Below are positions 1 through 64,000 of a stretch of DNA of 64,000 nt, piece after piece (positions within the stretch are counted from its first letter, which is position 1; every line of letters starts with the position of its first letter). The notes below the pieces were generated by a model that was not told where the DNA came from, did no database searches, and saw nothing but the letters and a program-made list of their open reading frames with translations. Location of the stretch: assembly GCA_945902075.1 (NCBI GenBank), contig CAMDMA010000004.1:1-64000 (forward strand), given 5' to 3'. The stretch is from Candidatus Kuenenia stuttgartensis (GTDB lineage Bacteria > Planctomycetota > Phycisphaerae > Phycisphaerales > SM1A02). The translations under genes and the position numbers were made by a program.

Positions 1-723
1 GACCAGCCTCTGCACATCCGCGACCGCCTCGTCCATCTCGGCCTCCGACACCCCCTCAAGGGCGAGCAGCCACTTGATCCACTCGCGCACCTTCGCCTGT
101 GCGAGCCGCGCGGCCGGACGGGCGCTCTCCTCGCGAATTCCAAGTTCACGCGCGACCGCGTCGTACGGCACGTCATCGATGAAATGCCGTTCAAACACGG
201 CCCAGGCGACACCCTTTCCAGCCGCGACCAACTCGTTCCGTGCGCGTTCGCACGCTTCACCAAGCACGCTGCGCGCCCACGCACGCTCGAGTTCGCGGAA
301 CGCGCGACCGTCGTCGGGTGCAGCAAGCGCGTCGGCGCCCTGCTCGTAGATCGCGTCGACCGACGCGCCGTCGCGGGCCTCGCGACGTACGCGCGCGCGA
401 CGCTCTTCGCGCAGATAGAGCAGCATTCCGTTCGCGAGGAACCTGCGCAGCGGCATCGCGCTTTCAAACCACTTCATGAGATACTCGTCGCGCGCGAGGC
501 GACTTGCAAAAAATCCATTCACCAGTGCTTCAGAGTCATCGAGCCAACCAAGGCTCGATCCCTTCGCGTAAATCCGCAGCGGCTCGGCGTAGCGCTCCAT
601 CACCCGCGCGCGCAGCTCGGCCGCGGCTCTGCCGTCGTGCGCGGCTTCGCCAATGCGGGTTGCGAGCCACGTCCACTCGGTCGAGGGAAAGTGGTCATAG
701 GCAAGGTTCGGGCTTGGGCTCAT
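1..723 (-). CDS. ECF-like RNA polymerase sigma factor (3' end outside window)
   Basis: Reading the reverse strand from an ATG at 721-723 gives an open frame of 241 codons with no stop before the window edge, so the gene is partial. The N-terminal half (about residues 20-110) resembles sigma region 2: it has RVMERYAEPLRIYAKG, an acidic LDDSEALVNGFF stretch like the ExLVNxFF core-binding helix of planctomycete ECF factors, and the basic EERRARVRRE. A region-4-like helix-turn-helix lies near residues 165-210 (HFIDDVPYDAVARELGI). Such factors often sit beside Ser/Thr kinase genes in Planctomycetes; the next gene leftward is not visible. It is divergent from the efflux operon, with about 210 bp between starts. 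The sigma assignment is by pattern only. Confidence 0.75.
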   Translation of the reverse strand, partial: MSPSPNLAYDHFPSTEWTWLATRIGEAAHDGRAAAELRARVMERYAEPLRIYAKGSSLGWLDDSEALVNGFFASRLARDEYLMKWFESAMPLRRFLANGMLLYLREERRARVRREARDGASVDAIYEQGADALAAPDDGRAFRELERAWARSVLGEACERARNELVAAGKGVAWAVFERHFIDDVPYDAVARELGIREESARPAARLAQAKVREWIKWLLALEGVSEAEMDEAVADVQRLV

Positions 724-932
724 TGTGGATGTCGCTCCGCGCATTCAGTCGTTCATTCCGTCACTCTGCATGATCTTCGCCTGAAGTATCACCGCCTGAT
801 GCACTCCGGCAACAACAATCTGATTACCAATAGGCAAGACAGGCCGACGTGCGACGAATAGGCGCGGGATTCTCCGTAAAGCCCTTTAAAAACCACAGTT
901 TTCGCGCATTTCCTTGTACAGTCGCGACCCTG

Positions 933-2558
933 ATGTGGACGCCATCCCTTGATACCTCGTCGCTGCCGCACAGCCGGAGTGCACTGCTCCTCGCCGGTTG
1001 CGCCACCCTTCTCGCCCTCGGTTCAACTGGCTGTAAAGTCGGACCGGATCCGACTCCATTGAGTACGACGGATGCGGGACCGGCGATGCCGCCGACCTTC
1101 GCGCCGCCCGAGTTGACGTCTGCGGAAGTCGCTGCCGATCCAACGGCATCGTCCGCGATGAAAGCGGATGCCAAGCCGGAACTCGATACTTGGTGGACGC
1201 GCTTCAATGACCCTGTACTCGACGCGCTTGTCATGCGAGCCGACGGTTCAAACGCGAGCATCGCCGAAAGTCTCTCCCGTGTGCGACTCGCGCAAGCTCA
1301 GCTCGGCGTTTCGGAGAGCGAGCTTTGGCCGACGATCGCCGCTGGCGCGCAGTACAAGCGCGTCAAGCAGAACTTCTCGCAGCTCGCCGCGACCGGCGTC
1401 GAGACCGATCCATTCGACACGTGGGGCTACGGACTCGGGCTCGCGACATGGGAAATCGATATCTGGGGGCGCATTCAACGATTGGTTGAGAGTTCGACTG
1501 CCGATCTTCGTGGAAGCGTGGACGATCTCCGTGCTGCGATGGTGTCGATCCGTGCGCAGACCGCGACCGCGTATGTTGAGGTCCGCACGCTGCAGGCGCG
1601 GATCGCCGTTGTCGAAGCAGCGATTGCCAATCTCGCGCAGACGCTCACGCTTGCAGAACAGAAGTTTGCGTCCGGCACTGTGACGAAGCTCGATGTCAAT
1701 CGTGCGCAAGCCGATCTTGACCTTGAAAGCGCAGGCATTCCTTCGCTCCGCAGCGCGCTCGCGCAATCGATTGGAAATCTTGCCACGCTTTGCGGCACCA
1801 ACACGCAAGACATCACAACGATTCTTGGGCCATCACGCCCCATTCCGATCGGACCCGACGCCATCGCCGTCGGCATCCCCGCTGCAATGCTCGCACGGCG
1901 ACCCGATCTTCGTGCTGCGTCCGAGGACTATCAGTCTGCTGTTGCGCAAATCGGCGCATCGGAAGCACTTCGCTACCCGGCACTTTCGCTGAGTGGTGAC
2001 TTTTACATCTCTTCAACTTCGTTCAGCGGCCTCGGCGATTGGTCCAACCGCGCCTACAGCTTCGGACCCTCGCTGTCGCTCCCAATTTTCACGGGGTGGA
2101 AGATCGACTCGCAAATCCTCGTTGCAAAGGCAACGACTGAACTCGCGTTCAACTCCTGGCGCGGCGTACTCGTGCGCGCAGTCGCCGAGGTCGATACTGC
2201 GATCGCAACGCTTGCCCTCGCTCGAAGTTCTGACGCGCTCTACACAAAGGCTGTTGCCAGCGCGAACGACACCTATCGCCTTGCGCGACTTCAGTACGAC
2301 GCAGGAACAACGCAACTCGAGAACCTCCTCGACATCCAGAATCAACTGCTGAAGGCCGAGGACGCCGAAGTGCAGTCGCGCGGACTTGTCGCGCAATCGA
2401 TCGTCGAGTTGTATCGCGCGCTTGGCGGCGGATGGGAAAACGCTGTTCCCACCATCGCTGACGCGAAAAACGAATCCAAGGACGCGGTCGCGCAGTCGCC
2501 CGCCGAAGAAGCATCAAAAAGCCCGCTCGCGAAGGGCCAGGCAGGAAACACGCAATGA
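933..2558 (+). CDS. RND efflux outer-membrane factor, NodT/OprM family lipoprotein
   Basis: A 541-aa TolC-type outer-membrane channel subunit of a tripartite efflux pump. The chosen ATG gives a short signal sequence ending in LGSTGC followed by KVGPDP, the typical lipobox and mature start of NodT-family lipoproteins (C-x-VGPD). A GTG 84 bp upstream would add 28 residues before the signal and is less likely. The body has the duplicated outer-membrane-efflux architecture with DTWWTRFNDPVLDALV near residue 80 and LARRPDLRAASEDY near 310. The C-terminal tail (EESKDAVAQSPAEEASKSPL-like) is low complexity. Its stop overlaps the start of the adaptor gene (ATGA), so the genes are translationally coupled. 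Substrate cannot be read from sequence. Confidence 0.93.
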   Translation: MWTPSLDTSSLPHSRSALLLAGCATLLALGSTGCKVGPDPTPLSTTDAGPAMPPTFAPPELTSAEVAADPTASSAMKADAKPELDTWWTRFNDPVLDALVMRADGSNASIAESLSRVRLAQAQLGVSESELWPTIAAGAQYKRVKQNFSQLAATGVETDPFDTWGYGLGLATWEIDIWGRIQRLVESSTADLRGSVDDLRAAMVSIRAQTATAYVEVRTLQARIAVVEAAIANLAQTLTLAEQKFASGTVTKLDVNRAQADLDLESAGIPSLRSALAQSIGNLATLCGTNTQDITTILGPSRPIPIGPDAIAVGIPAAMLARRPDLRAASEDYQSAVAQIGASEALRYPALSLSGDFYISSTSFSGLGDWSNRAYSFGPSLSLPIFTGWKIDSQILVAKATTELAFNSWRGVLVRAVAEVDTAIATLALARSSDALYTKAVASANDTYRLARLQYDAGTTQLENLLDIQNQLLKAEDAEVQSRGLVAQSIVELYRALGGGWENAVPTIADAKNESKDAVAQSPAEEASKSPLAKGQAGNTQ

Positions 2559-3880
2559 AGAGCTTGAATAGCACCACCATCGCCGCGGCCCTCGCCCTCG
2601 CGACCGTCGCCTTCACCGCCTGCGAAAAGCCGAAGGCTCCGCTCGCAGCTCCGACTGAGATTCCTGTGCGCACCGCGCTCGTAACAGCACGTGATGTGCC
2701 GAACGAGTACGAGTTTCCGGCCACCATCACGTCGCCGCAGATGGTTGACATCAACGCGCGCGTACCAGGCTGGCTGCTTGCCCAAGTTACGCCCGACGGC
2801 GCAACGGTGAAGAAGGGCCAAATCCTCTACACCATCGATCCATCGCAGTACCGCATCGCTCTTGATGCCGCAAACGCGCAACTCGCGCAGGCGCAGGCGC
2901 AGGCCGATGCTGGAAAGGCGAAGCTCGATCAAGCAACCGCGCAGCTTGTGTACACGCAGGCAACGTTCGACCGCAACAAGGATCTCGTTGGATCAGGCGC
3001 GGTGAGCAAGGAAAAGTTTGATCAATACACCGCGCAGCTCGCGGAAGCGAAGGCCTCGGTTGAGCAGGCTCGCGCAGACATCGCTGGCGCGCAAGCAAAC
3101 GAACTCGCGGCGAAGGCGTCGATCGAGAACGCCACACTGAACCTTTCATACTGCACCATTGCAAGCCCGCTTGACGGGATGATGGGTGAGTCGAAGTACT
3201 TCGAAGGCTCGCTCGTCGGCGACGCAGCAAAACAACTTTTGAATACCGTCGTACAGACCGATCCGATGTGGGCCGGTTTCAGTCCGAGCGCGAACTACCT
3301 ACCGCAGATCATCGCGAATCAGGCGGATGGCACGCTCACTGCCAGCGTCCGACTCGAGGGGACTGAAAGCGCCCCGGTGGCGAGCATGCCGCTTGCGATT
3401 TCACAGGATTCGCCGACCGCCACGGGCCGCCTCGTCTTCATCAATAACGAAGTATCTGGATCGACCGACACCATTCTGTTGCGCATTGAATTCCCAAACG
3501 CAGCTGCTGTGTTTCGTCCGGGCGCGTATGCGCTGGTTACGCTCGGATTGGGCACGCAACGCAACGCGATTGTCGTGCCCAAGGCTTCCGTCTTCGCTCG
3601 GCAAACCGATCTCTTTGTGTGGAAGGTTGTTGCAGATGGCACTGTCGAAAGTGTGCGCATTACGGCTCTTTCGGCGGAAGGCAACGACATCATTGTCACC
3701 GATGGCGTGAACCCGGGCGACCGCATCGTCACCGAAGGCATCGCGCGACTTCGTCCGGGATCGAAGATCAAGGATCTCGGCGCAGCGACAGCCGCTCCAG
3801 CGGAGACGGCAGCAGAAACTCCGTCGAACGTGACTCCCGCAGCAAAACCCGCAGCAAACACCGCAAGCGGAAGGAACTGA
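2555..3880 (+). CDS. RND efflux periplasmic adaptor, MexA/AcrA family
   Basis: A 441-aa membrane-fusion protein that would bridge the inner-membrane RND pump (3887) and the outer-membrane factor (933). The N-terminus is a lipoprotein signal (VAFTACEKPKAP, Cys at about residue 23). Family landmarks in order are EYEFPATITSPQMVDINARVPGW (split lipoyl/beta-barrel start), a lipoyl half VTPDGATVKKGQILYTID, a long Ala/Gln-rich coiled-coil hairpin (about residues 105-190), the second lipoyl half LSYCTIASPLDGMMGES, and beta-barrel and membrane-proximal domains to about residue 400. The tail is Ala/Pro-rich. The start overlaps the preceding stop by 4 bp; the RND gene follows after 6 bp. Confidence 0.95.
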   Translation: MKSLNSTTIAAALALATVAFTACEKPKAPLAAPTEIPVRTALVTARDVPNEYEFPATITSPQMVDINARVPGWLLAQVTPDGATVKKGQILYTIDPSQYRIALDAANAQLAQAQAQADAGKAKLDQATAQLVYTQATFDRNKDLVGSGAVSKEKFDQYTAQLAEAKASVEQARADIAGAQANELAAKASIENATLNLSYCTIASPLDGMMGESKYFEGSLVGDAAKQLLNTVVQTDPMWAGFSPSANYLPQIIANQADGTLTASVRLEGTESAPVASMPLAISQDSPTATGRLVFINNEVSGSTDTILLRIEFPNAAAVFRPGAYALVTLGLGTQRNAIVVPKASVFARQTDLFVWKVVADGTVESVRITALSAEGNDIIVTDGVNPGDRIVTEGIARLRPGSKIKDLGAATAAPAETAAETPSNVTPAAKPAANTASGRN

Positions 3881-3886
3881 CCCAGC

Positions 3887-6800
3887 ATGATGTTCCGCTT
3901 CTTCATCGACCGACCGATCTTCGCGACGGTCATCGCACTCGTGATGACCCTCTCGGGCATCATCTGCGCAGTCATTCTGCCGATTGCGCAGTATCCGAAT
4001 ATTGTCCCGCCGACCGTTCAGATTTCCGCGACGTACAACGGCGCGGACGCTGCGACAGTCGCGCAAGTCGTGACCTTGCCACTTGAGCAGCAGATCAACG
4101 GCGTCGAAGGCATGCTCTACATGAGCTCGACTTCGACGAGTGCTGGCGTGTCGACGACGACCGTCACCTTTGAGGTCGGCTATGACCTCGATATCGCTGC
4201 AGTCGATGTGCTCACGCGCGTCAATCAGGCAATGCCACAGTTGCCTGAAGCTGTTCAACGCGTCGGCGTGAACATCGCGAAGCAGTCGACCAACATGACT
4301 GCGGTAGTAAGCCTGTATTCGCCGAATGGAACCTACGACAGTTCGTTTCTCTCGAACTACGCGAATATCACGGTTGAGCCGGTGCTCACTCGCGTCGATG
4401 GCGTCGGCAACACAACAGTGTTTGGCCTCGAGCAGTATGCGATGCGCGCATGGCTGAATCCCGACAAGTTGTCGGAACTCGGACTGACCGCAAACGACGT
4501 GGCCGCCGCGATTAAGACGCAGAACAACCAGGCTTCGCTCGGCTCAGTGAGTGCAGAGCCGTCGGTTGGAAATCCGAGTGTGACGCTCGCGATCCAAGCA
4601 AAGGGTCGCCTCCAGTCAAAAGAGGACTTTGAAGCAATCGTTGTTCGCAGCGAGAAAAACGGCGCGTTGGTGCGTATCAGTGACATCGGGCGTGTAGAGC
4701 TTGGCTCGTATCAATACACGAGCACGTCAACCCTCAACGCAGGTCCGACCGCTACCGTCGCCCTCTACCAGCTTCCGTCGGCAAACGCTTTCGATGTTGT
4801 CGAGAAGGCCACCGCCGAGATGGAGCGCCTCAAGGCGCAGTTCCCGCCAGACCTCGAATACAAGGTCACCTACGACACGACGAAGTTTGTGCAGGCGTCA
4901 CTTGATGACCTCATCAAGACACTCATCGAGGCGGGCATCTTGGTGCTCATCACGATCTACGTCTTTCTTCAGTCTTTCCGTGCGACGCTCATCCCGATGA
5001 TTGCAATTCCAGTGTCGATCGTCGGCACGTTCGCAATGATGGCAATCTTTGGATTCTCGATCAACACACTCACGTTGCTTGGGCTTGTGCTTGCGATCGG
5101 ACTTGTCGTCGACGACTCGATCATCGTTGTTGAAAATGTGTATCGCCAACTTGAGTCAGGCGTCACCAACCCGCGTGACGCAGCGCAAAAGGCAATGGAA
5201 GAAGTCGGGGGACCGATCGTCGCCACGAGCTCCGTGCTTCTTGCTGTGTTCATCCCTGCGGCGCTCATGCCCGGAATCACCGGTCAGCTGTACAACCAAT
5301 TCGCGCTGACCATCGCTTTCTCAATCGGATTTAGCGCCATCAATTCGCTGACGCTCTCGCCCGCGCTCTGCGGCGTGTTCCTTCGAAAGCAAAATGAGAC
5401 GCGGTTTCCACCGTTTGTGCTCTTCAACCGTGGTTTCGACTGGGTATCGCATCACTACGCACGGTTTGTCCGCGTGCTTTGTCGCCACTGGTATGCGATG
5501 GTCGCGGTGTTTGTCGCAGGATGCCTTGGTGTCGTGCACTTCTTCATGATCACTCCGACCTCGTTCATCCCAAACGAGGACCAGGGTTACTACTTCGTTG
5601 TGTACCAGTTGCCGCCAGGGTCGAGTCTGCTCAGAACCCAAGCGGTGTCGAACGAACTTCAAGAGATTGCGCACAAGGACCCCGCAGTCGTTGATGTCAT
5701 TCAGATCAACGGACTCAACTTCCTCACAAGCGCTCTGCAAACGAATACCGGCCTGCTCATTGTGGTGGTGAAAGATTGGGACCAGCGCGACCCACGCACG
5801 GAAAACATTGGGGCGATCCTGCGTCGCACGGCACCGACAATGATGGCGATACCAGAAGCGCTTGTCATGCCGCTTCCGCCGCCGCCGATTCCCGGCCTTG
5901 GCAACGTGGGTGGTTGGCAGTTGCAACTCGAAGCCCTTGAGGGACAGAGTTTCGATGAGCTCGCAGTGGTCTCGCAATCGTTTCTGGAAGCCGCTCGGGC
6001 AAAGCCCGAACTCACAGGGCTGACGACGCCATTCTCCGATAGCGTGCCAATGGCGAGTCTCGACATCGATCGAACCAGGGTCTATGCGCTCGGGCTTGAT
6101 CTTGGCGATGTGTTCGCTGCACTCGGCCAAAACTTCGGACAAAGCTTCGTCAACAACTACAACGATTTTGGCCAGGTGTACAACGTGATGGTGCAGGCGG
6201 AAGCTGGCGAGCGCATGTCGGTGCGCGACATCATGAATCTGCGCGTCCGAAACAGAGCTGGCGACCAAGTGCCATTCGCATCTTTCGCAACGCCAAGCAT
6301 CCGCACCGGCACCGACAATGCGACGCACTACAACCTCTACAACACTGTTCAAATCAACGGGCAAACCGCCGGAGGTTACGGCTCGGGCGATTCGATTCGC
6401 GCAGTCTCAGAGGTTGCGAACGCAACGCTTCCAGAGGGATACACGTACGAGTGGACCGGCACGACTTTCCAAGAAATTGAAGCTGGAAGTTTGGCACCGC
6501 TCGTGTTCGGCATGGCGATCGTGGCAATCTTCTTACTCCTCGCGGCGCTCTACGAGAGCTGGGTGCTGCCGTTGAACGTGCTGCTCGCGGTGTCGTTCGC
6601 TGTACTCGGTGCGCTGCTTGCGCTGCATATCGCCGGACGATCGATCGATGTCTATGCACAGATCGGTCTCGTGATGCTCGTCGGACTCGCTGCGAAAAAC
6701 GCGATTCTTATTGTTGAGTTTGCCAAGGTTCGCGCGGATACCGGCGAGGCTGTCATCGATGCGGCGAGCGAGGCTTCACGCCTGCGTCTGCGGCCGATCA

Positions 6801-7039
6801 TGATGACGAGCTTCTCGTTTATTCTTGGCATCCTTCCGCTGGTCGTCGCGACCGGCGCAGGAGCACAAGCGCGACACTCGATTGGCATCACAGTGCTCGG
6901 CGGAATGCTTGGCTCGACATTGATGGACCAACTGGTCGTGCCGAGCTTCTTCTACATGTTCTACTCGCTCCGGCGAAAGTGCGGTTTCGGCGTGCCCGAA
7001 GCGCCGGCTGGAACGCTTGTAGCGGCGAAGCATAAGTAG
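3887..7039 (+). CDS. RND multidrug efflux permease, HAE1 (AcrB/MexB) family
   Basis: A 1050-aa inner-membrane proton-driven pump of normal HAE1 length. It starts with the usual MFRFFIDRPIFATVIAL first membrane helix, has large periplasmic loops after helices 1 and 7, and twelve predicted helices. Proton-relay residues are present: the Asp pair in GLVVDDSIIVVENV (D409, D410) and the Lys in GLAAKNAILIVEFA (K937), matching AcrB D407/D408/K940. With the two upstream genes it forms a complete tripartite exporter. The N-terminal MFRFFIDRP is typical of drug rather than heavy-metal RND pumps. A hairpin terminator follows at 7069-7100. No local regulator of TetR or MarR type is visible. Confidence 0.96.
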   Translation: MMFRFFIDRPIFATVIALVMTLSGIICAVILPIAQYPNIVPPTVQISATYNGADAATVAQVVTLPLEQQINGVEGMLYMSSTSTSAGVSTTTVTFEVGYDLDIAAVDVLTRVNQAMPQLPEAVQRVGVNIAKQSTNMTAVVSLYSPNGTYDSSFLSNYANITVEPVLTRVDGVGNTTVFGLEQYAMRAWLNPDKLSELGLTANDVAAAIKTQNNQASLGSVSAEPSVGNPSVTLAIQAKGRLQSKEDFEAIVVRSEKNGALVRISDIGRVELGSYQYTSTSTLNAGPTATVALYQLPSANAFDVVEKATAEMERLKAQFPPDLEYKVTYDTTKFVQASLDDLIKTLIEAGILVLITIYVFLQSFRATLIPMIAIPVSIVGTFAMMAIFGFSINTLTLLGLVLAIGLVVDDSIIVVENVYRQLESGVTNPRDAAQKAMEEVGGPIVATSSVLLAVFIPAALMPGITGQLYNQFALTIAFSIGFSAINSLTLSPALCGVFLRKQNETRFPPFVLFNRGFDWVSHHYARFVRVLCRHWYAMVAVFVAGCLGVVHFFMITPTSFIPNEDQGYYFVVYQLPPGSSLLRTQAVSNELQEIAHKDPAVVDVIQINGLNFLTSALQTNTGLLIVVVKDWDQRDPRTENIGAILRRTAPTMMAIPEALVMPLPPPPIPGLGNVGGWQLQLEALEGQSFDELAVVSQSFLEAARAKPELTGLTTPFSDSVPMASLDIDRTRVYALGLDLGDVFAALGQNFGQSFVNNYNDFGQVYNVMVQAEAGERMSVRDIMNLRVRNRAGDQVPFASFATPSIRTGTDNATHYNLYNTVQINGQTAGGYGSGDSIRAVSEVANATLPEGYTYEWTGTTFQEIEAGSLAPLVFGMAIVAIFLLLAALYESWVLPLNVLLAVSFAVLGALLALHIAGRSIDVYAQIGLVMLVGLAAKNAILIVEFAKVRADTGEAVIDAASEASRLRLRPIMMTSFSFILGILPLVVATGAGAQARHSIGITVLGGMLGSTLMDQLVVPSFFYMFYSLRRKCGFGVPEAPAGTLVAAKHK

Positions 7040-7068
7040 CAGCGGACTGTTGCAACGCAAACGATTCG

Positions 7069-7100
7069 AACGACGGCCGCGCACCAGCGCGGCCGTCGTT
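7069..7100 (+). terminator. Hairpin terminator after RND operon
   Basis: A perfect 14-bp stem (AACGACGGCCGCGC with its complement) closes an ACCA loop and is followed by GTTT. It lies 30 bp after the RND permease stop and ends 37 bp before the next gene's ATG. The U-tract is short, so termination may be partial. Confidence 0.7.
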
Positions 7101-7137
7101 GTTTCGCAGGACGCACAACCGCCGATACACTTCGCCA

Positions 7138-8406
7138 ATGGCATCCAAGAAGACCGCGCACACCGCAACATCCACCGCTCCCGACGCACAACAACTCCTG
7201 CTCGGAATCCCGCTCCAGGGCTATGCCGCGCGGCGCGAAATGGTGCTCAAAACGCTCAAGGACTCGGTCGCAATCATTTTCGCTGGCGACATGGACGCAA
7301 GTTTGCACGGCGAGTTCCGTGCGAATCCGCATTTTCAATATCTCACTGGTGTCGTTGATGAGCCGGGGGCTGTGCTCTTGCTCGATCCGCTCAATCCCGT
7401 TGAAGCGCGCCGCACGATTCTCTTCCTCAAGCCACTCAATCCAGAGCTCGAGAAGTGGGACGGCTTCCGCGAGGAGATCTCGTCGAAGCTCAAAGCGAAG
7501 TACGGGGTGTCGACGATCATGCGCACCACTGCTTTCGCGCGGTTTCTCCTCGAAGCAACGAAGCGCTCGAAGCGATTCGCGTTACTGCATCCACTCGCTG
7601 GTCATACATCGCCGGTGTCTCCCGACCTGGATATTTTCCGAAAGAGTGCCGAACGCATTCCGGGATCGTCGTTTCTCGATCACACGCAACTGCTCGCAAC
7701 GATGCGTGCTTCGAAGTCGCCCGAGGAAGTTGCGTTGATGCAGCGCGCGGCCGACATCACCGTGAAGGGTTACGAGGCTGTGCTCACAGGTCTCAAGCCA
7801 GGCATCACGGAGTTCGACGTGCAGGAGCTTGCCGAGCATGGCTACCGCTCGCACGGCTCGCGTAAGCCCGCCTACAGCACCATCGCGGGCGGTGCGTTCA
7901 ATGCCACAGTGCTTCACTACCACGGCAATCGCGAACCGCTCCGTGATGGTGATGTGATTCTGCTCGACTCTGGTGCTGAATACATGGGATATGCCTGCGA
8001 TGTGACACGCACGTTCCCGGTAAACGGCAAGTTCACCAAGCGCCAGCGCGAGATCTACGAGATCGTACTTGAGGCACAGTTGGCAGCGATCGCCGCAACG
8101 AAGGCAGGAACAACCTTTGCGGCGATCGATAAGGCCGCGCGTGACGTCATTGTGAAGGCTGGCTATGGAGATGCGTTTTTCCACGGCTGCGGCCACCATC
8201 TCGGCCTCGAAGTGCACGACATCACCCCGGAAGGACCGATTCCAGAGAACGCAGTCATCACCATCGAACCGGGCATCTATCTTCCCGGCGAGAATCTGGG
8301 TGTGCGCATCGAAGACGACATCTTGGTGACCCGAAAGTCTGGTGGCGTGAATCTGACGGTCGCCATTCCAAAGTCTATCGATGCCATAGAACGCGCCATG
8401 CGTTGA
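7138..8406 (+). CDS. pepP: Xaa-Pro aminopeptidase (M24B)
   Basis: A 422-aa cytoplasmic metallopeptidase that removes N-terminal residues preceding proline. The N-terminal creatinase-like domain (to about residue 190) has NPHFQYLTGVVDEPGAVLLL. The catalytic pita-bread domain carries the five metal ligands of the family: Asp in LLDSGAEYMGYACDVTRTFP (two Asp), His in FHGCGHHLGLEVHD, Glu in TIEPGIYLP and Glu in GVRIEDDILVT. The ATG at 7138 is preferred over an upstream in-frame codon at 7099 because the extra residues fall inside the terminator hairpin region. It is probably a monocistronic unit on the + strand. Confidence 0.93.
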   Translation: MASKKTAHTATSTAPDAQQLLLGIPLQGYAARREMVLKTLKDSVAIIFAGDMDASLHGEFRANPHFQYLTGVVDEPGAVLLLDPLNPVEARRTILFLKPLNPELEKWDGFREEISSKLKAKYGVSTIMRTTAFARFLLEATKRSKRFALLHPLAGHTSPVSPDLDIFRKSAERIPGSSFLDHTQLLATMRASKSPEEVALMQRAADITVKGYEAVLTGLKPGITEFDVQELAEHGYRSHGSRKPAYSTIAGGAFNATVLHYHGNREPLRDGDVILLDSGAEYMGYACDVTRTFPVNGKFTKRQREIYEIVLEAQLAAIAATKAGTTFAAIDKAARDVIVKAGYGDAFFHGCGHHLGLEVHDITPEGPIPENAVITIEPGIYLPGENLGVRIEDDILVTRKSGGVNLTVAIPKSIDAIERAMR

Positions 8407-8496
8407 GCAAATGCATCCGACGGCGACGCGCCCAATTCACTTGCTCTGAACGCCAACTAAACACCGATCGCATGAATATCGCGCACGATCCCATCG

Positions 8497-9762
8497 ATGC
8501 TTGCAATCGCTGATCGCGCGGTACTTGGGCGGGTGCTTCTCTTGACGGGATCGATTGGTTCTGGTCATACGCGCGCCGCACATGCGGTTGCAGAGGCGAT
8601 GCTGCGGAGTGCGAATGCTGATTCAGCCGAGGTCGTGGACGCACTTGACCACGCGTGGCCGCTCTTTCGATCGTGCTACCGCGACGCGTACATCGCGATG
8701 ATTGAACGGGCGCCGGGAGCGATCGGTTGGATTTATCGTTCGAGCGACACCATTGAAGGTGGCGGTCTACGACGCCTCGTACAACGCGCGGCTGTCGCCC
8801 GACTGCGGCGACTCATACAGAACGAGCGGCCGGACACCATCGTTTGCACGCATTTCCTTGCCGCTGAAGTGCTCTCTGGGATGATCGCGCGCGGCGAGTG
8901 GAGCGGGACCTTTGGCGTTGTCGTCACCGATCTTGACGCGCATGCGATGTGGGCGGTTTGTCCAAACGCAGATCGCTGGTTTGTCGCGATACCAGAGACC
9001 GTCGAGATCCTCGTCGGGAAGGGAGTGCCGCGCGAACGCGTGGTTGTTACTGGTATTCCAATCGCAGGCGCGTTCTCAGCGCGACTTCCTTCGCGTTCGG
9101 ATTTGCGTACAAGTCACGGGCTTCCGCCAAACGATCCGATGCTGCTCGTTTCAGGCGGCGGCGTTGGAGTCTCTCGACTCGGGAAGACGCTCGCCCAGAT
9201 TCTCTCGATGCCTATCGACTGTGGTGTGGCCCTCGTATGTGGAAAGAACGACGCACTTCTGCGCGAGGCTGATGAGACGATTCGTAAGGCCGGAAGCACG
9301 CGCGTGCGCTGCGTGACACTTGGATTCACGGACCACATGCACGAACTCATGCACGCCGCAGATCTCGCGATCGGAAAGCCCGGAGGACTCACTTCAAGTG
9401 AGGCGCTGGCGTGCGGACTTCCGATGGCCATCGTGCACCCAATGCCTGGGCAAGAAGAACGTAACAGCGATCATCTTCTTGAGTGGGGCGCGGCGATTCG
9501 ACTCGGGTCGCCTGAGAGTCTTGCGTGGCGACTCGCAGGACTCCTTCGTGACGCGCCACGACTCGCACGCATGCGTGACGCCGCCCGCTCCCATGCGCGA
9601 CCATTCGCGGCAGACGCGATCGTCGATGAGTTGGTGCGAATTCGCCGGCTGAAGGACAACGCATTTGCAGTGCTTCCAGCAACTCCATGCACTGATCGAG
9701 GCACTGATCGCGCCGCCGCACCGCGCACACGCCGTCATCGGGGTCGTCTGCAGAGTCACTAG
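8497..9762 (+). CDS. MGDG-synthase-like glycosyltransferase (GT28 family)
   Basis: A 421-aa predicted UDP-sugar glycosyltransferase related to monogalactosyldiacylglycerol/diglucosyldiacylglycerol synthases and MurG. The N-terminal domain begins with VLLLTGSIGSGHTRAAHAVAEAM, the GxGH glycine-rich acceptor motif of MGDG synthases, and includes THFLAAEVLSGM and VVVTDLDAHAMW. The C-terminal nucleotide-sugar domain has LLVSGGGVGVSRLGKTL and KPGGLTSSEALACGLPM (about residues 290-310), followed by PMPGQEERNSDHLLEWGA, as in the family. It likely transfers a sugar to a diacylglycerol-type lipid at the inner membrane. Acceptor and donor identity are inferred from family only. The last residues are low-complexity Arg-rich. 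Confidence 0.88.
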   Translation: MLAIADRAVLGRVLLLTGSIGSGHTRAAHAVAEAMLRSANADSAEVVDALDHAWPLFRSCYRDAYIAMIERAPGAIGWIYRSSDTIEGGGLRRLVQRAAVARLRRLIQNERPDTIVCTHFLAAEVLSGMIARGEWSGTFGVVVTDLDAHAMWAVCPNADRWFVAIPETVEILVGKGVPRERVVVTGIPIAGAFSARLPSRSDLRTSHGLPPNDPMLLVSGGGVGVSRLGKTLAQILSMPIDCGVALVCGKNDALLREADETIRKAGSTRVRCVTLGFTDHMHELMHAADLAIGKPGGLTSSEALACGLPMAIVHPMPGQEERNSDHLLEWGAAIRLGSPESLAWRLAGLLRDAPRLARMRDAARSHARPFAADAIVDELVRIRRLKDNAFAVLPATPCTDRGTDRAAAPRTRRHRGRLQSH

Positions 9763-9775
9763 CCGTGCGCGATGC

Positions 9776-10891
9776 TCACTCCGCTAGAGACGCGAAAGCT
9801 GACGGAAAAACCAGATGCGCGACAAGGAGTGCCAGCGACCATACGACGGGTGCGGCGCTGATGATCACGGCGGCGTATGCCAAAAACTTCCCAGCGCTCC
9901 GTCGGAGCCGTGCGAGCAACTCGCACGCAATGATGACCCACATCATGAGCGCGAATTTAAAAGCCATTGCGCCATGCATTCCCCAAGCGTCGATCACGAG
10001 GGCCGCAAGTGGGTTCATCTCTCTACCACCGCGTTCAAGAATCTTCCATGTGAGCATGATGTCGAGGCTTGAGACGAGCACGAACCACACATACGCGTTC
10101 TGAAAGTGCATCTCCGGGCTGTCTGCAAACCGGAGCGGATCGTTGGCAAACGCGACACCGCACTCCGGACACATTCGCGGTTTCTGCAACGCGTGTGGGT
10201 TGACCGTGTGCCCGCAGTTGCGACATCTGCCGTACTTCTCGCGCAAACGACGACGAATCGCCTGAGGCAGCGCAACGACTATCCACGACACGCACGACCA
10301 AAAACTGACATCGGCAGTTAGTCCAAGCGCGAGCGGCCGAAGCGGAACGAGAAGCTGCTTGCCCTTCATTTCGCCTAGAAAAATATTCCAACGATGCTCC
10401 GGTATCGCATCGTGACCCTCGCCAGATGCGGACTTCGCAAACCATGCCTCGCTCGCAAATGCCCGAAACGGCCATCCAGAAAGCCCGGTGTCGATGCGTG
10501 CATAGCGATCGCGCTCAGAAGGCGGTGGAGAAAGCACTGCACCGATCGGAGCGGCGCGCACAACATCCAAATCGTCTCGATCCGCGCGATAGTGCACAAG
10601 CATTGTGTCCGGCCAGTACATGCGTACTCCATCCCATGCACTCTCGGCGACACACCAGTCGCTGCACGCGCCGCGCCGCACATCAATTGTGGGAGTGAAC
10701 ACACTTTCTGCGGGAACGATTGAAGCAAACAACCGACGTGAGTCCGCAGATTTTGGGCCCATCCCGAACATCGAGAGTGCGAGCGGCACCATCCATGCAA
10801 AAGTACAGGTCAGCACAACACCAGCAACGACGAAGGGCACCATCCAGCGCGCGTGTCGGAGCCACTGATTCATACATGTATCATGCCACAT
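9776..10891 (-). CDS. Membrane protein with zinc ribbon and C-terminal DUF5658-like domain
   Basis: A 371-aa protein of unknown function. There is one N-terminal membrane helix (WMVPFVVAGVVLTCTFAWMV). A roughly 190-residue extracytoplasmic region follows, then a helix near 210-230. Next comes a four-cysteine zinc ribbon (CRNCGHTVNP ... MCPECGVAF) and a three-helix C-terminal unit with the DUF5658 signature: Asp-Ile-x-x-Thr in SLDIMLTW, then GREMNPLAALVID and a conserved Lys in AFKFALMM. The start is uncertain: a TTG at 10900 overlaps the upstream stop (TTGA), and ATGs lie at 10891 and 10873. The overlap suggests co-transcription with the lipoprotein gene at 10897-11997. It is convergent with the glycosyltransferase gene, 13 bp away. 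Confidence 0.75.
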   Translation of the reverse strand: MWHDTCMNQWLRHARWMVPFVVAGVVLTCTFAWMVPLALSMFGMGPKSADSRRLFASIVPAESVFTPTIDVRRGACSDWCVAESAWDGVRMYWPDTMLVHYRADRDDLDVVRAAPIGAVLSPPPSERDRYARIDTGLSGWPFRAFASEAWFAKSASGEGHDAIPEHRWNIFLGEMKGKQLLVPLRPLALGLTADVSFWSCVSWIVVALPQAIRRRLREKYGRCRNCGHTVNPHALQKPRMCPECGVAFANDPLRFADSPEMHFQNAYVWFVLVSSLDIMLTWKILERGGREMNPLAALVIDAWGMHGAMAFKFALMMWVIIACELLARLRRSAGKFLAYAAVIISAAPVVWSLALLVAHLVFPSAFASLAE

Positions 10892-10896
10892 CTTTT

Positions 10897-11997
10897 TCAA
10901 CGTGAGACTGGCAACGTCAGCACTGGCGTCGTCGGCGCCGCGGCACCAAGGTTTGTCCGTTGCACACGCGCGATGACATCGGTGAGCATAAAAAGATGCT
11001 TGCTTGCAGTGTCATGGTCGTCGATCCAAAACCAATGGCCGCGGTAGGCCACGGCCACTGACGCGTGGTCGGGGCGGTCCTTCGTACAGTGAATATGGAC
11101 GATTCCCTGCCGCGCCGTCGCGATTTGGATTGCACCCGCACTCCGTGCGAGTTCGCTTGGCACATCAATCGTCGCAGCGAGAAAGCGAAGGATCGCAACA
11201 TAAGTCCGTGCGCAGATCGCAATTTCGTCACTCGTCGCCGAGGAACGCGAGCCCACGACGCGCACCGATCGCGCCCTTTCCTCATCGGTAAGCGGAGGCT
11301 GTCCGAGTAAGCCCAGGAGTTCATCGACCGCGACCGTGCGCAACGGGACACGCCGAAACCGCAGAAATGGGTGGTCTGTGCCCGCGCCATCAATACTCAC
11401 CGTCCCCTCTGGAATGAGAAGATCGAAGAGTTCGCAGACTCGATTGAAACGCTCGGCAGCGGGCTTACTCGCATCAGTTTCGATGAGTCCGAGGGTGTCG
11501 TCGTTGAAGCTCGCGACGAAAATACGCATGAGACTTCCTGGCATCGCTGATGACTGCAGCAAGCCGAGCAGCGTGCCCGTCTCAATCGGCCGAATCAAGT
11601 AGCGCGCGTACGCATCGCCCTCAATGGGTACATAAGAAACCGTCGGATTCTCTGAGTACTCGCCGGTCACTGTGAGCGGGGTGATGTTTCCGGCGTAGTT
11701 GTCGATCGGTCCGAAGCCGAACTGCATCTCTGGTGTCATGCCGACTTTCCAACTCGCGGTGATGGCAGAAATCCGCAGCAGGGAGACGGTCTCGCCGAAG
11801 CGGACACGCACGATGTGCTCAAGTTGCTGCTGCGCCTCCGCGTCCGAAAGCGCCGCATCGAAATCGCGGCGACTATTCCGAATGCCCTCAGCCCCGATCG
11901 TGGAGCAGCCCACGCAGACAAGCACTACGGTCATCATGCACGCCGTCAGACGAAGGGGCGCGAAAGAGCGAGAGTCACGCTGTCGGAATAATGCCAT
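10897..11997 (-). CDS. Predicted lipoprotein of unknown function
   Basis: A 366-aa protein that I do not recognise. The chosen ATG gives a basic N-region and a hydrophobic stretch ending MMTVVLVCVGCSTIG, a usable lipobox (VGC). The mature part has a conserved-looking LEHIVRVRFGETVSLLRISAIT segment near residues 60-80. Its C-terminal third (YVAILRFLAATIDVPSELA, VHIHCTKDRPDHASVAVAYRGHWFWIDD) looks like a compact alpha/beta domain with His, Cys and Asp residues, possibly a transglutaminase-like fold. That fold suggestion is weak inference. The downstream DUF5658 gene starts at or next to this stop. A GTG 24 bp upstream is an alternative start. Confidence 0.65.
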   Translation of the reverse strand: MALFRQRDSRSFAPLRLTACMMTVVLVCVGCSTIGAEGIRNSRRDFDAALSDAEAQQQLEHIVRVRFGETVSLLRISAITASWKVGMTPEMQFGFGPIDNYAGNITPLTVTGEYSENPTVSYVPIEGDAYARYLIRPIETGTLLGLLQSSAMPGSLMRIFVASFNDDTLGLIETDASKPAAERFNRVCELFDLLIPEGTVSIDGAGTDHPFLRFRRVPLRTVAVDELLGLLGQPPLTDEERARSVRVVGSRSSATSDEIAICARTYVAILRFLAATIDVPSELARSAGAIQIATARQGIVHIHCTKDRPDHASVAVAYRGHWFWIDDHDTASKHLFMLTDVIARVQRTNLGAAAPTTPVLTLPVSR

Positions 11998-12041
11998 CCG
12001 ACTATTCGAACAACTGGCCACCGTCGACGCAAGCCTGCTCG

Positions 12042-12072
12042 AAAAACACGGCCATCCTTTCGGATAGCCGTG
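12042..12072 (-). terminator. Rho-independent terminator of the lamin-tail gene
   Basis: On the reverse strand an 11-bp stem (CACGGCTATCC paired with GGATGGCCGTG, one G-T pair) closes a GAAA tetraloop and is followed directly by TTTTT. It lies 34 bp past the stop of the gene at 12106. Confidence 0.85.
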
Positions 12073-12105
12073 TGAGAGGTCTTCTGCCGCAAAGTGTGTG
12101 GCGAC

Positions 12106-12765
12106 TCAGCGACGACGACGGGCAACGAGGCCACAGAGACCAAGCAGCGCGCACGCTGCGGGACTCGGGACAGTGCCGATCGCCGTGCCAATCGAGCCGA
12201 CGTTTCCAAGGGAATCGACCGAAACGCCCGTCACTTGCGTTCCAATCGTGCCGACCGAACTGATCAGTCCGTTGTAGGAGGCATCGACCGCGCCCGCCGC
12301 GTCGTAGCCATAGAAGAAGCTCGAACCGGTCGTCGCCGCGCCGAACGAAACCTGCGTCGTCAGCGCGCCAACGGTGTCGAAGAGGCACACTCCGTCGCCG
12401 CCGGAGCCGAAGCTCACGCCCGACCCGCTATAGAAACCAACCTGCGTGCTCCCGGATCCCCAGAATGCGCTGAACGCCGCCACGCCCGCGCCAGCTGCCG
12501 ACTCCATGAAGATCACGGTTTCGCCAGCGCCGATCGAAGAAATGCCGCTGAGCGCAACAGCTGCGGCAAGATTGAATGAGCCGTCGTCCATCTTCCAGCC
12601 GGTGATGCTCATCGAGCTCGAACCATAGTTGGTGACTTCAAACCAGTCCGAAGTACCGCCCGTGCCACTTGAGCTCATGACTTCGGTGATGCGGAGATTT
12701 GCGGAAGCGGAAGCAGCGACAGTTGCCGCCGCAACGAACGCGATGAAGGAAGACGCGGTTTTCAT
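12106..12765 (-). CDS. Secreted lamin-tail-domain protein with PEP-CTERM-like tail
   Basis: A 219-aa exported protein. It has a Sec signal peptide ending ATVAASASA and a lamin-tail domain over most of the mature chain: LRITEVMSSSGTGGTSDWFEVTNYG, then ITGWKMDDGS and GETVIFMESAAGAG. The C-terminal sorting tail has a PSPAACALLGLCGLVARRRR pattern, i.e. a Pro-Ser-Pro turn, a hydrophobic helix and an Arg cluster, as in PEP-CTERM proteins sorted by exosortase. The ATG at 12765 follows a GAAAGG Shine-Dalgarno element; in-frame codons further upstream would add non-signal residues. The exosortase itself is not in the window. The lamin-tail domain may bind surfaces or polymer, which is only inferred. 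Confidence 0.85.
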   Translation of the reverse strand: MKTASSFIAFVAAATVAASASANLRITEVMSSSGTGGTSDWFEVTNYGSSSMSITGWKMDDGSFNLAAAVALSGISSIGAGETVIFMESAAGAGVAAFSAFWGSGSTQVGFYSGSGVSFGSGGDGVCLFDTVGALTTQVSFGAATTGSSFFYGYDAAGAVDASYNGLISSVGTIGTQVTGVSVDSLGNVGSIGTAIGTVPSPAACALLGLCGLVARRRR

Positions 12766-12953
12766 AGGAGTATGCCTTTCGAGGCTATTGAGGGAACAGA
12801 CGGTGAGGGACGAATAGACCGCCAAATGAGGGTTTGACGGGGACTCGTGAACTATGCCGCTGAATTCCTCGCGGGAAGTGTGGAATCTGTTCAGAGTCCA
12901 TGAGCTCGAGAGATGCCCCGCAACACCTGTTCATCCCATCTGAAACTGCGAGA

Positions 12954-13859
12954 TCATCCCACCCGCGCATTGGGCATCATCCCGCTCATCACAGGGAAAA
13001 CCTCCAAGCGCGGAGTGGGACCGAACACTCCAGCGAGCCAAGGATCGATCTCGTCCATATCCGGATCGGACCGACCACTGCCGACTTCAGCTTCGATCTC
13101 TGCGCGTGCGTCGCGCTCCGCAAGCAATGCCAATCCATCGACGAGTTCGATTCGACCGTCACGGTGCTCGACCAGGAGCGTGCAACTTTCCACCCAATCA
13201 CCACAGTTCAGGTACTCAATCTCCCCGATCATACGCCGCTCTGCTTTGTGGATGTGTCCACACACTACGCCGTCGAATCCACCGCGCCGCGCTTCATCAA
13301 CCAGTGCGCCCTCGAAATTCGAGATGAACGTACACGCCTGCTTTACGCGCGCCTTGATCGCTTGCGAAAGCGAGTCATACGGCAAACCAAAAAGTCGACG
13401 CCCTGCGTTGTATGCGCGGTTGAGTCGCAACAACAATTCATACCCCGTAGAACCCGCGATCGAGAGAAGTCTGGAGTTGCGCACAATCAGGTCAAACTGA
13501 TCGCCATGCGTGACGAGCAAGCGACGACCATCGGCGGTTTCATGCACCGCAGACATTGAGATTTGGATGCCGCCAAACACCAGCCCACAAAATTGCCTCG
13601 CAAACTCGTCGTGGTTTCCAGGGATGTAGGTAATCGAGGTACCGCGATGCGACATCTTCAGCAATCGGCGAATGACTGTGTTGTGCGCATCTGGCCAGTA
13701 CCACCGCTGCTTCAATCGCCACATATCGATGATGTCACCGACCAGAAAGATTGCGTCACAATCGACGTGCTTCAACACGCGTGCAAGTTGCTCCGCTTGT
13801 GCGCCGCCCGATCCGAGATGGCAATCACTGAGGAAGAGTGTCCTAAAGCGCGCTTTCAT
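12954..13859 (-). CDS. LpxH-like metallophosphoesterase
   Basis: A 301-aa calcineurin-like phosphoesterase of the UDP-2,3-diacylglucosamine pyrophosphatase group (COG2908-like). All metal-site motifs are present in order: SDCHLG (residues 11-16), VGDIIDMW (about 40-47), IPGNHDE (about 78-84), TH-GDQ (LLVTHGDQFD) and CGHIHKAE near residue 205. A role in lipid A biosynthesis is known for LpxH, but this protein is longer than E. coli LpxH (about 240 aa) and no other lpx gene is nearby, so the substrate is uncertain. It ends about 190 bp upstream of the lamin-tail gene. Confidence 0.82.
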   Translation of the reverse strand: MKARFRTLFLSDCHLGSGGAQAEQLARVLKHVDCDAIFLVGDIIDMWRLKQRWYWPDAHNTVIRRLLKMSHRGTSITYIPGNHDEFARQFCGLVFGGIQISMSAVHETADGRRLLVTHGDQFDLIVRNSRLLSIAGSTGYELLLRLNRAYNAGRRLFGLPYDSLSQAIKARVKQACTFISNFEGALVDEARRGGFDGVVCGHIHKAERRMIGEIEYLNCGDWVESCTLLVEHRDGRIELVDGLALLAERDARAEIEAEVGSGRSDPDMDEIDPWLAGVFGPTPRLEVFPVMSGMMPNARVG

Positions 13860-13939
13860 GCGTCGAACCTCCCTGCGCTACCGGTCCGTGGCAGCGGTTT
13901 GTCGCGTGAAGCATCTACGATCACTGTTTAGACGCAACA

Positions 13940-13960
13940 AAGCCCGCGCAAAGGGCGGGT
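13940..13960 (-). terminator. Possible weak terminator after thiC
   Basis: A GC-rich hairpin (CCCGC/GCGGG core) lies 26 bp past the thiC stop. On the reverse strand it is followed by CTTTGTTG. The short stem and interrupted T-run make it a tentative call. Confidence 0.4.
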
Positions 13961-13985
13961 CAGGGAACAGCGTGAATTCCGTGCA

Positions 13986-15899
13986 TCAAACCACGCGGTC
14001 GTCACTTGCAATGTTGAATGCCGGAGCGAGATTGACCTGGACCAATTTGCCCACCTTCTCGCCCTGCACGGTTTGCGCCGTATCGGGATCGACGTAGTCA
14101 GAGTGGCATGAGGCCTTCTCGCCGGTGTCCGCGCCAACAGCCTTCTTGGTCTTTGATGCGAGCTTGTGGATCTCATCAGGGCTGAGCACACCGCGCTTCG
14201 CGAGAATCTCTTGTTGCTCGGCAGTGAGCGCGGCACTCCTCATCGGCTTCCCGCGCTGGTACTCCTCTTCCTTGCCCGACGCAAACTCTTGGATCTCTTT
14301 CGATATGCGAACGCTGCACCAGTCGTGGCCGCACATCGCGCAAAAGTCGGTGTCGACGTCGAGATCCTCATCGTGGTACGCGCGCGCTGTATCCGGATCG
14401 AAGCTGAGTTCGAAATGCTTTTCCCAGTTCAACGCAGCGCGAGCCTTCGTGAGTTCATCGTCACGATCGCGCGCGCCAGGGATACCGAGTGCAACGTCCG
14501 CTGCATGCGCCGCAATCTTGTACGCAATGCATCCCTGCTTCACATCGTCTTTCTTCGGCAGTCCAAGGTGCTCCTTCGGCGTGACGTAGCAAAGCATGCT
14601 CGCGCCGTGATAGCCCGCAGCGGTGGCACCGATGCAACTCGTAATGTGGTCGTAACCTGGAAAGATGTCGGTGACGAGAGGACCGAGCACATAGAAAGGC
14701 GCGCCGTGACAAAGGCTGCGCTGCAACTTCATATTGAACTCAATTTGGTCGAACGGCACGTGACCCGGCCCTTCGACCATCACCTGCACGCCCATGCGCC
14801 AGGCGCGCTCGGTGAGTTCGCCGATGGTTTCCAACTCAGAAAGTTGCGCGCGATCGGTCGCATCGGCAAGCCCGCCAGGGCGGAGGCCGTCGCCGATCGA
14901 GAACGTCACATCATGACGACGCATGACCTCGCAGATTTTCTCCCAGCCCGTGTACATCGGATTCTGCTTGTTGTGCACGAGCATCCACTTCGCAAGCAGC
15001 GACCCACCACGCGACACGATTCCGATGAGTCGCTTCCGAATAAACGGAAGGTGCTCCTTCAGCACACCAGCATGAATCGTGAAGTAGTCAACACCCTGTT
15101 GCGCTTGGTGCTCAAGTGTTGAGAGAATCATCTCTTCATTGAGGTCTTCGATTTTCCGTCCGATGATCATCGAGTAAATCGGAACAGTTCCGATTGGAAC
15201 TGTCGAATTGCGGCAGAGCGCATCGCGGCATTCATCAAGATTTCCGCCGGTCGAGAGGTCCATGACCGTATCTGCGCCCCATTTCTCCGCCCACTGCAGT
15301 TTCTCGACCTCCTCGTGCGTGCCCGAACTCACCGGCGACGCGCCCATGTTGGCATTGATCTTCGTCTTCGACGCGCGACCGATGGCCATCGGATCAAGCT
15401 TGTGGCGCAGGTGCGCGCGGTTTGCGGGAATGACCATACGACCGGCCGCAATCTCGTCACGCACCGCAAGCGCGGTCAAATGCGGTTCGCGTTCCGCGAC
15501 ACGCGTCATCTCGCGAGTAATGACGCCCAGTCGCGCGCTTTCAAGTTGCGTGATCGCCACGAAGCCCTTTGGATAGAGGACGCGGCGCCACTGGCCGCGT
15601 GCACTCACAAACTCCACCAGCTCGTGCGCGTCACCACAGCAGTTCACGCACTTCGCGCCGCCGGGCGCCTCGGCAAGTTCAACTGTAGACCAGCCGATAG
15701 GAAGAAAATCCCATGCGGTCTTCACGCTTGGTGCAGGCATGCCAGGCGTGTCCGGCGAACTGAACGCAAGCGGTCCGCCGACATCTGCGCGTCGCGCGAA
15801 AGAGCCTGGAGTTGTGCCTTGCGCGTCCGTCGATGGATTGTGCGCGCCATGCATTGGGAGTTGGTAGGCAAGCGGCGTAGAGGTGGCGGTTGTGATCAT
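13986..15899 (-). CDS. thiC: Phosphomethylpyrimidine synthase ThiC
   Basis: A 637-aa radical-SAM enzyme converting aminoimidazole ribotide to HMP-phosphate in thiamine biosynthesis. The C-terminal 4Fe-4S motif C-x2-C-x4-C is intact (C520, C523, C528 in CAMCGHDWC). Other family blocks are [51 protein letters not shown] and [23 protein letters not shown]. The start at 15899 is set by AAGGAG six bases upstream; the in-frame ATG at 15920 would remove that element. Length is normal for the long ThiC form. It is regulated by the TPP riboswitch immediately upstream. No other thi gene is in the window. Confidence 0.98.
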
Positions 15900-15966
15900 C
15901 TTGGCTCCTTCGATTCGCATCCGGTGCCGCGGCGTCGAAGGAGCGGTGCACCGATTCGTGCGCCGA

Positions 15967-16050
15967 TCGCTTCCCTACGCCGGTGCAAGCCGGATCAGGT
16001 TCAACGGGTGCTTCTCAGCGTCCTGCGATTGCGAGACGCGCCCCGAGCGA
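15967..16050 (-). promoter_or_regulatory. TPP riboswitch (THI element)
   Basis: Reading the reverse strand, the aptamer runs from TCGCTCGGGG through CTGAGA, then ACCCGTTGAACCTGATC and CCGGCTTGCACCGG, to GCGTAGGGAAGCGA. These are the conserved THI-box blocks with the closing P1 helix TCGCT/AGCGA. It sits 67 bp upstream of the thiC start. The expression platform was not resolved; the AAGGAG Shine-Dalgarno lies within reach for translational control. Confidence 0.95.
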
Positions 16051-16073
16051 GTCGAGAGTGTAGCGGCTCCTGC

Positions 16074-16598
16074 TTAGTTTCCCCACTGCTCTCGCGCGAG
16101 AACGATGAGGTCGCTTGAACCGATGCTCTTTCCGAGCTGCCTCAGCATGTTTGAGATCTGTGCGGCGTGATAGTGCTGATGCGTGCAGACGTGAAGGAAA
16201 ATATCTGCGGCGTTGGTTGTGTACGTCTTGCCCTCGCGCACCCGTGGCATGGGTGATGCAAGAAACGCGGGATCAGATGCGCGGGCAAGCAGCGCTACCC
16301 AGCGCGCATCAAGTGGCACCCACGCGGACTCCAGGGACGCAAGTGTCGGAAACGCCTCGATTCCCGGGAGCGGAAATGCATTGTTTTCCTGCTCCAGCAC
16401 ATTGGCCCAAACAGTCTCAGCCCCCCAAAGATGAATCATCGTTCCGAGCAGTGTTCCGACTCCCATTTCGAATGCATGACCAAGTTCTGCTTCGGAACAG
16501 GTGCGCGCAACTGCCAGAATCTTTTCACGTGTCCAAAGTCGGTGTTCATGAAGGCGACGAATGGTGTCCATAGAGTGCATCGAGCTAGCGTACTCCAT
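16074..16598 (-). CDS. DinB-like four-helix protein
   Basis: A 174-aa cytoplasmic protein of the DinB/YfiT-like superfamily. These are four-helix bundles that bind a metal through three histidines, often acting as thiol-dependent transferases. Candidate ligands are the His in GTMIHLWGAE (about residue 56) and those in HVCTHQHYHAAQISNMLRQLG near residue 140; the last block is the family's most typical motif. Starts at 16598, 16580 or 16571 are all possible. It lies 42 bp downstream of the RNase HIII stop and 24 bp upstream of the riboswitch region, on the same strand as both. Function is unknown. Confidence 0.78.
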   Translation of the reverse strand: MEYASSMHSMDTIRRLHEHRLWTREKILAVARTCSEAELGHAFEMGVGTLLGTMIHLWGAETVWANVLEQENNAFPLPGIEAFPTLASLESAWVPLDARWVALLARASDPAFLASPMPRVREGKTYTTNAADIFLHVCTHQHYHAAQISNMLRQLGKSIGSSDLIVLAREQWGN

Positions 16599-16640
16599 GA
16601 AGAAACTTGTTTTTGACGACTGACACTCCCTACAGATCGA

Positions 16641-17402
16641 TCAGCGGGCGTGGGCGCGTGCGAGGATCGACGCTGCCGCGCAGGCAGGATGCCGCTCGCC
16701 GCGTACACACTCGTCCACCAGAAACGCTGCACATGCGGCGGCAACAGGGCGATTCGGCGCAAATCGATCGACGCGCGCTAAGGAAAACGGTTGGGTTTCA
16801 TGCACTTCGCGCAAACATTCCGCGTGCATCGAAGCGAGGAGGCGCGTTTCGTTTCCTCCGTGCGCGTGCAATGCTCGTGCACGGGCCTCGGAGGGAATGA
16901 CCCGCACCGCGTGCGACCAACGCGTGGCAATCCAATCCGCAAGCTCCGTCACCTCATGAGATGTGCAGAGCTTCGAGTCGCGCACGCCGCGCGCCAACGC
17001 TTCTGGCTCGTCGTCGAGAGGTAACGCAACCGCGGCGACCACCAACGCGCGTGCGCGCTCGCCCTTTCCAGCTTCGTCACTCCCACCAACAACGCGCACC
17101 CGTTCGGGAGAATCGCCACCGTCCGGGATCGCGCGATCCGACGGAAGAGCGACGCGGTGCCGCGCGTCGAACTCGTCGGCGCGCAGGTCATGCTCCGCTT
17201 CCACGAGGAGGATTCGTTGCCCGAAACGATCCTGAAGCAGAAGTACGCGTGTACCGCGATCGTCGCGGAACTCCCACTCCGCCATCGCGTCTGGCGGCGT
17301 GATTGTGTGAAAATCGCTCCGTTCAAGTCGCTCCCGCAGCGGTTCAAACCGCGGTGAAACGCGGCGATAGAGACGGATAGCAGGAGAACGCGTGGTGGCC
17401 AC
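16641..17402 (-). CDS. RNase HIII-like protein, C-terminally short
   Basis: A 253-aa homologue of RNase HIII, which cleaves RNA in RNA-DNA hybrids. Residues 10-75 look like the N-terminal TBP-like substrate domain (LLLQDRFGQRILLVEAE). The catalytic domain follows: GGSDEAGKGE (D109, E110), GVRDSKLC (141-146), VDRFAP (D212) and CAAASILAR (241-249). In the family this last motif is followed by some 50 more residues; here only AHAR remains before TGA. No other frame downstream resembles the missing part. The GTG start at 17402 faces the threonine dehydratase ATG at 17420 with 17 bp between, and both starts lie in an inverted repeat. Confidence 0.72.
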   Translation of the reverse strand: MATTRSPAIRLYRRVSPRFEPLRERLERSDFHTITPPDAMAEWEFRDDRGTRVLLLQDRFGQRILLVEAEHDLRADEFDARHRVALPSDRAIPDGGDSPERVRVVGGSDEAGKGERARALVVAAVALPLDDEPEALARGVRDSKLCTSHEVTELADWIATRWSHAVRVIPSEARARALHAHGGNETRLLASMHAECLREVHETQPFSLARVDRFAPNRPVAAACAAFLVDECVRGERHPACAAASILARAHAR

Positions 17403-17431
17403 GCGAGTAGGCTACCCATATGGCCACCACG
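17391..17431. repeat. 11-bp inverted repeat over both divergent start codons
   Basis: The arms CGTGGTGGCCA (17391-17401) and TGGCCACCACG (17421-17431) are perfect complements separated by 19 bp. They cover the GTG start of the RNase HIII-like gene and the ATG start of the threonine dehydratase gene. Because of this both proteins begin Met-Ala-Thr-Thr. It could be an operator, an mRNA hairpin, or a coincidence of matching N-termini. Confidence 0.8.
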
Positions 17432-18391
17432 ACGAACACGGAGTACGCCGCGAACATCGAGTCGATCCGCGCGGCACAACGCCGAATTGATCCCTTCATT
17501 CGCCGTACGCCGGTACTCACGAGTGCGACCCTCGACGATTTTTCGGGTCGGCGGCTCTGGTTCAAATGTGAACTTCTGCAAACAACTGGTTCGTTCAAGT
17601 TCCGCGGCGCGACCAATGCCATCCGCATGCTTGATGACGCAGTCGCGACGCGCGGGGTCGTGACGCATTCCTCCGGAAATCACGCACAAGCTCTTGCGCT
17701 CGCTGCACGCATGCGCGGCATTCCAGCGCACGTCGTGATGCCATCGAACTCAGCCGAAATCAAAAAGGCTGCAGTCCGCGGCTATGGTGCGGAGATCATT
17801 GAGTGCGAACCAACACTTGAGGCGCGCGAGTCGACGGCGGCTGCAGTGATCGCTCGAACGGGAGGCACCATGGTCCCGCCATTCAATCATCCAAACGTCA
17901 TCGCTGGCCAAGGCACAATCGCGCTTGAATTTCTCGACGAGTGCCCGCAGCTCGATGCGATCGTGGTGCCGCTTGGTGGCGGCGGACTCATCTCCGGCAT
18001 CGCGATTGCCGCAAAGGCGTTGAATCCATCCATCTGCATCATCGGCGCCGAACCAGAGTTTGCCGGTGACGGAGCAGCGTCAAAACGCCTCGGGTCGATC
18101 CAGCCCGCGATGAAGCCCGTGACGATCGCTGATGGTTTGCGCACGTCACTCGGACCGCTGACTTTTCCCGTCGTGCGCGACCTCGTAGACGAGATCGTCC
18201 TTGTTTCTGAGGACGAGATCGCAGCGCATATGCGGCTCGTGTGGGAGCGGATGAAAGTCACCATTGAACCGAGTGCGGCGGTTGGAGTCGCGGTTGCCTG
18301 CAGCACGTGGATGCATATGCAGAAAGACCACGCCGATGTCGGCGTGGTGCTTTGTGGTGGAAATGTCGATCTTGCGGCGCTTCCGTGGTAG
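17420..18391 (+). CDS. Threonine dehydratase / serine racemase-type PLP enzyme
   Basis: A 323-aa fold-type II PLP enzyme. The PLP lysine is K60 in TGSFKFRGA. The phosphate-binding loop is PLGGGGLISG near residue 190, and SSGNHAQALALAA follows the lysine as usual. IDPFIRRTPVLTS near residue 25 and EPEFAGDGAASKR fit threonine ammonia-lyase or serine racemase. There is no C-terminal ACT regulatory domain, so it resembles the catabolic or short form. Family members deaminate threonine to 2-oxobutanoate or act on serine or hydroxyaspartate, and sequence alone does not settle which. It is divergent from the RNase HIII-like gene. Confidence 0.9.
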   Translation: MATTTNTEYAANIESIRAAQRRIDPFIRRTPVLTSATLDDFSGRRLWFKCELLQTTGSFKFRGATNAIRMLDDAVATRGVVTHSSGNHAQALALAARMRGIPAHVVMPSNSAEIKKAAVRGYGAEIIECEPTLEARESTAAAVIARTGGTMVPPFNHPNVIAGQGTIALEFLDECPQLDAIVVPLGGGGLISGIAIAAKALNPSICIIGAEPEFAGDGAASKRLGSIQPAMKPVTIADGLRTSLGPLTFPVVRDLVDEIVLVSEDEIAAHMRLVWERMKVTIEPSAAVGVAVACSTWMHMQKDHADVGVVLCGGNVDLAALPW

Positions 18392-18910
18392 CCGAGCGTC
18401 ACGGTTTGTACGCCGACGTTCTCGGTTGCGCGCACTGATTTTCGAGTTGCTTCGAGACTCGTTCTATCTGCTTCTCGAGACTCCAAACGCGATCAGCCTC
18501 CTGCGACGACGGACGCGGTCTCGAGCGCAACCGCGACCCGCGACGCTTTCCAGCGGGGCAACGAAAAATGTGTGGCAACCAAATAGGCCGTGGGCGTTCT
18601 CGGTGAGAAGTTTGGGCGATGCCAATTCAGATTCCTGCACGAAGACAGCACTACGACGGTTGGCATCGAATCTCCGCAGAAAACGCGATTGTTTCGTCCC
18701 CGCGCAACCATCGGCCGCACACGCAGACAGCGTCACTCTGTTCAGCGAGTCTGAATTCGGAGCTTCGATGGAGTCGAGGTTCGAAACTGTCGCAGCATGG
18801 CCGAACTTCATCTCAATCGCTCAGAAACCCATGAGTCACGCAACTGCGCATGCGCCGCAAATTACGGCAATGGCCACGACGCTGAACCCGTCGAGATTCC
18901 ACAGGAAATC
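18392..18910. other. Gene-free stretch
   Basis: No open frame here has a recognisable product, Shine-Dalgarno element or plausible composition; all are short and overlap each other on opposite strands. The stretch lies between the threonine dehydratase stop and the 16-bp repeat array. It could be decayed coding sequence, but I see no identifiable remnant. Confidence 0.55.
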
Positions 18911-19038
18911 GTCAGGTCCATGAATCGCCAGGTCCATGAATGGTCAGGTCCATGAATCGTCAGGTCCATGAATGGTCAGGTCCATGAATCGTCAGGTCCA
19001 TGAATGGTCAGGTCCATGAATCGTAAAATCCATGAATG
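18911..19038. repeat. Array of eight 16-bp tandem repeats
   Basis: Eight contiguous units of 16 bp with consensus GTCAGGTCCATGAATS. The final base strictly alternates C, G, C, G through the array, implying a 32-bp duplicated unit. Unit 2 has GCC for GTC, and the last unit (19023-19038) has diverged to GTAAAATCC. The period is not a multiple of three and no frame crosses it with a sensible product. It ends 18 bp from the stop of the dockerin-bearing gene on the other strand. Confidence 0.95.
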
Positions 19039-19056
19039 GAGGCATGCTCTCCCTCG

Positions 19057-20112
19057 CTACCAGCCGGCGAGCATCAGCGAGAGATCCGCAGCACCGATCA
19101 TTCCGTCACCGTCGAGATCCGCATCTGCCGCTCGCGGATCAAACGCGCTTCCCAAAGCGCGCGGCCCCCACGCTGTAAGCAGCAGAGAGAGATCGGCCGC
19201 AGACACCGATCCGTCGCCGTTGATATCACCAAGTTCAAGGCACGCAATGCTCGCGACCCAACGAACGCCATAGAGTTGAAGCGGTGGCGGGTCCTTCGGG
19301 TCCGGCGGAAAATCAGGGTCAATTTCGTCGCAGTCAAGCCCGCTCCGATACGGCCGTTCGCCATTTCCCGCTCCAAGAATGAGCGACGAAACGCCGGGTT
19401 CCGTGAGCAGCACAATTGAGCGCTCGCCGCCACAAATCGGCTCTGCAACGAGCCATTTCACTTCACTCGGTCCCTCACTGTCACCGAGCAAATACTGCAG
19501 CTCCACGGGAAACTCAGCCTCGATCGAAAAGCGGATTCTTCGGCGCGCTGATCCGTCAAGCGTGAACCAATCAAGGTCGCGCGGACCGCCGCCGGTGATT
19601 CGGCCTTTCATCGACTCCCCGCAAGAAAGTGTGATGCGGCCGCTCTCGAGCCCGATACCCCAACCGTCGTTGAGCCGGTCGTAACACGGCTCCGACTCAT
19701 CAGCGACCGCGGGAATCGCGACATCGCATCGCGCTTCTCCGCACAGTGCCTCCGCCTCGAGCGCACAGATTTCGTCCCATGCTGCGTAGGTGCACCAGCC
19801 GTCGAGTGTGGTGATGAGATCGCAGCACTCAAATGCATCGCAACCCGGAGTTGGGTGAATGACACTACACGCGCCGGCCGCAGGACACCAAATGTCCTCG
19901 CACAACTCAAGCGCTGCTTGAACACACGACTCGCTCCATCCAGTTTCGCAGCAGAACATGTCGTACTCGCAGACAAGCGTGCAGCACTCAGGCATCTCGC
20001 AGCCTGACGTCTCATGAACTTCGCGGCAGTCGCCGGTTGTCGGGCACTGCCCAGGAGCGACCGCAGTCACAAAGAGCGTGAAAAGCGCAGAAAACAGGGG
20101 AAATCGGATCAT
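19057..20112 (-). CDS. Secreted cysteine-rich protein with two dockerin-like EF-hands
   Basis: A 351-aa exported protein. The ATG at 20112 follows GGGAGGGAAGCG and gives a clean signal peptide (IRFPLFSALFTLFVTAVAPG). Two Cys-rich modules of about 45 residues follow, each starting CP-x3-(G)-x-C and containing C-x4-CC and W-x-E-x-C (residues about 22-67 and 72-117). A middle region with ITGGGPRDLDWFTLDG and FSIEAEFPVELQYL resembles a pre-peptidase-like beta domain. The C-terminus has two calcium-loop repeats: LGDINGDGSVSAADLSLLL and DADLDGDGMIGAADLSLML, each with AW or AGW. Function is unknown; no cohesin is visible nearby. It overlaps the FG-GAP gene by 4 bp (ATGA). Confidence 0.85.
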   Translation of the reverse strand: MIRFPLFSALFTLFVTAVAPGQCPTTGDCREVHETSGCEMPECCTLVCEYDMFCCETGWSESCVQAALELCEDIWCPAAGACSVIHPTPGCDAFECCDLITTLDGWCTYAAWDEICALEAEALCGEARCDVAIPAVADESEPCYDRLNDGWGIGLESGRITLSCGESMKGRITGGGPRDLDWFTLDGSARRRIRFSIEAEFPVELQYLLGDSEGPSEVKWLVAEPICGGERSIVLLTEPGVSSLILGAGNGERPYRSGLDCDEIDPDFPPDPKDPPPLQLYGVRWVASIACLELGDINGDGSVSAADLSLLLTAWGPRALGSAFDPRAADADLDGDGMIGAADLSLMLAGW

Positions 20113-21611
20113 CGCTTCCCTCCCTTCACGCTTTCGCTGTGCCCAATCTTTGGGACGGTCGTTGTGGGAACGATGGCCGTACTTTGCGTCGGACTTACAA
20201 CCGGGTTCGGCGACTTCTCCGTGCGCATGAGTGAGATCGGCATCGACATTTCGCTGAGCCACACGGCGACATCGGACGCGTCAACTGCACCATCCCCGTT
20301 TCGATCATGGGTAGGGAGTTCCGGCTGCACGACGTTCTTCAGCGCGCCGGTTGGCTCTGGAGTGATCGCGATGTTTTTGGCGACAACTTCTGCAACGCCC
20401 CCACCACCACATCCGGCCTGCGGTGTCATGTTTCGACGCGTGTAGATCGCACGCGACGGGCCATCGATTGAGAGAATGTCGAGATCACAATCGCCGTCGT
20501 AGTCGATCGCGTCGATGTGACGAATCAACTGGCCGAACATGTAGAAGCCGTCCTCTTCGAAGACGAAGTCGCCAGCCGAAGTCCGACGCCCGACGGTGAG
20601 CGTGCCAGGAAGCGCAGCTCCAGTGATCGCATCAAGGTCGCCATCGGCATCGAGATCGGCAAGCTCAACAGAAAACGCATAGCCCGAGGGTGAACCTTCG
20701 CCCACCAGTCGCTCCGTAAAACGGCCGGTTCCGTCGTTCCGAAAGTACACAATTTTCTGCGTGGAATAGAGCAGAAGTGCCGGGCTATACGCGTCAAGAT
20801 CACCGTCGCCATCGATGTCGGCAAGGGTGACCGCTGAGATGCCTGGTCGTTCGTCACCGATCAGCGGCGCGCGATACTCCACGGCGCGCGCGAAGGATCC
20901 ACCCTCATTGCGAATCGTCGCGATACGACTCCCACCGATTTCATTGGCTACGAGGTCGAGATCACCATCGCCATCGAGATCTCCCGCATGTAGCAACCGC
21001 GGATAGCCGTAGCCGCCGAGAAAACTCGCAAGCCGTACGCGCGTCACGCGCTCGAACGTCATGCCACCGGTGTTCGAGAAGATCTCGATCGATTGTCCGA
21101 TGTACGACGACACCGCGATATCGTTGTCGCCATCCATGTCAAAGTCAGCAACCGCGAGTCCTTGCGGATCACGCCCGGTTCCAAGCTCGATTCCTGCGAG
21201 CACCGCCGCTTCTTCAAACTGTCCCCCGGGAAGTCCTCGGTAGGCAACCACGCGCGGCAACGCGCCGCGCCACGCAGTGATCACGTCGTCTCGCCCATCG
21301 CCATCGATATCCGCGAGTTCGACCCAATCGGTGAAGCCCTGCGCGACCAGCGTTTGCAGCGGTACATAGGCGCCATTTCCAACACCCTTGAGCGTCAGCA
21401 GTCTGTCATCGGGATCTCGTCCTGCAACGACGAGATCAACGATGTTGTCGCCATCAAGGTCGCGCGCTTTAAACATCGTCGGGAAAAACGGCTCGGGTAA
21501 CGAGGTAATCACAGGGTTGGTGAAGACCAACGCCACCTCGCCAGCACGCAGACTGGGAGAAACCATGAGCGCAAGTGAGATCGTCAGCAAGTTCGGAGTG
21601 GTTCCGCGCAA
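20109..21611 (-). CDS. Secreted FG-GAP/VCBS repeat protein
   Basis: A 500-aa exported beta-propeller protein. The TTG start at 21611 is preceded by GAGGA and gives a signal peptide (NLLTISLALMVSPSLRA|GEV). The mature chain carries repeated Asp-rich calcium loops typical of FG-GAP/VCBS blades, such as DLDGDNIVDLVV, DIDGDGRDDVIT, DFDMDGDNDIAV, DLDGDGDLDLVA, DIDGDGDLDAYS and DLDADGDLDAIT, spaced about 45-60 residues. Near residue 445 a single dockerin-like loop (HDRNGDGAVDASDVAVWLSEM) is followed by a Ser/Pro/Thr-rich tail. It is probably a calcium-dependent surface or extracellular protein. It is translationally coupled to the Cys-rich gene downstream. Confidence 0.88.
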   Translation of the reverse strand: MRGTTPNLLTISLALMVSPSLRAGEVALVFTNPVITSLPEPFFPTMFKARDLDGDNIVDLVVAGRDPDDRLLTLKGVGNGAYVPLQTLVAQGFTDWVELADIDGDGRDDVITAWRGALPRVVAYRGLPGGQFEEAAVLAGIELGTGRDPQGLAVADFDMDGDNDIAVSSYIGQSIEIFSNTGGMTFERVTRVRLASFLGGYGYPRLLHAGDLDGDGDLDLVANEIGGSRIATIRNEGGSFARAVEYRAPLIGDERPGISAVTLADIDGDGDLDAYSPALLLYSTQKIVYFRNDGTGRFTERLVGEGSPSGYAFSVELADLDADGDLDAITGAALPGTLTVGRRTSAGDFVFEEDGFYMFGQLIRHIDAIDYDGDCDLDILSIDGPSRAIYTRRNMTPQAGCGGGGVAEVVAKNIAITPEPTGALKNVVQPELPTHDRNGDGAVDASDVAVWLSEMSMPISLMRTEKSPNPVVSPTQSTAIVPTTTVPKIGHSESVKGGKR

Positions 21612-21702
21612 CAGGATTCCTCAGCAAGGATGAGCGAATGAAGAGTCCGATGCTATGCCGATCGTCGGCCATCGACCACTGTCGGCGACCCGAACATCTC
21701 GT

Positions 21703-22752
21703 TTAACCCCACGAATCAAGGAGTAGCGACATGTCTGCTGCGGAGACGATCCCATCATTGTTTATGTCGCCAGGCCCAATAGAACCCCATCCGCTCAAGA
21801 GAAGCGAAAGGTCAAACGCATTCACCACCCAGTCACCATTGAGGTCCGCAGGAATCGGCTGTCGAGTACCCGCGATGTCGAGCGATCCGGTGAGTGTGCT
21901 CGCCAGTGTGATCGAGGTGACATCACCAGAAAGCAGCATATTTGCAGTGCTTCCCGTCGGAATCACTGTCGGAAGAGGTAATTCCACGCCAGTGAACGGA
22001 TCAGCTTCAATCGGCTGCGTCGCGCTCTCATTCGCAGCAACATCGATCGCAAGCGTGACGGTCGTCGAACCTTCAACGAGCGTACCAATCAGCGGAAGTA
22101 CACCGGGTACAGGCGCGCCGTCTCCGACTGCTTGCCCGAGTGCCGTCGCAGCCACCGTGTAGACAACAGGCACAGCTACCGTGAAGGTAAACGCGCCGCC
22201 CTTCTGCGGTACCAGAGCTCCGAAGACGCTCTTTCCAGTCTGCGTCGCCATGAACGTGGTCACCGTGGCATTGCCAACGGGAACTGGAATCGTCACTCCG
22301 CCGGGATAGAGCGACGAGGGCTGCACCGTGCGAAAAGTTTGGTAGTTGATGTTGACCGTCGCGGGCAGCACGGCGGGCACCCCGCCGAGAACGTCGACAG
22401 CAAGTCCGCTGACGCGAATCTGCAGACCCTCGCTATCAACGCCGAGAGTCAGTGTGCCGATTGGCCTTGCGGCGATATCTCCAGTGATCGCAAACGACGC
22501 GCTGTAGGGAATTGGATTGTTTCCACTACCGCCAAAGAAGCCCGGCAACGAACGGGTTCCCGTGGGGTTCGTGATTGCGTCGTAGTTGCCGATCAGCGTT
22601 CCCGCGAATGGCGCGGTCAGATCGGTCGATTGAGCGAGGGTGCTCGACTGCGACAGAATCGCGCAGTCGAAGATCACCTCATCTGCGTGGCCAAGCGATG
22701 CGATCGAGAGGCACGAAGGAAGAGCGACGGCAAGGGCGACGGCGTATTTCAT
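21703..22752 (-). CDS. Secreted protein with C-terminal dockerin-like domain
   Basis: A 349-aa exported protein with signal peptide AVALAVALPSCLSIASLGHA. The body is Ala/Val/Pro/Thr-rich beta sequence with no family I recognise. It includes VINYQTF-like strands and SITLASTLTGSLDIAG before the end. The last 55 residues are two EF-hand loops, ADLNGDWVVNAFDLSLLLSGWG and GDINNDGIVSAADMSLLLDSWG. The first loop has Trp where Gly is usual. It is third in a run of secreted genes on this strand, 91 bp upstream of the FG-GAP gene. Function is unknown. Confidence 0.8.
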   Translation of the reverse strand: MKYAVALAVALPSCLSIASLGHADEVIFDCAILSQSSTLAQSTDLTAPFAGTLIGNYDAITNPTGTRSLPGFFGGSGNNPIPYSASFAITGDIAARPIGTLTLGVDSEGLQIRVSGLAVDVLGGVPAVLPATVNINYQTFRTVQPSSLYPGGVTIPVPVGNATVTTFMATQTGKSVFGALVPQKGGAFTFTVAVPVVYTVAATALGQAVGDGAPVPGVLPLIGTLVEGSTTVTLAIDVAANESATQPIEADPFTGVELPLPTVIPTGSTANMLLSGDVTSITLASTLTGSLDIAGTRQPIPADLNGDWVVNAFDLSLLLSGWGSIGPGDINNDGIVSAADMSLLLDSWG

Positions 22753-22820
22753 GGTGGTCTCAGAGTAACCCCGGCTCTCGGACTTCCAAGTCCTCTTCCC
22801 ACGCTATTCGCCGGGTTTCG

Positions 22821-25595
22821 CTACTTCGTGGCGCCACCAACCCTGAGTTCGCGGATCCGCGCGAGCCGTTGACGATGGATTTCTCGTTCTGGCTCCAGCA
22901 CCACCAGCGCCTCAATGTGGGTTTCTGCCCGATCAAGCCGGTTTGCCTCGACGGCGATGGCAGCCGCAAGTTCGCGGACTGTCGGATCAAACGGGTTCAT
23001 TCGGACAGCACGCTCGGCCGCGGCGGAGGCTGCGGGAAGGTCACCAATGGCCCGCCGATTTCGCGCGATCGCGATCGCGAACACGTTGTCCTTATCGCTC
23101 CGAAGGTCGAGTTCAGACAGATGCCGGAACGCCGCCGCGCTGCTTTCCGGGTCGAGGGCATCCTCAGCCGAACTCGCCAACTTCGACCACATGCGGTGCG
23201 GCAGCGGATCGACGGGACGCAGCGTCGCGTAGCGCTCAAGCAGCGCCCGCGTCGCCTCCGTTGCCTCCGCTCCGGAGCTGCGTGCGCGACGGAGGAGAAT
23301 TTCCACGAGATCCGCATGCTCGGGGTAGCGCACCAGAAATGCGCGAAGACTCGCATCGTCTATGTCAACGGACGGCGACGGCTCGGCCGGCCATTCCCGC
23401 GCGGGGAGGCTGAATCGCGTGGCGCTTGGCGTCCCGATTGCGTTCGACCATGCCTGTGCGACTTGCGCGAGTCGTGCGCGCTCAGCGGCCTTCAGTGTGC
23501 GCAGCTCGGCCTCATCGGACTCGACCAGTTCAAGTGCGAGCGTCCGAAGCGATGGCTGCGGATCCATCCCCCACGCGCGAATCTGGTCGCCCGCCCATGC
23601 AACAAACCCAGTGAAAAACTCATCGCGTCCGATTGAGAAGGCGCGACGCATTGCGTCGTCCTCTCGAATTCCCTCGGCATACGAGAAAAGAAGCTTGCGC
23701 ATTGCTTCCCAACCAAAGCGCTCTTCCGCGTACTCCACCATCCACCGACCTTGCGCGTAGGCCTGCGCGCGGTCGGTCGGACGCTTCGGCCGAACGAACG
23801 CCCAGTTAATCCCATCGAGATCAAACAACGCGCCGCGGCGCCATGCACTCGCGAGCATTTGGCATGTTTCAAAGGTTCGCGGCGTGTCTTCAAGCGCCAC
23901 CGCGACCGCTTCCGTCAGCCAATGCGGAATGCGATTGCGGGTCATCGAGAGCGTGACGGTGTGCGTGTACTCGTGTCGCAAAACGGCAAGCGGATCGAAC
24001 AGCCCGAGGTGCTTTTTCTGCGCGCCATCCTTCGGAATCTCAATTGCAATAGTCGGACCCGTACACACCGCGATCGTGTGAATGCGCGGAAGCCCCGTGA
24101 TTCGCACACCGAAACTGCGATGGTCGGGCATCACGTCGATGAGCGTTCGCTGCGCAGGCTCGTGGCCGAGGCGCGCACAAATCGACTCGTGCATTTCGTC
24201 AAGCACCCCTGCGAGGAGCTTCGCCACCAACGCGGCATCGCCATCAGGATGACGGATGACAAAATGCCTGGTTTCGATGCGTTTCCAGCCCGCAAGTTGC
24301 TCAGCCAGTGCAAGTGTGAAGAGTGTCCGTTCGTCGTTTGGATCGAGCGCAACTGCGGCGCGAAGATCTTCGACAGCACGCGCCTCGCGACCATCCTGCA
24401 TCGAGAGTAGCCCAAGCTCTGCCCGCGGAATCGCCCACGCGGGTTCGCGCGCAGCGGCGGTGTCGAGTGTCGCACGAGCCTCTTCATACTGACGGTCAAA
24501 CGCGATTTGTCGCCCGGCGATCACCAGTGCAGCCGCGCTTCCTGGAGCCAATCGGTCTGCCTCGGCGAGTGTTTCGCGCATTGCTTGAAAGTCGTATCGC
24601 GATGCCTCACTCGCCGCCTTCCATGCGAGTGCCTCGTACGGAGGAGGGTTGGCGGCGACATCAGGGCGAGTCACATTGAGAACCGGAGCGAGCGCTTCAA
24701 GCGCGGTCTCCGGGTCATCTTGGAGAAGCGCGCTGCGTGCATCGAGATACGCGGCGAATGGATGGAGGGCCGCAATGCGGCGAATGGCTGCACTTGCGCG
24801 CGCGGCCCCATCGAAGTCGAATTGGTCAAGCGAAAGGTCGCCTGCAAGTCGCCAAGCCGCTGCAGAACGCGGTGCGAGTGCGAGACTTTCACCAACGGCC
24901 CGGACCGCGTCGCTCATCGCATGGTGCTCGGCGAGGAGCTCAGCTTCGCGCAATCGGACGCGTGGGTCGAGTCGATCAATCTCTTGACGCGCGCGAGCGA
25001 GTGCCGCGAGTAACGACTGGTATGTCCCCGCGGCGGATGCATCAAGCCGGATGCGCAGCGCGCCGAGATCGACCGCCGCGAGAATGTCCGCGATAGTCGT
25101 TGCGTTTCCGAGCGCAAGCCGTGCGGATGGAGCCGCCGCGAGTGCGAGCGCCTCGTCCTTCCGATCGAGCATGGCCAATGCCATCGCACGCGCTGCCTGC
25201 GCTGGAAGTCCCTGCGCGCCAGAGGCTACATCTGCCGTCCGATCGAGGATCTCGCGATACGCCCCACGCAGCGTAAGTGCGTGCAAACGAAGCATCGCGG
25301 GCAGCGCCGGGTCGGATAGCGCAGCATCATCAAGCTGCCAGCGTTCAAGCGCCACGCGCGCACGACGCTCGACGGTATCGAGGTCGGTATCGTCGTAGAT
25401 CCCATGCAACACGCGAAATGCGCTGCGTTCATCCGCGGTGAGGTAGGCCGCGCTTGCCGCGTCGAGCACCGCCGACGACGGCGCGACTGCCTCCGGAACA
25501 ATTGATTGCCGCGCCTCAGCTGCTCCAGTCACGCTGAGCGCGACGAGCAACGCGATTGCGGGCGCGGGTCGGAACAGGGTCGCATGCAAAGACAC
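22821..25595 (-). CDS. Exported TPR protein with gluzincin-type (peptidase MA-like) domain
   Basis: A 924-aa protein with a Sec signal (LLVALSVTGAAEA|RQ). Residues about 60-430 are TPR-like helical repeats rich in Ala, Leu and Arg. A metallopeptidase domain follows with HEYTH at 541-545 and the downstream Glu in HWLTEAVAVALED (about 562), the HExxH plus Glu arrangement of gluzincins. Upstream landmarks are RHFVIRHPDGDAALVAKLLAGVLDEM and GFVAWAGD downstream. A second helical-repeat region makes up the C-terminal 230 residues (SAAAERAVRMNPFDPTVRELA). All zinc ligands are present, so activity is plausible. It would act in the periplasm; the substrate is unknown. Confidence 0.87.
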   Translation of the reverse strand: MSLHATLFRPAPAIALLVALSVTGAAEARQSIVPEAVAPSSAVLDAASAAYLTADERSAFRVLHGIYDDTDLDTVERRARVALERWQLDDAALSDPALPAMLRLHALTLRGAYREILDRTADVASGAQGLPAQAARAMALAMLDRKDEALALAAAPSARLALGNATTIADILAAVDLGALRIRLDASAAGTYQSLLAALARARQEIDRLDPRVRLREAELLAEHHAMSDAVRAVGESLALAPRSAAAWRLAGDLSLDQFDFDGAARASAAIRRIAALHPFAAYLDARSALLQDDPETALEALAPVLNVTRPDVAANPPPYEALAWKAASEASRYDFQAMRETLAEADRLAPGSAAALVIAGRQIAFDRQYEEARATLDTAAAREPAWAIPRAELGLLSMQDGREARAVEDLRAAVALDPNDERTLFTLALAEQLAGWKRIETRHFVIRHPDGDAALVAKLLAGVLDEMHESICARLGHEPAQRTLIDVMPDHRSFGVRITGLPRIHTIAVCTGPTIAIEIPKDGAQKKHLGLFDPLAVLRHEYTHTVTLSMTRNRIPHWLTEAVAVALEDTPRTFETCQMLASAWRRGALFDLDGINWAFVRPKRPTDRAQAYAQGRWMVEYAEERFGWEAMRKLLFSYAEGIREDDAMRRAFSIGRDEFFTGFVAWAGDQIRAWGMDPQPSLRTLALELVESDEAELRTLKAAERARLAQVAQAWSNAIGTPSATRFSLPAREWPAEPSPSVDIDDASLRAFLVRYPEHADLVEILLRRARSSGAEATEATRALLERYATLRPVDPLPHRMWSKLASSAEDALDPESSAAAFRHLSELDLRSDKDNVFAIAIARNRRAIGDLPAASAAAERAVRMNPFDPTVRELAAAIAVEANRLDRAETHIEALVVLEPEREIHRQRLARIRELRVGGATK

Positions 25596-25698
25596 GTTCG
25601 GAGCGTAGCACCGGACTTGAAACGAGGATTCTCGCTCTCAAGCTTCTTTGCACGTTGGACCCGCGGAATCGCTGCAGGTCGGCTACCGTCCACTTGCC

Positions 25699-26556
25699 AT
25701 GCTCACGCTTGTCGCCTCCATGCTCCTCGCCGCCGTCGCGCCGTTCGGACCCGTCTGCACGACCGACGACCCGCCGATCCCAACGCCCCCTGCCACTCCG
25801 ATTTCTGCACCTACTGCGCAGGGGGATCGCGACGCGACGGGTGCGCGCATCAACAGTTTTCTCGATGAACTCGAGAAAACATCGACCACCATCGTGACAC
25901 TCAGCGGCGGACTCACGCTTGAGAAGTTTGACTCCTTCGTCGAGGAAACCGAACGGCGATTCGGACGGATCATTCTCGATCGCAAGGACGGGAAGCGTCG
26001 ATTTGCCATTTACTTCGACGAGTTCGTTGATGGAAGTGGGCGCGCCGATCGCGCGATTGATCACTGGATTTACGCCGACGGTTGGCTGTGTGAGCAGGAC
26101 TTCCGCAACAAGTCTTTCACCAAACGACAGATCGTCGCGCCGGGCGATTCGTTCGATCCACTCGCAATCGGCGAGGGACCAATTCCCCTGCCGATCGGTC
26201 AGAAAAAAGCTGATGTCCTCGCACGATTTAATGTCACAGAGGTCGACATCCCACTCGATGTTCCCGTGCTCGGGTCGATGCAAAATGTCACCGGTCTCCG
26301 TCTCGTACCCAAAGTGGACTCCGTGATGGCGAAGGACACCGTGGCGATCGAGCTCTTTTACGATCGAACCACGCTCGCACCAACGGGTGTCGTCATTCGA
26401 GAGAAGAACGGAAACCGCACCGTTGCACGCATCGCCTCTCCGGTCGTGAATGGCGACGTCAAGGACGATGATCGCAAACTGCTCGAGATCCCGAACCCCG
26501 ATCCAACGGTGTGGACGATCGACATTCGTCCCTGGCAAACCCCGGACGCGAAGTGA
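25699..26556 (+). CDS. LolA-like outer-membrane lipoprotein carrier homologue
   Basis: A 285-aa exported protein. The ATG at 25699 gives a signal peptide (LTLVASMLLAAVAPFG), whereas the in-frame codon at 25648 would bury it. A helical segment ARINSFLDELEKTSTTIVTLSGGLT is followed by beta strands RIILDRKDGKRRFAIYFDEFVDG and IDHWIYADGWLCEQDFRNKSFTKR. This resembles the LolA/LolB half-barrel (helper strand pattern of EexGxixfkrPgrmRw proteins). The C-terminal region KDTVAIELFYDRTTLAPTGVVIREKNGN continues the barrel. Planctomycetes carry several such paralogues whose cargo is unknown. It is convergent with ribBA, leaving 17 bp. Confidence 0.65.
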   Translation: MLTLVASMLLAAVAPFGPVCTTDDPPIPTPPATPISAPTAQGDRDATGARINSFLDELEKTSTTIVTLSGGLTLEKFDSFVEETERRFGRIILDRKDGKRRFAIYFDEFVDGSGRADRAIDHWIYADGWLCEQDFRNKSFTKRQIVAPGDSFDPLAIGEGPIPLPIGQKKADVLARFNVTEVDIPLDVPVLGSMQNVTGLRLVPKVDSVMAKDTVAIELFYDRTTLAPTGVVIREKNGNRTVARIASPVVNGDVKDDDRKLLEIPNPDPTVWTIDIRPWQTPDAK

Positions 26557-26573
26557 CCGCCTCCACGCGAAAG

Positions 26574-27779
26574 CTATGAGCGTAGCCCGACTTGCTCGAC
26601 GATCTCAAGACCAAACCCGTGGAGTCCGGGCATGGCGCGTCGCGGATGATTGGTGAGTACACGAAGACGCGACAAGCCGAGATCGCGGAGAATCTGGCCA
26701 CCGACACCAAATTCGCGACTGTCCATCGGCTGCGCACGCACGCTGACACCCTCAGTGCGCGTGAGATCAGGCGAATTCACATCGTCACTCGGTCGGCGAA
26801 TCTGCTGCAGACGCGCGAAGAAATCCTCGCCGGAACCCTCCGGGCGGAGATAGACAATCGCGCCTCGGCCCGCCGCACGAATCGCGCGCATCGCTGCGCG
26901 AAGATCATCACTCGAACTCTTCGTGCCGCCACCATCAGTGACCCCAAAAATGTCACCGAGTAAGTCGCGCCGATGCATGCGCACGAGTACCGCTTCATCG
27001 AATTGAGGAATGCGACCGTGCGCGTCGGGTACACCGATACCACCGTGCGAAAGCACGAGATGGGGAACAGGATCAACCGCACTCTCATACGCAATCAGCG
27101 TAAACACGCCCTCTGCCGTATCGATGCGCGCGCCAGATGCAGGCTCGAGACGTTTCACCAGTGTCTCGCGCGCAAGTCGATACTCGATGATCTGTTCAAC
27201 CGAGCACATCTTGAGCGCATGTTGCGCGCAAAGTCGTTCAAGGTCGGGCACCCGCGCCATCTCCCCATTTTCAAGCACAATCTCGATAATCGCTGCCGCC
27301 GGCTTGAGGCCTGCAAGCCGACAAAGGTCAACCGAGCCCTCAGTCTGACCCGTCCGAACGAGCACTCCACCTGGGCGCGCGCGCAGCGGGTTGATGTGGC
27401 CTGGTCGCACAAAATCGTCAACGGTCGAACACGGGTCAGCAAGCAGTTGAATGGATTTCGCCCGATCGCGTGCACTGATACCGGTGCCCACGCCGTGCTT
27501 CGGATGACCATCGACCGAAACCGTGAAGGCCGTACCGCGCATGCTGGTGTTCACGCCGGTCTGTGGCCCAAGATCGAGCCGCTCGCAGTCATCGGCGGTC
27601 ATCGCAACGCAGAGATAGCCGCCGCCGATGCGCGTAAGAAAATTGACCATCTCAACCGTCATTGCTTCGGCGGCCACCACAAAATCCCCTTCATTTTCGC
27701 GGTTCTCGTCGTCGACCAAGACAACCGCTCTACCCGCGCGAAGTTCGTCGAGGATCTCTGGAATCGTTGCAAACGCCAT
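26574..27779 (-). CDS. RibBA-like protein: DHBP synthase with degenerate GTP cyclohydrolase II domain
   Basis: A 401-aa two-domain protein of riboflavin synthesis. Residues 1-203 match 3,4-dihydroxy-2-butanone-4-phosphate synthase: DDENRENEGD (23-32), TGVNTSM..TAFTVSVD (74-90), TGISARDRA (99-107) and FVRPGHINPL (123-132). The usual GHTEA motif reads GQTEG, with Gln145 in place of the metal-binding His. Residues 215-395 align with GTP cyclohydrolase II (VRMHRRDLLGDIFG, GRGAIVYLRPEG, FGVGGQILRDLG, LTNHPRR). They lack all three zinc cysteines, having GDIFGVTDGGGTKSS instead of GD-x-x-S-x-R-C-D-C, and have RPEGSGED for RQEGRGIG. The cyclohydrolase half is probably inactive. It starts 1 base into the upstream stop (TGATG). 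Confidence 0.85.
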   Translation of the reverse strand: MAFATIPEILDELRAGRAVVLVDDENRENEGDFVVAAEAMTVEMVNFLTRIGGGYLCVAMTADDCERLDLGPQTGVNTSMRGTAFTVSVDGHPKHGVGTGISARDRAKSIQLLADPCSTVDDFVRPGHINPLRARPGGVLVRTGQTEGSVDLCRLAGLKPAAAIIEIVLENGEMARVPDLERLCAQHALKMCSVEQIIEYRLARETLVKRLEPASGARIDTAEGVFTLIAYESAVDPVPHLVLSHGGIGVPDAHGRIPQFDEAVLVRMHRRDLLGDIFGVTDGGGTKSSSDDLRAAMRAIRAAGRGAIVYLRPEGSGEDFFARLQQIRRPSDDVNSPDLTRTEGVSVRAQPMDSREFGVGGQILRDLGLSRLRVLTNHPRRAMPGLHGFGLEIVEQVGLRS

Positions 27780-29050
27780 CACGCGGCTCCCGTCTTTGGA
27801 GCCACGATCGCACCGTGCCGCGCCCACAATGTCTCCATCAACGCGCGATGTCCGCCGACGACCGATGCATCATCAAGCCGACGCGCGACAACCTCAAGCA
27901 ACTGAACAAGCCAGTGAAAGTCGGCGACGGAGATGTACTCGCGGCCAACAAGCGCCTTCGTCGTTCCAGCGGCAACACCGTCGATGTCACGCATGTTGTG
28001 GTAGTTCCCCAGCGGCAGACAAATGCATGTAGACGCAATGCCGAAACTCGCGAACGCTGTCGCTTCACACGCACCGCCAGGCATGAGTTTGCGCTGGAAG
28101 CGGAACGCCGCATCCTCCTTCGCGTGCGCGGCGGCAATGTCACTGATGCGATTTGTGAGTTCGGGCGTAAACACGCTCAATCGGTCACCCACGCGAACAA
28201 TCGGTCCGGCGCCGATCGGGGAATCGTGTGGAAAACTCCGTGAATTTTCGAGGCACACAAGACGAGCACCCTTCGGCACCGTCCCGTCGCGCGCGGCAGC
28301 GATCGCGCCGATAAAACCAATTTCTTCGCTGCGCGTGAAGAGCAGCGCAACATGCGAAAGCGCGGGATCGCGGCAGATTCCATCAAAGGCGACCAATGCT
28401 GCCGCGAGCGCGGCGAGGTCGTCGCACGCATGCGTATGGGCAAGACCCTTCGAAATTTCGGCTTTGGGAAACCTCCAGCGAGCAATGGATCCGGGCGCAA
28501 TTGCCTTCATCGCCGCGGGCTTCGCTAACCTCGCAACCACAGTCTTGAAGGGCTTTGTCACCGGGTCGATGCGTGGATCAAGGTCCACGATCTTGGCGTC
28601 GAAACTCCGTCGCGTTGCTGTGTCAAAGACTTGGAGCGACGCACCTTTGAAGTATGGATCGTTCACGCCGCCACGAAATTCGAGATCAAGTTCGACCGAT
28701 TTCCCGCGCGTCCGCACCGCCGTCACGATGAATGCGGGATGGTCAAGATGCGCTGTGATCAGAACGGGCGCAGCGCCCCGGGCACACGCCTCGAGAAAGC
28801 CATGTTGCGCGATGGTGATGTTTCCACAACGGTCGCGCGAGAGCACGATGCGGTTGCGTCGAGCCGCAACCCACGCCTCAATACACCCGATGACGCGTTC
28901 CTCGCGACCTGCAGCCGTCGGTAGTGATGTGACCTCGAGCAGAAACTTCTCTCGCAACCGTCGCGCCGCGACAGAGAGCCCGGCTGGCTTCGCTGGCGAT
29001 ACTGATGTTGCGGACTTTTTCGCCGTGACGGCGCGTTTCTTTGCGGGCAT
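27779..29050 (-). CDS. M42-family zinc aminopeptidase-like protein
   Basis: A 423-aa predicted co-catalytic metallopeptidase of the M42/M20/M28 clan. The ATG at 29050 follows AGGAG; the N-terminal 25 residues are Lys/Ala-rich and probably disordered. Metal and catalytic residues fit the clan: His and Asp in LITAHLDHPAF, Asp in THACDDLAALAAAL, Glu-Glu in TRSEEIGFIGA, a Glu/Asn in LVCLENSRSF and His in PLGNYHNMRDIDG. The domain between them (residues about 130-200) is the expected PDZ-like insert. It overlaps ribBA by one base (TGATG) and is divergent from argS, 76 bp away. Confidence 0.83.
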   Translation of the reverse strand: MPAKKRAVTAKKSATSVSPAKPAGLSVAARRLREKFLLEVTSLPTAAGREERVIGCIEAWVAARRNRIVLSRDRCGNITIAQHGFLEACARGAAPVLITAHLDHPAFIVTAVRTRGKSVELDLEFRGGVNDPYFKGASLQVFDTATRRSFDAKIVDLDPRIDPVTKPFKTVVARLAKPAAMKAIAPGSIARWRFPKAEISKGLAHTHACDDLAALAAALVAFDGICRDPALSHVALLFTRSEEIGFIGAIAAARDGTVPKGARLVCLENSRSFPHDSPIGAGPIVRVGDRLSVFTPELTNRISDIAAAHAKEDAAFRFQRKLMPGGACEATAFASFGIASTCICLPLGNYHNMRDIDGVAAGTTKALVGREYISVADFHWLVQLLEVVARRLDDASVVGGHRALMETLWARHGAIVAPKTGAA

Positions 29051-29126
29051 TTCAGGCTCCTGAGGGGCTGCGATGGTAGTCGCCCCTCGCACGACGCGCG
29101 CAGCCTTCGATACCATCGCCGACCCA

Positions 29127-30983
29127 ATGTCTGCCTCGCCAAACGCAATTCTCCGCCCGCCGCACGATCCCGCGACCGTGCTCGAAGACCGCTTTCGCGC
29201 CGCGATCCGTGCCGTCGCTGGAATCGACGCCGATCCCCAAATCCGCGTGAGCGCGAATGCAAAGTTTGGCGACTTTCAAGTAAACGCCGCGATGTCGCTC
29301 GCCAAGGAGCGCGGCGCCAACCCGCGCGCGCTTGCTGAAGAGATTCTTGCGCTGGTCGAACTCGGCGGTATCGCGATGAAATGCGAGGTTGCAGGCCCCG
29401 GCTTCATCAATGTGACGCTCGATGCGGAGTACATCTCAGCGCAGCTCGCTGATCTCTCGCGCTCCGCCAACTTCGGAATCCCTGCAGCAACCGATCGCCA
29501 TGCTGTGGTGGTCGACCTCTGCGGCGTGAATGTGGCGAAGCAGATGCATGTCGGTCACCTGCGCGCGACGATCATTGGCGACTCACTCGCGCGTGTGTTT
29601 GAACGCCTTGGCCGCAAAGTGTGGCGCGAAAACCATCTCGGCGACTGGGGACTTCCCATCGCAATGACGCTTGCGAAGCTCATCCGCGAGCGCGCCGATT
29701 TTGCACGACTCACCCTCGATGACCTCAATCGCGCCTACCGTGGCGCGCAACGCGAAACCGATACTTCTGATCTCGCAGCGGCACACGCAAACCATTGCGG
29801 CCTGCATCGGATTGCAGAGTTAGAGATTCAGTATGAGCCAGCGCGTGCTGCCATGGAAGATGCCAAAAAGACGCTGGTGCGGCTGCAGTCTGGTGACGCT
29901 GAAATCGTCCGGCTCTGGGAGCGACTCATTGAAGTGACTATGGAGCAGGTGTACGACGCCGCACGCACGCTCAATGTGAAAGTTGGCCCAGACAACAATC
30001 GTGGCGAAAGCTTTTTTCGCGATCGACTTGGTGGTGTCATCGAAACGTTCCGCGCTTCTGGCCACGCAAAGAGTGACCGCGGTGCCATGGTGGTGCCGTT
30101 CACCGACCGTGAACGGCCGCTTCTCATTCAGAAATCGGACGGTGGGTTTCTCTACGCAACGACTGACCTCGCCGCGGTGCGCTTCCGCACGTTTGAACTC
30201 GACGGAAGCCTCGTTGTGTATGTCGTCGATGCGCGTCAACGCGATCACTTCAAGGATGTCTTCGATGCGGCTCGGCTCGTTGGTTGGAATCGAACCGCTG
30301 ACGGCACCGAATCAACGCTCGTCCACCTTGGTTTCGGCGCAGTGCTTGGGCCCGACAAGAAACCGCTCAAAACGCGCTCAGGCGAGAACTTCACGCTGAA
30401 GGACTTGCTCGACGAGGCGTGTGAGCGCGGCACCGCGGAAGTCACGCGCCGCGCAGCCGATCCGGCTTCGCCGACACACGGCCTCGCCGAGAGTGAACTC
30501 CGCGCGATCGGAACCGCCGTTGGAATCGCTGCGGTGAAATACGCTGACCTCTCCGGCGATTTGACCAAGGACTACGTCTTCGACCTTGACCGCATGATCG
30601 CTTTTGAGGGTGATACTGGCCCGTATCTGCAATACGCCCATGCGCGTATCGCATCGATCCTCGCCAAGTCGGGGGAGTCCACGGAGTGCATCGCCGATAC
30701 GACGCTGCGCCTCGAACTGCCTGCAGAGCGCGCGCTCGCGCTTCATCTCCTCCGCTATGCGCAAATGACCCTTGATGTTGGGCGCACGCTCGAAACAAAT
30801 CGAGTCGGTGCCTATCTCTCCCAACTCGCGACGCTGTTCAATGGCTTCTACCAGGCGTGCCCTGTACTCAAAGCAGACGATGCGGCAACGCGCCTCTCAC
30901 GCCTGCGCTTGTGCGCGATGACGCGCGCGGTGCTCGCCGACGGACTCTCGCTCTATGGGATCATCGCGCCAGATCGCATGTAG
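29127..30983 (+). CDS. argS: Arginyl-tRNA synthetase
   Basis: A 618-aa class I synthetase charging tRNA-Arg. The N-terminal additional domain (about 1-110) contains KFGDFQVNAAMSLAK. The HIGH motif is HVGH at 141-144 within NVAKQMHVGHLRATIIGD. KPLKTRSGENFTLKDLLDEA is in the place of the KMSKS region and matches the ArgRS form. The anticodon-binding domain at the C-terminus includes ERALALHLLRYAQMTLDVGRTLETNRVGAYL and ends in the usual LYGIIAPDRM, close to the LGI.xpErM consensus. The in-frame start 54 bp upstream overlaps the divergent promoter region and is not favoured. Confidence 0.97.
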   Translation: MSASPNAILRPPHDPATVLEDRFRAAIRAVAGIDADPQIRVSANAKFGDFQVNAAMSLAKERGANPRALAEEILALVELGGIAMKCEVAGPGFINVTLDAEYISAQLADLSRSANFGIPAATDRHAVVVDLCGVNVAKQMHVGHLRATIIGDSLARVFERLGRKVWRENHLGDWGLPIAMTLAKLIRERADFARLTLDDLNRAYRGAQRETDTSDLAAAHANHCGLHRIAELEIQYEPARAAMEDAKKTLVRLQSGDAEIVRLWERLIEVTMEQVYDAARTLNVKVGPDNNRGESFFRDRLGGVIETFRASGHAKSDRGAMVVPFTDRERPLLIQKSDGGFLYATTDLAAVRFRTFELDGSLVVYVVDARQRDHFKDVFDAARLVGWNRTADGTESTLVHLGFGAVLGPDKKPLKTRSGENFTLKDLLDEACERGTAEVTRRAADPASPTHGLAESELRAIGTAVGIAAVKYADLSGDLTKDYVFDLDRMIAFEGDTGPYLQYAHARIASILAKSGESTECIADTTLRLELPAERALALHLLRYAQMTLDVGRTLETNRVGAYLSQLATLFNGFYQACPVLKADDAATRLSRLRLCAMTRAVLADGLSLYGIIAPDRM

Positions 30984-31007
30984 GCATCGCGCGACACGCA
31001 TCGAATC

Positions 31008-32084
31008 TCACGTCATAGATGGTGTTGTGAGTCCGGATGCGCTGCGATCTCGGAAGACCAATGCATAGGCCGCTCCGAGGATGGCTAGGAAGAGCGGAAT
31101 CCCGACGAGGAAGATGCCAACACAGAGAAGTAAGACCGACAGGCTGTACAAGATGGTTGCGACCAACAGCAACCCGAGCAGCGACCAACCAAGTCCCTTG
31201 GTTTTATTCCAACTGAGCTTGAGCGCGTCTATCGCCCGGATATCGCCGAGGGTCGAGTCGATCGCGACGCCCAATGCGAAGATCAGCCGAACCAAAACCA
31301 ACGCCCAGATCAAGATGATTCCCACCAGAGCCAACGCGACCCCTACGACAATCGCGACCACGGTTGCGACCTGGTTCGATCCCTGATTGAGCACAATCGC
31401 CAATACTCCGGCGAGCGCGGCCGGTATGTACGCGGCGATCATCCCAAGCACCGAAACGAGGGTAAAAACGAGGCCCGTGAGGAGTGCCCGTCGGTAGCGG
31501 CGAAACCCCTGAAAGATGTCATCTATTTTCGGTTAGCCGCGAACGATCTGCGCGGAAGCGTAGATGGTGCCTGCGAGGAGCGGAATCCCGACGACGACCT
31601 GGAGTACGTAACCGATGCACGATCCGAGGAGGAGAACAAACGTGCCTGCAGCTCGCGCGCCGGTTGAATCACTCGCAAGACTTCCCTCATCAATGGCCGC
31701 GATCAAAATCGTAGACAGCAGCTGTGGTAGCACGACCACGATCACGCAACCTGTATACACAAGCCCAAGGAGCAGACAGTTGATCCAGCGTGACTTGAAA
31801 GTGTTCCAACCCAGTTCGAATGCTGCTTGGAAGCTGTAATCACTTGTAAGGGCGCTCGCTGCACGTGCTGGGAGCGGTGCGGCGGCTGCTTCAAACAGTT
31901 GCACAAGCCCGGGATCGCTCGAAGCCGCGGTCCACACATCGGTGCCTACGCGCGCCACACGCGTCGATGGCCGAAGCGATCCAACCGCGACCATCGAGGC
32001 GAGTTCGTTCCAACCCAAAGGCCCCATCGCCCTTGACGCGCCGGCCGTTTCGTCGAGCACATACCACTGATCCTGCTGATTCAT
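31008..32084 (-). pseudogene. GYF-domain membrane protein interrupted by an in-frame TAA
   Basis: One continuous frame runs from ATG 32084 to 31008 and is broken only by TAA at 31533-31535 (codon 184). The first part has a GYF_2-type domain (WYVLDETAGASRAMGPLGWNEL, residues 7-60), a linker, and membrane helices from about residue 100. Directly after the stop the same frame continues as PKIDDIFQGFRRYRRALLTG and four more membrane helices to residue 358, the normal continuation of such DUF975-like membrane domains (G-x-P-x-x-x-D-I-F-x-G-F). A GAA-to-TAA change would explain it. Either the gene is a recent pseudogene, the stop is a sequencing error, or it is split. Function is unknown. Confidence 0.75.
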
Positions 32085-32166
32085 AAGACTCCCCCATGCA
32101 CTCGGATGTGTGACCTCTGTGTGCGCCCGCGCGAACGTGCAACCGCAACGACACTATTCTGCCTGA

Positions 32167-32814
32167 ATGCCCACGCTCAGCGCGAAGTTCCCAAACGTTG
32201 CCGTCTACGACCATCCGCTGATCCAGCACAAATTGTCAATCTTGCGCGACAAGCGTACCGGGCACGAGCAGTTTCGTCAGTTGCTCAATCAGATTGCTGG
32301 GCTGATGGCGTATGAAGTGAGCAGAAATCTGCCCGTACGCGCCATCGATGTCGAGACGCCCGTTGCACGAACACGCGGTATCGCACTCGCTGCGCCAACG
32401 ACGATCGTGCCAATTCTTCGCGCCGGACTCGCCATGATGGACGGTCTGCTCGCACTCTTCCCTGAGGCGCACGTTGGACACGTTGGCATCTATCGCGATG
32501 AGAGCACCGCGAAACCCGTAACGTACTACGCGAAATTTCCGCCAAACATGGCGCAGGGCTCGGTCATTCTGGTTGACCCGATGCTCGCGACCGGCGGCAG
32601 CGCAGTCCATGCGATTGAGCTTCTGAAAAACGCCGGTTGCCGAGACATCCAGTTTGTCGCCCTTGTGGCTGCTCCGGAGGGAATCGTCGCGCTGCATCGT
32701 GTGCACGGCGAGGTTCCGATTCACGTCGCGTCGATCGATGAGCGACTCAATGAACGCTTTTACATCGTGCCCGGACTCGGTGATGCTGGAGACCGTATTT
32801 TCGGAACGCAGTAA
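32167..32814 (+). CDS. upp: Uracil phosphoribosyltransferase
   Basis: A 215-aa cytoplasmic enzyme making UMP from uracil and PRPP (pyrimidine salvage). The PRPP-binding loop is VDPMLATGGS (about residues 137-146). Other family blocks are HPLIQHKLSILRDKRTG at the N-terminus, PILRAGLAMMDGLL, and the uracil-binding tail YIVPGLGDAGDRIFGT. Length is normal. It is followed after 27 bp by the DNA methyltransferase gene on the same strand; there is no obvious functional link. Confidence 0.97.
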   Translation: MPTLSAKFPNVAVYDHPLIQHKLSILRDKRTGHEQFRQLLNQIAGLMAYEVSRNLPVRAIDVETPVARTRGIALAAPTTIVPILRAGLAMMDGLLALFPEAHVGHVGIYRDESTAKPVTYYAKFPPNMAQGSVILVDPMLATGGSAVHAIELLKNAGCRDIQFVALVAAPEGIVALHRVHGEVPIHVASIDERLNERFYIVPGLGDAGDRIFGTQ

Positions 32815-32841
32815 GCGAGACGCAGCCGTGAGGACGCGAGC

Positions 32842-33951
32842 ATGAACGACGACACAGGCGACACCACAGGCGAGACCACGGGCGAGACCACGGGCGAGAC
32901 GAAGCGCACCGAGTCGAAAAACTTCCATCAGGATCGCCCAGGTGGCTACTTCACGCCGAAGGGCATCGACCGCTCCGCGGAGCGGCACGATCGTGACGCG
33001 CTTGCCGCAAACGTGCGTTTGCTCGGCGACACTCTTCCCGCCGAAACACGCAGCGTACGCCCTGTTTCGCCTCGTTATTTTGCAGAAGGACCGGATAGCG
33101 AACTCCACGTTGGCGACTGCCGCGACGTGCTCGCAAATCTTCCGCAGAAAGGCGCCGTCGATCTCATCTTCGCCGACCCACCATTCAACTGGGATGTTCC
33201 GTACGCGGGTTGGAAAGACGGCATGCCGCGCGCCGCGTACGAGCGTTTCACCTTTGACTGGCTCGACCTCGCCGTGGAATGCCTCGCGCCACACGGCTCG
33301 CTGTGGGTCAACGTCGCCGACGACATGGCCGCTGAAGTTGTCATGCACCTCAAGCGGCGAAAGCTCGCGCTGATGAACTGGTGTGTCTGGCACTTTCGCT
33401 TCGGTCACAATCGTGACACCAGCTTTATCCTCGCGAAGACACACGCGCTGTGGTTTGCACGCGACGCTGAGAACACACACTGGAATCCCGACGCGGTTCT
33501 CGAGCCGACCGATCGGTCGACGCTCTACGGCGATTCACGCACGCAGACAAAAATGCACGGTTCACAGGGCATGCGCGTGCCTTTCGATGTGTGGTACGGG
33601 CCATTCTGGGGCCGTGTGCACTCGAAAAATTCTGAGCGAAGGCCACTCCACCAAAATCAACTTCCTGAGGTTTACCTTGAGCGCGTGATCCTCTCGACTT
33701 CGCGACCGGGCGATCTTGTTGTTGATCCGTTCGCCGGTTCTGGCACAACTGGAACAGTCGCGCGTGCGTGGAATCGCCGGAGCACGTCGATCGAGATCAG
33801 TGAGGATCTCGCAGCGAGCGCGTGGGAACGCATCACGAAGATTGGCATGATCCACCAAGGCCGCTCGCGGATTTCCTTCGATACCGCAAAGCGCGCGATC
33901 CAACTTTTCAAACTTGGCTCTATCGACGAGGCGGATGTGTCACGCGAGTGA
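32842..33951 (+). CDS. Orphan beta-class DNA methyltransferase (N4-C or N6-A)
   Basis: A 369-aa site-specific DNA methyltransferase. Motif IV (DPPFNW, residues 112-117) comes before motif I (DPFAGSGTT, 295-303), the beta-class order. HVGDCRDVLANL (about 93-104) is the motif that precedes IV, and the SAM-binding region closes with STSIEISEDLA. The stretch between IV and I (about 150-290), including WNPDAVLEPTDRSTLYGDSR and NSERRPLHQNQLPEVYLERVI, would contain the target-recognition part. The first 20 residues are a GDTT/GETT repeat encoded by four 12-bp units (32863-32910 region). No restriction endonuclase or specificity subunit is adjacent, so it looks solitary. The recognition site cannot be inferred. 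Confidence 0.88.
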   Translation: MNDDTGDTTGETTGETTGETKRTESKNFHQDRPGGYFTPKGIDRSAERHDRDALAANVRLLGDTLPAETRSVRPVSPRYFAEGPDSELHVGDCRDVLANLPQKGAVDLIFADPPFNWDVPYAGWKDGMPRAAYERFTFDWLDLAVECLAPHGSLWVNVADDMAAEVVMHLKRRKLALMNWCVWHFRFGHNRDTSFILAKTHALWFARDAENTHWNPDAVLEPTDRSTLYGDSRTQTKMHGSQGMRVPFDVWYGPFWGRVHSKNSERRPLHQNQLPEVYLERVILSTSRPGDLVVDPFAGSGTTGTVARAWNRRSTSIEISEDLAASAWERITKIGMIHQGRSRISFDTAKRAIQLFKLGSIDEADVSRE

Positions 33952-33974
33952 ACTGCGAGTTGCGGGAAGGGCCG

Positions 33975-34553
33975 TCACTCGGGGTTTGGACGCGACGGGA
34001 TCCATGGAACATCTCCCACACCCGCGGCATGGTTGGCCCGCCGCGCCATCGCGAACAACAGATCGCTCAAACGATTCATGTAGCGAAGTGGACCGGTGCC
34101 CACAGGCTCAAGTTGGCCAAGCGACACCATGAGTCGCTCCGCGCGGCGACAAACGGTGCGCGCAAGATGGAGTCGCGCTGCCAACTCACAGCCCGATGGC
34201 ATGACAAAGGTTTTCAGTGGAGGATTCGCGCCGTCAACCTCGTCGATCCAACCCTCGACTTCCGCGACGTGGTGCTCCTCAATCCGCACGATCTTCGAAC
34301 TGTTGTTCGCGCCCTCGGGCGTTGCGAGATCGGCGCCGATATCAAAGAGCCGCGACTGAACGTGCGAGAAGATCTCGAGCAATCGACCCTCAAACGCGTC
34401 CTCCGGACGGCATGCGCTCATCACGATGCCAACAATCGCGTTGAACTCGTCCACCGTGCCGTACGCCTCAATGCGAGGGTGATCTTTGGCGACGCGGGTC
34501 CCCGAAAAGAGTCCTGTGGTTCCATCGTCGCCGGTTCGGGTGTAGAGCTTCAT
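33975..34553 (-). CDS. PduO-type cob(I)alamin adenosyltransferase
   Basis: A 192-aa enzyme that transfers adenosine from ATP to cob(I)alamin to form adenosylcobalamin. ATP-binding residues lie in the N-terminal TRTGDDGTTGLFSG (5-18), and EAYGTVDEFNAIVG follows. The later block RTVCRRAERLMVSL carries the conserved Arg/Glu, and NRLSDLLFAMAR is typical of the trimeric PduO/EutT-like family. It is convergent with the methyltransferase gene (23 bp) and divergent from the lipoprotein gene at 34635. No cobalamin riboswitch was seen upstream. Confidence 0.95.
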   Translation of the reverse strand: MKLYTRTGDDGTTGLFSGTRVAKDHPRIEAYGTVDEFNAIVGIVMSACRPEDAFEGRLLEIFSHVQSRLFDIGADLATPEGANNSSKIVRIEEHHVAEVEGWIDEVDGANPPLKTFVMPSGCELAARLHLARTVCRRAERLMVSLGQLEPVGTGPLRYMNRLSDLLFAMARRANHAAGVGDVPWIPSRPNPE

Positions 34554-34634
34554 CGATTGATTCCGAGGCGGTCGACTTTCGCAGCGATATGCCGCGCGGA
34601 TGCGTCGCCCGCCGACTTATACTCTGACCTCCCC

Positions 34635-35117
34635 ATGCCGCGCCGACCAAACAACTTCAGAATCGCGCTCACCTCGCTCGGAGCCGCACTCGTTGGCGTT
34701 GCACCACTGCTTGGTGGCTGCTTGGTGACAAGCGGCCGAACCGTGCGCGAGACCGGACCGCAGATCTCGGAAGCCTCAGTAAAGGCGATTGATTTCAACA
34801 AGACCTCGATCGACTGGCTGATCGCTGCCTTCGGAGAACCGCAGAATCGCGCCTGCACCCTCGATGGCGCTGAAATCCTCCGCTACGACAGCTTCGTGCG
34901 CACGACGGAAGGGTCGTATTTTTTCATGCTCGCTGCTTCAAGCACCAACACCATTGAGCGAACCTGTTGGTGGTTTGAAACGCGCGATGGAAAAGTGGTG
35001 CGCGCTTGGGGCGAACAATGTGATCCGGTGAGTATCGACTCGATGAACCCACCTCGCCCAGCTGAGCCCGCATCTGCCGCAGCTGAGCCCGGCCCGCTCA
35101 AGCCGTCGGTTGGGTGA
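34635..35117 (+). CDS. Small BamE/SmpA-like lipoprotein
   Basis: A 160-aa protein with a clear lipobox in GVAPLLGGCLVTSG (Cys about residue 29). The mature part has AIDFNKTSIDWLIAAFGEPQNRACTLDGAEILRYD, the SmpA/OmlA pattern of a helix followed by FGxP and a beta strand, then ERTCWWFETRDGKVVRAW. The tail is Pro/Ala/Glu-rich. A role near outer-membrane assembly is the family precedent, but identity with BamE is not shown. The longer in-frame extension upstream (to 33822) runs over the adenosyltransferase gene and has no matching start, so the ATG at 34635 was chosen. Its 3' end overlaps the convergent asparaginase gene by 20 bp. Confidence 0.8.
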   Translation: MPRRPNNFRIALTSLGAALVGVAPLLGGCLVTSGRTVRETGPQISEASVKAIDFNKTSIDWLIAAFGEPQNRACTLDGAEILRYDSFVRTTEGSYFFMLAASSTNTIERTCWWFETRDGKVVRAWGEQCDPVSIDSMNPPRPAEPASAAAEPGPLKPSVG

Positions 35118-36114
35118 TAGATGGATCGGGAATCGCGACGAAATCTGGCTCCACCGCCCGTGGGCCCTGCGTGTCGCGCACACTGGTGCGGTAGCCCGGC
35201 CGCAGGGATGCCGAGGCGAATGACCCATCCTTTCCCATCGCAAGAAATGCCGCTTGATGATGGTCCTCGAGCGGATAGCTCGCGACGATTCGAGCCACCG
35301 CATCGCGCACCGCCTCAAGCGGCGTCGCGCCCCGGCGCATCGATTCCACCACCAAAAATGCGCCGCAAATTCCCATGATGAGCTCGCCCGTACCAGTTGC
35401 GGTCGCGCCCCCGCAGGTTGGATCGACGTAGAGCCCGTGCCCAATGATGGGCGAATCACCCACACGCCCCGGCACCTTGAAGGGTGTCCCGCTTGTGGAG
35501 CATCCCCCCGCCATGACGCCTTGTGCGTCGATTGCGAGGCAGCCAATTGTGTCGTGATGTCGCCACTGTGCCTCATCCGCAGGGAGTTCGCCGACACCAA
35601 AGAGCCTTCCATCGCCGCCGTGGCGCCGATCGACCGGGCGGAGCGGATTGAAGCCAAGCCTCGGCCCCTCAACTGCAGCGGTCGCTCGGTCGCGGCTCTG
35701 GTCGATCACGCCTCCCTCCCGCAACCATCGCTCGTAGGTCGCTTGTGCCTCATCGGACAACACTCGCTCTTGGGCGATTTCCTGGGCATCGGCGAATGCA
35801 TCTGCGTCCGCCCCCACGAGCATGACGTGCGGAGTGCGATCCATCACGCGTCGCGCAACAGCCACCGGGTGCAGATGTGTGCGCAGCGCGGCCACACTTC
35901 CACATCGCGCAGGGGAGAGCATCACGCAGCCGTCGAGGCTCACGCGGCCAGATGAGTCGGGAAGTCCGCCAAACCCGACACTGTCGATATCCGCCGCCGA
36001 GTCGGCGTACGCGCAGGCTGCTTCGACGGCATCCAACGCGCTCCCCGACACGATGTGCGGCCAGGCGAACTCATTGGCGCGAAGGCCAAACGACCAAGTG
36101 CTCACGATGCGCAT
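35098..36114 (-). CDS. Glycosylasparaginase-type Ntn hydrolase (isoaspartyl peptidase/asparaginase family)
   Basis: A 338-aa N-terminal-nucleophile hydrolase made as a precursor that self-cleaves. The cleavage site is D188-T189 in HHDTIGCLAID; Thr189 becomes the nucleophile of the beta chain. Further family blocks are GGCSTSGTPFKVPGRVGDSPIIGHGLYVD and TGTGELIMGICGAFLVVE in the beta chain. GFGGLPDSSGRVSLDGCVM and FNPLRPVD are in the alpha chain. The HDTIG form favours N4-(beta-N-acetylglucosaminyl)-L-asparaginase over plant-type isoaspartyl peptidase (GTVG). There is no signal peptide on this start. It removes aspartylglucosamine-type linkages in known members; the substrate here is inferred. 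Confidence 0.92.
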   Translation of the reverse strand: MRIVSTWSFGLRANEFAWPHIVSGSALDAVEAACAYADSAADIDSVGFGGLPDSSGRVSLDGCVMLSPARCGSVAALRTHLHPVAVARRVMDRTPHVMLVGADADAFADAQEIAQERVLSDEAQATYERWLREGGVIDQSRDRATAAVEGPRLGFNPLRPVDRRHGGDGRLFGVGELPADEAQWRHHDTIGCLAIDAQGVMAGGCSTSGTPFKVPGRVGDSPIIGHGLYVDPTCGGATATGTGELIMGICGAFLVVESMRRGATPLEAVRDAVARIVASYPLEDHHQAAFLAMGKDGSFASASLRPGYRTSVRDTQGPRAVEPDFVAIPDPSITQPTA

Positions 36115-36499
36115 CCCCGCATTGTGCAGGGTCAGCCGATGCAGCGCGAGACCCGCTCTACCACATCAAAGCGCCCCGATAACCGTGTAATGTTCAATGC
36201 CGAAAGCCTGATTTGGACATGTCTTTTCCGTCAGAATTTCGCACAGTTTTGCCGCGTCCGAACTTTGCTCCGCTGCGGATAGAAGTAACCTTCCACTGGC
36301 GGCATCGCTTCCCCTTCTCAGGGAACCGGAATCTCGGCAGGTCAGCCGTCGCATGTCTTCGGCCTGCCAACATCAGGGCGCACAGTCATCACCGAATCGG
36401 AGTGCACCCGTCGCCACGTTGGCGCGGCCGATCGGATGGAGCGATGGCTGACGAGAGGCGTCCGTTTGCGGGGCATCCCGCAGAAAGGTTGAGTCCAAC
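36115..36499. other. Gene-free leader upstream of prepilin genes
   Basis: 385 bp between the divergent asparaginase and first prepilin gene hold no supported gene. A stem (GGCAGGTCAGCCG with CGGCCTGCC, at about 36337-36370) and smaller hairpins suggest a structured 5' leader. No known riboswitch consensus was recognised. AAAGG lies 11 bp before the prepilin ATG. Confidence 0.5.
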
Positions 36500-37567
36500 A
36501 TGGCTCACCAGAACCGCAAGAGCGGCTTCACGATCGTCGAGCTCCTCGTCGTCGTGTCGATCATCGCTCTCCTCATCGCGCTGCTGCTTCCAGCAGTGCA
36601 AAAGGGCCGCGACAAGGCCCTTGTCACCCAGTCGTTCGCGAACCTCAAGAATCTTGCGTCGGCCAACGAGGTCTACGCCGCTGACTGGGGCGATCGCCAG
36701 TTCACCTGCATCCCTGACGACTTTGGCACGGTCAACGGCAACTGCGGTCAGTACATCACGCAGATCGCCTGCCCGCCGCAGCTTTTGCTCGGCTATGACG
36801 GCAACGGCATCTGGGGCTACTTCCTCGGCGGCGGCAAGTGCACCTTGGTTCCGGATGCGGGCTGCGGCAACATCGTGGTCTATTTCCCGATGAACCTGGC
36901 CTCCAACGACAGCTACGGAACGTGGCGTCTCCCCGGCCTCAAGGCTTTCAACGCCTACCTCAACAACAAGTTCTACGACCCAATCCTGTACGCGCCGAAG
37001 GACCGAGTTCCGCTCGAAACCGTCGCCAAGTACTTCACGTCGCCCTCTGAGTTCACCTCTGCTGGTGGCGTCATTGAAGAGAGCTCGTACTGCTGGTCCC
37101 CAGCTGCGATGTACGACGCGAAGGTCTTCAAGCGCAACGCCGCCACACTGAACGGACAGGGCTTCACCGCACCGAACACCCTGCCCGCCGGTTACCGCAG
37201 CCCGCCGGTTTCGCGCTGCAAGTACACCTCGCTCAAGACCCGCATGATCGAGCACAACTGGCTCCAGAAGCCACCGAATCAGATCACCAACCCCGGCTTC
37301 ACCGGCGGCACCACTCCGTGGTTCTTCAACCACGGCTACACCTCCGAGCCGGTTTCGCTGTTCTTCGACGGCCATATCGAGCTCGTCGGCTGCCTCCGTG
37401 CGCAGCAGGCCGAGCAGCGCGCTGGCAGGCTTTGGTCCCGCAACACGCCGGTCGGCGCGACGGGGTACTTCGGTGCCCAGAGCTACGACTTCCTCGTGAA
37501 CACCAGCTTCCACGTCCTCACCACCGACGGCATCGAAGGACGCGATGTCCTCGGCATTGAAGGTTGA
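36500..37567 (+). CDS. Prepilin-like protein (type II secretion/type IV pseudopilin family), copy 1
   Basis: A 355-aa protein with a 9-residue leader (MAHQNRKSG) before the methylation/cleavage site G|FTIVELL, with Glu+5 and a hydrophobic helix running into AVQKGRDKA. The C-terminal part has [20 protein letters not shown], close to the H-x9-DG tail of planctomycete prepilin-like proteins. The central region contains many Cys and aromatic residues (CPPQLLLGYDGNGIWGYFL). It is probably exported and assembled or anchored by a type II secretion-like system, whose machinery is not in the window. The next gene is a close paralogue; a strong terminator follows this one. Confidence 0.9.
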   Translation: MAHQNRKSGFTIVELLVVVSIIALLIALLLPAVQKGRDKALVTQSFANLKNLASANEVYAADWGDRQFTCIPDDFGTVNGNCGQYITQIACPPQLLLGYDGNGIWGYFLGGGKCTLVPDAGCGNIVVYFPMNLASNDSYGTWRLPGLKAFNAYLNNKFYDPILYAPKDRVPLETVAKYFTSPSEFTSAGGVIEESSYCWSPAAMYDAKVFKRNAATLNGQGFTAPNTLPAGYRSPPVSRCKYTSLKTRMIEHNWLQKPPNQITNPGFTGGTTPWFFNHGYTSEPVSLFFDGHIELVGCLRAQQAEQRAGRLWSRNTPVGATGYFGAQSYDFLVNTSFHVLTTDGIEGRDVLGIEG

Positions 37568-37627
37568 TGTTGATTTGAGGTCGAATCGGGTTGATCTTCA
37601 GCCTCGATTCAAAGTTTGACTTCTCGA

Positions 37628-37662
37628 CGACTGCCCGCGGAAACGCGGGCAGTCGCTTTTTT
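37628..37662 (+). terminator. Strong rho-independent terminator after prepilin copy 1
   Basis: A perfect 12-bp GC-rich stem (CGACTGCCCGCG and complement) with a GAAA tetraloop is followed by CTTTTTT. It lies 61 bp after the stop and 90 bp before prepilin copy 2, which therefore probably has its own promoter. Confidence 0.92.
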
Positions 37663-37751
37663 ACTTTTTTCTCGTGTGCGTGTCATTACTTGTCAGTTCA
37701 GGCCTTTCTCCGCGCATGATGGTCTGAACCTTCACACAAAGGAGCTCAGGC

Positions 37752-38921
37752 ATGATTGAGTCCACGCACCTTCGGATCACACTCCGCCCGCGGACTGATG
37801 GACAACTCGAGCTTTGGCAGCGCCGCCTTCTGCGATCACCGCAAGCGCCAGTGCGCCGCGTCGGGTTCACCATCGTCGAACTGTTGGTGGTCGTTTCGAT
37901 CATTGCTCTGTTGATCGCCCTGCTCTTGCCGGCAGTTCAGAAAGGCCGTGATAAGGCACTTGTCACACAGTCATTCGCAAACCTCAAGAATCTCGCGTCC
38001 GCGAATGAGATCTACGCGTCCGATTGGAACAACCGTCAGTACACCTCATGCCCCGACGACGCCGGACTCGTTGGCGGCAACTGCACGACATACCTCGCGC
38101 AGATTGCCTGCCCACCGCAGCAGTTCCTTGGTTTCGACGGAAACTCGATCTGGGCCTACTTCCTCGGGAACAGCGGAAAGTGCGCGCCGTTTGGTTGGCC
38201 CGAGGCCTGCTACAACTGGATCATCTACATCCCGATGCAGTTTGGAACTGGCTCAAACCCGGGGGGCGGCAACGCCTTCGGCTCGTTCCGCATGCCAGGT
38301 ATCAAGTCGTTCCACGAGTACCTCAACGGCAAGTTTTACGACCCGATCCTCTACGCACCGAAGGACGCGGTCGCGCTCAACAACGTCAGTAAGTATTTCA
38401 CGAGCGCATCCGAATTCAGCTTCGACGGAGTGAACTACGAGGACAGCTCGTACTGTTGGTCGCCAGCGGCGATGTTTGATCCGAAGGTGTTCGGTAAGAA
38501 CAACCCCACACCCGGCTTCGCAAATCCTGCGACTCTGCCCGCCGGTTACCGCAGTCCGCCGGTCTCGCGCTGCAAGTATCCGACACTCAAGACGCGCATG
38601 ATCGAGCACAACTGGCTTCAGAAGCGTCCGAACACCTACACCAATCCAAACTTCGCTGGGAACAAGACACCGTGGTTCTTTAACCATGGATACACCTCTG
38701 AACCCTGTTCGCTCTTCTTCGACGGGCACATTGAACTCGTCGGCTGCCTCCGCGCCCAACAGGCAGAGCAGCGCGCCGGAAACCTGTGGACCCGGACGAC
38801 CCCGTTTGGTCCGAACGGCTACTGGGGCGCGCAAAGTTACGACTTCCTAGTCAACACCAGCTTCCATATCTTCACCATCGACGGCATTGAGGGCCGCGAT
38901 GTGCTTGGAGTGGAAGGCTAA
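37752..38921 (+). CDS. Prepilin-like protein, copy 2, with long leader
   Basis: A 389-aa paralogue of the preceding gene; from [20 protein letters not shown] onward most blocks match ([67 protein letters not shown]). The leader before G|F is 37 residues, far longer than the 9 of copy 1 or the usual 6-15. The ATG at 37752 is supported by AAAGGAG eight bases upstream. An internal GTG would give a 5-residue leader but has no Shine-Dalgarno element. It carries extra Gly/Asn-rich inserts near residue 175. It is likely exported through the same pathway as copy 1. Confidence 0.88.
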
Positions 38922-38997
38922 TTTCGGAAAGCAGTTTTCGGGAGCTGGATACGCAACTTGGTCGAACTCGGCATGCGCCACGCGCTAGGCTGCAACG

Positions 38998-39354
38998 ATG
39001 CCGACGCCGTTTCCATCGCAACCTGGTGGGCTCGGCGGCGCGTTTGGCGCGCTGGGTGCCATCATTGGACCCGCGATGATGCTCGCGATCGCGCTGCAAA
39101 AGCCCGGTCCGGTGCGCACGCTTTTGAAGTCAGGCGCAGACAACCCGGAACACGCACGCAAGTTGTCCACGCTCGGACTGACCGAACCGCCGCTCGCGCC
39201 GCTTATCCGCTCGGGCGTGGTCGTGCGCGAGTCGGACGGACGCATCTGGGTCGATCGGGCGAAGGCGCGGCGTCGACAATGGCGGATCGGGGCGATACTC
39301 GGCGGCGCGAGCGTGGTTGTGTGCGGGATCGCTGCGGTCATCCTCTCGCTCTAG
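38998..39354 (+). CDS. Small two-helix membrane protein
   Basis: A 118-aa hypothetical protein. It has a Gly-rich N-terminus (PGGLGGAFGALGAIIGPAMMLAIAL, first membrane helix), a basic/charged cytoplasmic-looking middle (VRTLLKSGADNPEHARKLSTLGL, then RIWVDRAKARRRQWRIG), and a C-terminal helix (ILGGASVVVCGIAAVILSL). No family is recognised. It lies 76 bp after prepilin copy 2 and 18 bp before the MuiA-family gene, so it may be co-transcribed with the latter. Confidence 0.6.
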   Translation: MPTPFPSQPGGLGGAFGALGAIIGPAMMLAIALQKPGPVRTLLKSGADNPEHARKLSTLGLTEPPLAPLIRSGVVVRESDGRIWVDRAKARRRQWRIGAILGGASVVVCGIAAVILSL

Positions 39355-39372
39355 GCGCGGTACTCTGAAGCC

Positions 39373-41217
39373 ATGTCGACAAAAAACAATTGCGCCGCGA
39401 CGCGCGCGACGAAGCAGTTCGTACCCACACTCGCCCTGATGTTGATGGCTCCGGTTTGGATCGGTCCTCACGCTGTTGCTTCGGATGTCGTCGACAACGC
39501 GGATGCTCTGTTGACGCAGGCAGACGACACCACGCAACCAGTGGTCATGCGCGCGGAACTCAAAGTCATGAGTGTCACGCTCTATCGTGGACGCGCCGCG
39601 GTGACGAGAAGTGGTCGTATCCCCCTTCGACAGGGCGTCTACGAGATCCGCGTCGGGCCGCTGCCTGAATCAGCCGACCTTGACAGTGTTCAAGCGAGCC
39701 TCGGTGGTTCGGCGAAGTTACTCGATGTGAAGTCTGAGACTGTGAAACTGCGTGCACCTTCGAGTGACAACCCGCGCGTCCGAGAGGCGCTCGCGACCAC
39801 GGATGCCGCGCGTGCGCGGGTCGCCGATGTCACTCGTCGGAGCGGCAACAACCTTGCCGCGCAAAAGACGCTCGACTCAATCGCCGCGAAAGCCGCAGCC
39901 GACGCGTCGCAAGCAATCGGGAGCAGCCTGGATCCCGAAAAACTTCGCGCGCAACTTTTTTTCCTCGAGTCTGAACGCGACCGTCTCACGGAGGCCTCGC
40001 TTGTGCTTGCCACCGAGGCACGCGACGCGGCGGGCGCACTCGCCGCAGCCATCGCTGCACTCGAAGCCGCAGGCGGTGCGCCGCCGATTGAGCGGTTTGC
40101 GCTGATCACCATCGCGGTGCCGCGCGAGGGCGAAATTCCACTCGACGTCACCTACCTTGTCTCCAACGCATCGTGGAAGCCGTCGTACACCGTGCGCGGA
40201 GATCCAGAAAAGTCGATGCTCACGCTCGAGTTCGACGCCGTCGTCGTGCAAGCGACCGGCGAGGATTGGAAGGACGTCACCCTTCGGCTCTCAACCGCCC
40301 AACCCACGCGCGCGGCGAATCCCAGTGCTGTGGAGCCGACGTACATCGAGCTCTACGAACCCGCGCCGCGCAGTATGCCAGCCGTGGGAAGTGCAGCCCC
40401 GATGGCCCCAATGTACGACGCTCGCAAGGAGCGCTCGAACGATATGCCCGGTCGGCCGGGTGAGCCGGGTGGCGCGTTCGGATCTCCGAGCGAGGCGGGC
40501 GAAGAAAACTCCATGCTCGCTGGGCTCGCAAGCGACGCCGCTGTCGGTGGCACGGGGCCTGCGGTCGAGTACCAACTTCCACGCACCTTCACCGCCACGA
40601 GTGATCTTGGGGCCGAGCGAAAGACGCGCGTCGCCACGCTTGAGGCAACGCCGTCGTTTACGCTTGTTGCGCAGCCGCTCGTCGAGAGCGATGTCTTCCT
40701 GCGCGCACGTTTCCGCAACGAAAGTGCGTATCTGCTCCTGCCCGGCGAAACTCGGATGTATCTCGGCACCGATTCGATCGGCCGCGCGACACTCGCCGAG
40801 ACTCCCGTCGGCGGCGAAGTCGAACTCTGGTTCGGCAAGGAGCCCCGTGTCACAGCGCGCCGCGAACTCGTTTCGAAGAAATCCAGTGAGTCCGGGCTAT
40901 TCACGAAATCGACTGGCATCGATCGCGAGTACCGCATCGTGCTCGAGAACACACTTACGCGCGCGGTCGACATTGAAGTCACCGACCGCGTTCCTGTCTC
41001 ACGCGATGAGGCGGCAAAAGTTGAGCTGAGAGACCTGACTCCCGCACTCGCAACCGATGCGAAGTATCTGAAGGACTTGCGACCACAGGGTGTTCTCAAG
41101 TGGGCACTCTCGCTTCCACCGCGCGCGGGCGGCACAGACGCAAAGCCCGTAACGCTCTCATGGAAGACGCGCGTCTCATGGCCCGAGGGAAAGATCATCT
41201 CGGGCGACGTTGACTAA
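39373..41217 (+). CDS. MuiA-family (DUF4140/DUF4139) exported protein
   Basis: A 614-aa exported protein; the signal peptide ends near VWIGPHAVAS. The N-terminal DUF4140-like domain (about 60-130) has VMSVTLYRGRAAVTRSGRIPL and VRVGPLPESADLDSVQASL. A coiled-coil-like stretch covers 150-230. The DUF4139 domain follows, with VTYLVSNASWKPSYTVRGD, ATGEDWKDVTLRLSTAQPTRA, and at the end YRIVLENTLTRAVDIEVTDRVPVSRD. A disordered Gly/Pro-rich insert sits near residues 340-390. The family is annotated as mucoidy inhibitor A-like; no biochemical role is established. A bidirectional terminator separates it from the convergent gene. Confidence 0.86.
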   Translation: MSTKNNCAATRATKQFVPTLALMLMAPVWIGPHAVASDVVDNADALLTQADDTTQPVVMRAELKVMSVTLYRGRAAVTRSGRIPLRQGVYEIRVGPLPESADLDSVQASLGGSAKLLDVKSETVKLRAPSSDNPRVREALATTDAARARVADVTRRSGNNLAAQKTLDSIAAKAAADASQAIGSSLDPEKLRAQLFFLESERDRLTEASLVLATEARDAAGALAAAIAALEAAGGAPPIERFALITIAVPREGEIPLDVTYLVSNASWKPSYTVRGDPEKSMLTLEFDAVVVQATGEDWKDVTLRLSTAQPTRAANPSAVEPTYIELYEPAPRSMPAVGSAAPMAPMYDARKERSNDMPGRPGEPGGAFGSPSEAGEENSMLAGLASDAAVGGTGPAVEYQLPRTFTATSDLGAERKTRVATLEATPSFTLVAQPLVESDVFLRARFRNESAYLLLPGETRMYLGTDSIGRATLAETPVGGEVELWFGKEPRVTARRELVSKKSSESGLFTKSTGIDREYRIVLENTLTRAVDIEVTDRVPVSRDEAAKVELRDLTPALATDAKYLKDLRPQGVLKWALSLPPRAGGTDAKPVTLSWKTRVSWPEGKIISGDVD

Positions 41218-41250
41218 CGCGGATCGACGCGCGCCACATCCGTCAACGCA

Positions 41251-41286
41251 ACGCGGCCTCCGAAATCCGGAGGCCGCGTCGCATTT
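41251..41286. terminator. Bidirectional hairpin terminator
   Basis: A 12-bp stem (ACGCGGCCTCCG and complement) closes a 5-nt loop, followed on the + strand by CGCATTTTT. It sits between two convergent genes (stops at 41217 and 41303) and could end both, though the T-run is good only on the + strand. Confidence 0.8.
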
Positions 41287-41302
41287 TTCGGATGTGGTGT
41301 GC

Positions 41303-43813
41303 TTATCCGTTTGGACACGGGCCCCAAGCGGCGAGCAACGCCGACAGATCAGCTGCATTCACAAGCCCGTCGTGATTGAGATCAGCCTGGCCGTCTTCGG
41401 GCGAGGTTCCCCACAGACTCAGCAGAATTCCGAGGTCTGCAGCGTTGATGGAACCGTTGCCCGAGATGTCACCCTCGCAATCACAGACCGTCGCGGAGCC
41501 TTCGATGTAGTAAGGCCCAAGAATATTGCGCGATTGATTGCCGCAAATGGTGGTCCCACCAGAAAGGACGCACGACGATTGCCCCCCGAGGATGCGAAGA
41601 CCACCCGGTCCGCTCGCCACGGGATCGCCGGAGATATTGTCCCTGATCGAGCAGTTCACAAGCCGAAGCACTCCTGGCCTGTACTTCACGTGCTCGTAGA
41701 ACTCGATCGCCGCGCCGAAGTCGAGCGCGATGTTGTTGGTGATGCTGCATCCTTCGAGCGTTACCGATTCTCCCGTCTGGTTCGCACCGACGGCCTTGAA
41801 GGCACTTCCGCTCCCAGGACCGAACATGCCGCAGCGGTTGCCTGTGAAGGTAGAGTTGGTTGCCGTACCCGTCACGTTGTACACGAGTGCGGCGCCACCC
41901 TCGTCATTCGCCGTATTGTCGACGAACACGAGGTTGTCCCAGTCCATGGTGCCCGAGTACTGATAGATCGCTCCGCCATAGTCCGCTCGGCATCCCTCAA
42001 ATCGACAGTCACGAAGAAACGCGTTGGAGTTGTTCGCATAAATCGCGCCACCGATCGTGAACGCTGCCTTCGGATTGAAGCGCGATCCAACCGTCCCGTT
42101 CCGGAAGACGAGATTCTCAAGTCCGGCTGTTGCGGGTTCGCCACCGGTAAGCAGTGCGATCGCATCTTGAAGCCCCGTGCCGTCGAGGATGGTGGTGCCG
42201 CCTGCGGCGCCACGGATCACGATGTTCTTGCCGTTCATCGAGAACGACTGGTTGTAGGTACCGGCGAGGACGTTGATGCTCTTCGCGCCGCCGGCGGGTA
42301 CCGAGTCGATTGCAGCCTGGATCGTCGGGTACTGCGTCGGGACGGTGATGGTGTTTTCGCAGAGGTCGAGTGCCCCGTTGGTGTCGGCGTCGAGAGACGG
42401 ATTCTGCGCGATCTCGACCGCGTCGAACGCGCCGTTGCCATCGCAGTCCTTCGACTCAAGCGCGATCGCGCCCTCGCAGCAGAAGATCTGGGCCTTGATG
42501 ACGCCCGTGCGGGATGCGAAGTAGTTCACGACCGACGCAGGGATAGAACCGAAGGTCACCACCGTTCCATCCGCGCGAAGCGCGATCGACTCGGTGGATC
42601 CGCACGAGACATCGACGAACTGACCCGAAGGCACCGAGGCCTGGCCGTAGTCGTTCCAGCCCCATCCGGCGAGCGTGTTGTCGTTGCGGACTGCGAGCGC
42701 GTGGTAGTAGCCCGCAGCGATCCGCCGGAAGTTGCTTCCCGCCGGAACGCCAAGCTGGCCCCATGAGTTGTTGCCCCACGCTGCAAGCGAGCCGTTCGTT
42801 CGAATCGCGATCGTGAAGCCGCTCCAAACTTCATGCCCGCCGGCTGCAACAGCCGTGAACATCCCCTCGGGCGCGTTTGCCTGCCCGTAGTTGTTGTAAC
42901 CCCAGCAGGCCACGGTTCCATCGGTCCGGATCGCCGCCGCGTGCCAGGTCGCGTCTGCGGCCGAGACGCTACGGAAGCTGCCTGCAGGGACGTTCAGGCG
43001 ACCATACTCATTCGCGCCGAACGGGATGAGCACGCCGTCCGATCGAATGGCGATCGCGCATTGACGACCTGCCGAGACCGAGGCGAACACGCCGCTTGGC
43101 GGCGTGACGACATACGGCCCCATGCTGAGCAGCGCACCATCCGGCCTGATGCCGATCGCAAGCCCTTCACCGAGATCGAAGTCGCGCAGCGGGATACTTG
43201 GAGAGGTTCCGGCATTGACCACCGGCGCCCAAGATACGAATCCTGCTTCGCAGGTGTCGGGGATGTTGTTGCCGTTGGAGTCCGCAAGTTGACCGGCAAG
43301 GAGCTGGCCGTAGTCGACGATGCCGTCGGCGTTGCAGTCGGCGGACCATTCGATCATGAAGCCCGGCGCGTCTGGCCGAGTGCACATGTCGTTGTTCCAA
43401 CGACCGGTGTACCCGCCCCAGATCGCGAACGCCATGCAGGTATGACTGCAAGTGCCGGGCTCACCCGCCGCCCAACCGAGATATGACATGGGCTCGCCCG
43501 TCACCCATGTCCATGCAGCGGGCCCGCAACCTTGGTTTACGGGTGCAATTCCGCCGAGCCAGTATTCGGGAGCACCGATTGCGGTCAAGAAGTCCTGCTC
43601 TCCTTGACTCGTGATGGTCGCAAGGTGGCCGCCCGATGACTGTGCAGCCATTCTCGCGGCGTCCCATGTGTATTGCTGCACAACACGTTGATACCAATGC
43701 CCGTTCCCGCCATCCTCGACGCGCCACTGGACGGCGTCGCTTGCGTGGACCGCACCGGTGGCTCCAAGCCACGAAGACACCGCCGCCGTCATCCATCTGC
43801 GCATCGCACCCAT
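41303..43813 (-). CDS. Secreted C-type lectin-like / RCC1 / beta-helix / dockerin-like protein
   Basis: An 836-aa exported mosaic protein. The signal peptide ends GATGAVHA. A C-type-lectin-like domain follows (about 15-135) with YTWDAARMAAQSSGGHLATI, EYWLGG, W-T-W-V-TGEPMSYLGWAAGEPG, RWNNDMC and FMIEW. Next come five to six RCC1-like repeats (about 190-400), each with a SVSAGRQCAIAIRSDG-type core. After two short Asp-rich loops comes a right-handed beta-helix (about 460-740) starting TVPTQYPTIQAAIDSVPAG and rich in GGAIY/NNTA patterns. The C-terminus has two dockerin-like loops (GDISGNGSINAADLGILL, ADLNHDGLVNAADLSALL). It may bind carbohydrate outside the cell. Starts at 43813 and 43804 are both possible. 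Confidence 0.88.
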   Translation of the reverse strand: MGAMRRWMTAAVSSWLGATGAVHASDAVQWRVEDGGNGHWYQRVVQQYTWDAARMAAQSSGGHLATITSQGEQDFLTAIGAPEYWLGGIAPVNQGCGPAAWTWVTGEPMSYLGWAAGEPGTCSHTCMAFAIWGGYTGRWNNDMCTRPDAPGFMIEWSADCNADGIVDYGQLLAGQLADSNGNNIPDTCEAGFVSWAPVVNAGTSPSIPLRDFDLGEGLAIGIRPDGALLSMGPYVVTPPSGVFASVSAGRQCAIAIRSDGVLIPFGANEYGRLNVPAGSFRSVSAADATWHAAAIRTDGTVACWGYNNYGQANAPEGMFTAVAAGGHEVWSGFTIAIRTNGSLAAWGNNSWGQLGVPAGSNFRRIAAGYYHALAVRNDNTLAGWGWNDYGQASVPSGQFVDVSCGSTESIALRADGTVVTFGSIPASVVNYFASRTGVIKAQIFCCEGAIALESKDCDGNGAFDAVEIAQNPSLDADTNGALDLCENTITVPTQYPTIQAAIDSVPAGGAKSINVLAGTYNQSFSMNGKNIVIRGAAGGTTILDGTGLQDAIALLTGGEPATAGLENLVFRNGTVGSRFNPKAAFTIGGAIYANNSNAFLRDCRFEGCRADYGGAIYQYSGTMDWDNLVFVDNTANDEGGAALVYNVTGTATNSTFTGNRCGMFGPGSGSAFKAVGANQTGESVTLEGCSITNNIALDFGAAIEFYEHVKYRPGVLRLVNCSIRDNISGDPVASGPGGLRILGGQSSCVLSGGTTICGNQSRNILGPYYIEGSATVCDCEGDISGNGSINAADLGILLSLWGTSPEDGQADLNHDGLVNAADLSALLAAWGPCPNG

Positions 43814-43910
43814 AGAAGTTCTTTCTGCGGCGGAAAGTACCGCTCGCACCCGACATGCGACAGCGCGTGGCATGGCGCGCACAGTCGGTGCCACTCAACG
43901 AGTGAGTTCC

Positions 43911-43946
43911 AAAAAGGCAACCGACCGCCACTTGGCGGTCGGTTGC
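43911..43946 (-). terminator. Rho-independent terminator of groEL
   Basis: On the reverse strand a perfect 13-bp stem (GCAACCGACCGCC and complement) with an AAGT loop is followed by CTTTTT. It lies 44 bp past the groEL stop. Confidence 0.92.
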
Positions 43947-43989
43947 GCATTTCATAAGCGAGAAACTCGCTGTTCCTCTCGCAGCGCGA

Positions 43990-45621
<1,632 letters not shown>

Positions 45622-45679
45622 GGGGGTGCTTCTTTCTTCACTGCGCTTTCGCGCGTTGGGGTGTTGTCTTGCGTGCTTC

Positions 45680-45764
45680 TCACCAGCGGTCGCCGCCGCA
45701 GCGGCAAACGCTCAAACTCTTTCTTCACCAGAGGTCGCCACCGCAAGCGGCGACCGCTCAAACT
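45680..45764. repeat. Two direct repeats of about 39 bp before groEL
   Basis: Copies at 45680-45718 and 45725-45764 share TCACCAG-x-GGTCGCC ... CGCTCAAACT with four substitutions and one extra base. The second copy contains GGTCGCC/GGCGACC arms that can fold as a hairpin. They fill most of the leader between the 69-aa gene and groEL. Confidence 0.85.
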
Positions 45765-45768
45765 TCGG

Positions 45769-45978
45769 TTAGCCGATCTCGACCCACACCACGCGCTCTG
45801 CGTCCACGATGTAGACGTGCGAGCCGTCGGTGACTTTGACCAAGCGATCCTCCTCGCACGGGATCAGCATCGCACGCTTCACAAAGCAGCCCGACGCGTG
45901 GTCGAACTCGATGCGAAGGTCGCGCTGTCCGTTGAGCTCGCGAAACGCAAGCCGGAGGGTGTCGCTTGTCATACTCAT
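45769..45978 (-). CDS. Small conserved-looking protein between groES and groEL
   Basis: A 69-aa protein I do not recognise. It is predicted all-beta with strands [37 protein letters not shown] and [16 protein letters not shown]. It has no signal or membrane segment and two Cys. GGGAG lies 9 bases before the ATG. It sits 52 bp after the groES stop and 147 bp before the groEL start on the same strand, so it is probably part of the chaperonin operon. A role in chaperone function is only suggested by position. Confidence 0.65.
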
Positions 45979-46030
45979 TGGGGCTCCCGCGCGGGTGGCC
46001 GCGCACGATCGTTCGTCTGCCGTCGGTGAA

Positions 46031-46321
46031 TCACTCGACGACGCCGAGAATGTCTTCCTCGGTCATGATCAGCATCGATTCGCCATCGATCTTGATCTCC
46101 GTGCCCGCGTAAGAACTGAAGATGACGCTGTCGCCCTTCTTCACGCAGAACGGGGTGACCTTGCCATTGTCCTTGCTGCGGTGACCGTCGCCGAGAGCGA
46201 CGATCTTGCCCTGCTTCGGCTTCTCTTTGCTCGACTCGGGCAGGAAGATGCCGCTTTCGGTCTTGGTTGCGGCTTCATCGCGCTTCACGAGGATCTTGTC
46301 GCCGAGTGGACGGAACTTCAT
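46031..46321 (-). CDS. groES: Co-chaperonin GroES
   Basis: A 96-aa heptameric lid of the GroEL chamber. It shows MKFRPLGDKILVKRDEAATKTESGIFLPESSKEKPKQGKI-type sequence: the N-terminal strand, the mobile loop (TKTESGIFLPES, about 20-31) that contacts GroEL, and VKKGDSVIFSSYAGTEIKIDGE toward the C-terminus, as in all GroES. An 8-bp inverted repeat lies 48 bp upstream. It precedes the 69-aa gene and groEL on the same strand. Confidence 0.98.
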   Translation of the reverse strand: MKFRPLGDKILVKRDEAATKTESGIFLPESSKEKPKQGKIVALGDGHRSKDNGKVTPFCVKKGDSVIFSSYAGTEIKIDGESMLIMTEEDILGVVE

Positions 46322-46368
46322 AGGTTTCTCCTTCGATTGAACTCTGAACTGGACTTTGCTGACTTTCG

Positions 46369-46392
46369 GCGGCTGACTCCGACATCAGCCGC
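46369..46392. repeat. 8-bp inverted repeat in the groES leader
   Basis: GCGGCTGA and TCAGCCGC flank an 8-bp spacer between the receiver-like gene's stop and the groES start. It does not match CIRCE (TTAGCACTC-N9-GAGTGCTAA). It may be an operator or an attenuating hairpin. Confidence 0.5.
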
Positions 46393-46414
46393 ATACAGAA
46401 TTTGTTTCGGGGCC

Positions 46415-47068
46415 TCAGGCCGCGGGCCAATGATCGCTGTAGTGCCGACGCACCACGCGCTCGAGGACCTGAAGCATGTACTCGATCGGTACTGGGTCAT
46501 CGAGCACCGTGAATGCACCATCGCGCAGCGCGTCGGCAAGCATTCGGGTGCTCTCTGCCGGATCGACCTGGCGTGGGCGCACGACGATGGTCGGCGGCGG
46601 TTGGTCGAGGCGCTTGAGAAGTTGAAGAACGCGCGGGCCGGCTGGAACGGCTCGGGTGCCGGGCTGGGCGCGGGTGGGGTGCATCGGGATCGAGAGGTCG
46701 ATGACCGCAATGTGCACACGCGCGGTGCGAATGACATCAGAAGCCTCGTCGCCGCTCTCCGCGCGATAGCACTGAATGCCGATTCGATTCAGAATGATCG
46801 GGAGCTGGTCGGCAAACGCGTGCTCGCGCCAACCGCCGTAGGTCAGCAACAGATTGAGGCGACGGTCTGGGGCCGCGCGCAAGCCATCAAGCGAGTTTTC
46901 ACGTGAACCTTCACGTGAACTGTCCACTCCGCCGCCGGCGGTCGGATGATCGTGGTCGGCGTTGTGAAAGCGAAGCCGCATTGGGGGAGCGGCGGCAATG
47001 CAACGAGTGTGCCAACGATCATCGGCGGCGTTCCAACGATGAGCATCAGGCCAATCTAGGACAGGCAT
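46415..47068 (-). CDS. Receiver-like (CheY-fold) protein upstream of groES
   Basis: A 217-aa cytoplasmic protein. Residues about 70-205 follow the receiver fold: first strand LNLLLTYGGW, second NRIGIQCYRAESGDEASDVI, third HIAVIDLSIPM with an Asp in the phospho-acceptor position, then VLQLLKRLDQPPPTIVVRP, and ADALRDGAFTVLDDPVPIEYMLQVLERVV, where Asp rather than Lys occupies the last switch position. The usual acidic pair at the end of strand 1 is missing. It is therefore probably an atypical or pseudo-receiver. No output domain is present. The first 29 residues may be extra: a second ATG at 46981 is possible. Confidence 0.6.
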   Translation of the reverse strand: MPVLDWPDAHRWNAADDRWHTRCIAAAPPMRLRFHNADHDHPTAGGGVDSSREGSRENSLDGLRAAPDRRLNLLLTYGGWREHAFADQLPIILNRIGIQCYRAESGDEASDVIRTARVHIAVIDLSIPMHPTRAQPGTRAVPAGPRVLQLLKRLDQPPPTIVVRPRQVDPAESTRMLADALRDGAFTVLDDPVPIEYMLQVLERVVRRHYSDHWPAA

Positions 47069-47330
47069 GCATTGACTGCTAGGTGTTTATGACGTAAGCC
47101 TATTTGAGAAATGAACTTATAATCAGAACTTCTGCCCGACACCAACAAGTCGCCCAACTTCGCCGCCGACCACCCGACCAACTTTCTTCGCCATCCCACG
47201 GTGCCAACGCGCCTTCGTCTGCCAAGTTGGCACACGGAATCACCAGATCCCCCGCTGCCGCGCCCGGTCGCGTAGCCTCCCGTTTTCGTCCGCCGATCCT
47301 CCCCGACCCTCCTTCTGCTCCCAACCTCCC

Positions 47331-48740
47331 ATGACCGTTCGAATCGCCGACCTCTTCGCCCACCACGACTCGCACCTCGGCACGACCGTCACGGTCCAAG
47401 GCTGGGTCCGAACCCGCCGCGACTCGAAGGCCGGAATTTCATTTGTCGCGATCACTGACGGATCGTGCTTCGACACCGTGCAAGCGGTCGTGCCGAACTC
47501 CGTCGCGAACTACGAGTCCGAAGTACTGAAGCTCACCGCAGGCTGCTCTGTTGAGGTGACCGGATTGGTGGTCGCGAGCCAAGGCAAGGGCCAGTCGGTG
47601 GAATTGCAGGCGACCGAGATCAAAGTGCATGGCTTCGTCGACGATCCCGACACCTATCCCATCTCGCCGAAGCAACACTCCTTCGAATACCTCCGCGATG
47701 TTGCGCATCTCCGCGCACGTACAAACACCTTTGGCGCCATCGCGCGCGTGCGCCACTGCCTTGCGATGGCCGTGCACCGCTTCTTTCATGAACAAGGCTT
47801 TCTTTGGGTGCACACGCCGATCATTACCGGCAGCGACTGCGAAGGCGCCGGCCAAATGTTTCGCGTGTCGACGCTCGACGCGATGAATCCTCCGAAGACG
47901 CCGGAAGGCAAGATCGACTACGCGCAGGACTTCTTCGGCCGCGAAACAAATCTCACGGTCTCCGGACAACTCAACGTCGAAACCTGGTGCATGGCGCTGT
48001 CGAAGGTCTACACCTTCGGCCCAACGTTTCGCGCGGAAAACTCGAACACGTCGCGGCACCTTGCAGAATTCTGGATGATTGAGCCAGAGATCGCATTTGC
48101 CGATCTGCTCACCGACGCGAAGCTCGCGGAAGATCTGCTGAAGTACATGTTCAAAGCGCTGCTCGCCGAGCGCATGGATGACATGAAGTTTTTCGCCGAG
48201 CGCATCGACAAGACTTGCATTGAGCGTCTCGAGAAATTCGTCTCCGCCGACTTCGCGAAGATGGATTACACCGACGCCATTGCAGCGCTCGAAGACGCCG
48301 TGAAAAAGGGTGTGAAGTTTGACTATCCAGTCAAGTGGGGCATCGACATGCAGAGCGAGCACGAGCGCTGGCTGACCGAGACCTACATTGGACGCCCGGT
48401 CGCGGTGATGAACTACCCGAAGGACATTAAAGCCTTCTATATGCGGCAAAATGATGACGGAAAGACCGTTGCTGCGATGGACATTCTCGCACCCGGAATT
48501 GGTGAGATCGTCGGTGGATCGCAACGCGAGGAGCGCCTTGAGCGGCTCGATGCCCGCATGGATGAAATGGGTCTTCACAAGGCGGATTACTGGTGGTACC
48601 GCGATCTGCGCCGTTATGGAACCGTGCCGCATGCGGGCTTCGGGCTTGGCTTCGAGCGCGCGATTATTTACGCAACGGGCATGGCGAACATCCGCGATGT
48701 GATTCCGTTCCCGCGCGCGCCGAAAACAGCAAGTTTCTAG
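47331..48740 (+). CDS. asnS: Asparaginyl-tRNA synthetase
   Basis: A 469-aa class IIb synthetase charging tRNA-Asn. The N-terminal OB-fold anticodon-binding domain (1-110) includes [25 protein letters not shown]. Class II motif 2 is [22 protein letters not shown] (about residue 230) and motif 3 is [10 protein letters not shown] (about 440). The AsnRS-type [15 protein letters not shown] block supports asparagine over aspartate or lysine. Its presence means tRNA-Asn need not be charged by the indirect amidotransferase route. It is divergent from the receiver-like gene with 262 bp between starts. Confidence 0.97.
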
Positions 48741-48763
48741 TAACTATTCTTACACTTTCTCCC

Positions 48764-48994
48764 ATGGCTCTTACCTGCAACATCGATCAACGCGGCAAGA
48801 CCGCACGCTTCGTCCTCGGCGCATTTATTGAGGTAAGTGGGATGCTCCTCGGCGTACTCTGGTACTTCGGTTGGACGCCCGCGTGGACCATTTGGCCGGC
48901 CATTGCGATCTGGCTTTCTGGAATCTTCGTGCTGTTTGAAGCCATGATCGGTTGGTGCGCAGTTCGCGCGATGGGTTTCAAGACTCCAATCTAA
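48764..48994 (+). CDS. DUF2892 small membrane protein
   Basis: A 76-aa inner-membrane protein with two helices. It shows the DUF2892 (YgaP membrane part) layout: CNIDQRGKTARFVLGAFIE at the N-terminus, a first helix through VSGMLLGVLWYFG, and a second helix (IAIWLSGIFVLFEAMIG) ending in WCAVRAMGFKTPI, the conserved C-x-x-R-x-x-G-x-x-T/P tail. It lies 23 bp after asnS. Members are often coupled with rhodanese domains; none is here. Confidence 0.85.
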   Translation: MALTCNIDQRGKTARFVLGAFIEVSGMLLGVLWYFGWTPAWTIWPAIAIWLSGIFVLFEAMIGWCAVRAMGFKTPI

Positions 48995-49039
48995 ACCTTT
49001 GCCACATCTGTTCACTTGTAATTGCCATGGACGCGAGTC

Positions 49040-49645
49040 ATGATGCATGGAATGTCGTCTGGGGAATACGTCGAGAATCTCACGGAAATGCTGAACGCCG
49101 CGCACCGCGGCGAGAATGGCGCTTCGGCGCACGTCTGGAAGTTGATCTACGACGAGATCCACGAAATGGCCGTGCGCGCCTGCTCTGCGGAGGGAACCCG
49201 CGCGCAACTCCAGCCCACACTTCTCGTGCACGAACTCTTTCTCAAGATGTTCGGTCCGAGTTCGGTCGTTCCGCAGTGGGACGACCGTCGTCACTTCTGG
49301 GGCTCGGTTGGTCGGTCGATGGGCCAGTTTCTTGTAGATCTCGCCCGCAGCGAGGGCCGGATCCGTCGTGGAGGCGGCCGCGAACGGATCGCGATCGAGA
49401 TCGTCGCGGGCGAGCTTGAGGATGTGACGCGTGCACTCTCACCGCTCTCGATCGCCGCGATTGAAGCGCTCGATCAGCTCGAACTCGAGTCGCCTGAAAG
49501 TGCGCAAGTCGCGCGACTTCGCTTTCTTTCCGGCTTTTCCATCGAACAGACTGCGATTCTCCTCGACATCGCGCCACGCACGGTGAGTAAGCGATGGAAC
49601 TTCGCGCGGGCATGGCTTCGTCGTGCGATCGCCGAGACGCCGTGA
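49040..49645 (+). CDS. ECF-type RNA polymerase sigma factor
   Basis: A 201-aa sigma factor of the planctomycete ECF type often found beside Ser/Thr kinases. Region 2 (about 10-105) includes LIYDEIHEMAVRAC, LQPTLLVHELFLKMFG (core-binding helix), HFWGSVGRSMGQFLVDLARSEGRIRRGGG (the -10 recognition and basic end). Region 4 (about 135-195) has ALDQLELESPESAQVARLRFLSGFSIEQTAILLDIAPRTVSKRW, a clear helix-turn-helix. No anti-sigma gene is adjacent; the kinase gene begins 14 bp after its stop, or overlaps by GTGA if a GTG start is used. Regulation by phosphorylation is a plausible inference. Confidence 0.92.
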   Translation: MMHGMSSGEYVENLTEMLNAAHRGENGASAHVWKLIYDEIHEMAVRACSAEGTRAQLQPTLLVHELFLKMFGPSSVVPQWDDRRHFWGSVGRSMGQFLVDLARSEGRIRRGGGRERIAIEIVAGELEDVTRALSPLSIAAIEALDQLELESPESAQVARLRFLSGFSIEQTAILLDIAPRTVSKRWNFARAWLRRAIAETP

Positions 49646-49659
49646 CGCATGAAGGTGAC

Positions 49660-52600
49660 ATGCGGCTCCGCCCCGAACCGAATCCGAATGCAGACACGAG
49701 CGCGCGGCAAGCGCTGATTGAGGCAGTGTTTGACCAAGCAATCTCAAAGCCAGAAGGCGAGCGGATCGCAACAGTCGAGCAAAGCGCACTTGATGAGACG
49801 GGCCGCCGCGAAGTCATCGAACTGTTGCGATACCACGCGGACAAAGGATCGATGGACACGACTCTCGGGCTCCGTCCGTCGATGCGCCTAGAAGAGCGGC
49901 TCGTCGGCATGGGCGGGATGGGCGCTGTGTACCAGGCGCGACAGCAACACCCTGCGCGCCGCGTCGCGATCAAGATGCTCCGCGGAGGGATTGGAACCGG
50001 CTCGACCGAACGCCGCTTTCAACTCGAGGCCGAACTGATGTCGCGGCTTGAGCATCCGGGGATCGCTCGAATCTATGCTGCAGGTAAACAGAGCGGCGAG
50101 CTCGGAACGCCGTATTTCATTATGGAGTTTGTCGAGTCTGCGCGTGCAGTCACCGTCTACTGCCGCGAGCAGCGCCTCCCGATGCGCGCTCGTATTCAAC
50201 TCTTTTGCGACATCCTCGATGCCATTGCGTACGGACACGCGCGTGGTGTGATTCATCGCGATTTGAAGCCGGCGAACATCCTTGTTGATACAGCTGGACG
50301 GGCACGTGTCATTGATTTCGGTATCGCGAAGGCAATCGATTCCGAACCAATCGCAGCCGCGCATATGACGGCGACGACAAACTTTGTCGGCACGCTTCAA
50401 TACATGAGCCCCGAGCAGTTTTCCGTGCGCGACGGTGCCGACGCGCGCAGCGATGTCCATGCGCTTGGGCTCGTGATGTTCGAGTCGCTCGCAGAGCGCC
50501 TCCCTTACGAAGTGCCGCGACATGCTGGAATTCTGGTGGCGGCGCGCACTGTCACGGACTCACGCGCGCCACTACTTGGCTCAATTGTGCCACGCCTCCG
50601 AGGCGATATTGAAACGATCATCGCGAAAGCGCTTGAGAAGGATCCTGCAGCCCGCTACTCCACTGTCGCAGAGTTTGCTGCGGACCTGCGACGCGCGCTG
50701 GCGCACGAGCCTGTGCTCGCCCGTCGACCAACGCTGAACTATCAGCTCTCGCGGTTCATACAGCGAAACAAGTCTTTTTCTGCATCGATCACTGCTGCGA
50801 TATTCCTACTCGCGGGAACATCGGCCGTCGCGCTGCGCTTCGCCATCGATGCCCGGCACCAGAGCGTCATCGCGGCAATCGGGACGGCGCAGTATGCGAT
50901 TGAGGTAGGCGACTTTCCCGCTGCGCGTGAAGCACTTGCGTCTATCCCGGTCGCGTCGCGTTCATTCGAATGGTCTGCGCTCAACTCACGCGCGGGTGGC
51001 TGGATCGCTGAGGTTCAAATCGACGAAACGACTGGTGAGGATGATGGAAACATCTATGAAGTCCTCGACGCTCGCGACGGTGCTGTGTTCGTCGCTGCAG
51101 GTCAATCGCACGTTGTCGTCGTTGATTCGCGAGACGGGCGCGTTCTCACGCGTGTGCGCGATCCGCGACCAAACGCCTCTACTGAAACACTTTCGCTCGA
51201 TGTCGATGCTGATGCGCAACGAATCGTGCTCGGTGGAATGAAGCTCGCTCCAATAGTGCTGTCACTCGAGAGCGGAAAAGTACTTTGGGAAGGAGCTGCG
51301 CCGCCCGAACTCTTTTCAGCTGTCGCGATATCGTCTGACGGAGCGCGGGTAGCATGGGCAAACATCGACGAGCCGCTTCGTGTGAACGATGTCGCAACCG
51401 GCGCCGAAATCGTGTCAAGAGCGTTCGGCGCGTACATTCGCTCAATGGACTTCTCGCCAGATGGCGCGTTACTTGCGATCGGCATCTCGCCCGCGCGGCT
51501 CGTGGTTGTAGATGCCGCAACGCTTACGGAAAAGTGGACTGCAACGCTCCGCGGTTCAGACGACGTCCCCGATGTGCGCTTCTCGCGTGATGGTCGATTT
51601 GTCTCTGCAACCGCATTCGCAGGCCTCACCGATGTCTTCACCCGCGAAGGCGCTCCCCACAGCGGAATCGCTGTCGAAACGATGGCACAGATCGCTTCGT
51701 ACGCTGGCGAGATATCGCCCGACGGCACGCGTATCGCGTGTGGCGCAATAGACCAGTTTCCACGTGTGCAAGATGTCGCAACCGGACGGTCCTTCCGCCT
51801 TCCCGGCCACGATGCGCAAGCGTGGAGCATCGCGTGGGGTGCTCATCGTGAGACCCTTGCCACAGTCGGAAAGTCGATCCGCATTTGGAATCTCGCACAG
51901 CATGATTCTCAAGGGACTGCCATCGCCTCCAGTGCCTCGCGAGGAATCCGGCTGTCGTCTGATGGCGCACTCGCCGCGACGATCGAGGATGGGACCCAGC
52001 ATGTTGTGGTCGTAGACAGCGCAACGCGCCAGGAAATTCGCAGGTTTCCTGGCGGCGCCCAACGCATCGCGATCGACGCGCCACGCCGTCGCATCGCCAT
52101 CTTCAATGGAGTGCTCTCCGTCTACAGCATCGACACTGCTGTTGATCCAGCCTGCAAGACTGATCCGCTGTGGCGTCACACGATGCTTGATCTTGCCGAG
52201 CTCGGAATCGCAACCGTTTCCGCGATCGAGCACTTTTCAGATGGTCGACTCTGTGTTTCCTCGGGAAACACCTCACTACTTTCCCTCGATGGCGCAACCG
52301 GTGCACCGCTCGCAACCGCTGATTTCACGCAGATCGTCGAGGCGAATCCGGTCATCAGCGAACCTAGCCCAGTAGTCTCGCTGAGACCAACCGATGATGG
52401 TGCCATTGTTGGCGCATCGTCGCTACCACCAGGCATTTTCCGCTGGAGCGGACGCGCGGGCAGTATCCCCGTGATCGCGTCGGGGAGAATGAGCTATCGC
52501 CGGCTCTGCGTCGGAGCTCGCGGCGGTCTCGTGGCGACAAGCGATGTCGATGGTGGCCTGCAAATCATGGAAAATCACTCGCTCCGCGAGCTGATCCGTT

Positions 52601-52848
52601 GCGATCCATTGACAGCCTCTGGACGATTCATCGCGATCCATCCGAACGGCGAGCGTCTTGCGCTTGCGTCACAGGATCAACGCCTTGCCATCGTCGACGC
52701 GCAAACCGACGAGCGCATCGTGCGCATTCCACTCCCCGCTATGCCTAGCGACCTGCGCTTCTCATCCGACGGCTCGCAGCTCGTCGTTGGTCTCGCGAAT
52801 GGACGACTGATCATCCTCGGAAGTAAAGGGATTTCTGATGGTACATGA
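49660..52848 (+). CDS. Receptor-like Ser/Thr protein kinase with WD40-like propeller, kinase 1
   Basis: A 1062-aa membrane protein. The kinase domain (about 78-350) is complete: glycine loop VGMGGMGAVYQA, Lys in VAIKML, catalytic HRD at 199-201 (VIHRDLKPANIL), DFG at 219-221 and SPEQF in place of APE. One membrane helix follows (about 376-396, ITAAIFLLAGTSAVALRF). The C-terminal 650 residues are beta-propeller repeats with MDFSPDGALLAIG, VRFSRDG, LRFSSDGSQLVVG. The extracytoplasmic propeller is probably a sensor. ATG 49660 was chosen for the AAGGTG five bases upstream; GTG at 49642 (overlapping the sigma stop) is an alternative. It ends 11 bp inside kinase 2. Confidence 0.92.
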   Translation: MRLRPEPNPNADTSARQALIEAVFDQAISKPEGERIATVEQSALDETGRREVIELLRYHADKGSMDTTLGLRPSMRLEERLVGMGGMGAVYQARQQHPARRVAIKMLRGGIGTGSTERRFQLEAELMSRLEHPGIARIYAAGKQSGELGTPYFIMEFVESARAVTVYCREQRLPMRARIQLFCDILDAIAYGHARGVIHRDLKPANILVDTAGRARVIDFGIAKAIDSEPIAAAHMTATTNFVGTLQYMSPEQFSVRDGADARSDVHALGLVMFESLAERLPYEVPRHAGILVAARTVTDSRAPLLGSIVPRLRGDIETIIAKALEKDPAARYSTVAEFAADLRRALAHEPVLARRPTLNYQLSRFIQRNKSFSASITAAIFLLAGTSAVALRFAIDARHQSVIAAIGTAQYAIEVGDFPAAREALASIPVASRSFEWSALNSRAGGWIAEVQIDETTGEDDGNIYEVLDARDGAVFVAAGQSHVVVVDSRDGRVLTRVRDPRPNASTETLSLDVDADAQRIVLGGMKLAPIVLSLESGKVLWEGAAPPELFSAVAISSDGARVAWANIDEPLRVNDVATGAEIVSRAFGAYIRSMDFSPDGALLAIGISPARLVVVDAATLTEKWTATLRGSDDVPDVRFSRDGRFVSATAFAGLTDVFTREGAPHSGIAVETMAQIASYAGEISPDGTRIACGAIDQFPRVQDVATGRSFRLPGHDAQAWSIAWGAHRETLATVGKSIRIWNLAQHDSQGTAIASSASRGIRLSSDGALAATIEDGTQHVVVVDSATRQEIRRFPGGAQRIAIDAPRRRIAIFNGVLSVYSIDTAVDPACKTDPLWRHTMLDLAELGIATVSAIEHFSDGRLCVSSGNTSLLSLDGATGAPLATADFTQIVEANPVISEPSPVVSLRPTDDGAIVGASSLPPGIFRWSGRAGSIPVIASGRMSYRRLCVGARGGLVATSDVDGGLQIMENHSLRELIRCDPLTASGRFIAIHPNGERLALASQDQRLAIVDAQTDERIVRIPLPAMPSDLRFSSDGSQLVVGLANGRLIILGSKGISDGT

Positions 52849-55800
52849 GCGCATGCCCATTCCAGATCGCTGGCGCACGGTCGAAGATTTGTTCGACGCG
52901 GTTCGCGAACTTCCTCCCTCCACACGCCAGTCCGCGATTGACGCGGGAACCGATGATCTCTGGGTTCGGGCAGAAGTTCGATCACTCCTGCAATTTGATG
53001 GCAACACGACGCCGACACTCGGCTCGCCGCGCTCCACACCATTCGATGCGGCCGCCTGCATCGGGATGTCTTTCGGCGGATTCACATTGCGTGAGCTCAT
53101 TGGCACCGGCGGCATGGGAGCGGTTTTCGCAGCCGACCAGGAGATGCCGGCACGGCGCATCGCAGTCAAGATTCTTCACGCATCAACTGTGCGACCATCC
53201 CTCCTCGCGAGGTTTCGCAAGGAATCTGATTTCCTCGCTCAACTTGATCACCCAAACATCGCGCGCGTCATTGCGGCCGGCACCATGCATATGCCAAGCG
53301 ATGGGAGCGTGCGACCATACTTCGCGATGGATATCGTCGACGGCGGACGACCCATCACTCAGTGGGCCACGGAGCATCGCGCGTCACGCGAGGAAATCGC
53401 GCGGACTTTCGCCGCTGCCTGCGACGCAGTTGGCTCAGGGCATCGACGCGGCATTGTGCACCTCGATCTCAAACCCAGCAACATTCTTGTTTCGCAAAGT
53501 GGCGTCGTACGTGTGATCGATTATGGAATCGCTCGTTCCGTTGAAGGCGACACTGCGGTCCACGCACCGTCAGACATTACGACACAGAACGAGCTCTCTG
53601 CGGAGCAGCCGATCATTGGAACGCCGCAGTACATGAGTCCGGAGCAGTTTGGCCGGTCGCTCCGCGTGGATTCGCGTGCTGATGTCTATGCCCTCGGATT
53701 AATTCTCTACGAGCTGCTCACGCGCGCGCTGCCCTATGAGACGCGCGGTCGCAATCATGCGGCTTGCGAGCGATTACTCGCCGAATCTAAGCCTGTAGAG
53801 CCCTGGCGCATCGACTCCACAGTTCCGCATGCGCTCGGGCGCATCGCACTGAAAGCGATGCAGCACGATCCGAGTCTGCGATATGGAACCGCCGCTGAAA
53901 TTTTCGACGACATAAAGCGATGGCTTTCAGATGAGCCGATCATCGCGAGTCCCGAAACTTTATCGGAGACGGTGAGCCGATTCATCCGAAAAAATCGTCG
54001 GTTGAGTGCATCGATTCTGCTCACAATCGCAGCGATACTTGTTGGTGGTGTCCTGTCTCTTTCTTTCGCAGTCGAAGCGCGTCGCTCCGCGAGACTTGAG
54101 CGGAGTGCTGCATCCCGCGCAAATCTTCGCTCCGCGTCAGCGGCACTCTCGGAAGGCGAACCCGCTGAGGCAGCACGCTACCTCGCGCGCGTCGCAGCCG
54201 CGGATACGGGATGGGATGCGCGTCACCTCGCCGCTTCACTCCGACCCTTCGAGCTCTTGGCGCGGATAGATACCGAAATCCTGCGCACGACCGTGGTACC
54301 CAAAACCGGAGAGATCGTCTGCACGCTCTCATCTGGGTTTGTGGTGATCGTCAATCCGAAGTCGCCGGAACCCTATGAAATCTACGACATCCGACCATTC
54401 CGACTTGGTCGGGAGGAAGTATTTGTCTCGTACACGGCAACCTCAAGCGACGGACGGAGACTCTTCACATCGTTCATCGATACCAAGATGATCGAGATCG
54501 ACCGCGACACGCGTGTCATGCGCCAACTCCCATTTCGCGGCGGACGATCCATGCTCGCTGGCGCACGGCTGGTTGTGTTTGAAAATCATGCCTGTTCGCT
54601 CTACGACCGCGAGAGTGATGCCCTCGTCGCACGCCTCGATATAGATTTGACCGTCAGCGGTCTATCAGTTTCGCGCGACTGCCGCATGACACTCATCGGC
54701 ACAGAGGAAGGCAGTGTCATCGCGCTTGATGTTGATGCCGATGGCGGATTGGTTTCCGAGCGTTGGCGTACGCCTCCGTACGCGCAGCATGCACGAGCGG
54801 TTGCGCTTGCGCCGGACGGGTCCTTTGCACTGGTCGCGTGGCGTGATGGTCGAGTCGCGCGGCTCTCAATGCTTGACGGATCGGTCGAACACGAAAGTGC
54901 TTTGTCTGACGGCCCGGTATTCGAACTGGCCATTTCACCCGATGGCACGCTCGCTGCTGCGAGTAGTTGGACAAACACAATTCGCGTGCTTGATTGCTCG
55001 TCGCTACAGATCGTTCGGCGAATCGGCGGAACGCTTGAACATGTCTGGGGCATCGCGTTCAGCAACGATGGCCATCGGCTCTACGCGCGCTGCGTGCTAT
55101 CCGACACCCCAGCGGGGCCCGATTCGTCTACGCCACAAAGCAAGGGCGAATGGCTCGCCGCGTTTAAGATCGGGCAATCCGTGGAGGACTTTTTAGCGAT
55201 TCGCGAGACTATTGTCGCGGACTCTGTCACCATCGCGTCGTGTGGACCGGACGCTGATCTGGTCACATTTGTCGACGGAAATGGCGCGGTCAAAGAAGTT
55301 CGGACCGCGACCGGCGAGGTCCACGACCTTGGTGTTGCAACCCGCGATGTGACCGCGCTGCATCGCTCGACCTACGGGCTTCTTCTCGGAGATCGAGAAG
55401 GCAATATTTCCCGCTGGACTGCAGACGCCGACGGTGCCTTCCGCGAGTTGTGGAACATGCGTGGCTTCGAAAGCGCTGTGACTAGCCTTGGATTTTCACC
55501 TGACGGCAGCGCCATTGCCTGTGGCTCGCGCGGTCGCGAAGGGATGCTTCTCGAGTCTCGCTCAGGAAAAACTCGATGGCGCTTCGCCAGTCCACCCGGT
55601 CTTTCGCCGATCGATCGTACCCGGGTTACCAAGGCTCATTTTCTGGATGCGGGCGAGCAACTGACCTTTAGTGTCAGCGATGGCAACGCAAAGCGGTACA
55701 TCCTGCGTGCGCTTGATGGGGTCATCGTTGGTGAGTTTGAGGGCGGGCAGATGGAATCGGATGATGCTGCGCTGCTCAAAGACGGCTCCATTATCTGTCT

Positions 55801-56170
55801 CAGCCGCACGGGCGTCGTTGCCTGTGAGTCCCTGAATGCAAAAGTGGTCTCTGAGGAAATCTGCCTGAATGGCGGCGTACTCACCACCTCCAAAGACGAA
55901 CGGCATCTCTTCACCGCGACGCGCGATGGTTCGCTTCGAGTGTCTACGCGCGAGCAACTTGAAGCCACCACCCGAACAGACTTGCCCATCGGTATCCCGC
56001 TCGCCATCACGCTCGATGAGGAGCGCGATGAACTTTCGGTCCTGACATCTCGCGGCATTCTGCGGACGTGGATCGGTCGGGTCGACCCGTTGTCGGTTCC
56101 CAGGCCGGGAATGAGCCCGATCAGACGAATACTGATCGAGTCTCCTGAGGCGCGCACCGCCGATCGCTGA
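52838..56170 (+). CDS. Receptor-like Ser/Thr protein kinase with WD40-like propeller, atypical kinase 2
   Basis: An 1110-aa paralogue of kinase 1 with the same layout: kinase domain about 80-360, membrane helix about 391-414 (ILLTIAAILVGGVLSLSFAV), then a propeller. It has the glycine loop IGTGGMGAVFAA and Lys in IAVKIL. The catalytic loop, however, reads HLD at 208-210 (IVHLDLKPSNIL) instead of HRD, and the magnesium motif is DYG (228-230) instead of DFG. Catalytic Asp and magnesium Asp remain, so activity is possible without the activation-loop arginine. AAGGG lies before the ATG, which overlaps the upstream stop by 11 bp. The propeller region carries SFSPDGSAIACGSRG and related blades. Confidence 0.92.
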   Translation: MVHERMPIPDRWRTVEDLFDAVRELPPSTRQSAIDAGTDDLWVRAEVRSLLQFDGNTTPTLGSPRSTPFDAAACIGMSFGGFTLRELIGTGGMGAVFAADQEMPARRIAVKILHASTVRPSLLARFRKESDFLAQLDHPNIARVIAAGTMHMPSDGSVRPYFAMDIVDGGRPITQWATEHRASREEIARTFAAACDAVGSGHRRGIVHLDLKPSNILVSQSGVVRVIDYGIARSVEGDTAVHAPSDITTQNELSAEQPIIGTPQYMSPEQFGRSLRVDSRADVYALGLILYELLTRALPYETRGRNHAACERLLAESKPVEPWRIDSTVPHALGRIALKAMQHDPSLRYGTAAEIFDDIKRWLSDEPIIASPETLSETVSRFIRKNRRLSASILLTIAAILVGGVLSLSFAVEARRSARLERSAASRANLRSASAALSEGEPAEAARYLARVAAADTGWDARHLAASLRPFELLARIDTEILRTTVVPKTGEIVCTLSSGFVVIVNPKSPEPYEIYDIRPFRLGREEVFVSYTATSSDGRRLFTSFIDTKMIEIDRDTRVMRQLPFRGGRSMLAGARLVVFENHACSLYDRESDALVARLDIDLTVSGLSVSRDCRMTLIGTEEGSVIALDVDADGGLVSERWRTPPYAQHARAVALAPDGSFALVAWRDGRVARLSMLDGSVEHESALSDGPVFELAISPDGTLAAASSWTNTIRVLDCSSLQIVRRIGGTLEHVWGIAFSNDGHRLYARCVLSDTPAGPDSSTPQSKGEWLAAFKIGQSVEDFLAIRETIVADSVTIASCGPDADLVTFVDGNGAVKEVRTATGEVHDLGVATRDVTALHRSTYGLLLGDREGNISRWTADADGAFRELWNMRGFESAVTSLGFSPDGSAIACGSRGREGMLLESRSGKTRWRFASPPGLSPIDRTRVTKAHFLDAGEQLTFSVSDGNAKRYILRALDGVIVGEFEGGQMESDDAALLKDGSIICLSRTGVVACESLNAKVVSEEICLNGGVLTTSKDERHLFTATRDGSLRVSTREQLEATTRTDLPIGIPLAITLDEERDELSVLTSRGILRTWIGRVDPLSVPRPGMSPIRRILIESPEARTADR

Positions 56171-56194
56171 ACTCGCGCGTAGACTCGCCGCCCC

Positions 56195-58114
56195 ATGGGC
56201 ACCGTGAACGGCAACGACGACCCGACGAAACCCGCGCCGATGTCGGTGCGCGATGGCCTTCGGTCGGTGTGGCGAATGTCAGCTGGTGAACACGGCCGCT
56301 TCGGGCTCGCGGTTGTCGCCCTCGTGGCATCTGCGGCATCGCTCTACCTTGCGCCACTGATCCCACAGTCTGTATTCGATGTGATTCTGAGTGATGGAGC
56401 ACAGGTTGATGCGACCGCCGGCGATGATCCTGTCGGCGCATCACAACTCTCGCAGTACATCGTGTCGTTGATGGGTGGCGCCGACTTCGTCCGCGGTGCA
56501 CTTTGGGTGCCAGCGATTGCCGTGGTCGCAATAACGGCGCTCTCCGGACTCGCGATGCATTTCAAAACACGCTTTGCCGCAGCAGCAGCTGAGCGGATTG
56601 CGCGTCGGTTACGCGATCGCATGTACGACCATGTTCAGCGACTCCCAGCCGCCACGCTCGACCAACTCCCATCAGGCGACATCGTGCAGCGCTGCACTTC
56701 TGACATCGAGACCATGCGCGCCTTTTGCGCGAATCAAGCACCAGAGATCGGCCGCGCGGTGCTCATGCTCGTACTCCCGCTTCCGATCATGCTGCTCCTT
56801 GACTGGCGAATGGCACTTGCAAGCATTGTCTGCGTGCCCGCGATGCTCGCCTACACCGCTGTGAACTTCCGACGGATGGGTCCGTCGTTCGCTGCGAAAG
56901 AGGCTGCTGAAGGTCGGATGACGACAAACGTCACTGAAAACCTCACGGGAATCCGAACCGTTCGTGCGTTTGGACGCGCCGCGCACGAGAATGCACGATT
57001 CGCTGTTTCAAGCGGCGAATATCGCGATTCTGACGCGCGGCTGTTCCGACAATTCGCCGGATTTTGGGCCACAAGTGACCTCTTCTGCTTTCTGCAACAA
57101 GTGATCGTGGTCGGCTTAGGAGCGTGGCTCCTTGCGCGCGGCACACTCGAGCTCGGCGCGTACTTCTACTTTCTCACGGTCGTCGGCATGTTCATTTGGC
57201 CCGTGCGCATGCTCGGCCGTATGGTTGTTGAAGCGGGCAAAGCGCTCGCAGCCGTCGCGAGGCTCGAGGAAATTCTCGCCAAAGTTGAAGAACGCGAGCT
57301 TGATCCCTCGGCTGATGATGCAGTGTCGCTTGAGGCAACAGGTACTGGGCTTGCGCTGCGATTTTCCAATGTCGGATTTTCCTACCGCGGCGGCCCGAAA
57401 GTGCTCGATGGTGTGAGCTTCGAGTTGGCTGCGGGGCAGACGCTTGGGCTCGTTGGTCCGTCAGGTTCTGGAAAGACGACGATCATCCAGTTACTGCTTC
57501 GATTTCATGAACCAGATTCCGGCGCCATCGATGTTGACGGCCACGCGCTCACTTGTATTCCCCGCGCGTCCATTCGCGGTGTCGTCGGCACGGTTTTGCA
57601 GCAACCGTTTCTCTACTCTCGTAAGTTGCGTGAGAATATTCTTGCTGGAACACGCGCGTCGGCGTCGGAACCATGTGATGAGGCGATGCACTCTGCCGCT
57701 GGTATCGCCTGCGTACACGATGCGCTTCTTGGGTTTCCAGAGGGATATGAAACGGTTGTCGGCGAAAAGGGCATGACGCTTTCGGGTGGACAACGACAAC
57801 GCGTGGCTATCGCGCGGGCGATCGTGCGCGAGCCGCGACTCCTTGTCCTTGACGATGCGCTCTCCGCAGTCGACGCACACACAGAAACATCGATCCTTAC
57901 CGCGCTGCGCGAGCGAACTTCGCGACAGTCGCGCATCATCGTCGCCCATCGCCTGAGCGCCGTAATGGATGCAGACCTCATCCTTGTTCTCGACGCAGGT
58001 CGCGTGGTTCAGCGCGGCACACACGCCTCACTCTCCATTGAAACCGGCCTCTACCGAACGCTTTGGGAGATTCAACACCTTGCGGATTGCGAGCTAGAGG
58101 TGCTTGATGCTTGA
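56195..58114 (+). CDS. ABC exporter half-transporter, subunit A (degenerate Walker B)
   Basis: A 639-aa type IV ABC exporter with an N-terminal six-helix membrane domain (about 30-345) and a C-terminal nucleotide-binding domain. Walker A is GPSGSGKTT (421-429), the signature LSGGQ begins at 529, and Walker B ends LLVLDD with Asp554 where the catalytic Glu normally sits; the D-loop is SAVD and the switch His is in VAHRLS. The Glu-to-Asp change is typical of one partner in heterodimeric exporters. It has a long insert between helices 1 and 2 (about 65-100). It is 24 bp after kinase 2 and 56 bp before subunit B on the same strand. Confidence 0.93.
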   Translation: MGTVNGNDDPTKPAPMSVRDGLRSVWRMSAGEHGRFGLAVVALVASAASLYLAPLIPQSVFDVILSDGAQVDATAGDDPVGASQLSQYIVSLMGGADFVRGALWVPAIAVVAITALSGLAMHFKTRFAAAAAERIARRLRDRMYDHVQRLPAATLDQLPSGDIVQRCTSDIETMRAFCANQAPEIGRAVLMLVLPLPIMLLLDWRMALASIVCVPAMLAYTAVNFRRMGPSFAAKEAAEGRMTTNVTENLTGIRTVRAFGRAAHENARFAVSSGEYRDSDARLFRQFAGFWATSDLFCFLQQVIVVGLGAWLLARGTLELGAYFYFLTVVGMFIWPVRMLGRMVVEAGKALAAVARLEEILAKVEERELDPSADDAVSLEATGTGLALRFSNVGFSYRGGPKVLDGVSFELAAGQTLGLVGPSGSGKTTIIQLLLRFHEPDSGAIDVDGHALTCIPRASIRGVVGTVLQQPFLYSRKLRENILAGTRASASEPCDEAMHSAAGIACVHDALLGFPEGYETVVGEKGMTLSGGQRQRVAIARAIVREPRLLVLDDALSAVDAHTETSILTALRERTSRQSRIIVAHRLSAVMDADLILVLDAGRVVQRGTHASLSIETGLYRTLWEIQHLADCELEVLDA

Positions 58115-58170
58115 TACTCAACGCGCCAAGCTCGCCGATGTGTTGTGCCGCATGACGAGGTTTATCATCG

Positions 58171-60024
58171 ATGTCTGAAGTCGAACGCAGTGATGATTCA
58201 CGCGCGAAATTCAGCCTGCGCGTTTGGCGGCCGATCGTCGTGCGTGCACTCGCGCACCGAGGCGCGGTTGCCGGACTTGTCGGGGGCGGCATCACGGTCG
58301 CCGCGATCGAGACGGCACTTCCGCTCATGGTCGGGAGAATCGTCGACGAGGCGCGCTTGGGTGCAGAAGCGACGCTGCTTCCGGTCCTCGCGCTGTACGC
58401 CGCGCTTTTCGTTGTCTTTGCCATCGGTGTGTGGATCTTTATCGCGAGCGCAGGTGTTGTTGCGACGCGCACTGCCGACCAACTGCGTCGCGATGCGTTC
58501 GCCAAACTTCAAACGCTCGAGCCCGCCTATTTTGATGTGCGGCCAACGGGTTGGCTCGTGTCGCGACTCACCAGCGACTGCTCGAAGGTTGCTGGCATCC
58601 TGCCGTGGGTGATGCTCGACTTCGCGTGGTGCTCAGCGATCATGATCGGCGTTGTGAGTGCGATGTGCATCACCGACGCCCGACTCGCGATGTGGGCGCT
58701 TGCTGCCGTTCCGCCGATGGCGCTGACGAGCGCGCTGTTTCAGCGCTTCCTCATCCGCGCAGGACGAGAGGCGCGCCGCGTCTCAAGTGCGATGACCGCG
58801 TCGTACGGCGAGATGTTGCTTGGCGCGCGCACGACCAAGACCCTTGTTCGCGAAGAGGCGAATCTTGCGGATTTCCAGAGGCTTTCTGCGGAAATGAATC
58901 ACTGGGCGATGCGGGGCGCGATCCTATCCAGCATCTACATGCCTCTCATCGCGTCCTTGGCAGCGTTCGGCGCGGCTCTTGTACTTTGGAAAGGTGCGGG
59001 AGATGTGCTCGCGGCAGAGGGAGTCACACTCGGCACGCTCATTGCATTCATGCAATTCGCTGCACTATTCGCGCAGCCGGTACAAGAACTTGCCCAACGA
59101 TTCGCGGACATCCTCAACGCATCAAGTGCCGCGGAGCGCATCGCAACGCTACTGATGACGGAACCAAAAATCGGCGACAACGCCGCCGTGCGTACTCCCA
59201 CAGACCAAGAGCGCCGCATTGACACGCTTCGATTTGAAGATGTTTCATTTTGGTATCGCGAAGGCGTGATCGTGCTTGAAAGTTTCTCACTTGAAGCGCG
59301 CCGCGGGCAGACCATTGCACTCGTCGGTTCGACGGGCGGTGGGAAGTCGACGATTGTCTCCCTTGCCGCGCGGTTCTACGAGCCATGTGCGGGACGAATA
59401 TCGCTCGACGGGACTGACTATCGCGAACGACCACTCACATGGTTTACCGCGCAGATTGGCATCGTTCCGCAAGTCGCACACCTCTTCGCTGGAACAGTGC
59501 GTGACAACATCCGTTATGGCCGCCTTGATGCAACCGATGATGATGTGGAACGCGCGGCGATGCGGGTGCGGGCGCATGAGTTCATCGCCACGCTTGAGCA
59601 TGGCTACGACACCGAGGTCGGTGAGGGCGGCGAGCGGCTTTCGACCGGGCAGCGCCAACTTGTTGCGCTTGCGCGCGCGGTGTTGCGCGACCCGCAGATT
59701 CTTGTGATGGACGAGGCCACGAGTTCCATTGACACCGCGACAGAACAACTCGTGCAGGCAGGCGTCGACGAAGTGTTGCGCGGCCGAATCGCGTTCGTTG
59801 TTGCGCACCGACTCTCGACGATCCGGCGCGCGGATGTGATCCTCGTCATTGAGAAGGGTCGCATTGCTGAACAGGGCACACACCGCGAACTCCTGGCGCG
59901 GCGCGGACGGTACTTCGAGCTCTATACAAATCAGTTTGCAGCCGACCGCGAGCGTGCTCTCCTACATCTCAAGGATGAGGCGAAGGTGGAGACCGTCGCA
60001 TCACTCATCGATGACGACGAGTAA
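58171..60024 (+). CDS. ABC exporter half-transporter, subunit B (consensus Walker B)
   Basis: A 617-aa type IV ABC exporter with six membrane helices (about 25-335) and a nucleotide-binding domain. Walker A is GSTGGGKST (386-394), the signature is LSTGQ (490-494, variant of LSGGQ) and Walker B has the normal catalytic Glu (MDEATSS, D514-E515), with switch His in VAHRLSTIRRADVI. Combined with subunit A, the A Walker A/B with this LSTGQ would be the degenerate site, and this Walker A/B with the A LSGGQ the consensus site. Drug, lipid or peptide substrates are all possible. Only 56 bp separate it from subunit A. Confidence 0.93.
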   Translation: MSEVERSDDSRAKFSLRVWRPIVVRALAHRGAVAGLVGGGITVAAIETALPLMVGRIVDEARLGAEATLLPVLALYAALFVVFAIGVWIFIASAGVVATRTADQLRRDAFAKLQTLEPAYFDVRPTGWLVSRLTSDCSKVAGILPWVMLDFAWCSAIMIGVVSAMCITDARLAMWALAAVPPMALTSALFQRFLIRAGREARRVSSAMTASYGEMLLGARTTKTLVREEANLADFQRLSAEMNHWAMRGAILSSIYMPLIASLAAFGAALVLWKGAGDVLAAEGVTLGTLIAFMQFAALFAQPVQELAQRFADILNASSAAERIATLLMTEPKIGDNAAVRTPTDQERRIDTLRFEDVSFWYREGVIVLESFSLEARRGQTIALVGSTGGGKSTIVSLAARFYEPCAGRISLDGTDYRERPLTWFTAQIGIVPQVAHLFAGTVRDNIRYGRLDATDDDVERAAMRVRAHEFIATLEHGYDTEVGEGGERLSTGQRQLVALARAVLRDPQILVMDEATSSIDTATEQLVQAGVDEVLRGRIAFVVAHRLSTIRRADVILVIEKGRIAEQGTHRELLARRGRYFELYTNQFAADRERALLHLKDEAKVETVASLIDDDE

Positions 60025-60035
60025 CGCAGCGATGC

Positions 60036-60060
60036 CGCCGAAACGAATCCTTCGTTGGCG
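60036..60060 (+). terminator. Possible terminator after ABC exporter genes
   Basis: CGCC..AACGAA pairs with TTCGTTGGCG around a TCC loop with a 2-nt bulge, then CTTTGGG. It begins 12 bp past the stop. The weak T-run makes it tentative. Confidence 0.4.
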
Positions 60061-60245
60061 CTTTGGGTGGCAACGGAAACAACGGCGATAGGCGCGGCCT
60101 TCGCTTTTCTCAGCACGATTCTCTTTGGAATGAACCGTGTCACACACCTTAGTTGGCTGGTGGGCACAAACGCCCGTCGCAGACCCGCAGTGGGTCGCAA
60201 GATCCTGAAGAAGCAAAACCTTGCTCGAGCAAGACCTCTGAAAAA

Positions 60246-60319
<74 letters not shown>

Positions 60320-60702
60320 CGTGACGGCGCAGTGTACAGATCTCTCGCATTTGAATCGCGCCGAAAGATTGAGTCCCCGCAGCGCTTCTCCCCACGGCAC
60401 CCGCCAACACACGCGCATGCCGCGCAAGCGGCACTTTCCGAGGGCCAAACATGCTTCCAGTACGAAAGAACGGCGAATTCTCAGCAACGGATGCGTCCAT
60501 CGACCGCATTGTCACCCGCGCCTCGGCGCATCTCGACTCGATTGCCCGGATCTCGGGCCGGAGTTCAAACGCCGCCGATGGGCGCGCACGGTCCATCAGC
60601 GAGCCCAAGTTCTGGGCGGATATCGCTCCCCAGAGCGACGCCCCGTCTTGCGTGCGCACCTTTCGCGCCGCGCCGCGTTCTTCGGCGGTACACCCCGGAT
60701 CA
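60320..60702. other. Gene-free stretch between tRNA-Pro and VOC gene
   Basis: Open frames here on both strands overlap each other and none looks like a protein family or has a Shine-Dalgarno element. The + frame from 60451 is continuous with the VOC gene, but its 84 extra residues are low in structure, so they were not included. A longer VOC protein cannot be excluded. Confidence 0.5.
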
Positions 60703-61449
60703 ATGTCTTGGCACGAGTTTGCGTCGAACGACCCGTCGCGTAGCGCGGCGTTTCTTGCGGAGATTCTTGCCGCTGATGTGTTTATGCGCTCGAGTGGCGA
60801 ACCCTCCGAATACGCAACGCTTGTCAGTGACGGCCTCCACATCGCGGGCGGTGTTTCTGCTGACCGCGGTGCGCACGCTTCTTGGAACACCTACCTCCGC
60901 GTGCCCAATGTTGATGTGCTCTGCGAACTCGCTCTCGCGAATGGCGGCTCAGTGCACGTCGCGCCGAGCGGGATTCTCGGACTCGACCGCCGCGCGATGA
61001 TCGCCGATCCGACTGGCGCTGAACTGACGATCATCGCAGGCGGGGACGATCGTCGCACGATCGGTGCTGGCACACTTGGTTGGGACGAATTGCGTAGCAC
61101 GGAGCCTCTCGAAAGCGTGCGCTTTTGGTGCGAGATCTTCGGATGGACCGCCGTGCCAGTCGCCGGAGAATGTGGTTCGCAGTCGATGTTGTTTCTCAAC
61201 GGCGGCCGGGCCGTCGCGAGCATCGCGCAAGCGCTCGCAGTTGAGTCGAAGAGCAGGTGGCTCCCGGTCGCGACAGTGCGCGCGACCGCGCTGGACTCCG
61301 CGATACATCTTGCGCTCCATGCAGGCGGGTCGATCCGAATCGCGCCACATGCACACGCGGTGCTCCAGACAGCAGCCGTATTGATCGATCCGATAGGCCT
61401 TGAGATTACCCTCGGTTGCGAGCCGAATCACCGCATTTTCGCCGTGTAA
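60703..61449 (+). CDS. Two-domain VOC (glyoxalase-fold) protein
   Basis: A 248-aa cytoplasmic protein made of two vicinal-oxygen-chelate domains. Domain 1 (1-115) starts SWHEFASNDPSRSAAFLAEIL and ends AMIADPTGAELTII; domain 2 (about 125-245) starts GWDELRSTEPLESVRFWCEIFGW and ends AVLIDPIGLEITL. The pattern of two half-modules per domain (W/E-L...S..F...LFGW, then D-P-x-G-x-x) fits the antigen Cfp30B/YP_-type two-domain VOC proteins rather than glyoxalase I. Metal ligands are not all conserved. The ATG at 60703 was chosen because it starts exactly at the first domain. Function is unknown. Confidence 0.75.
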   Translation: MSWHEFASNDPSRSAAFLAEILAADVFMRSSGEPSEYATLVSDGLHIAGGVSADRGAHASWNTYLRVPNVDVLCELALANGGSVHVAPSGILGLDRRAMIADPTGAELTIIAGGDDRRTIGAGTLGWDELRSTEPLESVRFWCEIFGWTAVPVAGECGSQSMLFLNGGRAVASIAQALAVESKSRWLPVATVRATALDSAIHLALHAGGSIRIAPHAHAVLQTAAVLIDPIGLEITLGCEPNHRIFAV

Positions 61450-61470
61450 ACGACGCTTCGCCGTAGCGAC

Positions 61471-62151
61471 TTAGCGCATCGATGGCTCGGTGCGATACCC
61501 AGCCGCCTCGGCAGCACCGATCGGTGAATCGCTGACCACCCAGTCATCCTCAGTGTCCCAAATCATGTCTGCGCCAGCGCTCCACACGAAGTACTTCGGG
61601 TCCGCGCTCGCATGCATCGCGGGTTGATCGACACGTTCAGCGTCAGGGTGTTCAATCACAAACCGCAGCGGTGTCCCCCACCCATCCACCGGTGGACTCT
61701 CCACGCCGTAGCACTCAAGGACGTCCGTCGGCCAGCGGCCATCGTTGGCGGCGCGGAACGCGTCGACGCGCATCTCCACATCCGTGGCAGCGACTCTCGT
61801 TTTGACAAGCCTCGCAGCAGAGCGACCACTAGCAAGCGCGGGGAGGAACAGCGCGATAAAAAGCGGCACCCCGATGCAGCTCGTGAGACCAGAGATCGAG
61901 ATCGCTGCGATGGCGAACCCGCGCGGCTTGCGACGGACCGCGATGATTCCACACACGAAACCTGCAATACCGCCGACAAACGGGAGACACGTCGTACCCG
62001 AAAGGGAAAGAACGAACGCGACAATACCGAGTGTGTTCGTCGGACGCGGTGGGAGCGGTTCGAGCGGCGCCACTTGGTCGGAGAACATGGGCGGCGTGCC
62101 GCGCGGCGATGGGCCGATTTCTTCGCTGTTGCTCGTACTATCACTGTGCAT
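61471..62151 (-). CDS. DUF4190 membrane protein fused to a GspG-like C-terminal domain
   Basis: A 226-aa inner-membrane protein. Residues about 35-110 are the DUF4190 pattern: a Pro-rich lead (PLEPLPPRPTN) and two helices, LGIVAFVLSLSGTTCLPFVGGIAGFVCGIIA and GFAIAAISISGLTSCIGVPLFIALF. The C-terminal 100 residues resemble the soluble end of major pseudopilin GspG: AFRAANDGRWPTD, then DGWGTPLRFVIEH and FVWSAGADMIWDTEDDWV, where GspG has DGWG-P and S-x-G-A-D-x-x-G-T-x-D-D. There is no prepilin leader. Start ATG 62151; the upstream in-frame codon at 62241 overlaps the amidase leader. It is divergent from the amidase with 95 bp between starts. Confidence 0.72.
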   Translation of the reverse strand: MHSDSTSNSEEIGPSPRGTPPMFSDQVAPLEPLPPRPTNTLGIVAFVLSLSGTTCLPFVGGIAGFVCGIIAVRRKPRGFAIAAISISGLTSCIGVPLFIALFLPALASGRSAARLVKTRVAATDVEMRVDAFRAANDGRWPTDVLECYGVESPPVDGWGTPLRFVIEHPDAERVDQPAMHASADPKYFVWSAGADMIWDTEDDWVVSDSPIGAAEAAGYRTEPSMR

Positions 62152-62246
62152 GAGGTGGACTCCGCATGGCATTCGAGTAATGGGCGTGCGAGAGGAACGT
62201 GCCCACCGCGTGAATGAATCGTACCTCTGGTTACGCTTCACAGCCT

Positions 62247-63971
62247 ATGGAGCACTCTACTTCAGAATCGCCGATTCCTTCACGCCGTGACTTCTTCGCC
62301 ACACTCGCGGCGACGAGTGCTGCCGCCAGTGCGAGCGCGTTGGCCATCGCTGACGCAACCATCGGACCGAGCGCGCAACCTGATGGCTCCATTACCGAGT
62401 CCAGCATCGCGGAAGCGGAAAAGTTTGCGGGCATCGCGTTCACCCAATCGGAGCGCACACAGATTGCTCGAACCGTTGAGGAGCAACTCGCTCGATTTCG
62501 CGCGCGTTTGTCGTTCGGCGCGCTGAATGGGCAAGTCGCACCTGCGCAGGTCTTCCGCGCACTCTTACCCGGCGAGACGATGCGCGTGCGCGTGCTTGAC
62601 GCGCAGCCCACGCACATCTCGCGCACGCAGGCCGCTGGGCCCACCACAGACGCTGACCTCGATTTCGCGACAATTGAGCAACTTGCGGCTTGGATCGCCA
62701 ACGGTACGCTCACCTCACGAAGACTCGTCGAGCGTTCACTCGCGCGGCTCAAGCAGGCGAATCCAACGCTCTTTTGCGTCATCACATTTTGTGAGTCGAC
62801 CGCACTAGTGGAGGCCGACGCACGCGACGCTGAGCAAAAAGCTGGAAAGTCGCGCGGGATCCTGCATGGCATCCCGTACGGTTTGAAGGATCTCTTTGAC
62901 ACTGCCGGCATCCGTACGACCTGGGGCGCAGAACCGTGGCGCGATCGCGTGCCAACGACGGATGCCCCAATTGTTGCGCGACTTCGCGACGCTGGCGCGG
63001 TGCTCGTCGCGAAGACTGCTGTCGGTGCACTCGCGTACGGCGATATCTGGTTCGGCGGAACCTGCCGAAATCCTTGGAATCCGACGAAGGGTTCGTCAGG
63101 GTCAAGTGCCGGAAGTGCAGCGGCGGTCGCAGCGGGATGTGTGCCGTTTGCCATCGGTACGGAAACGCTCGGCTCCATCGTCTCACCGTGCACTGTGTGC
63201 GGGACGACTGGCCTGCGACCGACTTTCGGTCGGGTGCCACGCGACGGCGCGATGACGCTGTGCTGGTCGTGGGATAAGGTCGGTGCCATTACGCGGAGTG
63301 TGGTCGATACTGGGCTCGTCCTCGCGGCGATCAACGGTGCGACCGACCTCGATCCATCGAGCGTGTCGATGCCATTTCACGCCCCAAGGCTTCCGAACGC
63401 GCGCGGGGTTCGACTCGCCTACGACCCAGCGTGGTTCGAAGGGCCGATGGCGAGCCACCGCGATGTGCTCGACGCTGCGCGCAGCTGTGGCGCGGAGCTC
63501 GTCGAACGCACCTTCGAACTTCCGTGTGATCCTGGCACGCTCCTCACCGGCCTGCTCGCCGAGGCTGCGGCGGCATTCGAGGACATGACTCGCACCAACG
63601 CCGATGATCAGCTGTCGTGGCAGGCGGACGAGGCGTGGCCAAACTCATTCCGGCAGGCGTGGTTCGTGCCCGCGATCGAAATGATCCAGTCCGAACGCAT
63701 CCGCCGCGTCTTCATGGGTTGGATGCGCACCGCGCTCGATGGGGTGGATGCGTTGATTCTGCCCCCGTTCGCTGGCGGATTCCTAGTTGTGACCAACGCG
63801 ACCGGCCATCCAACTCTCTGCCTTCGCAGCGGCTTTGACGCCCCCAATGCGCCGCGCTCCATCACGCTGATCGGCCATCCGTTCGACGAAGCCACGTTGG
63901 TTGCCGCCGGTGCCGCGCTCGAATCGCAACTCGCGGTCGCCGAAAAGCGCCCGGAAACCCCTTGGATGTGA
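62247..63971 (+). CDS. Tat-exported amidase-signature hydrolase
   Basis: A 574-aa enzyme of the amidase signature family. The N-terminus carries a twin-arginine signal (PSRRDFFATLAATSAAASASA). The Ser-cisSer-Lys triad is complete: Lys214 in GIPYGLKDLFDTAG, cis-Ser in KGSSGSSAGSAAAVAAG, and the nucleophile Ser in GTETLGSIVSP (family consensus GTDTGGSIR-P, so Asp-Thr-Gly-Gly has drifted). GPMASHRDVLDAARSCGAELV fits the second half. A 100-residue region before the amidase domain (about 35-130) is extra to typical amidases. It probably hydrolyses amides or esters in the periplasm. It is complete; 29 bp follow to the window edge. Confidence 0.9.
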   Translation: MEHSTSESPIPSRRDFFATLAATSAAASASALAIADATIGPSAQPDGSITESSIAEAEKFAGIAFTQSERTQIARTVEEQLARFRARLSFGALNGQVAPAQVFRALLPGETMRVRVLDAQPTHISRTQAAGPTTDADLDFATIEQLAAWIANGTLTSRRLVERSLARLKQANPTLFCVITFCESTALVEADARDAEQKAGKSRGILHGIPYGLKDLFDTAGIRTTWGAEPWRDRVPTTDAPIVARLRDAGAVLVAKTAVGALAYGDIWFGGTCRNPWNPTKGSSGSSAGSAAAVAAGCVPFAIGTETLGSIVSPCTVCGTTGLRPTFGRVPRDGAMTLCWSWDKVGAITRSVVDTGLVLAAINGATDLDPSSVSMPFHAPRLPNARGVRLAYDPAWFEGPMASHRDVLDAARSCGAELVERTFELPCDPGTLLTGLLAEAAAAFEDMTRTNADDQLSWQADEAWPNSFRQAWFVPAIEMIQSERIRRVFMGWMRTALDGVDALILPPFAGGFLVVTNATGHPTLCLRSGFDAPNAPRSITLIGHPFDEATLVAAGAALESQLAVAEKRPETPWM

Positions 63972-64000
63972 GCCGCGCGACGCTGTGCTATCTTGCGGCC

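Follow-up and report, generated by a model that had tools for sequence, protein, structure and literature searches.

In the 64,000-nucleotide stretch of the Candidatus Kuenenia stuttgartensis assembly analyzed here (contig CAMDMA010000004.1; hereafter the window), a gene for a putative GYF-domain membrane protein is cut in two by one stop codon, which raises the question of whether the stop is a lesion carried by living cells, an error in the assembled sequence, or a break across which both halves are still made. On the minus strand, the frame runs from ATG 32084 to the TGA at 31008-31010 and consists of 183 codons, the TAA at 31533-31535 and a further 174 codons, so that both halves form one reading frame over positions 32084 to 31011 (Table 1). 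A preceding sequence-only reading had described this single in-frame TAA as splitting a GYF-domain membrane protein, and the sequence confirmed both the stop and its coordinates. That the codons on either side share one frame and encode a continuous domain was likewise borne out, with both halves matching the same unbroken homologues. Judged by sequence comparison, a same-frame match to one protein on either side of the TAA is not a product of chance.

Table 1. Features of the interrupted frame and of the genes on either side of it (window positions).
Feature	Position	Strand	Remarks
argS-like gene	29073..30983	+	other flank of the slot; called from sequence
C-terminal half, 174 codons	31011..31532	-	hydrophobic domain; TGA 31008-31010 after it
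First ATG past the TAA	31440-31442	-	read from sequence
First ATG/GTG/TTG past the TAA (GTG)	31449..31451	-	27 codons in between; 81 nt downstream
In-frame TAA	31533..31535	-	codon 184; between hydrophobic segments, just before D-I-F-Q-G-F-R-R-Y
N-terminal half, 183 codons	31536..32084	-	GYF_2 (residues 7-60) followed by 2-3 hydrophobic segments
upp-like gene	32167..32814	+	one flank of the slot; called from sequence

By codon usage, both halves score as coding. The N-terminal half reached 0.116 bits per codon, calculated over a stop-to-stop frame of 206 codons of which part precedes the ATG, and the C-terminal half reached 0.169 bits per codon; the yardsticks were the training ORFs (n = 32), with a mean of 0.135, and the full set of frames of at least 50 codons, whose median was -0.218. 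The TAA had also been attributed to one G-to-T change. Such a change is possible, but several other single changes would give the same codon and, because seven relatives have D, E, R, E, K, A and T, respectively, at the residue aligned to the TAA, no one original codon can be deduced.

We then considered what the two halves encode. The motif GGGGGAG lies upstream of ATG 32084, and the N-terminal half carries a GYF_2 domain (PF14237) that scored above the Pfam cut-off (27.8 versus 25.8 bits; 30.1 bits for the same domain in a genome-wide search). The C-terminal half weakly resembles GPDPase_memb and DUF975 and falls below both Pfam cut-offs, at 19.2 versus 29.6 bits for GPDPase_memb (PF10110) and 14.1 versus 34.8 bits for DUF975 (PF06161), while NCBIfam gave no match for either half up to an E-value of 1. 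By hydropathy, the TAA is preceded by two or three hydrophobic segments and followed by three long ones. GYF-type domains bind proline-rich partners. The predicted product is a membrane protein with a GYF-type domain, to which no finer molecular function is assignable from its sequence. Neither "GYF domain" nor "DUF4339" appeared in the papers listed by a literature search on this protein type in Planctomycetes. Elsewhere in the same genome, three other GYF_2 matches were seen, two of them above the cut-off (G000:C7:73567-73710, G000:C48:16201-16335 and G000:C2:143641-143751), and the C-terminal half had no other match there at an E-value of 0.001.

Among 61 genomes, the window's own included, the N-terminal half was matched in 10 and the C-terminal half in 15. 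Both halves were found at one place in eight relatives (G003, G006, G013, G014, G015, G028, G031 and G032), in every case as one open frame. A profile search of 181 genomes of the family, in which at most 11 candidates per genome were scored, returned a match at an E-value of 1e-10 in 67 of them. There were 21 strong matches (at least 170 bits), all spanning the TAA site, and the stop was present in a single one, the window copy; the other 20 had none. Five lower-scoring matches besides the query had stops listed. In four (G080, G078, G076 and G071) the stops precede the apparent ATG, so these genes look intact; the fifth is a relic in G064, described below. In several genomes of genus g41 we also observed two neighbouring homologous copies in which the match starts after the GYF part (for example, G074:C55:5135-6046 and 6162-6878), possibly a tandem pair of the membrane domain.

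Given a stop in 1/21 strong matches, two separate genes are not the normal state of this family, and we rejected that candidate (0/20 of the other strong matches in the 181 genomes carry a stop). Had all close relatives possessed two separate genes, the idea of one gene cut by the TAA would have fallen, as the sequence-only reading recognized; the strong matches in relatives are unbroken. A stop conserved at the same place, as expected of programmed readthrough or of a split gene, was seen in 0/20. What was found is one mark of a pseudogene, a frame broken relative to intact orthologues, with the TAA here and none in the 20 others.

The neighbourhood was informative about whether the gene is needed. 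It lies between two genes which we take to be upp (32167..32814; uracil phosphoribosyltransferase) and argS (29073..30983; arginyl-tRNA synthetase), divergent from the former and convergent with the latter. After upp, an ORF at 32842-33951 (+) contains DPPFNWD, which may correspond to a DNA N-methyltransferase catalytic motif. We searched 16 genomes of the genus and found the flanks in 14, our own included; the flanks went unmatched in G001 and G009, which hence yielded no data on the slot. An intact GYF gene occupies the slot in G003, G013, G014 and G015, and in G006 the gene is open to the contig end, while the copy in our own genome (G000) bears the TAA. The slot is empty in G002, G004, G005, G008, G010 and G011, where 24-64 bp separate the first matched upp codon from the last matched argS codon. 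In G007 (L053:1041-1808) and G012 (L050:893-1765) it is filled by a methyltransferase-like gene, scoring 21.8 and 20.3 bits, respectively, against Methyltransf_11 (cut-off 21.2). Because a methyltransferase-like gene here takes the place of the GYF gene or of emptiness, the upp-argS gap behaves as a variable slot and, since the slots of the genus are variously intact, empty, replaced or stop-bearing, the GYF gene is plainly dispensable.

Tree support was uneven. The sisters G008 (slot empty) and G014 (gene present) are joined at a node with a support of 92, but gene-tree nodes had a support of 39-77, and several genome-tree nodes one of 48-73. Our claim of loss or replacement accordingly relies on which close relatives have or lack the gene and does not extend to a number of events. 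G014 and G003 are paired in the gene tree (support 73), unlike in the genome tree; the gene may have been exchanged between lineages.

A similar picture emerged from g17, another genus of the family: upp is present in 4/4 genomes, and three of the four carry an intact GYF gene in the upp-argS slot. Since the gene occupies the upp-argS slot in both genera, its presence there would appear to be the older state, as this distribution suggests. In the fourth g17 genome, G064, the slot holds a decayed copy (about L099:93-479). Its similarity to the N-terminal half starts at about residue 57 and abuts upp, leaving the GYF part unrecognisable; a TAG stands at L099:336-338, and the alignment to the intact G031 protein breaks off near residue 157 and resumes near residue 319, an internal deletion.

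We next asked how old the stop in the window copy might be. Of the 26 columns invariant in the other homologues, the window copy breaks one, the fewest of the eight compared. Taken alone, the C-terminal half breaks 1/13 columns in the set of eight and 3/18 among the genus copies, level with some of the others, and by this test it is no better preserved than its counterparts in intact genes. In the gene tree, the root-to-tip distance of the window copy (1.125) is the smallest of six genus copies (others 1.209-1.800), and its terminal branch (0.714) is the third shortest after G014 (0.454) and G003 (0.598). Relaxed selection, looked for in broken conserved columns and branch lengths, left neither an excess of breaks nor a long branch, and the window copy contains no second stop and no frameshift. 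If both halves were neutral, the absence of further stops would allow neutral divergence of up to about 9% at 95%, a weak bound. Apart from the TAA, the window copy is thus as well conserved as intact copies, as it would be if the mutation were very young, if the assembly were wrong at this codon or if the gene were still of use. Because few columns are broken, the distance is short and neither a second stop nor a frameshift is present, the nonsense mutation, if real, is probably recent.

Among the alternatives, the one that survives best is that the stop is an error of consensus or assembly, or that the consensus picked up a minority variant, and that the gene in living cells is intact and gives a full-length protein. 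We regard this as unlikely, though deserving serious attention. Outside the stop, the gene shows as much constraint as intact copies do, the draft genome comprises 70 contigs at 97.25% completeness and may have been assembled from a metagenome, and a second genome of the species was not found; a scan of genome contigs with the read-through protein, in a set that may omit near records, returned two distant loci (27-29% identical) and no nearer intact copy from this species. Against an error, 0/52 of the genome's ABC_tran matches contained an internal stop, a figure that covers the matched stretches of well-conserved genes only. In a survey of the window, three in-frame pairs of coding frames were split by one stop; in each, a start lies at most 9 codons from the stop, so that they resemble ordinary neighbouring genes. 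The limit of this survey was 0.12 and the GYF pair, just below it at 0.116, was therefore unlisted. Neither the ABC_tran control nor the survey points to a general assembly problem. No homopolymer longer than 4 bases occurs within the 51 bases around TAA 31533-31535, which also counts against an error, and the gene is one that can be lost, so that a real lesion is plausible; in a dispensable gene, it is expected.

Alternatively, translation might restart after the TAA to give a two-chain membrane protein, or read through it to give some full-length protein. This we consider very improbable, although the TAA sits in a loop between hydrophobic segments, conserved residues are kept in both halves, and a good ribosome-binding site precedes the N-terminal half. 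UAA is not known as a typically leaky stop, and the 20 other strong matches are all unsplit, which speaks against restart and readthrough alike. For restart, the second half had been credited with its own ATG at 31451; that position proved to be a GTG, and the ATG is at 31442. No Shine-Dalgarno motif is visible at either GTG 31451 or ATG 31442, so the nearest start lies 81 nt past the TAA with no such motif. In E. coli, more than 75% of intercistronic distances are below 30 nt, and post-termination ribosomes look for a Shine-Dalgarno motif, as stated in a review (PMC5972666). A product begun at GTG 31451 would lack D-I-F-Q-G-F-R-R-Y and would start at residue 212, within segment 207-226, the first hydrophobic segment of the C-terminal half. 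Homologues conserve the lost stretch well, although the Y is its one residue that is invariant across the eight. The two-chain reading, if true, would explain the good conservation of both halves, yet that one protein has turned into two working chains, the second start as yet without a ribosome-binding site, seems to us more improbable still.

Finally, reassignment of TAA to an amino acid in the window organism, for which nothing speaks but the single codon, can practically be dismissed because none of the 52 ABC_tran matches has an internal stop and the upp frame of the window itself ends at TAA.

We conclude that the locus most probably records a recent nonsense mutation interrupting an accessory GYF-domain membrane-protein gene of a kind that relatives lose. 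Of the three options offered at the outset by the sequence-only reading, nonsense mutation fits best, because the 20 other strong matches are unbroken and the slot gene is absent, replaced or decayed elsewhere; the idea that both halves are made found no positive support. Under a nonsense mutation, the stop would be present in living cells, and the product would be truncated and its old function gone. Translation would run from ATG 32084 to TAA 31533, yielding a 183-residue fragment that keeps the first hydrophobic segments as well as the GYF domain, while the C-terminal membrane domain would probably not be made. Gene loss would be tolerated in the upp-argS interval, with the window copy representing a first step of decay.

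Whether the fragment persists may be judged by analogy. In two endosymbionts, transcripts of pseudogenes are still detectable and, in one of them, many bind ribosomes, while few endosymbiont pseudogenes give detectable protein, according to a published study (PMC13345370). By the same token, since pseudogene transcripts can bind ribosomes, the N-terminal fragment may be made in the window organism.

Bacterial genomes commonly contain broken genes, and the kind of event is well known, an ordinary gene loss. As one more broken accessory gene, the window copy has little significance by itself. The slot as a whole, lying between housekeeping-like genes and found intact, freshly stopped, heavily decayed, empty or replaced, forms a small natural series of gene loss, and its value is modest, as a snapshot of that process.

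Set beside known systems, the predicted protein shares only its first part with a solved structure. When solved structures were searched with the family profile up to an E-value of 1, the sole match was 7z3c_A (E 6.6e-5), Adventurous gliding motility protein X, with which the GYF domain is shared over profile positions 2-66 only; the membrane part of the profile, unlike the GYF part, had no solved-structure match by sequence. Closer likeness is found among the GYF_2 (PF14237) membrane proteins of the same family, which likewise have an N-terminal GYF_2 domain above the cut-off, a similar length and the same C-terminal domain; seven homologues are 36-49% identical to the N-terminal half and 34-42% to the C-terminal half. 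The window copy differs from the 20 other strong matches in its stop at codon 184. It resembles the G064 relic in being the same gene, in the same upp-argS slot, with an in-frame stop, whereas the relic is far more decayed, carries a different stop (TAG) and has most of its second half deleted.
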